A DNA stretch of 33,685 nt from Gemmatimonadales bacterium (GTDB lineage: Bacteria; Gemmatimonadota; Gemmatimonadetes; Gemmatimonadales; GWC2-71-9), in NCBI GenBank assembly GCA_013140635.1, contig JABFSM010000242.1:1-33685 (forward strand), written 5' to 3'. The notes beneath the pieces are model-generated. The model searched no databases. It worked only from the letters and a program-made list of their open reading frames with translations, and was not told the DNA's origin. The position numbers were made by a program, and so were the translations under genes. This document shows positions 1-33,685 of the stretch, one piece after another; the first letter of the stretch is position 1, and every line of letters begins with the position of its first letter.

Positions 1-56
1 AGCGGCTCGTCGGTGATTTCGGCGGTCGGAATGTCAGGGGGTCGTCGGATCAGCAT
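1..56 (-). CDS. msrP: N-terminus of a probable MsrP (YedY-like) methionine-sulfoxide reductase catalytic subunit, cut by the window edge
   Basis: Only the first 18 codons are present, reading leftward off the edge from an ATG at 56-54. The peptide begins MLIRRPPDIPTAEITDE. This resembles the start of MsrP/YedY molybdopterin enzymes as I remember them: a basic stretch, then 'D(I)xxSEIT', before the RR-type Tat signal, which would lie outside the window. A GAGG lies about six bases before the ATG. MsrP repairs oxidised methionines in periplasmic proteins with electrons from the membrane haem protein MsrQ. The call rests on a very short match. The tandem heptamer repeat begins 18 bases upstream of this start codon. 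Confidence 0.5.
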   Translation of the reverse strand, partial: MLIRRPPDIPTAEITDEP

Positions 57-73
57 CGGGGCCTCGAAGAGGG

Positions 74-127
74 CGCTATTCGCTATTCGCTATTCGCTAT
101 TCGCTATTCGCTATTCGCTATTCGCTA
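74..127. repeat. Heptamer tandem repeat (CGCTATT)7 plus a partial copy
   Basis: Seven exact head-to-tail copies of CGCTATT fill 74-122, followed by the partial unit CGCTA at 123-127. Two inverted copies (AATAGCG twice) lie at 154-167, so the array can fold back on itself. It lies between the start of the msrP-like gene (56) and tRNA-Ser (178-265), within the likely leader or promoter of the former. There are no spacers between units, so this is a microsatellite, not CRISPR. Confidence 0.95.
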
Positions 128-153
128 AGGTACGAGGCGAATAGGGGGCAGCC

Positions 154-167
154 AATAGCGAATAGCG
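154..167. repeat. Inverted two-unit copy of the heptamer repeat
   Basis: AATAGCG occurs twice in tandem, the exact reverse complement of two units of the 74-127 array. About 26 bases separate it from the array. Together they could form a 14-bp hairpin stem in RNA or cruciform DNA. Confidence 0.85.
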
Positions 168-177
168 ACCAACTCAA

Positions 178-265
178 CGGACAGAGAGGGATTCGAACCC
201 TCGGTACGCTTTTGACGTACACACGCTTTCCAGGCGTGCGCCTTAAGCCACTCGGCCATCTGTCC
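178..265 (-). tRNA. tRNA-Ser (anticodon GGA)
   Basis: The reverse complement folds as a class II tRNA. The acceptor stem GGACAGA pairs with the 3' TCTGTCC, with discriminator G at position 178. The anticodon stem CACGC/GCGTG encloses the loop CTGGAAA, giving anticodon GGA (codons UCC and UCU). There is a long variable arm (ACGTC...GCGTAC region), and the T loop reads GGTTCGAATCC. No 3' CCA is encoded (the next bases are TTG). The long variable arm and the G discriminator are serine identity features. Confidence 0.96.
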
Positions 266-275
266 TTATGGCGGC

Positions 276-304
276 AACTTATCCAGCCGGGAGGGGAGGG
301 TCAA
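276..304 (-). promoter_or_regulatory. Probable sigma-70-type promoter of tRNA-Ser(GGA)
   Basis: On the minus strand, TTGACC (304-299, five of six matches to TTGACA) is separated by 17 bases from TAAGTT (281-276, a weak -10). The expected start point would fall a few bases before the mature tRNA 5' end at 265. Spacing and position fit; the -10 match is poor. Confidence 0.45.
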
Positions 305-454
305 CGTAAGTGGGATTCGGGCAGCGCCCCGGACCCACTGTGAGCAAGCCTCGCCAGGTAGGTGGGAGTAGGCACCGCCTTCATGGCCACCCGTGGCTGT
401 CGTCTGGTGCCCACCGCCTATGCACGGGGACATACAGATTAGTGTGGCCAACGA

Positions 455-1603
455 CTAGCGAACAAGCGAGACATTCATGATGCGTATGGTGACGAATCCA
501 TCAGGTCGCGTTCGAACGTTGGCTACGCGGCCGCCGCCAACGGCGAAATGCAAGTACTCGTCGAATCGATGCCACGCCATTACCCGGTGAGTTCGAGGGT
601 CAATAACCTCGATGATCGAATCCGATGTTCGGTCGAGGTCTGACGGAACCACCGCCTTGCCCTCCGGCGTTCGAACGGTGTCCTGGCGAGCTAAGTGTCG
701 CTTGGGATCGGCGACTCTGGTAACCACCCAAACGAGACCCGATCGATCCTCCCAGATCGCCTCGATCATCGAGACGGGTGGATCGAGCTTAAAGGGATCT
801 CGAAGTCCGATATCGGGAGGTAGTTCTACAAACCAGTCGGGAGAACTCCGGAAATGGGCCTCGCGCTTCCCAAGTGCATTCCAATACTCCAGGTGGTAGT
901 CTCCGATCCTTGGGACCGACCAAAAGCCACCCGCAGCAGCGGGAGTGACCCGATGGGCCAGCCGGTAGTTCTCCGTATGGATATAGGGTCGCGATCGGTC
1001 GCCCGCCGCCGCATAACGATTCCCATCTCGTCGAAAGAGATGGAATGGGAGGCCAATAGTCTGGCGGTCGGACACGAGCGCGTTGGCGAGAAGATCGCCG
1101 TTGCGCAAGACGACCATTGACCGTACGCCTTGAGGGAACGGAAAAGAGCGCACGTACTTGAAATCGGGCGAGAATACACTCGCTCTACCGACCCAATCCA
1201 CAATGAAGATTGAGTCGGCGGCATCGACAGTACCATGTGCGGCAAATCGGAACTCCCCGGGACCATCACCCTTGCGTCCGATGCGCCGCAGGAATCGTCC
1301 CCCGCGGTCGAAAACGATCGGCATCTCCTCCTTGTTCGGCTGGAGAACGAAGTATCTGCCGCGGCTATCCCGCCAGACAGACTCCGGGTGATCGATGAGC
1401 GAAGTGTCACGACCTCCGAGAACCACCTCTTCAACGAGAGTAATACGGCATGAGGGACATGAGGGGTTGCGCGCAATCGTGATCGGGCCGGGTGTCTGTG
1501 CAACTGCTGGCGAAGCGAGGAGGCTCCACACCTGCAAAGAGAGGCCTGAAAGAACCCATCCTTGCCCTGAGTCTCGTCGCGACCGGCGAAAGCCTCTCTT
1601 CAT
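455..1603 (-). CDS. Secreted 6-bladed beta-propeller (NHL-like) protein
   Basis: This encodes 382 residues from the chosen ATG at 1603. The frame extends upstream to a TTG at 1657, but the 1603 start places a basic N-terminus (MKRGFRRSRR) directly before a hydrophobic stretch and an AVA-QT type cleavage site near residue 35, a normal signal peptide. A modest AAGG precedes it. After cleavage comes a CPSC motif (about residues 49-52), then repeated short beta-strand units such as 'SVWRDSRGRYFVL', 'GRFLRRIGRKGDGPGEF' and 'SIFIVDWVGRASVF'. The GxGPGEF signature is typical of 6-bladed NHL-type propellers. The protein probably acts in the periplasm or outside the cell; its ligand is unknown. Large families of such proteins occur in Gemmatimonadota and Bacteroidota. 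It stands alone, about 200 bases downstream of topA on the same strand. Confidence 0.75.
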   Translation of the reverse strand: MKRGFRRSRRDSGQGWVLSGLSLQVWSLLASPAVAQTPGPITIARNPSCPSCRITLVEEVVLGGRDTSLIDHPESVWRDSRGRYFVLQPNKEEMPIVFDRGGRFLRRIGRKGDGPGEFRFAAHGTVDAADSIFIVDWVGRASVFSPDFKYVRSFPFPQGVRSMVVLRNGDLLANALVSDRQTIGLPFHLFRRDGNRYAAAGDRSRPYIHTENYRLAHRVTPAAAGGFWSVPRIGDYHLEYWNALGKREAHFRSSPDWFVELPPDIGLRDPFKLDPPVSMIEAIWEDRSGLVWVVTRVADPKRHLARQDTVRTPEGKAVVPSDLDRTSDSIIEVIDPRTHRVMAWHRFDEYLHFAVGGGRVANVRTRPDGFVTIRIMNVSLVR

Positions 1604-1809
1604 AACCTTGACACTCCACGCACTTGATGCTCCAAGCGTCGCCCACAAGAGCGCCAACGCCCTGCGGCAGGTCGCTAGGCATTAACGTGACATGATCCAG
1701 GTAGACAATCGACAAGTCGGATTGCTCAGTCGCCTTGATCGCATCACAACGTACCAATAGACCGACAAAGCGATGGGGCAGACGGAGCACAGTGCCCAGC
1801 GGGCAATGA

Positions 1810-4428
1810 CTACCCCTTGGCTTTGGCCTTGGCCGCCCGCTTGGGTGCCGCCTTCCGGGCTTTCGGTGCCCGCTTGAACGGTTCGCGGCCCCGCTTGGCG
1901 TTGAGGAGGTCCACCGCCTGAGCCAGGGTAACGCTGGCCGGATCGCTCCCCTTCGGAATGGAGGCGCTCACGGTGCCGTGCTTGACGTATGGGCCATACT
2001 GCCCGTCGTAGAGCGCCACCGGCGCCTTGTCTTCCGGATGCGGCCCGAGCTCCTTGAGCGGCGTCGGCGCGGCGCGGCGGCCGCGGCCGAGCTTGGGCTG
2101 GGCCAGCAGGTCGAGGGCGCGCTCCAGTTTGACCGTGAGGACCTGATCTTCTCCCTTGAGGGAGCGGTAGTCCTTCCCGTCCTTCCCCTTGTCATGCACG
2201 ATGTACGGCCCGAAGCGTCCCTGCCCCGCGAAGATCTTGCCGCCGTCGCTATGGAGGCCCAGCAGCCGCGGCAGGGCGAGCAATCCGACCGCTATATCTA
2301 AGGTTACCTCTTCCGGCTTCATCCCCTTCGGCAAACTGGAGCGTTTCGGCTTGGGGTTCTCGTCCGAAACGGCGCCTAACTGCACATAGGGGCCGTACTG
2401 GCCGGTCAACACGAGGATCGGCTCGGCCGTGTCAGGATGATGGCCCAGAATGTCCGGCCCCTCCCGCTTTTGGCGGAGGATCTCTTCCACTTGTTCCATG
2501 GTCAAATCGGCCGGAGCGGCGTCTTTGGGAATCGAGGCGCGCAGGGTTTCTCCACCGCGCTCCACTTCGACGTAAGGTCCGAAGCGTCCGATCCGAACCG
2601 TAGCGTCCTCGAGTCCGTTCACCGCCACCATTCGAGCGTCGGCCGGATCGATTTTCTTCTCCCGCGATTCGACCTGCTTCCGGAGCCCTTCCTTCCCCAG
2701 ATAGAACTGCTTGAGATACGGCAGCCACTCGGCGGTCCCTTCGGCGATCTCGTCGAGCTGGTCTTCCATCTTCGCGGTGAACTTGAGGTCGACCAGATTG
2801 GGAAAGTGCTGCTCCAGCAGCCCCGTCACCGCGAACGCGGTAAAAGTGGGCACCAGCGCCTGACCCTGCTTCTGGACGTAGCCCCGCTCCACGATCGTGC
2901 CGATGATGCTGGCGTAGGTGCTCGGCCGGCCGATGCCGTCCGCCTCCAACTCCCGCACCAGGCTCGCTTCCGTGAAGCGCGCCGGCGGCTGAGTTTCGTG
3001 GGAGAGCGCGTCGATCTCTTTGCACACGGGACGGTCGCCGACTTCGAGGTGCGGCAGCAGCACCTCCTGGTCTTCAAGCGCCGCCTCGGGATCGTCGCTC
3101 CCTTCGACATAGGCCCGAAGGAAGCCGGGAAAGTCGATCCGCTTGCCGCTGGCGCGGAAGGTGGCATCGTCGACGTCGAGCGTCACAACGAGACTCGTCA
3201 CCCGGGCGTCAGGCATCTGGCAGGCCACCGTCCGCTTCCAGATCAGTTCGTACACGTCGTATTCGCGCCCGGTGAGCTTGGTTTCGTCGGGAGTCCGGAA
3301 GTGGGAGCCGGCGGGGCGAATCGCCTCGTGGGCCTCCTGCGCGTGGGTGTTCTTGGCGGTGTAGTAGCGCGGCTTCGGCGGCAGGTAGTCCTTGCCGTAT
3401 AACCGTTCCACGCACTCGCGCGACGCGGTAATCGCCTGATTCGACAGGTTCACCGAGTCGGTCCGCATGTAGGTGATGTAGCCGTTCTCGTACAGGTTCT
3501 GCGCGACGCGCATCGTCTCCCGCGCGGAGAGCCGGAGCTTCCGGTTGGCCTCCTGTTGCAGCGTCGAGGTGATGAACGGCGCCGCCGGGCGCCGAAGGCC
3601 GGGCTTCTCTTCGCTCGCCGATACGGCCCACGGCTTCTTGAGAAGCCGCTCCCGGAGCTTGGTGGCCTCCCCTTCGTTGAGCAGGACGACGTCCTTCCCT
3701 TCGGCCAGCTTGCCGGTCTTCTCGTCGAAGTCTTTCCCCGTCGCGATCCGCTTGCCCTTGAGCGCAATGAGCTCGGCGTCGAAGTCTTGCTTGGCGTGGT
3801 TGAGGTGCGCCTTCAAATCCCAATACACCGCCGCGCGGAAGGCGCGCCGTTCCCGCTCGCGCAGTACGAGCAGCCGCACCGCCACCGACTGCACCCGCCC
3901 GGCCGAAAGTCCGTAGGCGATCTTCTTCCAGAGGAGGGGCGAGAGGGTGTAGCCGTAGAGCCGATCGAGAATCCGGCGGGTTTCCTGGGCGCGGACCAGC
4001 TTGTCGTCCACGGCGCGGGTGGTCTCGAGCGCCTCGCGAATCGCTTCCCGGGTGATTTCGTGGAAGACCATCCGCTTGACCTTCACTTTGGGCGCCAGTA
4101 CTTCCCGCAAATGCCAAGAAATGCTCTCCCCTTCCCGGTCTTCGTCGGTGGCGAGGATGAGTTCGTTCACATCCTTGAGCGCGTCCTTCAGTTCCTTCAC
4201 GATCTTCTTCTTGTCGGCGGGCACCACATAGAGCGGCTCGAAGTCGTTGTCGACGTTCACGCCCAGCCGAGCCCAATCCTCTCCCTTGTACTTGGGAGGG
4301 ATGTCCGCGGCCTTGTCGGGCAGGTCGCGGATGTGGCCCATGGACGCCGCGACGGTGTAGCCGCGGGGAAGGAAGTCGCGGATAGTCCGCGCCTTCGTCG
4401 GAGACTCGACGATGACCAACGAAGCCAT
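1810..4428 (-). CDS. topA: DNA topoisomerase I (type IA)
   Basis: This encodes 872 residues. The enzyme relaxes negative supercoils by cutting one strand through a tyrosine. The ATG at 4428 is chosen because AAGGAG lies six bases upstream and the protein then starts exactly at the Toprim domain ([13 protein letters not shown], Glu8). The Toprim acidic motif ATDEDREGE is at about 93-101, and the catalytic tyrosine is Tyr320 in YITYMRTDS. 'GIGRPSTYA' lies in the central domain. The C-terminus has four repeats of the 'G(R/Q)(F/Y)GPY(V/I)' type instead of zinc fingers, then a Lys/Ala-rich basic tail that probably binds DNA. This repeat architecture is common outside the Enterobacteria. It is transcribed alone, with its own promoter and a leader hairpin at 4459-4492. 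The frame upstream of 4428 (to 4458) is less likely to be translated. Confidence 0.97.
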
Positions 4429-4458
4429 GGTGCTCCTTGCCAGGTTCCTGAAACGCAA

Positions 4459-4492
4459 CGCGAAGGATCTCAGGAGGCGAGGATCCTTCGCG
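4459..4492 (-). promoter_or_regulatory. topA leader hairpin with anti-Shine-Dalgarno-like loop
   Basis: A perfect 11-bp inverted repeat (CGCGAAGGATC / GATCCTTCGCG) encloses a 12-base loop. On the topA sense strand the loop reads CTCGCCTCCTGA. CTCCT in the loop is complementary to the AGGAG of the topA ribosome binding site about 50 bases downstream, and TCCTGA is complementary to TCAGGA in the intervening leader. From the promoter at 4504-4533 the hairpin would lie at the extreme 5' end of the mRNA. The structure is seen directly; a role in stability or translation control is inferred. Confidence 0.6.
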
Positions 4493-4503
4493 GCGGGGCG
4501 TAC

Positions 4504-4533
4504 TTATTAGCATATGACCCGCCCCGCTGTCAA
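4504..4533 (-). promoter_or_regulatory. Probable topA promoter (extended -10)
   Basis: On the minus strand a perfect TTGACA (4533-4528) is followed after 18 bases by TAATAA (4509-4504), which is preceded by TGC, the extended -10 pattern. Transcription would begin near 4497, leaving a leader of about 70 bases that starts with the 11-bp hairpin. Confidence 0.6.
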
Positions 4534-4704
4534 CAACGCGTTTCTATGATGTTGCCCCGCAACAACTTACGATTTTGACCCTCGGACGCAGTTTCGACTG
4601 GGGAGGAGGGAGCTGGCGGACGACGGCAACCGCCGCCGCCGCCCGGCCAGCCATTTGGTAGGAGCTACATCCCTGCGACAAGGACCGGCGAAGGGATCCA
4701 CCAC

Positions 4705-4732
4705 CGAGGAGGAACCCGGATTCCTCCTCGGG
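4705..4732. other. Orphan perfect 11-bp hairpin
   Basis: CCGAGGAGGAA at 4705-4715 and TTCCTCCTCGG at 4722-4732 are exact complements around a 6-base loop (CCCGGA). There is no T-run on either side and no gene end nearby; the flanking genes both point away. It could be the end of a small untranslated RNA or a protein-binding site. Note the AGGAGG inside one arm. Confidence 0.55.
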
Positions 4733-5022
4733 ATGGACCCGTATGGATCACGGCGTTCGGGTGGCGCGGCTTAGGACGTCTACGCTCATGCGGAACGATC
4801 TCCCCCGCGCGCGACATCCTTGAAGCCAGCCGGGTACCGACCTCGTAACACCGAGAAGACCGAAAAACACACCTGCCGGGGCGCCGGCCCAGGCCGATCA
4901 TTACGCTCTTGCGACTATGCCTAGGATGACGTCCGAGCCGGCGCGGACACACACACCGCCCCGCGCACCCGCGAACGAGTATCTTTCGTCCGGTTCCTTC
5001 CTCCAACACAAGGATGCTCGGC

Positions 5023-5946
5023 ATGGGCAGGCTCATTTTGGGCGCGGTCATTTTGCTGGTGGCCTTGGTGGTGAAGACCGCCGGCGGGAGTCTCAAGAAC
5101 TCGGGCAGCAAGGCCGCGGCGACACTGGCCAACCTCGTCAGTATCGGGCTACTGGTGCTGGCGGTGATCACCCTGATGGGGTCGACGGTGGTGGTGATCG
5201 ATGCCGGATCGGTCGGCGTCCAGCATGCCTTCGGCAAAGTGTCGAACAAGCCGCTCCTTCCCGGAGTGCGGGTCGTGCCGCCCTGGTCACAAATCGAGCG
5301 GTATTCCACCCGGGAAGAGCAGTTCCCGCCCCAGCAGGCCGAAGCGGAGATCATGCAGGCGCTCTCCAGCGAACAGATGTCGATGAAGGTCGATGTTGCC
5401 GTGCGGTGGCAGATCGATCCGCAGGAAGCGCCGAAGATCTTCACGGAAATCGGCGGGGAGGAACAGATTCATTCGGTCGTGCTCAACGCCATCCGAAACG
5501 GCGCCCGGGATGGCATGGCGCAGTTTTCCATCAACGACATCTCGAACCGGAGCAAGATCGCCGACGTGATGCACGCGGAGGTCGACAGCGCTCTGGTCAC
5601 TCAGCCCCGCGCCGGCGGACAGCCGTTCCGGATCGCCACGGTCACCGCGTTCTTTCTCCGCAATCTGGAGCCGCCGGAGCAGGTCGTGAACGCGATCAAC
5701 AATAAGATCGCGCAGGAACAGCAGATTCAGACCGAGAAGCACCGGGTGGAAGTCGCGCGGCTGCAATCGGAGCAGCAGAAGCTGCTCAACATTACGCTGA
5801 CGCCGGAAGCGCTGATGAAGCAGTATCTCGAGGTGCTGCACGACATGAAGTCGAGCAACAATCTGGTGGTGCTGGTGCCGACGGAGGGAGGAACGCCGCT
5901 GCTGGACTTGGCCGCGCTCCGGCGGAACCTGCGGCCGCCGCAGTAG
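5023..5946 (+). CDS. SPFH/prohibitin-like (Band 7) membrane protein
   Basis: This encodes 307 residues from the ATG at 5023, chosen over the in-frame ATG at 5014 because AAGG at 5010-5013 sits nine bases before it but directly abuts 5014. There are two hydrophobic segments near the N-terminus (about 3-19 and 37-56). A prohibitin-homology domain follows ('VVIDAGSVGVQHAFGKV', 'PLLPGVRVVPPW'), with 'VDVAVRWQID' and 'IRNGARDGMAQF' in its core. A Glu/Gln-rich helix runs about 215-255, and the end contains 'YLEVLHDMKSSNN'. SPFH proteins form large rings or caged platforms in the membrane and often modulate membrane proteases such as FtsH. The stop codon is followed immediately by the palindromic repeat at 5947. 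Confidence 0.85.
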   Translation: MGRLILGAVILLVALVVKTAGGSLKNSGSKAAATLANLVSIGLLVLAVITLMGSTVVVIDAGSVGVQHAFGKVSNKPLLPGVRVVPPWSQIERYSTREEQFPPQQAEAEIMQALSSEQMSMKVDVAVRWQIDPQEAPKIFTEIGGEEQIHSVVLNAIRNGARDGMAQFSINDISNRSKIADVMHAEVDSALVTQPRAGGQPFRIATVTAFFLRNLEPPEQVVNAINNKIAQEQQIQTEKHRVEVARLQSEQQKLLNITLTPEALMKQYLEVLHDMKSSNNLVVLVPTEGGTPLLDLAALRRNLRPPQ

Positions 5947-6015
5947 GTCATTGCGAGGCCCGAAGGGCCGAAGCAATCTCAGAGATTGCTTCGGCCCTTC
6001 GGGCCTCGCAATGAC
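5947..6015. repeat. 69-base perfect palindrome, interspersed GTCATTGCGAG-type repeat, copy 1
   Basis: Two exact 34-base arms flank a single central A. The outer ends are GTCATTGCGAG and CTCGCAATGAC. It starts directly after the stop codon of the SPFH gene and ends three bases before the 3' end of tRNA-Ser(CGA), so it fills the gap between convergent genes and could serve as a two-way terminator. A second copy is at 19228-19326; its right 34 bases differ from this one at one position. The GTCATTGCGAG ends match a palindromic repeat type I have seen in many unrelated bacteria. Confidence 0.93.
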
Positions 6016-6017
6016 TA

Positions 6018-6104
6018 CGGACAGGGAGGGATTCGAACCCTCGATACCCTTGCGGGTATGCCGGTTTTCGAGACCGGTTCCTTCAGCCACTCGGACACCT
6101 GTCC
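6018..6104 (-). tRNA. tRNA-Ser (anticodon CGA)
   Basis: The reverse complement starts GGACAGG and ends CCTGTCC with discriminator G (6018). The anticodon stem CCGGT/ACCGG holds the loop CTCGAAA, giving anticodon CGA (codon UCG). The long variable arm TACCCGCAAGGGTA forms its own stem, and the T arm reads GGTTCGAATCC. No CCA is encoded. It is convergent with the SPFH gene across the 69-base palindrome. Confidence 0.96.
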
Positions 6105-6111
6105 AGCAGGA

Positions 6112-6130
6112 CAAAAATGGCCGAGCGGCC
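6112..6130 (-). terminator. Weak terminator after the monooxygenase-fold gene
   Basis: On the minus strand GGCC-GCTC-GGCC (6130-6119) forms a short 4-bp GC hairpin followed by A and five Ts (6117-6113). It lies 34 bases past the stop codon at 6164. The T-run supports a terminator, but the stem is short. Confidence 0.4.
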
Positions 6131-6163
6131 GACGTTGTACAAGAGCGACGGAATTCCCTTGCG

Positions 6164-6448
6164 CTAGGCCACCTGCAGCAGCTCGCGGGTGCCGCTAATC
6201 CACAACTCGGTGTAGCCCTTCATTGCCGCCCGCAGTGCCTCGTTCGTGGCGTATTCGTGCATCTGCGCCTCGAACCCGCCCACGTTGTCGACTTCATACT
6301 CGAGTATGACGCGATTGAATTCCCCGGTGAGATCGGTGAGCACCCGGTGTTTCGGGAGCTTCCCGATTGCCGCGGCCTCCTTGAACATGGCGGCGAGCTT
6401 GCTCGCGCTTCCCGGCTTCGCGACGAAGGTGTTCCGGACGACGATCAT
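6164..6448 (-). CDS. Small antibiotic-biosynthesis-monooxygenase/NIPSNAP-like fold protein
   Basis: This encodes 94 residues. Two adjacent ATGs (6451 and 6448) follow AGGAG; the second gives six-base spacing and is chosen, adding or losing one Met. The frame further upstream (to 6502) lacks a ribosome site. The pattern is beta-alpha-beta-beta-alpha: 'MIVVRNTFVAKPGSASKLAAMFKEA', then 'RVLTDLTGEFNRVILEYEVDN', then a helix with 'YTELWISGTRELL'. This fits dimeric alpha/beta-barrel proteins of the ABM or NIPSNAP kind, which range from haem-degrading enzymes to non-enzymatic proteins. No catalytic residue can be assigned. It follows the membrane protein gene on the same strand by 28 bases and may be its last operon member. 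Confidence 0.65.
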   Translation of the reverse strand: MIVVRNTFVAKPGSASKLAAMFKEAAAIGKLPKHRVLTDLTGEFNRVILEYEVDNVGGFEAQMHEYATNEALRAAMKGYTELWISGTRELLQVA

Positions 6449-6476
6449 CATAGTCTCCTGATATGGGGACCAGATA

Positions 6477-7436
6477 CTATCCCTCTCTCCGCGCGGCATC
6501 AACCGCCGTCGACGTTGCGCTCGCCGCCGTGGCGGCGAGCCGTTTCTTGAAGCCGAAGAGCGATTCCAGGAGGTCGTGCCAGAAAGGGGCGCCCAGACTC
6601 ACGAGCACGATCGATAGCAGAATCCCGAGCCACCACCGCCCCTCCCGCAGATTCTCCACGCGGAACCGGCCCAGAAGATCTTCGCTATACACCTTCCGGA
6701 TCTGCTGCAAATCCTCCTTCGACAGCGTGCGGCCCTGCCGAGTGGAATCGGCGGTGGTCGTGGTATCGACCGCGGTGACTTGAGCGCTATCGGCTCGGGC
6801 ACTGTCGGGTTGAATGCTATCGGCCGCCGGTCGCGCCGGTTCGGCCGCGACGTATGCCGAATCGAGCCGGCCGACGAGCGCCAGGGCATCGGCCCGAAAC
6901 TCCGGACTGCTTTGGGCCAAGGCGTAGATCCGGATCGCGTCGAGGTTGAACGGCACCACGACGAGCGCGCTCGCGAGCAGCGAGAGCACCCGCATCCGCC
7001 GGCGGTAGCGCTTCTCCACCGGCTGGACGGCGATCGGATACCAGTCTCTTGCCTGCTTCGCGATGGCCTTGAGGATCTCCCGCGCATCCTCGCGATTCCC
7101 GGGGAGTCCGGGAATGTCGGCCGGCTCGACTTTGGCGATCAAATCCTCGAGCTGAGCCGCCGGCAGCGCGTCGAGGCGAATCTTCCCCGGGCGGAGGCCG
7201 AACTGGCCCAGCGCCCCGACCCGGCGCAGCACTTGACCGATGATGGCGTCGGCATCGATCGTCCACTGGCGGTTGGCCTTGGTGGCCTCGCGGACCAGCC
7301 CCTCGACGGCCCGGAGCATCGTGCGCCCCTTGATCACGAACATCGTCTTGAGCACCTCTTGCACGCTCTGGGCGGCGAGCGCGAAGACCAGCATCGTTCC
7401 CACGAACGCCAGCAGCGTTTCGAGCAATGTCGTCAT
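6477..7436 (-). CDS. Membrane protein translationally coupled to the double patatin
   Basis: This encodes 319 residues from the ATG at 7436, whose first bases overlap the patatin stop (ATGA). GGGGGAG lies just upstream. The frame extends upstream to 7481 but that part lies inside the patatin gene. Hydrophobic segments are at about 4-22, 149-170 and 268-286. Between the last two is a low-complexity Asp/Ser/Ala/Thr stretch (about 197-235), probably a flexible extramembrane linker. The N-terminal 'AAQSVQEVLKTMF...GRTM' and the C-terminal 'VSLGAPFWHDLLESLFGFKKRL' resemble a family of bacterial membrane proteins of unknown function that share an LGAPFWFDLL motif (my recollection). Function is unknown. 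The 4-base overlap implies production with the patatin protein and a possible physical complex. Confidence 0.7.
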   Translation of the reverse strand: MTTLLETLLAFVGTMLVFALAAQSVQEVLKTMFVIKGRTMLRAVEGLVREATKANRQWTIDADAIIGQVLRRVGALGQFGLRPGKIRLDALPAAQLEDLIAKVEPADIPGLPGNREDAREILKAIAKQARDWYPIAVQPVEKRYRRRMRVLSLLASALVVVPFNLDAIRIYALAQSSPEFRADALALVGRLDSAYVAAEPARPAADSIQPDSARADSAQVTAVDTTTTADSTRQGRTLSKEDLQQIRKVYSEDLLGRFRVENLREGRWWLGILLSIVLVSLGAPFWHDLLESLFGFKKRLAATAASATSTAVDAARREG

Positions 7437-10400
7437 GATTCTCCCCCAGTCCTGGCTCGATGCGTCGCCTCTCGGCCGCATGCGCGATAGATCCCGTCCA
7501 GCTCGGTTACCGTGGCGGGTGGAAGCCCCGGCGCCGGGAGCGCCTCGAGGCTCTTCCTGCTAAAGGGACAAGGGCGGTCGGCTCGGAACCAGCAGGTTCC
7601 CGGCCCTCCTCCGGGCCCGGGCACAAGGGCGCCGTCCTTCCGCTCCACCGATTGCGGGATCGCGTCGAGCAGCACTCCCCACGGCCCAAGCCACGGCTCC
7701 CGCTCCGGGTCGCGCTGCAGATCGGAAAAGACCGCAAGCGTAGTGGCACAGCCGTGCGCGATGCTCTCCGCTTGAGTGCTGCGCCGGAAGCCGAGCATCG
7801 GATGAAAGGCGAAGGTGCTGACGAGCCACTGCGGCTTCACCGTCACCACTTCGAGATCGATCGGTGTGAACTCAGCGCCAGGCTCCCGCTCCGCGCGTAT
7901 CTGACGAAGCGCCTGCTGCGTCTGGCCGTACAACTCCACCTTCTTGTTGTAGCGGAGTTGGCCCGTTCGCTGCATCAACGCTACCCAATCGCGACGAAAG
8001 GGCTCGACCCCGTCGATCGTGGTGTGGCGCCGCACCACAGGCTCGAGTGAGGCGCTGAACAGCAGGTGGGGCACCTTGAGATTGCCCCGGGTCGGGTGCG
8101 GGTGGATGAGCCCCGCCGCGGCAGCGTTCCGCAGGAAGTGCGCAACGCCGTCCAAGGGAAGGTTGTCCATCACGCCGCCGTCGATGTACTGGTGCTTGGC
8201 GTTGCTCCCCGGCATCACTTCCCACGCCCATCGCGGCCGGAAGACCGCGGGGAACGCGCTACTCGCGAGCAACCCATCGAGCAGGACCGGCCGCGGCCCA
8301 TCCGACATGAACTGCTGCTCGCCCAGCATTTCCAAACGTCCCATGCTCAGGTTGGTCGTCGTGGCCAGGAAGTAGATCCCCTGTTTCAGGAAGCGGTCGA
8401 ACGGTTCGGCGCGCAGATCGACCGGCGCCGCTTCCCCCGGCAGCGCCTGCAGCACATGCTCCGCCACCAGGAGGGAGAGCGGCTCGGAACCGAGAACCTC
8501 GCGGCCGACTCCCATCCGTTCGAGCCACTCCTGGACGTAGTCCTTCAGTTGCCTGGAGATCTGGTTCGTATCGCCAAGCCGGAGCGCCCGCACCAGGCCG
8601 TGCAGCTCGAACGGGCTGAGCCAGAAGAGCCGCTCGAGGCCGGCGATGACCCGGCGCGCCTCACGATTGTGCCGGCCCGGCGCCGCTTGGTCGTATCGGC
8701 GGAAGAACCGGTCCGCCTCGGACAGCGAGAAGCGGGTCGCACCGGCCCGAAGCGTAAGGCCGCGGACGAAATCGGCGAACCGGTCGGTCAGGATCAGCCG
8801 GTCGAGCGCCAGATAGGTCGCGGCAAGCCGCGCGATCCGGAGCTGCCGCTCCGCTCCGCTATGGGAGAGGGCCTGCGCAATCATCGCGCTCGTGATCGAA
8901 CCGACCGATGCACCCGCCACGACATCGGGTCGAAGGCCGAGCTCGCTCAGGGCATTGAGGGTTCCGAGCTGGTACACCCCGCGAAAGACGCCGCCGCTGA
9001 AGAGGAGGCTGACGGTCGGCCGCGCTTTCCCTTCGTGGCCCTCGCGAGTCCTCGGCCACCGCGGCTGCTGGTCGGTCCCGCGATCGAGCGCCACCCGGTA
9101 GTTGGCCAACGACTTCTCGGTGCGCGCCGCGTAAGCGGAGGGTTGCCGCTGAAAGTGGTCGTCCTGCAACAACGGCTCCGGCTCGGCGTCGCGGTGCGGC
9201 CAAGCGGGCCCGACCTTTGCCCATTTTCGGAAATGCAGGCGGTGGTAGGTCAGGGGGCTGGCGCCGGCACCCTGCCCCTTTTCTCGCAGCCGGCAATGCC
9301 TGCAGACCTCCGGCAACCCCGAAGCCTGCTCCCCGGTCGGCGGGGGATTCTCCCGGTCGAAGTCGGCGAGCAGGGGCAGCGGCGCCTTGACGCTTCGCTG
9401 CAAGTGATTGGTTACCACTTGGCGGCACGGGAGAGTCTGCTCGTTCTGCGGGTCCGCTACGCTCGGCGGCTGGCTGGCGCGGGTCATGACCTGAAGCGCC
9501 GCGCGACATCCCTCGGCCACCGCTTCCGCGATCACCTCTCGCTTGGCCTCTTTCGTCCGAGCCTCGAAGAGCCGCTGGTGGAGTTCGAGCGGCTGATCCG
9601 GCTCCACCGGCGTTACCCAGGCTCGGAGAAACGAGTTCCCGCCGTACGACTGCGCCGCGCGGCCCGGCGGCATCGTGCGCGTATAGAGCTCCGTCAGCCG
9701 ACGCTCGAGGGAGGCATCCCGAAACCGCTGCAGGAGGAGCGCGCGCCGGGCCACGTCCACCAAGTTGAGGAACACCGGGGCGTCGGTCCCGTTCTCCTCC
9801 CGGAGGGTTGGGGAGCTGAAGGGGAGCGGACTCACGCTATAGATATGGATGACGGGTGCGTCGGGGTGGGTCCTGCCCCGCAGCAGCGCCAGCGCACCCG
9901 AGGTCGGCTCGCTGGTGATGTTCCCCCCGTCGACGAAAAGCCGGCCGGTCGCTTCCGCTGGGGGAAGGAGCGGCGCCACCGCCACCGACGCGTAGAGCCC
10001 GTCCACCACGCTCACTCCCGGGTCGACGATCTCCAGCTCGCCGGTTCCCACGTTGGCGACGATCAGCCCCACCTCGATCTGCTCCCGTTTTCCGGGCGCA
10101 GCGTACTCGCCGATCACCTTTCGCGTCGGACTCGTCTCCGACGGCTGGTCCTCGCTCCTGAGGGAACGTTCGACCACATCGTCCATGTTGCGCGGACCGT
10201 AGTACTCGGGGTCAAAGAGCCGGACGAACAGGTCGCGGATCGGATGTTTGCTGAGGAGCGCGTCGGTCAGGTCGAACTGCTCGAGGAACCGGCGCCGGTA
10301 GTCGCCGCCGACTTGCCAGAAGCGCACCGCAATCACCAGGGCCGCGCCGAAGCCCGCCAGCGGCACGATCCACCACCCTCGCCAGATCGCCTCGACCATC

Positions 10401-11521
10401 AGCCGGCCCGCCTCGGCCAATGCGAAGCCGGAGAGCGCGAAGGAAACAACCCAGAGAAGCGCCAATGGAATGCCGAGGTAAAGAACCGCGAGCCCGACCA
10501 GCTCGAACGACTCCAGCGCCAACTCTCCGACCAACCGCAGCCGAGGATTTCGTTCGGTCAACGTCAGCTGGCGCCAGACCCCGGCCCGCTCGAAGCGATA
10601 GATCCCGATCGCAAGAAGGGCCGCGAGCCCCGCCGCCACCGCGATTTGCTGCTCCTGCGGCCGCCCGGCAATCCACCCGCCGAACGCCCAGGCGCCGACG
10701 ATCGGAAGGGCCGTAATGGAGAGCCAAAGCGCGGTGAGGGTGAGGAAGGTCGAGAAATACCCGACGGCGATCCGAACGCTCCGGAACCAGCGCCTCGCGA
10801 AGAGAACCCCGGCGGCGGTGGAGCCGCGGGCGCTTCCGCCGGCCCGAAAGAGGGGCCGCCACACCGTCTCCAGCATCAACTCCGCAATTCGGTGCAGGTT
10901 GAGCCCGATCAGGCTCCACGACCGGACCAGCTCGAAGAGGTAGATCGCGATTCGCGCGCCCCGCGACCGAATCTGCCCCGCCGCCTGGAGGCCGAGTATC
11001 CGGCGAACGAACCGGGTCAGGGTGGCGAAGGAGAACCGGGTCCGCAGCATGAAATTGAAGAACCGAATGAACCCCTGGCGCGCCTTGAGCTCGCTCTGCC
11101 GGCCGAGCCGCTCGCGGTGGTTGTGGATCGGCAGGCGGAGCGGCTCGAGGGACCGTCCCGCGTCCACCTGGAGCGTGTCGGGGAAATAGGCCGCCGCAAG
11201 CTCCGTCGGGGCGTTGGCGTATGCCTCGAAGATCTCGCGGAAGCGGGCCACCTTGGCTCGCCGGGTCTCTTCCGGCGTGGCGGCCGATCCGTTGGGGGCC
11301 TCGCGCTGGAGGATCTCCGCCAGGGCCACCGCGTTGATCGCGCCGGCGGAAATGCCGACCACGGCATCGGGCGCTTTGCCTTGAATGACCAGGAGGGCGT
11401 GGATGACGCCCAGGTCCATGGCGGTGTCGAAGCCGCCGCTCGAAAAGGCGATCGTGCGAATCGGCTGGCCGGCCGAGCCGATCGGCCTGGTCCTGGGCGC
11501 TGTTCCCTCGGGTTGGTCCAT
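7433..11521 (-). CDS. Double patatin-like phospholipase with a membrane domain inside the first patatin domain
   Basis: This encodes 1362 residues; the ATG at 11521 follows a GAGG-containing stretch. Patatin domain 1 has its nucleophile elbow GISAG at 56-60 (Ser58) and its DGG at 531-533 (Asp531). Between them lie roughly four hydrophobic segments (about 250-277, 292-308, 338-366, 381-402), so the membrane part sits within the domain. Its N-terminal loop reads SSGGFDTAMDLG (27-38), lacking the usual basic residue. Patatin domain 2 begins near 835 with FSGGVFRG (841-848), has GASVG at 870-874 (Ser872) and DGG at 1114-1116, and looks fully canonical. A linker holds a CRHC pair (740-743). Patatins are Ser-Asp dyad lipid acyl hydrolases. 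It is coupled to the membrane gene at 7436. Activity and substrate are inferred from family only. Confidence 0.85.
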   Translation of the reverse strand: MDQPEGTAPRTRPIGSAGQPIRTIAFSSGGFDTAMDLGVIHALLVIQGKAPDAVVGISAGAINAVALAEILQREAPNGSAATPEETRRAKVARFREIFEAYANAPTELAAAYFPDTLQVDAGRSLEPLRLPIHNHRERLGRQSELKARQGFIRFFNFMLRTRFSFATLTRFVRRILGLQAAGQIRSRGARIAIYLFELVRSWSLIGLNLHRIAELMLETVWRPLFRAGGSARGSTAAGVLFARRWFRSVRIAVGYFSTFLTLTALWLSITALPIVGAWAFGGWIAGRPQEQQIAVAAGLAALLAIGIYRFERAGVWRQLTLTERNPRLRLVGELALESFELVGLAVLYLGIPLALLWVVSFALSGFALAEAGRLMVEAIWRGWWIVPLAGFGAALVIAVRFWQVGGDYRRRFLEQFDLTDALLSKHPIRDLFVRLFDPEYYGPRNMDDVVERSLRSEDQPSETSPTRKVIGEYAAPGKREQIEVGLIVANVGTGELEIVDPGVSVVDGLYASVAVAPLLPPAEATGRLFVDGGNITSEPTSGALALLRGRTHPDAPVIHIYSVSPLPFSSPTLREENGTDAPVFLNLVDVARRALLLQRFRDASLERRLTELYTRTMPPGRAAQSYGGNSFLRAWVTPVEPDQPLELHQRLFEARTKEAKREVIAEAVAEGCRAALQVMTRASQPPSVADPQNEQTLPCRQVVTNHLQRSVKAPLPLLADFDRENPPPTGEQASGLPEVCRHCRLREKGQGAGASPLTYHRLHFRKWAKVGPAWPHRDAEPEPLLQDDHFQRQPSAYAARTEKSLANYRVALDRGTDQQPRWPRTREGHEGKARPTVSLLFSGGVFRGVYQLGTLNALSELGLRPDVVAGASVGSITSAMIAQALSHSGAERQLRIARLAATYLALDRLILTDRFADFVRGLTLRAGATRFSLSEADRFFRRYDQAAPGRHNREARRVIAGLERLFWLSPFELHGLVRALRLGDTNQISRQLKDYVQEWLERMGVGREVLGSEPLSLLVAEHVLQALPGEAAPVDLRAEPFDRFLKQGIYFLATTTNLSMGRLEMLGEQQFMSDGPRPVLLDGLLASSAFPAVFRPRWAWEVMPGSNAKHQYIDGGVMDNLPLDGVAHFLRNAAAAGLIHPHPTRGNLKVPHLLFSASLEPVVRRHTTIDGVEPFRRDWVALMQRTGQLRYNKKVELYGQTQQALRQIRAEREPGAEFTPIDLEVVTVKPQWLVSTFAFHPMLGFRRSTQAESIAHGCATTLAVFSDLQRDPEREPWLGPWGVLLDAIPQSVERKDGALVPGPGGGPGTCWFRADRPCPFSRKSLEALPAPGLPPATVTELDGIYRACGREATHRARTGGES

Positions 11522-11642
11522 GGCGGGGTCCCCCTCGTGCGGCGGGCAGCGGGGGATTTACCGCGCGGAGATCGGCGGCGCAAGAGGCGAGCCCGCCCAG
11601 CGGGCGAGGGAGGCCGCCTATCGCATTGCGGGTTTCCACAGT

Positions 11643-11658
11643 GGCGCCTGACGGCGCC
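11643..11658 (-). terminator. GC hairpin after the anchored protein gene
   Basis: GGCGCC (11643-11648) and GGCGCC (11653-11658) pair around the tetraloop TGAC, starting six bases beyond the stop of the 11664-12407 gene. No T-run follows, so termination would be weak or partial; the patatin gene begins 122 bases further on. Confidence 0.35.
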
Positions 11659-11663
11659 GCAGG

Positions 11664-12407
11664 CTAGTCGCCCGGGGGCGGATAGCTGGCGGCCACCTTG
11701 CCCGCCTCGTCAAGGAACTCGAGCCGCGCCACATTGACGCTGTCGACCCGCAACTGCACCCGAATCCGACCTTGCGTATCCCGCAATTGCACCAGCGCGT
11801 TCCGGTCCTGGCTCCCGACGAAGATGCGCGGCACCCCCGTCTCACCTCGCGCGCGCGCTGCGGCCCCTTCTCGGCGGAGCGAATCGCGGGTCGAGCCGGT
11901 GGCGGTCAAGAGTCGCTCCAGCCGATCGAGCTCCGGGCCCATCGTCACCGTCGTCGGCCGGTCGAGAACCTGCAGGCCGGCGCGCCGGGTGCGCCCGTTG
12001 TCGACGTACTGAAGGGCCACCACTTGATTCTGCTTCCATTGGTCGAGAGAGAGGTGGCCGATCGCGGAGTACCCCGAATCGCGCTTGATGCTGTTGTACA
12101 GGAGACCTCCGACCTCATCCCCCGTCTCGCTGAAGAAGATCATTCCCGAGAGAAGCTCCCGCCCCTCCGAGACCGCCGCGGGATAGGCGCGGCCATTCAT
12201 CGAGGGCCCGGGCAGCCGGCCCCGCCGAGCGATCACCATCACCGGCTTCCCGTCCTCCCCGACCACGTTGATCCGTTGCACATCGATCTCGTCGAATCGC
12301 GCCGGTCCCTGCTTGGCAAAGCCGGAGGCGGCCAGAATGCCGATGGCGGCGAGGGCCACCGAGTTGAAGACGGCAAGGGTCCGCAGTCGGCGTTCGAGTG
12401 GCTGCAT
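11664..12407 (-). CDS. N-terminally anchored protein of unknown function
   Basis: This encodes 247 residues from the ATG at 12407, preceded by GGAG at a distance of ten bases. The longer open frame (to 12665) overlaps the divergent regulator and is not supported. A hydrophobic segment (about 13-30) acts as a signal anchor. The rest is beta-rich, with the pattern 'FDEIDVQRINVVGEDGKPVMVIARRGRLPG', 'GGLLYNSIKRD', 'GHLSLDQWKQNQVVALQY', then a second similar unit 'VPRIFVGSQDRNALVQLRD' and 'LEFLDEAGKV'. I recognise this as a recurrent bacterial hypothetical family but know no function. It precedes the patatin gene by 142 bases on the same strand and may share its transcript. It is divergent from the LuxR-type regulator. 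Confidence 0.7.
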   Translation of the reverse strand: MQPLERRLRTLAVFNSVALAAIGILAASGFAKQGPARFDEIDVQRINVVGEDGKPVMVIARRGRLPGPSMNGRAYPAAVSEGRELLSGMIFFSETGDEVGGLLYNSIKRDSGYSAIGHLSLDQWKQNQVVALQYVDNGRTRRAGLQVLDRPTTVTMGPELDRLERLLTATGSTRDSLRREGAAARARGETGVPRIFVGSQDRNALVQLRDTQGRIRVQLRVDSVNVARLEFLDEAGKVAASYPPPGD

Positions 12408-12558
12408 TGAGCGGGTTCTCCAAGAGGATAGTGTCGGGGACGCACCGGTGGAGGCGGCAATCGCGTCTAGCAGTATGCAGCGCTGCGGTATATCCTTCAA
12501 GGGTGGCGACCGCGACATCGACCCCCCAGCGCCTTTCTTTCGCATCCTTCCCATCGCC

Positions 12559-13296
12559 ATGTCGGCGCGCATGGTGAAGCGAGCATCGCCGCGTAAGGAG
12601 GTCAAGGCCCCGGCCTCGCGCGATCCCGTGAAGGACCCTATCGCGCTCATTCTCATCGACGACAACCGGCTGTTGCGCGAAGGGATCGCCGCGTTGATTC
12701 ATACCCAGCCCGGCTTCAAGGTGCTGGCAGCCTTTGCAGAAGTCGACGAGGCACTGCAAAAGGTGCGCGAATCGAAGCCGGACGTCGTCCTGCTCGACTT
12801 CGGCTTAGCGGACCACGACAGCTTGAGCCTGACCACGATGGTGCATAACGAAGTGCCCGAGGCGCGAGTGATCGTCATGGGGCTCCTGCCCCTCCAGGAG
12901 GATGTCGCCAACTACGTGCGGGCAGGGGCCTCCGGATTCATCATGAAGGATGCCTCGTTCGAAGATTTTTTCGCGACGATTCGCGCGGTGGCCGGCGGCG
13001 CCGAAGTCCTCCCCCCGGCGCTCACCAATTCCCTCTTTACCCAGATCGCGCGGAACGCCGCCGGTGGGAGCCGAGCCAAGGTGTTGGAGGCGGTTCGCTT
13101 GACCAGCCGGGAGCGGCAGGTCATCGACCTCCTCGGTGAAGGGCTCAGCAACAAGGAGATCGCGACGCGGCTGCATATCGCGGTGCACACGGTCAAGAGC
13201 CACGTCCACAACGTCCTCGAAAAGCTGGCGCTCCGCAGTCGGCTGGAAGTGGCGGCCTTTACGCATGCCGGAGGGGTTCGCGCCCTCGACCAGTAG
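12559..13296 (+). CDS. NarL/FixJ-type response regulator with LuxR DNA-binding domain (orphan)
   Basis: This encodes 245 residues from the ATG at 12559. No good ribosome site is seen for this start or for ATG 12571, so the exact start is uncertain; the open frame reaches back to 12268 but that part is antisense to the neighbour gene. The receiver domain has acidic pair Asp34-Asp35, phosphoacceptor Asp80 (VVLLDFGL) and Lys130 (FIMKDAS). The usual Thr/Ser switch residue after strand 4 is replaced (VIVMGLL, Gly108). The C-terminal LuxR helix-turn-helix spans about 181-236 with LTSRERQVIDLLGEGLSNKEIA and VHTVKSHVHNVLEKL. No histidine kinase is adjacent. It may control the divergent anchored/patatin genes or the stress cluster downstream. 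Confidence 0.88.
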   Translation: MSARMVKRASPRKEVKAPASRDPVKDPIALILIDDNRLLREGIAALIHTQPGFKVLAAFAEVDEALQKVRESKPDVVLLDFGLADHDSLSLTTMVHNEVPEARVIVMGLLPLQEDVANYVRAGASGFIMKDASFEDFFATIRAVAGGAEVLPPALTNSLFTQIARNAAGGSRAKVLEAVRLTSRERQVIDLLGEGLSNKEIATRLHIAVHTVKSHVHNVLEKLALRSRLEVAAFTHAGGVRALDQ

Positions 13297-13606
13297 CCGG
13301 CTCCACCTGACGGCCTAGCGGGAACGATCGGCATCTCGCTATCTCGCTCCTTCGAGCGATTGCCCTCTTGCCCCCGCCTCACGACATTGAAGACCTACGC
13401 AGTACCCAGGGGGGCAGGCCACACGGCCTGTCCCCCGCCTTCCGCAGTCGAGGTCTCATCCCTCCGGACTAGATCCGAATCTACCCGTTCGAGCGATACG
13501 ATCTTGCCGGCGAACCATGTAGAGTTGGTTGAGCATAGTTCACTAACGGGATTGAGGACTAGATGCCGGCGCTCGAAGCGAACGACTTCTGCGAGGGCCC
13601 ATGGGC
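13297..13606. other. 310-base intergenic region after the response regulator
   Basis: No gene is supported here. A small hairpin (TCGCTC-CTTC-GAGCGA, 13344-13359) and a stronger GC hairpin (13409-13436) lie in its first half and probably end the regulator transcript. The second half, which should hold the promoter of the 13607 operon, has no clear -35/-10 pair. GAGGG at 13593-13597 is the ribosome site of the next gene. Confidence 0.6.
13409..13436 (+). terminator. GC-rich 12-bp hairpin, probable terminator
   Basis: GGGGGGCAGGCC (13409-13420) pairs with GGCCTGTCCCCC (13425-13436) around the tetraloop ACAC, with a single G-U pair. It lies 113 bases after the response regulator stop. No T-run follows, so it may act as a stability element or a Rho-independent terminator of the GC-only kind. 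Confidence 0.45.
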
Positions 13607-13921
13607 ATGACCGCCACGAGGTATAGAGGGTTCGATATCCAAGCCTGGCCGTACCGGCTCCACGAATCCACGCGTTGGGCCATCGACCTGGAGATTCTCC
13701 GCGATGGCCGAAAGCAGGCGATCGAAGTGAGTGAGAGCTTTCAGACGCTCCAAGAGGCCCGCGCCCGATCGGTCGCACTGGGCCGCAAGATCATCGACGG
13801 CACGTTACGGGGGCGCTCCCTCAGGGATCGATCGCCAGGCTGGCCGGCCCTCGCCTACAGTGGCGCTATCCTCCTCGGCCTCGTGGTCCTCGGACTCGGC
13901 GCGTTCATTCTCGTTCAGTAG
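13607..13921 (+). CDS. Small tail-anchored membrane protein of unknown function
   Basis: This encodes 104 residues from ATG 13607 (106 if ATG 13601 is used); GAGGG sits nine bases before the former and three before the latter. The N-terminal two thirds are soluble and mixed alpha/beta: 'YRGFDIQAWPYRLHESTRWAIDLEILRDGRKQ', then a helix 'SFQTLQEARARSVALGRKIIDG'. The pattern suggests a small ligand- or protein-binding domain. A single hydrophobic helix (about residues 81-103, 'LAYSGAILLGLVVLGLGAFI') closes the protein, so it is likely tail-anchored with the soluble part in the cytoplasm. It lies 14 bases upstream of the M48 protease gene and is probably its operon partner. I do not recognise the family firmly. 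Confidence 0.65.
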   Translation: MTATRYRGFDIQAWPYRLHESTRWAIDLEILRDGRKQAIEVSESFQTLQEARARSVALGRKIIDGTLRGRSLRDRSPGWPALAYSGAILLGLVVLGLGAFILVQ

Positions 13922-13935
13922 GACAAGGGGTTCAC

Positions 13936-15369
13936 ATGACCGAACGACGCGGTGTCGCTGCGCTTACCGGAGTCCTTCTCGCCGCCTGCGCTACGAATCC
14001 GGTAACCGGCAGGAGCGAACTCGCCTTGGTCTCCGAGTCCCAGGAAATCGCGATGGGAAAGCAGGGCGCGGCCGATGTCGCGCAGAGCATCGGCCTCTAC
14101 GCTGATGGCAGGGTCCAGTCCTACGTGAGCGGTCTTGGCCTCTCGCTGGCGGCCAGAACCGAGCGCCCCAATTTGCCGTGGGCCTATCAAGTCGTCGACG
14201 ACCCCACCGTCAATGCTTTCGCGCTTCCCGGCGGCTTCATCTTCGTCACCCGCGGCCTGCTGACGCACATGACCAGCGAGGCCGAGTTGGCGACAGTGCT
14301 TGGCCACGAGAGCGGCCATGTGGCGGCACGCCACAGCGTTCAGCAAATCAGCCGCTCCCAGTTGGCCCAGTTCGGGCTGGGCATCGGATCGGTTCTCTCC
14401 AGCGGTATCCGGAAATACAGCGAGGTGGCCGGCGCCGGCCTGGGCTTGCTTTTCCTCAAATTCAGCCGAGATGACGAAACCCAGGCCGACCAGCTCGGCT
14501 TCCGATACGCCCTCACCGATGGCTACGACGTCCGGGAAATGGCCGGCGTCTTTCAGATGCTCGACCAACAGGCGGCGCTGAGCGGTGCCGGACGGTTGCC
14601 CGAGTGGCAGGCCACCCATCCCAACCCCGGTAACCGGATCAAGGCCACCAACGAGCGTGTCGCCGCCGCGGGGGTGGACCTCAGCACCAAGAAGATCGGT
14701 CGCGAGGAATTCCTCAAGCTGATCGATGGGATGATCTACGGCGAGAACCCGCGCCTCGGCTTCTTCCAGGGGCCGTTCTTCCGGCACCCCGAACTCAAGT
14801 TCCAGTTCCGGTTTCCCGACGGTTGGAAGACGCAGAACGGCAGCAGCGCGGTGATCGCCGGAAGCCCCGCACAGGACGCGCTGATCGAACTTCGGGTCGC
14901 TGCCGGCACCGCCGCCCAGGCGTCACAGAAGTTCTTTGCGCAGCAGGGACTCGCGGCCGGGACGGTCTCCCCGGGAACCATTCATGGATTCTCGACGCTA
15001 GCCGGCGAGTTTAGCGCCCAGACGGAGCAGGGTGCGATTCGGGGAATCGCGACCTTCATCGACTACAGCGGCACCACCTATCAGGTGACCGGGTACACCA
15101 CCGGAGACAAGTTTGGCAGCTACAGCGCGCTGCTCAGACAGAGCGCCGCCACTTTCGACCGCCTGACCGACCCTGCAGCGCTCGCTGTGCAGCCGATGCG
15201 GCTCCGGATCGAGCGGGCACCCAGGGCCATGTCTCTGGGACAATTCAACGTCCAATTCCCTTCACGGATCTCGCTCGACCAGGTGGCGCTCATCAACGGG
15301 ATCGGCACGACCGGGCAGCTCCGCTCGGGGCAGATGGTCAAGCGCGTGGTGGGAACATCGCCGCAGTAG
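13936..15369 (+). CDS. M48-family metalloprotease, lipoprotein
   Basis: This encodes 477 residues. The ATG at 13936 follows AAGGGG by six bases. The lipoprotein signal 'ALTGVLLAAC' gives lipidated Cys18, followed by ATNPVTG, a start common to this family. The zinc site HESGH is at 124-128, and the third ligand is probably Glu181 in RDDETQAD. 'VNAFALPGGFIFVTRGLL' (about 92-109) is the conserved M48 strand. The domain ends near 270. The C-terminal 200 residues form a beta-rich domain with 'FRFPDGWKTQN', as in family members longer than BepA. Such proteases act at the outer membrane in quality control of assembly factors such as LptD and BamA. It is flanked by the tail-anchored protein and the Lmo0937-like peptide, with which it forms an operon. 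Confidence 0.9.
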   Translation: MTERRGVAALTGVLLAACATNPVTGRSELALVSESQEIAMGKQGAADVAQSIGLYADGRVQSYVSGLGLSLAARTERPNLPWAYQVVDDPTVNAFALPGGFIFVTRGLLTHMTSEAELATVLGHESGHVAARHSVQQISRSQLAQFGLGIGSVLSSGIRKYSEVAGAGLGLLFLKFSRDDETQADQLGFRYALTDGYDVREMAGVFQMLDQQAALSGAGRLPEWQATHPNPGNRIKATNERVAAAGVDLSTKKIGREEFLKLIDGMIYGENPRLGFFQGPFFRHPELKFQFRFPDGWKTQNGSSAVIAGSPAQDALIELRVAAGTAAQASQKFFAQQGLAAGTVSPGTIHGFSTLAGEFSAQTEQGAIRGIATFIDYSGTTYQVTGYTTGDKFGSYSALLRQSAATFDRLTDPAALAVQPMRLRIERAPRAMSLGQFNVQFPSRISLDQVALINGIGTTGQLRSGQMVKRVVGTSPQ

Positions 15370-15398
15370 TGAACCACACTTACGGGAAGGAACGCTCA

Positions 15399-15551
15399 AT
15401 GCTGTACACTTTGGCCGTGATACTACTTGTCGCCTGGGCCCTCGGACTCGGCGTCTTTCATGTCGCGGGGGGGCTGATCCATCTCCTGCTCGTGATCGCG
15501 GTTGTCGTCGTGCTCTTGCGGGTTATCAGAGGGCGCTCACCCACCGGATGA
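15399..15551 (+). CDS. Lmo0937-type tiny membrane protein
   Basis: This encodes 50 residues from the ATG at 15399, with GGGAAGGA seven to ten bases upstream; the extra ten codons in the open frame have no ribosome site. The protein is almost entirely two hydrophobic helices: 'LYTLAVILLVAWALGLGVFHVAGGLIHLLLVIAVVVVLLRVI', then a short polar tail. The 'HVAGGLIHLLLVIAVVV' core is the hallmark of the Lmo0937 family, small inner-membrane proteins associated with general stress response in several phyla. It lies 29 bases after the M48 gene on the same strand and is convergent, with an 8-base gap, to the DUF3185-like gene. Confidence 0.85.
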   Translation: MLYTLAVILLVAWALGLGVFHVAGGLIHLLLVIAVVVVLLRVIRGRSPTG

Positions 15552-15559
15552 GAAGGCGT

Positions 15560-15775
15560 TCAAGTCCGCTTCTTTGCGCCCATTCCCACCAGGACGACAC
15601 CCGCGATCAGTGACAGCACTCCGGCCCAAGAGGGTATCGTCTGCCGCTCATCGGCGGTGAGCTTCACGTCACCGATCGTGAGCACGTCCCGTTTGGTGGT
15701 GAAGCTGCCCCCGGTGAGCAGGACGAAGGCTCCGAAGACGATGAGGACAATTCCCGCGATGCCGGTTGGGCGCAT
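15560..15775 (-). CDS. DUF3185-like small membrane protein
   Basis: This encodes 71 residues from the ATG at 15775, with GGGAAG a few bases upstream. Two hydrophobic helices (about 4-22 and 48-66) flank a polar loop with 'FTTKRDVLTIGDVKLTADERQTIP'. The arrangement 'G(I)AGIVLIVFG...TTKR(D/E)VL.IG..K.TADE...IP' matches small membrane proteins annotated as DUF3185 in many Proteobacteria and others. Their function is unknown, and they often sit beside stress genes. It is the last gene of a minus-strand group beginning with the OmpA lipoprotein; the GlsB-like gene ends 25 bases upstream. Confidence 0.8.
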   Translation of the reverse strand: MRPTGIAGIVLIVFGAFVLLTGGSFTTKRDVLTIGDVKLTADERQTIPSWAGVLSLIAGVVLVGMGAKKRT

Positions 15776-15800
15776 GATCTTCCCTAAAATGGAAGGCGGA

Positions 15801-16058
15801 CTACGCGTGCTTCCCCCTGCGGATAACCCGCAGCAGCAAGAGAAGGACGACCGCGCCGATGAACGCGACGAAGATCGTCCCCCCAAGGCCGCCGAACGGA
15901 ACCGAGATATTGAGCGCGCCGAAGAGCCAGCTTCCCAGAAAGGCGCCGGCAATACCGATGACTACGTCGCCCACAATGCCGAAGCCGACCCCGCCGACAG
16001 CAAGACTGGCAAGCAACCCGGCAATCAGACCGACGACAAGCAATGTCCAGAAATCCAT
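15801..16058 (-). CDS. GlsB/YeaQ/YmgE-type stress membrane protein
   Basis: This encodes 85 residues from ATG 16058; an in-frame GTG at 16067 is possible, but GGAAGGGGGA lies nine bases before the ATG and directly abuts the GTG. There are three hydrophobic helices: 'LLVVGLIAGLLASLAVGG', 'GIVGDVVIGIAGAFLGSWLFG' and 'GGTIFVAFIGAVVLLLLLRVI'. 'GIVGDVVIGIAGAFLGSWLF' is the characteristic core of the transglycosylase-associated/GlsB family. These are general-stress inner-membrane proteins of unknown mechanism. It sits between the glycine-zipper lipoprotein (18-base gap) and the DUF3185-like gene on the same strand. Confidence 0.9.
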   Translation of the reverse strand: MDFWTLLVVGLIAGLLASLAVGGVGFGIVGDVVIGIAGAFLGSWLFGALNISVPFGGLGGTIFVAFIGAVVLLLLLRVIRRGKHA

Positions 16059-16076
16059 GCCCGGCACTCCCCCTTC

Positions 16077-16718
16077 CTATTTGACGGCGACGGTGAGGGG
16101 CCCGTTGAGCGTAACGATGATTGGCGTATTGACCACCACGACCACGTCACGATTCGCCGTTTCGACCGCCACCGCGGCGCCGGCGGCACCGCCCACGACC
16201 GCACCGATGATGGTGCCCTTCGAGTCTCCGCCGATGACCCGTCCGGCGATACCGCCGATGACCGCGCCCGCGGCGGTCTTCCCGACTTCAGTCGTTCCAA
16301 CACCGCGCCCTTTAAGGGAATGCTCCATTGACGTGATGCTGGCGGAGAGGGAGTGAGTCTCACCCCCGAAGGTCACCGAGTTGACCAGCACGGTGATTCT
16401 CCCGTCGGCCTTGCTCTTGTCGTTGGCCGGCTGCAGCTCGGTGATGTTGAGGGTGAGGGTCGCCCCGGCGGGAATCACGACTCTCCCTCGGGTATCCTTC
16501 ACATCGCTCGAGACCAGGGCGGTGAAAGTTGCTCCCGCCTTGTCGCTCCGCGAGGAGATGGTGCGCTGGGTCATTGCCTCGATCTGGGTACCGGTATCGA
16601 GCGAGAGAGTTCGGTTCTGGCTTGGCGGCGGGTTCGACGCGTTATCGCGCGGCGACGCACCGGTGCCGCATGCCGTGAGGCTGGCCATAGCGAGTCCGGC
16701 AACGATGAGGGTCTTCAT
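16077..16718 (-). CDS. Glycine-zipper lipoprotein
   Basis: This encodes 213 residues with a lipoprotein signal 'MKTLIVAGLAMASLTAC' (Cys17). A Pro/Asn-rich linker is followed by a beta-rich part with 'GRVVIPAGATLTLNI' (about 80-92). A glycine zipper (about 147-185) has alternating Gly/Ala every four residues: 'TAAGAVIGGIAGRVIGG' and 'GTIIGAVVGGAAGAAVAV'. The C-terminal beta strand is 'RDVVVVVNTPIIVTLNG'. Glycine zippers insert into membranes. The start codon ATG (16718) overlaps the stop of the frameshifted OmpA-type gene in an ATGA, with AGGGGACC upstream. That coupling and the shared glycine zipper suggest the two lipoproteins function together in the outer membrane. Confidence 0.8.
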   Translation of the reverse strand: MKTLIVAGLAMASLTACGTGASPRDNASNPPPSQNRTLSLDTGTQIEAMTQRTISSRSDKAGATFTALVSSDVKDTRGRVVIPAGATLTLNITELQPANDKSKADGRITVLVNSVTFGGETHSLSASITSMEHSLKGRGVGTTEVGKTAAGAVIGGIAGRVIGGDSKGTIIGAVVGGAAGAAVAVETANRDVVVVVNTPIIVTLNGPLTVAVK

Positions 16719-17370
16719 GGGGTCCCCTGTTTGATTGCGGTGGCGCGCGTTTCCCTGCTCGCGAAGATCGAGACTTCGACTCGCCGATTGGCCTGTCTGC
16801 CCGCTTCGGTTTCATTGGAGCCGATCGGCTCCGATTCACCGAGACCGCGGGTGGCAATACGGGTTCCGCTCACGCCCGAGACATCAGATAGGTGGCCCCC
16901 GCACTCGCCCGCCGTTCGGACAGCGCTTGGTTGTACATCGTCGAGCCAAGCTGGTCGGTGTGGCCCAGGATCAGGAGATCGGAGCCGGGATACTTCTCGA
17001 GGCTGGCGGCGAGCTCGCGCAGGTTGGTCTTGGCCTCCGATCGCACCACATCAGAATCGAAATCGTAGAGCAGTCCCGAATCGAAGGTCACCTGAATGCC
17101 CTCCCCGACCCGGACCACCGTGGCGCCCTTGATGTTCTGCTCCAGCTCCTTCGCTTGCTTGTCCATCTGCGCCCCGATAAGCGCGCCCGCCACTCCACCG
17201 ACGACCGCGCCGATGATGGCGCCTTTGGCCGTCGATCCGGCCACCTTGCCGATCACGCCACCGACCACCGCCCCACCGGCCGTTCCAACGATGGCGCCGG
17301 TTTGAGACTTGGTGGCACAGGCGCCAAGGAACAAGAGTGTCACGAGAACGGACCGATATGATCGCTGCAC
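16715..17370 (-). pseudogene. OmpA/Pal-like lipoprotein with glycine zipper, frameshifted near the C-terminus
   Basis: Translation from GTG 17370 (AAGGAG upstream) gives a lipoprotein signal (Cys18 in LLFLGAC), a glycine zipper (about 25-70), a linker helix and an OmpA_C-type domain: 'YDFDSDVVRSEAKTNLREL', 'LLILGHTDQLGSTMYNQALSERRAS'. The frame stops at 16870, right after 'TYLMSRA'. In the next frame the domain goes on uninterrupted: 'VSGTRIATRGLGESEP', 'AGRQANRRVEVSI', to a TGA (16717-16715) that overlaps the next gene's ATG. So one base is missing near 16874-16879, where CGGGCGTG would read CGGGGCGTG if intact. The second part is conserved as a normal domain end. Either the break is very recent or it is a base-calling or assembly error. 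If intact, the protein would bind peptidoglycan and anchor the outer membrane. Confidence 0.85.
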
Positions 17371-17553
17371 GAGCCTCTCCTTCAAATGGGTCGGGGGAAC
17401 AGATTCCGCCCCCATACGAAGAGTATGCGTTCTCGACCGATACACCATCCATCGAAGGGTGGGCTTCCGGACTAGCCCGGACGACGGATGGTGCGGCGGT
17501 GCGCGTCAATTATGCTTCGAGAACACTCATTCAGGCCTTCAGAGGAGTCACCG

Positions 17554-18030
17554 ATGGTGTTCCGATTGACCAGGATAGGCGGCACGCTCGCCCTTGCGAC
17601 CGCCCTTGCGGGAACGGCCCAGGCCCAGACCAACCGGTTGCATTTAGGTCCCCGGGTCTCGTACCAATTCGACCTTGAGAAGGCCGGCGTGGGCGTCCAG
17701 CTCGGCGTGCCTATCGCCCGGTACCTCGAATTCTATCCTTCGTTCGACCTCTTCTTCGTGGACCGCGGCTCATTCTGGCATATCAACGCCGACCTCAAAT
17801 ACCGGATCGCGGCCGCGTCGGTCAGCTGGCTCTACATCGGCGGCGGGCTCAATATTGCGCGAAGTGGCTTCGGCACCTTTCACGATACTCGGACGGGTCT
17901 GAATCTCTTTGTCGGCGCGGAGTCGTTGCGGGGACGAGTGCATCCATTCGGAGAGTTTCGGTTCATTGCGAACGACGGATCGACAACTCAGATTGCCGTT
18001 GGGTTGAATTTCACGCTACGACGGCATTAG
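17554..18030 (+). CDS. Secreted outer-membrane beta-barrel protein
   Basis: This encodes 158 residues. ATG 17554 follows GAGGAG by about eight bases; the open frame before it has no ribosome site. The signal peptide 'LALATALAGTAQA' ends in AQA-QT near residue 24. The mature part is a run of amphipathic beta strands: 'RLHLGPRVSYQFDLEK', 'GVGVQLGVPIARYLEFYPSFDLFFV', 'NADLKYRIA', 'WLYIGGGLNI', 'LNLFVGAESL', 'VHPFGEFRFI', closing with 'TQIAVGLNFTLRRH'. This is an 8-stranded outer-membrane barrel (OmpW/OprF/YfaZ type), but I cannot tell which. It is divergent from the OmpA lipoprotein across a 183-base gap. Confidence 0.75.
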   Translation: MVFRLTRIGGTLALATALAGTAQAQTNRLHLGPRVSYQFDLEKAGVGVQLGVPIARYLEFYPSFDLFFVDRGSFWHINADLKYRIAAASVSWLYIGGGLNIARSGFGTFHDTRTGLNLFVGAESLRGRVHPFGEFRFIANDGSTTQIAVGLNFTLRRH

Positions 18031-18129
18031 AGCGAAGTCATAGCGGATAGGAGAAACGAAGCGGGGCGCGGCACGGGACAACTCGTGCCGCGCTTTGCGC
18101 GCAACGGCCACCCTGGAGGAGACACCCCC

Positions 18130-19191
18130 ATGACACCTGCCACCCGGCGGCGAATGCCCGGCCTCCGCGCTTCGACCATGCTGCTGATTGGGATCTTCCT
18201 GATCCTGCTCACCGCCGCCCTGCGGCTCGGGGCCGGTTTGCTCCTCCCGATCGCCATTGCCGCGCTGTTTACCCTTCTCCTCGATCCGCCGGTGCGGGCG
18301 CTGCGCAAGCTGGGGCTCTCGACCGCGCTGGGCGCCGCCTTGGTGGTGTTCGGCACCCTCGGCGTGCTTGTGACCGGTGTGACGCTGCTTGCCGGACCGG
18401 CGGCGGAGTGGGTCGAGACCGCGCCAAAGACCCTTACCCAGGTGCAGACGAAGCTCCGGCGGATGCTTCGGCCGCTCCGGGAAACGGCGCAGAGAGTCGA
18501 TCAGGCCACTCAGTCGGTCACCCCGGGCGCTCCCCCGACGGTGCAGATCAAGGCACCCGGATTGCTCCAACGGCTCAGCGGCAGCACCACCACCATCGCC
18601 GCCACCGTGCTCACGGTCATGTTCTTGACCTATTTCTTGCTTGCCACCCTCCCGGTCTTTCGGAAGAAACTGGCCGATCTGATCGGGACGCGGGCCGGGG
18701 CCCGCAGCGTCGAAGAGGTGTTGGCGGAGATCGAGGTGCAGATGTCGAGGTACATGTTGCTCAATACGCTGACAAGCGTGGGGGTCGGGCTCGCGACCTG
18801 GGGCTTTCTTGCCGTTGTTGGGCTCCCCAATTCCCTGCTCTGGGGTGTCACTGCTTGCCTGCTCAATTTCATTCCGTACGCCGGGGCCCTGGTGACAACG
18901 GCGTTAGTCGGAGTCGCGGCGCTCGTGTCATTCGACAGTACCGGGACGGTGCTCTTGCTGATGGGGGGATGCGTGGTGATCAATCTGCTCGAAGGGAATC
19001 TTGTCACTCCGCATTTGATGGGAAAGCATCTGCCGCTCAATCCGGTGGCCATTTTCTTGAGTCTGCTCTATTGGGGCTGGGTGTGGGGCCCGGCCGGCAC
19101 GCTACTGGCGGTGCCCATTACGGTAATGCTCCAGGTGATCTTCTCCCGCATCGAGCGGCTCAAGCCGCTGGCGGTGTTGCTGGATAGCTGA
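18130..19191 (+). CDS. AI-2E family (PerM-like) transporter
   Basis: This encodes 353 residues from ATG 18130, preceded by GGAGGAG with eight-base spacing; the frame upstream to 18085 has no ribosome site. It shows the family's pattern: hydrophobic hairpins at about 17-50 and 60-80, then a polar segment rich in coiled-coil type residues (about 85-150), then 'TTTIAATVLTVMFLTYFLL' and further helices with 'YMLLNTLTSVGVGLATWGFLAVVGLP', 'LWGVTACLLNFIPYAGALV', 'LEGNLVTPHLMGKHLPLNPVAIFLSLLYWGWVWGPAGTLLAVPI'-type C-terminal motifs. Family members include exporters (TqsA) and proton/sodium antiporters (some PerM), so the substrate cannot be given. It probably lies in the inner membrane. It is followed by the second palindromic repeat. 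Confidence 0.9.
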   Translation: MTPATRRRMPGLRASTMLLIGIFLILLTAALRLGAGLLLPIAIAALFTLLLDPPVRALRKLGLSTALGAALVVFGTLGVLVTGVTLLAGPAAEWVETAPKTLTQVQTKLRRMLRPLRETAQRVDQATQSVTPGAPPTVQIKAPGLLQRLSGSTTTIAATVLTVMFLTYFLLATLPVFRKKLADLIGTRAGARSVEEVLAEIEVQMSRYMLLNTLTSVGVGLATWGFLAVVGLPNSLLWGVTACLLNFIPYAGALVTTALVGVAALVSFDSTGTVLLLMGGCVVINLLEGNLVTPHLMGKHLPLNPVAIFLSLLYWGWVWGPAGTLLAVPITVMLQVIFSRIERLKPLAVLLDS

Positions 19192-19227
19192 GTCCCGATT
19201 CTCTCCGCCTGGGGAAGCTCTGCAAGA

Positions 19228-19326
19228 GTCATTGCGAGCCGCCTTGGGCGGCGAAGCCGAGGTTGCGAGACCCGAGAGGTCGAAGCAAACCCGAGATTGC
19301 TTCGGCCCTACGGGCCTCGCAATGAC
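19228..19326. repeat. GTCATTGCGAG-type interspersed palindromic repeat, copy 2
   Basis: The outer arms GTCATTGCGAG (19228-19238) and CTCGCAATGAC (19316-19326) frame a 99-base element with an internal hairpin (GCCGCC-TTG-GGCGGC) and a second inner pairing (GTCGAAGCAA with TTGCTTCGGC). The last 34 bases (19293-19326) match copy 1 at 5982-6015 with one difference. Like copy 1, it fills a gap between two convergent genes, here 36 bases after the AI-2E gene and 6 bases before the end of the minus-strand lipoprotein gene. Confidence 0.9.
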
Positions 19327-19332
19327 TTCTCC

Positions 19333-19785
19333 CTAGGGCGCCATTCGAAATGAGGGAGAGACCCGACTCTGGCGCGGCCACAACTCGGTGCCGGTGGCCG
19401 TTCGGGACAGGTTGAAGACAATTCGATAGTGACCGGCCTTCGGAATCGCATCGTTGGTCAGCGGGAGTGAGCCGGACTTCGTGGCGCCTGGGAAAAGCAT
19501 TGGCCTGGGCTGGATGCTCGCGGTACAGCCCCCTAACTCCGGAAGAGGTTCCCAACCCCCGCGGTAGTACTCGTACTTCGCATTTGGGCATCCCATGTAG
19601 ACCGCCACGCCGTATGGATTCGTGATGGTGTAACGGACAACCGAGTCGCGATTCCATGAGTATTCCGCCCGGTCTACCGTGATGACCGGACCTGGAATTG
19701 GGGGAACAGGATCGGAGGGAGGAGTGAGATCCACGCACCCTCCAAGGAGGATCGCGGCCAGGACGGCGATAGGCCGGCGCATCAT
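19333..19785 (-). CDS. Lipoprotein with Ig-like fold, downstream paralogue of a tandem pair
   Basis: This encodes 150 residues from ATG 19785, which overlaps the stop of the upstream gene (ATGA); an adjacent ATG (19782) is equally near the AAAGG upstream. The lipoprotein signal is 'IAVLAAILLGGC' (Cys near 17). The mature part reads 'ITVDRAEYSWNRDSVVRYTITN', 'VYMGCPNAKYEYYRGG', 'LPELGGCTASIQPR', 'LFPGATKSGSLPL', 'GHYRIVFNLSR', ending 'VSPSFRM'. This is a short all-beta domain of the intracellular-protease-inhibitor/BsuPI or Ig kind, with a possible Cys pair. The neighbour at 19782-20324 shows the same order of motifs, so the pair looks like an ancient tandem duplication. Function is unknown. 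Confidence 0.7.
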   Translation of the reverse strand: MMRRPIAVLAAILLGGCVDLTPPSDPVPPIPGPVITVDRAEYSWNRDSVVRYTITNPYGVAVYMGCPNAKYEYYRGGWEPLPELGGCTASIQPRPMLFPGATKSGSLPLTNDAIPKAGHYRIVFNLSRTATGTELWPRQSRVSPSFRMAP

Positions 19786-20324
19786 TCGGGTGCCTTTGTG
19801 ATAGTAAAGATGGGCGAATAGCCAAAGCTTCGGGGAGCTGGACATCCCCCGTCGCCTGGGCAGTAGCGAACGTCATAGTAGAGCCGTACCCGCCCCGTCG
19901 TGGCTCCGTATGGCTCATGCGTGAGCCCGTTGTAGCTGTTCGGCCCTTGAAGGTGCAGGGTGTCGGTCCGAAAGTCACCCGGTTGAACGGCGAATTGCCG
20001 GTCGTGCCCGACGCACCCCCACGCTCCGTCGTACGCTGAACCCTGAGAGTCCGTCGCATCGACCGCCAACACCCCATAGATCGGGGTCCGGCTGTCCGCA
20101 AAGCAGCGCGCCAAGTAGACCACCCGGTCGTCACGATTCTCGAAACGGGCAATCACCACAAAGCTGAAGCGCTCGGAGATACCCTCGCCACCGAGATGCG
20201 CCGCGACATAGGTGGACCGATCGGTGGTCAGGAACGGGTCGTCGGAGGCTCCGGTCAGCCAACAACCACCCGTAATGAGCGCTCCAGCGGCGAACGATGC
20301 CCGAATCGAAGAGGTGAGCGGCAT
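19782..20324 (-). CDS. Lipoprotein with Ig-like fold, upstream paralogue of a tandem pair
   Basis: This encodes 180 residues from ATG 20324. The frame opens at 20363, but the shorter start puts the lipoprotein signal 'SFAAGALITGGC' (Cys21) near the N-terminus, with GGAG eleven bases upstream. The mature part has 'FLTTDRSTYVA', 'FSFVVIARFENRDDRVVYLARC', 'YDGAWGCVG', 'VQPGDFRTDTLHLQG', 'GRVRLYYDVRYC' and a final 'GYSPIFTI'. Several Cys residues may pair. The motif order (T-DR--Y, VY--C, G-C, PG, SP-F) parallels the next gene, to which it is coupled by an ATGA overlap. Both are secreted to a membrane surface; no function is known to me. Confidence 0.65.
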   Translation of the reverse strand: MPLTSSIRASFAAGALITGGCWLTGASDDPFLTTDRSTYVAAHLGGEGISERFSFVVIARFENRDDRVVYLARCFADSRTPIYGVLAVDATDSQGSAYDGAWGCVGHDRQFAVQPGDFRTDTLHLQGPNSYNGLTHEPYGATTGRVRLYYDVRYCPGDGGCPAPRSFGYSPIFTITKAPE

Positions 20325-20552
20325 TGCGCGCCATACTCCGCCTGGGGGGGTAGCCGTCACCATCGCATGGGATGGGCCAAGAATGGGCGTCGCGCAAAGC
20401 GCTGCTACGCCTCACGGCCCGCCCCCTCTTCGGCTGCATGTGTCACAATGACACGCTCACACGATCGGCGACACGGCAGCCAATTGCTTAGAACCACGCC
20501 GCGAGGCATACTCTCCTCACCCCGACAGCACAATCCAGGAGGGTCCCACGCG

Positions 20553-21086
20553 ATGCCACCGGACACCGCTGCCATGACGGCCTCAGTGCCCTGGTATGTC
20601 CTCGACGCCAATGTGGTTCAATGGGTGAATCTGGCCGCTTCGGTGGCCACCGCCTTGTTGGCGGCGGTGGTGTACCTTGTTACCCGCTCACTCGCCCGCG
20701 CGGAGACGACCCGAGAAATCAACAGCATGTGGCAACACTTCAACCAGACCATGCTGCAGGATGACAATGCCGCCCGCTTCAGAGGGTATTTCGAAAAGGG
20801 CGAAGGCGATCTGAGTTCCGACTATCGGCTCCAATACCTCGTGTTCATGCTGCTCAACAACCTGCATGCGGAGTTCGTCAATGGCCGCCGCCGCTTCATC
20901 GGCCGCCGGCACTTTGCCAGCACTATGTCGGCGCATTGCCAGTTCATGAGTGCCCGCAAGAGTGAGCTACTCGCGTTGATGGAGGCAAATGGATTCGATC
21001 CCGACTTCGGAGAATTCATCGCGACCGGCATCCGACGCAAGAAGGCGGCGAACCGACCGAGGCGAGCCCGGCCTACCTCGGGATGA
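20553..21086 (+). CDS. Single-span membrane protein of unknown function
   Basis: This encodes 177 residues from ATG 20553, chosen because GGAGGG lies nine bases before it; the open frame reaches back to 20196 but lacks a ribosome site and is antisense to its neighbour. One hydrophobic helix runs about 24-44 ('WVNLAASVATALLAAVVYLVT'). The helix-rich cytoplasmic part follows, with 'MWQHFNQTMLQDDNAARF' and 'YLVFMLLNNLHAEFVNGRRRFIGRRHF', and a basic tail 'RRKKAANRPRRARP'. The layout is like that of small bacterial proteins sometimes grouped as DUF4760, but I am not confident of the match. It is convergent with the SIMPL gene and their 3' ends overlap by 14 bases. Confidence 0.6.
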   Translation: MPPDTAAMTASVPWYVLDANVVQWVNLAASVATALLAAVVYLVTRSLARAETTREINSMWQHFNQTMLQDDNAARFRGYFEKGEGDLSSDYRLQYLVFMLLNNLHAEFVNGRRRFIGRRHFASTMSAHCQFMSARKSELLALMEANGFDPDFGEFIATGIRRKKAANRPRRARPTSG

Positions 21087-21783
21087 ACTTGAACGCCAGG
21101 TTGACCGTTATTGACAGTCTGACCTCGGGCACCGGTATCGAACCGCCATAGGAAAAGTTGTTCGAGAACTGGAGTTGGTTGTTGGAAAAGGCATTGTCCT
21201 GAAAATTGTTGGACGAGACCGACACCAGCGGCCCGAGGCTTCCCCCCAACGAAGCGGCGAGGGCCATCGCGTCGGCTCGGGCGGCGGCGACCACCTCCGG
21301 GTATCGAACTCGGCGCGCCGAGTCGGCCGACGACGCCTCGAGGATGGGCAAGGCGGTCGAGGTCGCTCCGGCGGTCATCGCGGCCGCCGAAAGCGGAATG
21401 ACCTGATCCATCTTCGAGAGCTGCACCCGGACCACGTGGCGAGCCACATGGGTCACCTGCCCGACCATGTTCGAAAGCGAGTTCTGGTTTGGCGCGGGGG
21501 TGAGTCCGTAGGGGTAGGAGACCATCGCGTCGGCCGGCGCACCCGCCTGGCGAATGGCCGCAGTGACCGCATCGACCTTGAGCCCGACTTTCCGGAGTGC
21601 CTCCGCCGGCGCATCTCCCCCAGCCTCCACCAAGAAGTGCAGGGTGACTCGGTCGGGAACGAGCCGGATCATTCTGGTGGCGCCGACATTGATCCGCGGA
21701 TCGTCGCTGTTGTCGAGCCGAGCGCCCTGCGCAAAGGCCGTCGGCGGCACCACGAGAAGGGCCAGCAGGAATGTCACGCGCAT
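21073..21783 (-). CDS. SIMPL (DUF541) domain protein, secreted
   Basis: This encodes 236 residues; ATG 21783 follows a purine-rich GAGAGAGAC. The signal peptide 'VTFLLALLVVPPTAFAQG' has a cleavage site after AFA near residue 18. The SIMPL domain has the conserved start 'INVGATRMIRLVPDRVTLHFLVEA', the helix 'APAEALRKVGLKVDAVTAAI' and the late motif 'RRVRYPEVVAAARADAMALAASLGGSLGPLVSVS'. The Asn/Phe-rich 'NNFQDNAFSNNQLQFSNNF' and a final strand 'VRLSITVNLAFKF' suit the family's ring-forming C-terminus. SIMPL proteins are periplasmic, oligomeric and linked to oxidative stress tolerance in some bacteria. Its 3' end overlaps the convergent membrane protein gene. Confidence 0.9.
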   Translation of the reverse strand: MRVTFLLALLVVPPTAFAQGARLDNSDDPRINVGATRMIRLVPDRVTLHFLVEAGGDAPAEALRKVGLKVDAVTAAIRQAGAPADAMVSYPYGLTPAPNQNSLSNMVGQVTHVARHVVRVQLSKMDQVIPLSAAAMTAGATSTALPILEASSADSARRVRYPEVVAAARADAMALAASLGGSLGPLVSVSSNNFQDNAFSNNQLQFSNNFSYGGSIPVPEVRLSITVNLAFKFIPR

Positions 21784-21816
21784 AGCGTCTCTCTCGATCG
21801 AGGGTGGGGTGGCGTG

Positions 21817-22293
21817 CTACGGCCTCGGTACCGGTCGCATCCTCATGTACTTCATCATGTCGTCGGTTGCGGTCGCCACAAGTCGCTGAATGAGCGCAAC
21901 CTGTGCGGCCGCCAGCTCATTGTTCACAAGCTTGAATCTTGTCCACAGAGGGTTGCCGAAGAACGCGATGAGCACCCGCATGTCATCCTCGGAGAATCGA
22001 GCGGCATAGAGCGGAACGAGGCTGTCTTGAATCCCCACCATCTCCCTCCGAGTCCGAACCACCACGGAGTCGAAGAACGCCGGTGGAATACCGGGAGACA
22101 GTTCGCGGATGCGTGAGATCATCGTGCCAGCCATTACCGAGTCGCTCGCGGGGTACAACAGTCCGACGAGGGTCTTCGCGAGGGCGAGCCTTGCCGAGTC
22201 CCCGGGGATCGGGAGAGTTGCCTGCTGTGCGGCGAGGGGAGGAGCGGAGAGAGAGACGAGGGCAAGGCAGAGTATGGACATGCGCGCGAGCAT
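21817..22293 (-). CDS. DUF2059-like secreted protein
   Basis: This encodes 158 residues from ATG 22293, with GGAGG four bases upstream; ATG 22281 is an alternative. The longer frame to 23016 runs through the DinB-like gene in another frame and is rejected. The signal peptide 'MSILCLALVSLSAPPLAAQ' ends at LAA-QQ. The rest is helical, with 'ARLALAKTLVGLLYP', 'FFDSVVVRTRREMV', 'LVPLYAARFSEDDMRVLIAFFGNPLWTRF' and 'ATATDDMMKYM'. 'YARxFxxxDLRxLIAFYxSPxGxKF' is the typical DUF2059 motif, so the match is good. Function is unknown; such proteins lie in the periplasm. It starts 33 bases upstream of the SIMPL gene on the same strand. Confidence 0.85.
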   Translation of the reverse strand: MLARMSILCLALVSLSAPPLAAQQATLPIPGDSARLALAKTLVGLLYPASDSVMAGTMISRIRELSPGIPPAFFDSVVVRTRREMVGIQDSLVPLYAARFSEDDMRVLIAFFGNPLWTRFKLVNNELAAAQVALIQRLVATATDDMMKYMRMRPVPRP

Positions 22294-22382
22294 TCGTCCT
22301 CCACCGTTCGGGATCAGGCACAACGGCCGGGAGACCAACATAACGCCTCGCGGCCCCGTGCGATAGCCGGCGATCGCCGAGG

Positions 22383-22901
22383 CTACGGCCTCGGCGGGGT
22401 CCGCGGGCGGCTCACCGGTGGCACGACACCGGCAAGCCGGTAGTCGGAGACGAGCTTGCCGTAGTGCTCCGCCTGATGCTCGAGCCAGAAGAGGATGCGG
22501 GGCGCGGCCGACGCTTCGACGGTGGGGTACGATGCGGCAATCGCCGCCTCCATTTCCGCGACGGCGGCGGCGCGGGTGCGCGGCTTGGTCTCGTCGGCCT
22601 TGAGCCGGCCCTGGTAGTCGAAGGGGGTTCCCTTGAGCTGGGCGGTCGACATCTCGAGCCCGATCGTCACGTGGCGGTACTCGTCGAGCACGGTGCGGGA
22701 GTCGGCGTGGGGCCGGGTCTCCAGTTTGGCATCGGGAAAGACCGTGTCCTTGGCCATGGTCAGGATCTTGTCGTGCAGCGCCTTCCACTGGCGGAAGACC
22801 ATCTGCTCCCAGGTGGGGGGAGCCTGCTGCGCGGCCTGCGCGACGAGCGGAGCGGCGGCAAACTGGACCAACAGCAGGCCGGCAAGAACTCGTTTCTGCA
22901 T
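22383..22901 (-). CDS. DinB-like four-helix protein with signal peptide
   Basis: This encodes 172 residues from ATG 22901, preceded by AGGAAG. The signal peptide 'VLAGLLLVQFAAAPLVAQA' ends near residue 23. The rest is a helical bundle: 'WEQMVFRQWKALHDKILTMA', 'DEYRHVTIGLEMSTAQL', then the C-terminal signature 'WLEHQAEHYGKLVSDYRLAGVVPPVSR'. His residues at 'YRH', 'EHQ' and 'EHY' fit the three-His metal site of the DinB/YfiT-like superfamily, and 'HQAEHYGKLV.YYR..G.VPP' is common in its secreted members. Those use thiols in several enzymes, but no reaction can be assigned here. It is divergent from the PadR remnant. Confidence 0.8.
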   Translation of the reverse strand: MQKRVLAGLLLVQFAAAPLVAQAAQQAPPTWEQMVFRQWKALHDKILTMAKDTVFPDAKLETRPHADSRTVLDEYRHVTIGLEMSTAQLKGTPFDYQGRLKADETKPRTRAAAVAEMEAAIAASYPTVEASAAPRILFWLEHQAEHYGKLVSDYRLAGVVPPVSRPRTPPRP

Positions 22902-23393
22902 CTTGGAGCTTCCTTTCAGGCGGACGCGGTGCCGCCAGTTGAATTGGTTGCCCTTCGATTACCCCTCTAGGCCATACGTAATGTCCCCCACCTGTGCTTC
23001 GGCACCGCACGCCCACAGACCGACGCCCTCCGGGGGTCTCTCGACCTGCTCGTCCTCAAGGCCCTTTCGCTCGCGCCGATGCACGGGTGGGGCATCAGCC
23101 AGCGTATCCAGCAGATCTCGGAGGGGGTGCTGGAAGTAAACCAGGGCTCCCTCTACCCCGCTCTGCAACGGCTGGAAAAGCGGGGGGCCGATCGTGAGCG
23201 AGTGGGCAACGACCGACAACAACCGATGAGCTTGCTACTACCGCCTTACCTCCGGCGGCCGGTGGGCGCTGCGGGAAGGCTAGTCGACCATGTTGCTTAT
23301 TGAAACTTCCAGAATCGCCCCGCCGTAACAATCGCGGGGGCGAGATTCGCTCCCAATTCGTCACCGCCAAGAAACGCCAAGAAATAGGTATTG
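22902..23393. other. 492-base region without an intact gene
   Basis: It holds the broken PadR gene (22981-23283, listed separately). From 23284 to 23393 lie two tandem CGCCAAGAAA units (23365-23384) directly before the Sel1 operon. I see no promoter with good -35 and -10 boxes. Confidence 0.6.
22981..23283 (+). pseudogene. PadR-family transcription regulator, degenerate
   Basis: The winged-helix N-terminus of PadR is readable in one frame from about 23027: 'LRGSLDLLVLKALSLAPMHGWGISQRI', 'VLEVNQGSLYPALQRLEKRG'. At the G-run near 23181-23187 one extra base shifts the frame; from 23191 the next frame continues 'IVSEWATTDNNR', then a TGA, then 'ACYYRLTSGGRWALREG' and TAG at 23281-23283. In intact relatives this part reads 'TTDNNRRARYYRLTSGGR', so the TGA and the Cys codon are each one C-to-T change from CGA and CGC. 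The only ATG in reach (22981) is in a different frame, pointing to a second shift near the start. The usual C-terminal helix is missing. PadR genes usually sit beside an ABC permease in this kind of genome. Confidence 0.8.
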
Positions 23394-24332
23394 ATGCGAC
23401 TGCCGATCTCCCCGGCCGCGAGGGCGCGCCGGGGCGCAATTCCCCTCTTCCTGCTCGCAGCGGCCGGCATTGCCCTCTTCGGGTGCCATCCCGGCACCGA
23501 GGAGGCTAAGCGCTTGACCCGCGTCTGCCAAACAGGAGACGTGGTCGCCTGCAACGCCCTCGGCCAGAAGCTGCTCAAAGGCGAGTATATCCTTCGGGAT
23601 GAGGGGCGTGCGGCGGGCCTGTTCAAGCAGGCATGCGAGGGCGGGGTTGCGGAAGGTTGCTCCCAACTCGGCGTGCTGCACCAGAACGGGACCGGGGTCC
23701 GCCGGGATTCGGCGCTGGCGCTTGGGCTCTACCGGCAGGGGTGCGAGGGCGGCGCGATGGACGGCTGTATGCGGCTCGGCCTCATGTATCGGGACAGCGT
23801 GGGCGTCCCGAAGGACCTCGCGCATGCGGCCGCTCTCTTTCAGCAGGCCTGCCAAGGCGCTCAGTTGACGGCATGCTCTCACCTCGGCGCGCTCTATGTG
23901 GCCGGCGGCGAAGGCGTGGCCCAGGATCCGGCTCGGGCCGCCGCCCTCTTCCAGCAGGCCTGCGACGGCAAAGTGGTATCCGGCTGCATCGGGGTCGGGC
24001 GATTATACGCGGCCGGAACGGGAGTGCCGAAAGACGAGCCTCGCGCGGTCCAGCTCTTCAAACAAGCGTGCGACGAAAGATCTCCCGCCGGATGCTTTGA
24101 GCTTGGCGATCTCTACTCGCTCGGCACGGGCGTCACGCAGGATTTCAAACGCGCCGCCGATTTGTACCAATACGCCTGCGATCGCGGGCACGGCAAAGCG
24201 TGCTACAGCCTGGGAATTCTCTACCAGAACAGGACAGGTGTCACCGGCCACCCCGCGCAGGGTGCCGCGTTGATCGCCCGAGCGTGCCGCCTCAAGTACA
24301 CCGAAGCATGTCCGAAGCCCAAGAGCACCTGA
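23394..24332 (+). CDS. Sel1-like repeat lipoprotein, cysteine-rich
   Basis: This encodes 312 residues from ATG 23394; a TTG three bases earlier is also in frame, and the ribosome site is weak (AGG about eight bases upstream). A basic N-terminus and 'PLFLLAAAGIALFGC' give a lipoprotein signal with Cys31. Then come about seven Sel1-like repeats of 36 residues: 'ACEGGVAEGCSQLGVLHQNGTGVRRD', 'ACQGAQLTACSHLGALYVAGGEGV', 'ACDGKVVSGCIGVGRLYAAGTGVPKD', 'ACDERSPAGCFELGDLYSLGTGV', 'ACDRGHGKACYSLGILYQNRTGV'. Each has two Cys, as in the Helicobacter Hcp proteins, where they form disulphides. The protein should face the periplasm and act as a scaffold. It is the first gene of the ABC operon; its stop overlaps the next start (TGATG). 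Confidence 0.85.
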   Translation: MRLPISPAARARRGAIPLFLLAAAGIALFGCHPGTEEAKRLTRVCQTGDVVACNALGQKLLKGEYILRDEGRAAGLFKQACEGGVAEGCSQLGVLHQNGTGVRRDSALALGLYRQGCEGGAMDGCMRLGLMYRDSVGVPKDLAHAAALFQQACQGAQLTACSHLGALYVAGGEGVAQDPARAAALFQQACDGKVVSGCIGVGRLYAAGTGVPKDEPRAVQLFKQACDERSPAGCFELGDLYSLGTGVTQDFKRAADLYQYACDRGHGKACYSLGILYQNRTGVTGHPAQGAALIARACRLKYTEACPKPKST

Positions 24333-25249
24333 TGCCATCCGGGGAACCACTGCTCAGGGCGGACCACCTCACCAAGCAGTATGGAAATGTCGTGGCGCTG
24401 AACGACGTCAGCTTCAGCATTCAAGGCGGCATCACCGGCATTCTTGGTGAAAACGGTGCAGGCAAGAGCACCGCCATCAAGATCTTTCTCGGACTGATCC
24501 GGGCAACGTCAGGCTCCGTCACGGTGCTCGGAGAAGAGGTCTCCGAAGGCGTCGGGATGCGCGCGCGGCTCGGGTACATGCCGGAGCATGACTGCCTCCC
24601 GACCCAGGTCAGCGCCGCCGAGTTCCTGACCCACATGGCCGAGGTGAGCGGCTTACCGCCCTCCACCGCGCGCACGCGTGCCGCCGACACCCTCCGGCAC
24701 ACCGGGCTCTTCGAGGAACGGTACCGCGCCATCGGCGGGTACTCGACCGGTATGAAGCAACGGGTCAAACTGGGCCAAGCCCTGGTGCATGACCCCGCCT
24801 TCGTCTTCCTGGACGAGCCGACGGCCGGCCTCGACCCCCTTGGGCGTGAGGAAATGCTGACCCTCGTCCGGAAGACGCACCGCGAGTTCGGCATCAGCGT
24901 GCTCTTCTCCTCCCACCTGATGGCCGATGTGGAACGCACCTGCGACCGAATCATCGTCCTGCAAGGCGGCCGGCTGGTGCAGTCCGGAGAAGTTGGGCAC
25001 TTCACCAAGGAAACGGCCACTGTCTTTATCGAGGTCGATAGCAACCGGGATCGTCTCACCGCCGCGCTCGAGCAGCGCGGTGTCGTCGTAACGCTCGACG
25101 GCGGCGGGCTCACTATTCTGGGCCCGGACGAGTCGGTTTACGATCATATCCGGGATGCGCTCGTCGAAGCCGAGGCCCCCCTCCGCCGCATGGCACCGCG
25201 GCGCCGCGCGCTGGCGGAGTTGTTCGAACGTGATGGTGGGACAGCATGA
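24332..25249 (+). CDS. ABC-2 type transporter ATPase, first pair
   Basis: This encodes 305 residues from ATG 24332, which overlaps the Sel1 stop in TGATG; ATG 24308 would give eight more residues and a 25-base overlap. Walker A is GENGAGKS (39-46), the signature YSTGMKQ (137-143), Walker B FVFLDEP (157-163) and the switch His195 in SSHL. The Q-loop position reads GYMPEHD rather than a Gln. All catalytic motifs are otherwise present, so the protein should hydrolyse ATP. A C-terminal beta-rich part (about 215-300) follows, as in CcmA/NatA-like ATPases. It pairs with the permease at 25246, joined by an ATGA overlap. Confidence 0.95.
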   Translation: MPSGEPLLRADHLTKQYGNVVALNDVSFSIQGGITGILGENGAGKSTAIKIFLGLIRATSGSVTVLGEEVSEGVGMRARLGYMPEHDCLPTQVSAAEFLTHMAEVSGLPPSTARTRAADTLRHTGLFEERYRAIGGYSTGMKQRVKLGQALVHDPAFVFLDEPTAGLDPLGREEMLTLVRKTHREFGISVLFSSHLMADVERTCDRIIVLQGGRLVQSGEVGHFTKETATVFIEVDSNRDRLTAALEQRGVVVTLDGGGLTILGPDESVYDHIRDALVEAEAPLRRMAPRRRALAELFERDGGTA

Positions 25250-26175
25250 GCGCCAAGCCGCCCGCCCTGCTGACCGCCCCGACCGGCACCGTCTTCGACA
25301 TCGGGTACCAGAACTACACCGGTGTACGTGAGGGGCGGGGCCGGGCTCGGCGCGCGGTCTTCAAGAATGGCCTCCGGATTGCCCTGGGGCTGGGCCGCGG
25401 TGGGCGCGCCAAGGCCCTTCCCTGGTTCTTCATCGGCCTGCTGTCGTCAATCGGCCTGGTCATGGCGCTGATGGCGGGGGCCGCGGAGCGGCTGGCCGGC
25501 CCGGGGGCGACGGAACGGCTCAACCTGCCGACACATTCCGACTTCTACGGCATTGCCTCGACCATTCTCTTCGTCTTCGCGGCGCTCGTCGGCCCGGAGC
25601 TGCTCTGCCGCGACCGGCGCGAAGGCACGATTCATCTGTACCTGGTGCGGCCGCTCACCGGGTCGGCCTATGTCGTGTCCCGGTGGCTGGCGTTCTTCAC
25701 CATCATGGTGGGTGCGACCTGGCTTCCGCAGATCATCCTGTTGCTTGGACTCTCGATGGGCGATCCCGCGCCCACCGCGTATCTGCGCACACATTGGCTC
25801 GACATCCCGCGTTTTCTGCTGGCGGGTATCGCGATGGCGGCGTACGCAACCACGCTCTCGATGCTCACCGCCTCGTTTACCACCCGGCGGGCCTACGCGT
25901 CGGTCTTTCTGGTGGGTCTGTTCCTGATCTCGGCGCCGTTCACCATGGGCATGTCTCAAGAGATCGGCGGGATGGCGGGCCAGTGGATCTCGATGTTCAG
26001 CCTCACCAACATCCCGGTGCACGTGAACGACCTGATCTTCGGCGAGGTGAGCGAAATCACCGAAGACGCTCCCGCGCGCCTCCTGCCGAAGGCGGTGCTG
26101 CTGGGCTGGTACTTCGTCTGGACCCTCGTGCCGGCCAGCCTGCTTTGGTGGCGCTACCGGCGGATGAAGCCATGA
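25246..26175 (+). CDS. ABC-2 type permease, first pair
   Basis: This encodes 309 residues; ATG 25246 overlaps the ATPase stop (ATGA). A soluble N-terminal 60 residues with 'FDIGYQNYTGVREGRGRARR' precede about six hydrophobic helices: 'LPWFFIGLLSSIGLVMALMAG', 'FYGIASTILFVFAALVGPELL', 'WLAFFTIMVGATWLPQIILLLGLSM', 'FLLAGIAMAAYATTLSMLTASF', 'AYASVFLVGLFLISAPFTMG' and 'LLGWYFVWTLVPASLLWW'. The motif 'LCRDRREGTIHLYLVRPLTGSAYVVSRW' after helix 2 is the coupling region typical of ABC-2 exporters ('..DR..GTL.LLLS.P'). Its stop overlaps the second ATPase start. The substrate is unknown. Confidence 0.9.
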   Translation: MSAKPPALLTAPTGTVFDIGYQNYTGVREGRGRARRAVFKNGLRIALGLGRGGRAKALPWFFIGLLSSIGLVMALMAGAAERLAGPGATERLNLPTHSDFYGIASTILFVFAALVGPELLCRDRREGTIHLYLVRPLTGSAYVVSRWLAFFTIMVGATWLPQIILLLGLSMGDPAPTAYLRTHWLDIPRFLLAGIAMAAYATTLSMLTASFTTRRAYASVFLVGLFLISAPFTMGMSQEIGGMAGQWISMFSLTNIPVHVNDLIFGEVSEITEDAPARLLPKAVLLGWYFVWTLVPASLLWWRYRRMKP

Positions 26176-27101
26176 GCGGCACCCCGGCACCGGTTATCCG
26201 GGTCGACGGCGTATCCCGCTGGTTCGGGAGTGTCGTGGCCGTGAGCGACGTCACGTTCGACGTGGCGCCCGGCATCACCGGACTGCTCGGCCCTAACGGC
26301 GCCGGCAAGACCACCCTGCTCCGCATGATGACCGGCCAGGCCGCCACGTCGAGCGGCACCCTCACCGTGTTCGGCCAGCCGGTGCGCGACAACCCGCCGC
26401 TCTACCGCCGCCTCGGGGTCATGTCGGAGCACGAAACCGTCTACGGCTTCATGACGGGCCGCGACTTTGTCCGGATGATGGGCCGGCTCCGGGGCGTCCC
26501 GGCGCTCGAGGATGCCGTGGACCGGGCCATCGACCTCGTCGATCTTGCCGACGCGCAGCACCGTCCGATGGATACCTACTCCCGCGGCATGCGGCAGCGC
26601 ATGCGCCTGGCCGCGACGTTGGTACACGACCCCGACATCCTGATTCTCGACGAGCCGCTCAACGGCGCGGACCCGAGGCAGCGGGTACACTTCCAGCACC
26701 TCCTCCGGCAACTCGCCGCGGATGGGCGGACCATCGTGCTCTCCTCTCACATCCTGGAGGAGGTCGAGCAGCTCGCGGAGACCGTCCTCCTCATCGTGAA
26801 TGGCAAGCTCGCCGCATCGGGAGGGTTCCGCGCCATCCGGGCGGCCCTCAATCAACGCCCCTACCACGTGCGAGTGATGTGCGACTCCCCCCGCAAGCTC
26901 GCCGCGGCCATCGTGTCGCTCGGCTCCGTCGACGCGGTGAACATCGATCCCGACGGGGCCATCGTGGTCTTGAGCCGGAACGTGCTCGATCTCCAAATCG
27001 AACTGCCCCGCTTGGCGCAGTCGGCCGGCATCAGCCTCCGCCGGGTGGAGCCGCTCGACGATTCGCTGGAGAGTGTCTTCGGCTACCTGGTGGAGGGCTA
27101 G
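26172..27101 (+). CDS. ABC-2 type transporter ATPase, second pair
   Basis: This encodes 309 residues; ATG 26172 overlaps the permease stop (ATGA). Walker A is GPNGAGKT (40-47), the signature YSRGMRQ (136-142), Walker B ILILDEP (156-162) and the switch His193. As in the first ATPase, the Q-loop reads VMSEHET with no Gln. The D-loop is 'NGADP', where 'GLDP' is usual. A C-terminal domain (about 225-305) with 'YHVRVMCDSPRKLAAAIVSLGSVDAVNIDPDGAIVVL' follows, ending in 'LEPLDDSLESVFGYLVEG'-type residues. It shares overall layout with the first ATPase, but the sequences are diverged, so the two pairs are likely an old duplication or a heteromeric complex. Confidence 0.95.
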   Translation: MSGTPAPVIRVDGVSRWFGSVVAVSDVTFDVAPGITGLLGPNGAGKTTLLRMMTGQAATSSGTLTVFGQPVRDNPPLYRRLGVMSEHETVYGFMTGRDFVRMMGRLRGVPALEDAVDRAIDLVDLADAQHRPMDTYSRGMRQRMRLAATLVHDPDILILDEPLNGADPRQRVHFQHLLRQLAADGRTIVLSSHILEEVEQLAETVLLIVNGKLAASGGFRAIRAALNQRPYHVRVMCDSPRKLAAAIVSLGSVDAVNIDPDGAIVVLSRNVLDLQIELPRLAQSAGISLRRVEPLDDSLESVFGYLVEG

Positions 27102-27105
27102 CGGC

Positions 27106-27819
27106 ATGGGCGCGGTCTACCTCCTGACGCTCCGCCAACTCTCCGGCCGCTGGCGAATCCTGATCATGACGGTCCTGGCCGCCATGCCGGTGATCTTCGC
27201 CGTGCTGACGCTCCGGTCCAAGGACGCGCCCTCCGTCATGGAGTTCGAAGTAGCCGTGCTGAGCGCCATGCTGGCCGGCTCGATCGCGCCGCTGGTGGTG
27301 CTCGCGATAGCGGCGGCCGCCTTTGCCAACGAGGTCGAAGACCGGACGATCGCCAACCTAACCCTCTCGCCCATTCCCCGATGGCACATTGTGGTGCCGA
27401 AGCTCCTGGCGGCCATCACCCTGGCCGGGCCGTTCATCGTGGTGAGTGCGCTGCTGACGGCCCACGTGTCCTTTCTTGGCGACGCGACGGCCACCATCGC
27501 CGTCACGGTCTCCGCCCTCGCCGGGGTGGCGCTCTACGCCTCGGCCTTCGTCTGGCTCGGCCTCGTCACTACCCAGGCTATCGGCATCGGGCTGCTCTAC
27601 ATCGTGCTCTGGGAAGGGTTCTTTGCCGGGTTCGTATCGGGCGCGCGGCTGCTGAGCATCCGGCACTACGCGATCGCGTTGATGCATGGAATGGACGAAC
27701 GACGGTTCGCCCTTGCCGAGCATTTGAGCCTGGGCGCCGCCATCGTCACGTCGATCGTCGTCTTTGCCGGGTTCCTGCTCCTCTCGGTCCGGCGGCTCCG
27801 CCGGATGGACATTCCCTAG
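27106..27819 (+). CDS. ABC-2 type permease, second pair
   Basis: This encodes 237 residues from ATG 27106, four bases after the ATPase stop, with GAGGG about ten bases upstream. There are six hydrophobic helices: 'ILIMTVLAAMPVIFAVLTL', 'VLSAMLAGSIAPLVVLAIAAAAF', 'LLAAITLAGPFIVVSALLTAHV', 'TIAVTVSALAGVALYASAFVWLGL', 'GIGLLYIVLWEGFFAGFVSG' and 'GAAIVTSIVVFAGFLLLSV'. 'NEVEDRTIANLTLSPIPRWHIVVPKLL' is the ABC-2 coupling motif. It is shorter than the first permease because it lacks the soluble N-terminus. It is the last operon gene; the hybrid kinase gene converges with a 7-base gap. Confidence 0.9.
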   Translation: MGAVYLLTLRQLSGRWRILIMTVLAAMPVIFAVLTLRSKDAPSVMEFEVAVLSAMLAGSIAPLVVLAIAAAAFANEVEDRTIANLTLSPIPRWHIVVPKLLAAITLAGPFIVVSALLTAHVSFLGDATATIAVTVSALAGVALYASAFVWLGLVTTQAIGIGLLYIVLWEGFFAGFVSGARLLSIRHYAIALMHGMDERRFALAEHLSLGAAIVTSIVVFAGFLLLSVRRLRRMDIP

Positions 27820-27826
27820 CCACGCA

Positions 27827-30800
27827 TCATGGCGCCCCGGCGGGCACCAACTCCAGCTCGAGTACCTCCCGAATCTTCCGACCCAGTGAGTCGGCGGTAA
27901 ACGGTTTGTGCAGGAAGGCAATGCCGGGCTTCAGAACCCCGTGCTGCACGATGGCCTCCTCGGTGTAGCCCGACATGTATATGACCCGGAGCCCGGGCCG
28001 CTTCTCGATTAGGCGCCGGGTCAGCTCCGGCCCACTGGCGCCCGGCATGACAACGTCAGTGAGCAGCACGTCGATCGTCTCGGTGGCCTCGAACATCTGT
28101 ATCGCATCATCGGCGTTGGAGGCGACCAGGACCGTATACCCCTGCCGCTCGAGGAGCCTCCGCACCAAATCGCGCAGCCCTTCGGCGTCCTCCACCACGA
28201 GCACCGTCTGCGTTCCAGTATGGGCCGGGCCCTTCGATGGCGTGGGCGCTTCCACCGCCGGCTCATTTGCCGCGCTCGGAAAGTAGACCTTGAACGAGGT
28301 CCCCCGGTTCAGCTCGCTGTACACGTTGATGCTGCCGCCAATCTGATTGACGATGCCGTGGACGGTGGCCAGCCCTAATCCGGTCCCCCGGCCGACTTCC
28401 TTCGTCGTAAAGAACGGCTCGAACAGCCGGTCCTGGACGGCGGCCGTCATGCCGCTCCCCGTGTCCGTGACCGTCAGCGCGACATAGGCGCCAGGGCGAA
28501 CCGATAGGTGGGTCTTGGGATAGTTCTCGTCCAGTTCGACGTTGGCGGTCTCCAGCGACAGGGTGCCGCCCTTGGGCATGGCGTCACGGGCATTGACCGC
28601 GAGGTTGAGGATGATCTGCTCCACCTGTCCGCGATCGGCCTTCACGGTGGAAAGCCCGGACTGGAGGCCGAGCTCGATCTTCACATCCTCCCCAATCAGG
28701 CGGGTAAGGATCGGGTGCACTCCGGTGACCACCGCATTCAGGTCGAGGAGTGTGGGTTCGACGATCTGCCTCCGGCTGAACGCCAAGAGCTGGCGGGTAA
28801 GTCTGGCGGCGCTCTCGCCGGCCCCCTGAATCTCTTCAATGTCCGCCCGCCGAGGGTCGAGTGGGTCGAGATCGGTAAGCAGCAACTCACAGTAGCCGAG
28901 AATGGCGGTCAACAGATTGTTGAAGTCGTGCGCTACCCCGCCGGCCAGCCGTCCGATCGCCTCCATCTTTTGTGCCTGGTGAAACTGCTCCTCGAGGGCA
29001 CGCCGTCCGGTCACGTCCATGGAAATGCCGATGGCCCGTACCGGCCGGCCCTGCTCATCGAGGCGGACCCGTCCGATACCGTTCAGCCACCGGATCGTGC
29101 CGTCGGGCCACGAGGCCCGGTGGACGACGGAAAAGTCCGAACCGGCCTGGATGGCCGCTTCGACCTCCGCCACCACCGACGTCCGATCGTCGGGATGAAT
29201 GCACGCGATGAACGCCTCGAATGTTCCGGTAAAGCTCTTGGGCGCCAAACCGTACTGCGCCTCGAGGGTTTCGGACCATCGGAGCTTGCCGGAACTGTAA
29301 TCCATGTCCCAAATGCCGACATTGGCGCTTTCCAGCGCAAACCGCATTCGCTCCTCCGCCGTCCGCAGCGCCTCAACCGCTAGGCTGTGCTCGGTGATAT
29401 CGGCGCCCGAACTCAAGACACCGACAATCTGATCACCGTCATTGCGGATCAGGGTGTTGCGCCACTGGAACAGCCGTTCCTCACCCGATCGAGTCAACAC
29501 CGGGTTCTCGACGATGGAGAGGTCTCCGTCGAGGAGTTTCTGAAAGCTCCCCCGCGTCGACTCCCGGATTCGCGCTGGGATGCAGGTCTCCAACCAGTCC
29601 ACGCCGCGGAGTTCTTCCGCGGTCCACCCCAGAACCGAGCAGGCGTAGCGATTGGCCAGCGTGACCTTCCCCCTCAGGTCCAGCGCCACCAGCATGACCT
29701 GGGCCGTGTCGAGGTACCGCTGCGAGCGGTCTCGCTCGATGCGCAGAATCTCTTCGACCCCGTTGCGTTCGAGAATTTCTCCCTCGAGCTCCTCGGCCCG
29801 CTTCTTTGCCAACGCGAAGAAATGGCTACCCTCGTAGATGCGCCCCACTTGCCCGGAGAGCGCCATGACGAGGTCTTCGTCATCTTGGGTAAACGCCCTT
29901 CCCTCATTACCGACGAAACAGATCCAGCCGAATACGAGACCGGGTGATGCAATGGGTGCGGCGAGGAACGACCGTACCTCGGGATGATTGGCGGGCCATT
30001 GGAGTCCGGCGGCATTCTCCCCGGCGTACTCACCGCGAAAGGTGCGCCGTTCGCCGATGACTTGCGCGAAGAACCCGGCGACAGGGTCCCCTGGCTTGAT
30101 CCAGGCATTCGCATCCATTCCGCTGGTGGCGACTCGCACCACCGTCCGGTCGTTGAGGTCGACGATGCCGAGGGTGACGTAGCTGGCGCCGAAGAGATCT
30201 CGGGAGGCCAGGCAGACATTCTCAAGGAGGCGCTCGGGATCCCGCTCGGAGGCCAGTTCCAAGCCGATGTTGATCAGCGCCCGCAGCCGCGCGTTGGCGC
30301 TTCTCAGGTCACCGGATTTCTCGGATAGCCGGTCGGAAAGCAACCCAAGGTACTCGCGATCGGCATCCGCCGTGGGCTGGGATGGCTCAGGCAGTTCCCC
30401 CTGCCCCGATCCTCCCGCGAGCGCCCGCCCAACCACCGCCAGCACCTCCTCGGCCTTGGCCGGCTTCGTCAGGACGTAGGACGCCCCGATGGAATGCGCC
30501 AAGTCTCTCGCGTCGCGCGCGCTATACGTTGCCGTGTAGAGCACCACCGGAGTGCCGCTGGTGGCAGGATCGAGCCGCAATTGCCTGACGAACTCGAAAC
30601 CATCCATCACCGGCATGAGGACATCGGTGATCACCAGATCGGGCCGCTCCGCCTGAGCCGCCGCCAGCCCTTGAGCGCCATCCGCCGCCTCGAGGAGCCT
30701 GTGCCCCTGCTCCCGCAGGAGCGCGCCCAGGAACGCCCGATTGGCGGAGAGATCGTCAACGACCAGAATGGTTGCGATACGATTATGCCGAGAGCTGGTG

Positions 30801-30829
30801 GCTGTGCATGACGAGCCGCCCACCGGCAT
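27827..30829 (-). CDS. Hybrid histidine kinase: receiver-GAF-PAS-PAS-HisKA-HATPase-receiver
   Basis: This encodes about 1000 residues from ATG 30829, but the start is doubtful: it lies inside the preceding gene (47-base overlap) and lacks a ribosome site. The first conserved residues start near 'IATILVVDDLSANR', 17 codons later. Order: receiver 1 (about 18-140, Asp69 in VITDVLMP, Lys122); coiled linker; GAF domain (about 185-335, 'LLENVCLASRDLFGASYVTLG'); PAS 1 (about 370-485); PAS 2 (about 490-612, 'ESANVGIWDMDYSSG', 'IHPDDR'); HisKA with H-box His634 in GGVAHDFNNLL; ATPase N-box 'NLAVNARDAM' (about 742) and 'TDTGSGM', 'GTGLGL'; receiver 2 (about 873-995, Asp925 in LLTDVVMP). Both receivers look competent. 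No transmembrane segment is seen, so it is probably cytoplasmic. Confidence 0.92.
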   Translation of the reverse strand: MPVGGSSCTATSSRHNRIATILVVDDLSANRAFLGALLREQGHRLLEAADGAQGLAAAQAERPDLVITDVLMPVMDGFEFVRQLRLDPATSGTPVVLYTATYSARDARDLAHSIGASYVLTKPAKAEEVLAVVGRALAGGSGQGELPEPSQPTADADREYLGLLSDRLSEKSGDLRSANARLRALINIGLELASERDPERLLENVCLASRDLFGASYVTLGIVDLNDRTVVRVATSGMDANAWIKPGDPVAGFFAQVIGERRTFRGEYAGENAAGLQWPANHPEVRSFLAAPIASPGLVFGWICFVGNEGRAFTQDDEDLVMALSGQVGRIYEGSHFFALAKKRAEELEGEILERNGVEEILRIERDRSQRYLDTAQVMLVALDLRGKVTLANRYACSVLGWTAEELRGVDWLETCIPARIRESTRGSFQKLLDGDLSIVENPVLTRSGEERLFQWRNTLIRNDGDQIVGVLSSGADITEHSLAVEALRTAEERMRFALESANVGIWDMDYSSGKLRWSETLEAQYGLAPKSFTGTFEAFIACIHPDDRTSVVAEVEAAIQAGSDFSVVHRASWPDGTIRWLNGIGRVRLDEQGRPVRAIGISMDVTGRRALEEQFHQAQKMEAIGRLAGGVAHDFNNLLTAILGYCELLLTDLDPLDPRRADIEEIQGAGESAARLTRQLLAFSRRQIVEPTLLDLNAVVTGVHPILTRLIGEDVKIELGLQSGLSTVKADRGQVEQIILNLAVNARDAMPKGGTLSLETANVELDENYPKTHLSVRPGAYVALTVTDTGSGMTAAVQDRLFEPFFTTKEVGRGTGLGLATVHGIVNQIGGSINVYSELNRGTSFKVYFPSAANEPAVEAPTPSKGPAHTGTQTVLVVEDAEGLRDLVRRLLERQGYTVLVASNADDAIQMFEATETIDVLLTDVVMPGASGPELTRRLIEKRPGLRVIYMSGYTEEAIVQHGVLKPGIAFLHKPFTADSLGRKIREVLELELVPAGAP

Positions 30830-32903
30830 CGGTGAGCGGTATCGGAGGCGTAAGGGCACGCCCTTGAGCATAGCCAATGCCTAGCGATTGCAGTTTGCGG
30901 AGGACCCGGTTGCTGCCGACTTGCTTTGCGATAGTGGCTATGCCCATGCTCAGCCCGATCTGGTTGACCGCGCTGACGATGCCGCCATGGATGGGATCGT
31001 CGGCGACCCCGTGGACGAAGTGACCGCCGATCTTCACAAAATCCACCGCCAGGGCCCTGAGGTGGGCAAAGGAGGCCAGGCCGCTCCCAACATCCTCCAA
31101 AGCCACCGCGCAACCGGTGGCCCGGATGCCGGCCAGGAAACGCACGGTTCGAGGAAGGTTGGCGAGCGCGGCGGACTCGGTGATTTCGAAACAGAGACAG
31201 GAGGATGGAAGTCCGTACCTGGCCAATTCGTGCTCCACCAGGGAAAGGAACCCCTCCTCGGCCAGCGCCGAGGCGTTCAAGTTGATCGAGAAGACCGGCA
31301 GTTCGGCGGAGGGGTGATCCCTGTGCCAGCATCCGAGCAACGCGATCGTCTCTCGCACGACCCATCGGTCAATCACCGGCATCAGGCTGTACCGTTCCGC
31401 CTGGGGCAGGAAATCGCCGGCGTCCTGGACCCCCCCTCGACCGTCCGGCAGCCGCAGCAGGACCTCCCAGCGAGAGTGCGTTGTGCCATCGTGCTGCAGC
31501 GGCACGATGGGCTGCACGTACAGCTGGAATTGGCTCTCATCCACGGCCCGAGCCAGCCGGGTGACCCGCCGCGCGACCGACTGCGACACGCCATCCGCGA
31601 CTTTCCCCCGTCGCTCGGAGTGGACCCGGTTGCCTCCCGCTTCTTTGGCGGCATAGCTGGCGGCATCGGCGGCTCGCATGACCACCGCAACCCCGCCATT
31701 GTCCGCGGTCAGTTGAACCAAGCCGATGCTGGCTCCGATCGAGAACGAGGTGCTCCCCCACTCGAAGCGGTATTGCGCGACGGCCACCCGAAGGGACTCG
31801 GCTATGCGCTCCGCCTCGGCCACCGGGCAATTCTCCAAGAGCACCCCGAACTCGTCTCCGCCCAGACGCGCCAGGGTGTCCCGCTTCCGGAGGTGACTCC
31901 CGAGCAGCGGACCGAGACTTCGGAGCAGGTCGTCCCCCGCGTCATGGCCGCAGCTGTCGTTGATGATCTTGAATCGGTCGAGGTCGAGGCATAGCAGTAC
32001 TTGGTCCGAATCGGCGTTGGCCAGGTCTGCCACGACACGAGTCAGCCGGCGTTCGAATTCCCGCCGGTTGATCAGACCGGTCAAGGCATCGTGAGTGGCT
32101 TCGAAGGAAAGCCGGTGGCCGACCCGGCGCTTTTCACTTTCGTCCTGGATGACCAGTACGACGCCGATGATGTCCCCGTTACCGTTGCGGACCGGGGCCG
32201 CCGAATCGCCGACCGGCACCTCGGTTCCATCACGACGGACCAGCACAACACCGTCCTCCAAGTCGATCGGGCGGCCTTCCTCCAGACAACGGGCGGCAGT
32301 GTTCTTGACCGGGCTCCGGTCGTCTTCGGAGACCAGGCGCAGCACCACGTCCAGCGATTCCCCCAGCGCTTCCGCCGCGGCCCAGCCGGTCAAATGCACC
32401 GCGACGGGGTTGAGGTAGGTGATTCGCGAGGTGGTGTCGGTCGCGATGACGGCATCCCCGATGGCCTCCAGCGTTGCTTGCGCCTGCCCGTTAGCCGCCG
32501 ACTCGGCTTCCTGGGCCCGGTGCGACGGGGTCAAGTCGCGGAGGGTAATCAGCGAGAGCGCGCCCTTACCCGGCCCGAGCGGACGCCGCACCACCTCCAC
32601 CGGGAACTCGCTACCGTCGCAGCGCCGGGCAAAACAACGGACCATGCCGTTTCGGGTCGCGACGGGCGGGGAACCGTCGTTCGGATCGGCCCCGGACTGG
32701 AGCAACCGATGGTAGCGGGTCGGAATGAACCGGCTGACCGGCTCTCCGAGGAGTTCCCGTTCGCTCCATCCGAGAAACTGCTGGGCCTCTTGATTGAGCG
32801 CCATCACCCGCCCCTCACGGTCTACCACAACCATTAGATCGGGAGCGGCGTCGAGCAATTCCTGCACTTCCTTGAGCGCGGCCTTCAGGAGGGTCCTAGG
32901 CAT
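30783..32903 (-). CDS. PAS-PAS-GGDEF-EAL protein with degenerate EAL domain
   Basis: This encodes 706 residues from ATG 32903, whose start is uncertain because a promoter-like sequence abuts it. PAS 1 (about 10-130, 'DLMVVVDREGRVMALNQEAQQFLGW'), PAS 2 (about 145-260, 'DAVIATDTTSRITYLNPVAVHLTGW') and GGDEF (about 265-430) follow. The GGDEF motif is intact at 348-352 and the RxxD inhibitory site is Arg339-Asp342, so it should make c-di-GMP. The EAL domain (about 450-700) keeps Glu480 (EVL), Asn541, Glu573, Lys624 and Gln680. But the DD pair reads Glu603-Asp604, KID reads Lys-Ile-Gly (Gly626), and the AEGVE region is AKQVG (Lys660, Gly663). I infer little or no phosphodiesterase activity. Its 3' end overlaps the kinase start region. 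Confidence 0.93.
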   Translation of the reverse strand: MPRTLLKAALKEVQELLDAAPDLMVVVDREGRVMALNQEAQQFLGWSERELLGEPVSRFIPTRYHRLLQSGADPNDGSPPVATRNGMVRCFARRCDGSEFPVEVVRRPLGPGKGALSLITLRDLTPSHRAQEAESAANGQAQATLEAIGDAVIATDTTSRITYLNPVAVHLTGWAAAEALGESLDVVLRLVSEDDRSPVKNTAARCLEEGRPIDLEDGVVLVRRDGTEVPVGDSAAPVRNGNGDIIGVVLVIQDESEKRRVGHRLSFEATHDALTGLINRREFERRLTRVVADLANADSDQVLLCLDLDRFKIINDSCGHDAGDDLLRSLGPLLGSHLRKRDTLARLGGDEFGVLLENCPVAEAERIAESLRVAVAQYRFEWGSTSFSIGASIGLVQLTADNGGVAVVMRAADAASYAAKEAGGNRVHSERRGKVADGVSQSVARRVTRLARAVDESQFQLYVQPIVPLQHDGTTHSRWEVLLRLPDGRGGVQDAGDFLPQAERYSLMPVIDRWVVRETIALLGCWHRDHPSAELPVFSINLNASALAEEGFLSLVEHELARYGLPSSCLCFEITESAALANLPRTVRFLAGIRATGCAVALEDVGSGLASFAHLRALAVDFVKIGGHFVHGVADDPIHGGIVSAVNQIGLSMGIATIAKQVGSNRVLRKLQSLGIGYAQGRALTPPIPLTDAGGRLVMHSHQLSA

Positions 32904-32932
32904 GTTATAACAGTGATCCTAACGCGTGTCCA
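32904..32932 (-). promoter_or_regulatory. Probable promoter directly abutting the GGDEF gene start
   Basis: On the minus strand TGGACA (32932-32927) is followed after exactly 17 bases by TATAAC (32909-32904), five of six matches to each consensus. The -10 touches the ATG at 32903, so transcription would begin near 32896, past that codon. The real start would then be one of the in-frame codons downstream (GTG 32867 or TTG 32858, near AAGGAAG). Confidence 0.5.
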
Positions 32933-32977
32933 GAACAATCCATCGCACGAGGGAGAGGTGGGCCTAGATCTAAAGAG

Positions 32978-33685
32978 TTAGGGCCGGGGTCCCCCCGGCC
33001 ACCTTCGGTGAAAGCCGGCGGTCAGCGCCACCCGCCGGTCTACCAGCAGTCCCCGGGCAAGGTCGACGCGAACGACGCCAAACTGGCCCCCGGCAAGGCC
33101 AATCCTGAGTCCGGCTCCGCCATCGAGGTAGAGGCGGTCGAGGATTCCCACGCCGTCGAGGAAGACCCCGACCGCCATAACAATCGGTCCGACGCGCGCA
33201 ACCGGGCGATCCCCCGCAAGGCCGCCATAAACGATGGTGCGGCCCCGCCTCGCGGCCGAATGGGCGCGAAGCGGGATGGCCCAGGAAAGGTCGGCGCCGG
33301 CAACGGGCCAGAGCCCCATCGGAGCCCCTCGGCTCGCCCAATTGACGCCAAACCGAGTGGACAACGACGGACGGCCCAGACCATGGGAGGTGGTCCACAT
33401 TACGCCGACTCTTCCCTCTTGGTATGAACGGCGGTTCGAAAGGCCAACTGCGTACGCGCCGGCGGCGGTCAGCGCAAGGCGATTTTCGAGCCCGAAGAGC
33501 TCGGCGCCAACGGAGGCCGCCACGAAGCGCCGATCGCCTGACCAACGCTCCGCCCGGATGGCCGCCGACGAGCGCAGAAAGCCGGCGGCCCAAGCGCTGA
33601 ATCCGAGGGAGGCAAACCGCCGGGCTTCCGCCGCGGCCGCGGCACCTGAAGGGTCTGGAGCAAAACGGAATTGTTCCCGAGCCCC
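32978..33685 (-). CDS. Outer-membrane beta-barrel-like protein, C-terminal part, cut by the window edge
   Basis: The frame ending at TAA 32980-32978 stays open to the last base of the window, about 235 codons, so the start lies outside. The sequence alternates hydrophobic and polar residues in short Gly-rich strands: 'RFASLGFSAWAAGFL', 'RRFVAASVGAELFGL', 'RLALTAAGAYAVGLS', 'GRVGVMWTTSH', 'LSTRFGVNWAS', 'VAGADLSWAIPL', 'GGAGLRIGLAGGQFGVVRVDLARGLL', ending 'RRVALTAGFHRRW'. The pattern and the 'G.LR.GLAGG..GVVRVD.ARGL' end suggest the C-terminal barrel of a surface-antigen (BamA-like) protein, but the barrel call is a guess from the strand pattern. Genes of this kind in Gemmatimonadota often follow long secreted proteases or other outer-membrane proteins; the missing N-terminus would decide it. 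It points away from the GGDEF promoter region. Confidence 0.6.
   Translation of the reverse strand, partial: GAREQFRFAPDPSGAAAAAEARRFASLGFSAWAAGFLRSSAAIRAERWSGDRRFVAASVGAELFGLENRLALTAAGAYAVGLSNRRSYQEGRVGVMWTTSHGLGRPSLSTRFGVNWASRGAPMGLWPVAGADLSWAIPLRAHSAARRGRTIVYGGLAGDRPVARVGPIVMAVGVFLDGVGILDRLYLDGGAGLRIGLAGGQFGVVRVDLARGLLVDRRVALTAGFHRRWPGGPRP

Follow-up and report, generated by a model that had tools for sequence, protein, structure and literature searches.

The 1362-residue product of gene P0001 (7433..11521, minus strand) carries two patatin-type domains in one chain, the first of which appears to be split by predicted transmembrane (TM) helices. Profile searches confirm the pair, an unusual and rare layout for a well-known enzyme family; patatin enzymes usually have one catalytic domain with regulatory parts. 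The gene belongs to a soil bacterium of the Gemmatimonadales and lies in a window of 33,685 nucleotides, the whole stretch of DNA analysed (JABFSM010000242.1, positions 1 to 33,685). An earlier sequence-only reading had placed two GxSxG elbows and two DGG motifs in the protein, and all four positions are exact: GISAG at 56–60, DGG at 531–533, GASVG at 870–874 and DGG at 1114–1116. By themselves the motifs are weak evidence for two patatin domains, as 78 of 20,000 shuffled versions of the protein also contained at least two GxSxG and at least two DGG. Profile searches give strong evidence. The halves were scanned separately against Pfam Patatin (PF01734, gathering cut-off 27.7 bits), as that reading had proposed, and both scored above the cut-off: residues 1–601 alone gave 49.8 bits (E 6.4e-13) and residues 816–1362 alone gave 85.5 bits (E 7.2e-24). 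The claim of two complete motif sets in one chain thus stands. In the whole-genome profile scan the C-terminal domain is a single full match (profile 1–189) and the N-terminal domain is matched in two pieces (profile 2–106 and 118–186) within the same open frame. Patatins employ a Ser–Asp dyad via an acyl-enzyme, with a glycine-rich loop as the oxyanion hole and GXSXG and DGA/G motifs (PMC12871566). In alignments with ordinary patatins, the dyad positions are occupied by Ser-58/Asp-531 and Ser-872/Asp-1114. AlphaFold models of the two halves, built from 3–4 sequences, were of very low confidence (pLDDT 33 and 42), too low to bear on the fold. A fold search with the N-terminal half gave no significant match, with PlpD, CapE, ExoU and CapV among its top rows.

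One further carrier, G007 (same family, other genus), was found among 101 relatives, 394 class genomes and 395 phylum genomes, these samples overlapping. A scan of GTDB contigs covering 84,980 genome species gave a single locus, L032 (JABDII010000192.1, Gemmatimonadales MAG DS_bin_5), the sequence of which is that of the G007 contig (4543 bases); there is one homologue altogether. The scan relied on two short motifs of the N-terminal half and may therefore miss divergent relatives. The N-terminal half of the homologue is 42–43% identical to ours, and scores 59.4 bits with Patatin by itself; GGFDT, GVSAG and the motif Asp are retained, with DGT in place of DGG. Its contig stops within the linker, and a second G007 contig begins inside the C-terminal tail, which leaves a gap of about 1.3 kb. 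The N-terminal half and the partner gene described below are kept in the homologue, but the C-terminal domain was not found in its assembly, the gene being cut by contig ends. The second dyad is consequently known from one genome, and the homologue presumably has two patatin domains as well.

The frame has no stops. Since its third-position G+C is 0.82–0.90 along the entire length and a purine-rich ribosome site lies 5′ of its ATG, we regard it as one real gene. The genome is in 349 contigs and the sole homologue is broken by contig ends, which would be compatible with two neighbouring patatin genes having been joined by an assembly artefact. We consider this very improbable: the frame is unbroken with even third-position G+C across the linker, and in the homologue the N-terminal half continues into the linker, with the alignment reaching residue 789, while the same partner gene comes after the C-terminal tail, as here.

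No second open reading frame with two Patatin domains appears among the Patatin matches listed from 121 phylum genomes, which comprise approximately the best 150. Scans of IMG/VR turned up single viral patatins but no double one, and plasmids and phages gave only single-domain matches, for example a 264-residue patatin in a Stutzerimonas mercury transposon. A search of open-access papers for two-patatin proteins gave nothing relevant by title or abstract, which is compatible with the earlier remark that no system of this layout has been described. We note separately two adjacent patatin genes in separate frames (365 and 353 residues) at G094:C1:2758842-2760273 (L064).

The N-terminal domain is non-contiguous. 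Its Ser block (residues 25–74; 11300..11449, minus strand) holds the glycine loop GGFDT and the elbow GISAG with Ser-58; it corresponds to Patatin profile 2–106, is supported by the patatin alignment and is kept in the homologue. The Asp block (residues 469–541; 9899..10117, minus strand) holds VDGGN with Asp-531, corresponds to profile 118–186 and matches the Asp blocks of ordinary patatins in BLASTP. About 290 residues with four predicted TM helices intervene. Hydropathy places the helices at 259–277, 292–310, 341–359 and 383–401 (residues 259–401; 10319..10747, minus strand), and the charge distribution is consistent with this assignment; six are predicted by hydropathy in the homologue against four here. 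The domain is followed by a tail (9293..9634, minus strand) comprising the final patatin strand and helix (EGC) together with the conserved Cys-672, Cys-699, Cys-740 and Cys-743, located by alignments. If the domain is indeed built in this way, a membrane bundle can be accommodated in the middle of the patatin fold.

Under the positive-inside rule, positively charged flanks of TM segments are cytoplasmic. Five Lys/Arg but not a single Asp/Glu occur in the stretch preceding the first TM helix, and RRR comes after the last; the insert is thus positively charged on either side, and its two ends would be cytoplasmic. No hydrophobic N-terminal signal was found in the double-patatin protein. With an even number of TM helices, no such signal and positive edges, both dyads should face the cytoplasm, an argument from hydropathy and charge. 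The earlier suggestion that the enzyme might act on both membrane leaflets is not supported by these same features.

The C-terminal patatin domain (residues 839–1125; 8147..9007, minus strand; profile 1–189) contains Ser-872, Asp-1114 and the glycine loop SGGVFRG, which is near-canonical when compared with GGGx(R/K)G. Its Ser and Asp are separated by a longer insert, which contains no TM helix. Its tail (7478..7879, minus strand), aligned with the G007 fragment, consists of the final patatin strand and helix (HGC) together with the conserved Cys-1258, Cys-1310, Cys-1318 and Cys-1348. Four cysteines therefore stand behind each patatin domain, and all eight are conserved in the homologue.

The first site deviates from this pattern. 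Alignment with the ordinary single-domain patatins of the phylum shows a glycine loop of SSGGFDTAM in the N-terminal half against SGGGLKGLAH, an elbow of GISAGAINA against GTSIGALIA, and an Asp block of VVDGLYASVAVAPLLPPAEATGRLFVDGGNITSEP against VADAVFASCALPGIFPPREIGGRTYVDGAVVENLP. The loop SSGGFDT keeps the glycines and lacks the basic residue of GGGx(R/K)G, and GGFDT is conserved in the homologue. The missing basic residue suggests another substrate or reduced activity. Comparing GGFDT with GGVFRG, we consider that the first site probably takes a different substrate or acceptor from the second. Given this deviant loop, and given that the homologue has Thr as the third residue of DGG, the N-terminal site may even be inactive. 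It is conceivable, if rather unlikely, that lipase activity resides in the C-terminal domain alone and that the N-terminal domain is a pseudo-enzyme which anchors or regulates the active half, or presents lipid to it. The loop without its basic residue, present also in L032, the DGT there, the lower Patatin score (49.8 bits, compared with 85.5 for the C-terminal half) and the large membrane insert all fit such a role. On the other hand, Ser-58, the elbow glycines and Asp-531 are kept in both homologous proteins while the membrane region diverges strongly, and a pure anchor need not keep these residues.

The two halves are 36% identical over 53 residues. In a tree of the Ser and Asp blocks with 20 patatins of the same phylum they group together with support of 98/97; in a wider tree, in which a few unreliable rows were included, they also group (96/79), and this is not decisive. 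Placing the C-terminal domain with the long patatin (PlpD-like) clade was rejected (p-AU 0.005). The last patatin helix has GY in ordinary patatins and GC in both halves. The grouping in the trees, the common GC and the four-Cys tails favour duplication, though they do not prove it; internal duplication followed by divergence is the most likely origin of the halves. A fusion of two unrelated patatin genes is a real possibility, although we lean against it. The halves are alike only to the extent given above, the C-terminal domain is as near to ordinary patatins (32–37% identity) as to its companion, and both halves sit on long branches, which can join falsely. The same grouping in the narrow and the wide tree, the rejected PlpD-like placement, and the GC and cysteines common to the halves speak against fusion. 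Of the earlier proposal of internal duplication with specialisation, then, the grouping, the common GC and the deviant N-terminal loop are in support, and the long branches are what leaves a fusion open.

Taken as a whole, the protein is best read as a membrane-anchored, cytoplasm-facing lipid acyl hydrolase whose two sites have diverged, probably after a duplication, and which works with a membrane partner; we judge the chances of this reading to be evenly balanced. The membrane helices would keep the first catalytic domain against the inner membrane on its cytoplasmic side, and the second patatin domain would lie next to it in the cytoplasm. Both sites would act on the acyl chains of membrane lipids, for example on a phospholipid and then on the lysophospholipid, by the Ser–Asp acyl-enzyme mechanism of patatins, and the partner would probably stabilise or regulate the enzyme. 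Sequential deacylation or acyl transfer between the sites may be envisaged, and an enzyme acting on two acyl groups, as the sequence-only reading had also suggested, is possible. A more specific version, with two active and chemically different duplicated sites, held together on the cytoplasmic side of the inner membrane by the helix bundle inserted in the first domain and passing lipid or acyl groups under control of the partner, is tentative and, on balance, doubtful. Two diverged sites in one chain could, if real, couple two deacylation (or transfer) steps. With two genomes known, the double patatin is rare and its broad importance is limited for now.

In comparison with patatin-like phospholipases (PF01734, PNPLA), both halves show GxSxG and DGG after a glycine-rich loop, ordered as in patatins, and score above the cut-off, the loop being near-canonical in the C-terminal half and lacking its basic residue in the N-terminal one. 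Unlike them, the present protein has two domains per chain, and a predicted membrane module interrupts the first, which has GGFDT in place of GGGxK/RG. PlpD is the nearest solved sequence (residues 833–891, E 9.8e-9). PlpD and FplA are type Vd patatin autotransporters with a Ser–Asp phospholipase A1 domain (PMC5724010). Our protein differs from them in lacking a hydrophobic N-terminal signal and in having predicted inner-membrane-type helices and not an outer-membrane barrel; no Pfam match to a C-terminal 16-strand β-barrel domain was found in the whole protein. TIGR03607 likewise comprises large bacterial patatin proteins, and a motif-level match was observed at residues 855–888, but the score of 15.8 bits against a cut-off of 262.45 means that the double patatin is not a member. 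The CBASS patatin effectors (CapV/CapE) share the patatin catalytic motifs, and there is a weak PADLOC match; the two domains and membrane helices set our protein apart, and no recognised cyclase domain occurs among the neighbours of its gene. A sporadic distribution, phospholipase-type domains in a two-gene unit and the weak match at motif level (19 bits, E 1.8e-4) to phospholipase effectors in PADLOC might point to an anti-phage or toxin-type effector that damages membranes, with a controlling partner. We think this improbable, as the patatin motif alone would give such a match and the adjoining genes include no recognised cyclase, sensor or other defence gene.

The membrane partner is the product of the downstream gene P0002 (6477..7436, minus strand; 319 residues), for which hydropathy predicts three TM helices. 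Its ATG overlaps the stop of the double-patatin gene (ATGA). In G007 a gene for a 41% identical partner lies 12 bases past the end of the patatin, and the pair is thus conserved in the sole other carrier genome. The remaining surroundings are different. The upstream gene encodes an unknown protein here and an ion-channel-like protein in G007 (L032:41-1366, Pfam Ion_trans 52.6 bits) and is not conserved, and the genes further downstream differ as well. Pfam has no name for the wider family of which the partner is a member; no recognisable patatins lie beside its distant relatives in five other genomes. Two adjacent relatives of P0002 were observed at L042:5992-8868, in a genome of another family.

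Other neighbours of the double-patatin gene are topoisomerase, Band 7, response regulator and M48 peptidase genes. The Band 7/SPFH membrane protein gene (5014-5946, plus strand) and the patatin pair are convergently oriented, and a tRNA-Ser(CGA) lies between them; the open reading frame P0004 (4665-5444, minus strand) overlaps the Band 7 gene and was dropped. Further along the window, at 27827-32903 (minus strand), two genes overlap at their ends; one encodes a large hybrid histidine kinase with PAS/GAF and two receiver domains, the other a PAS-GGDEF-EAL protein. We also note that ordinary single-domain patatins of the phylum (L018:640-1713, L003, L013, L016, L021, L023, L026, L027) carry a C-terminal ferredoxin-like CxGCxxC...CP. 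A literature search for a patatin–ferredoxin fusion gave nothing relevant by title. At L018 (640-1713) Fer4_13 (33.4 bits) and Fer4_15 (30.0 bits) both match above the Pfam cut-off, identifying a patatin–ferredoxin fusion.
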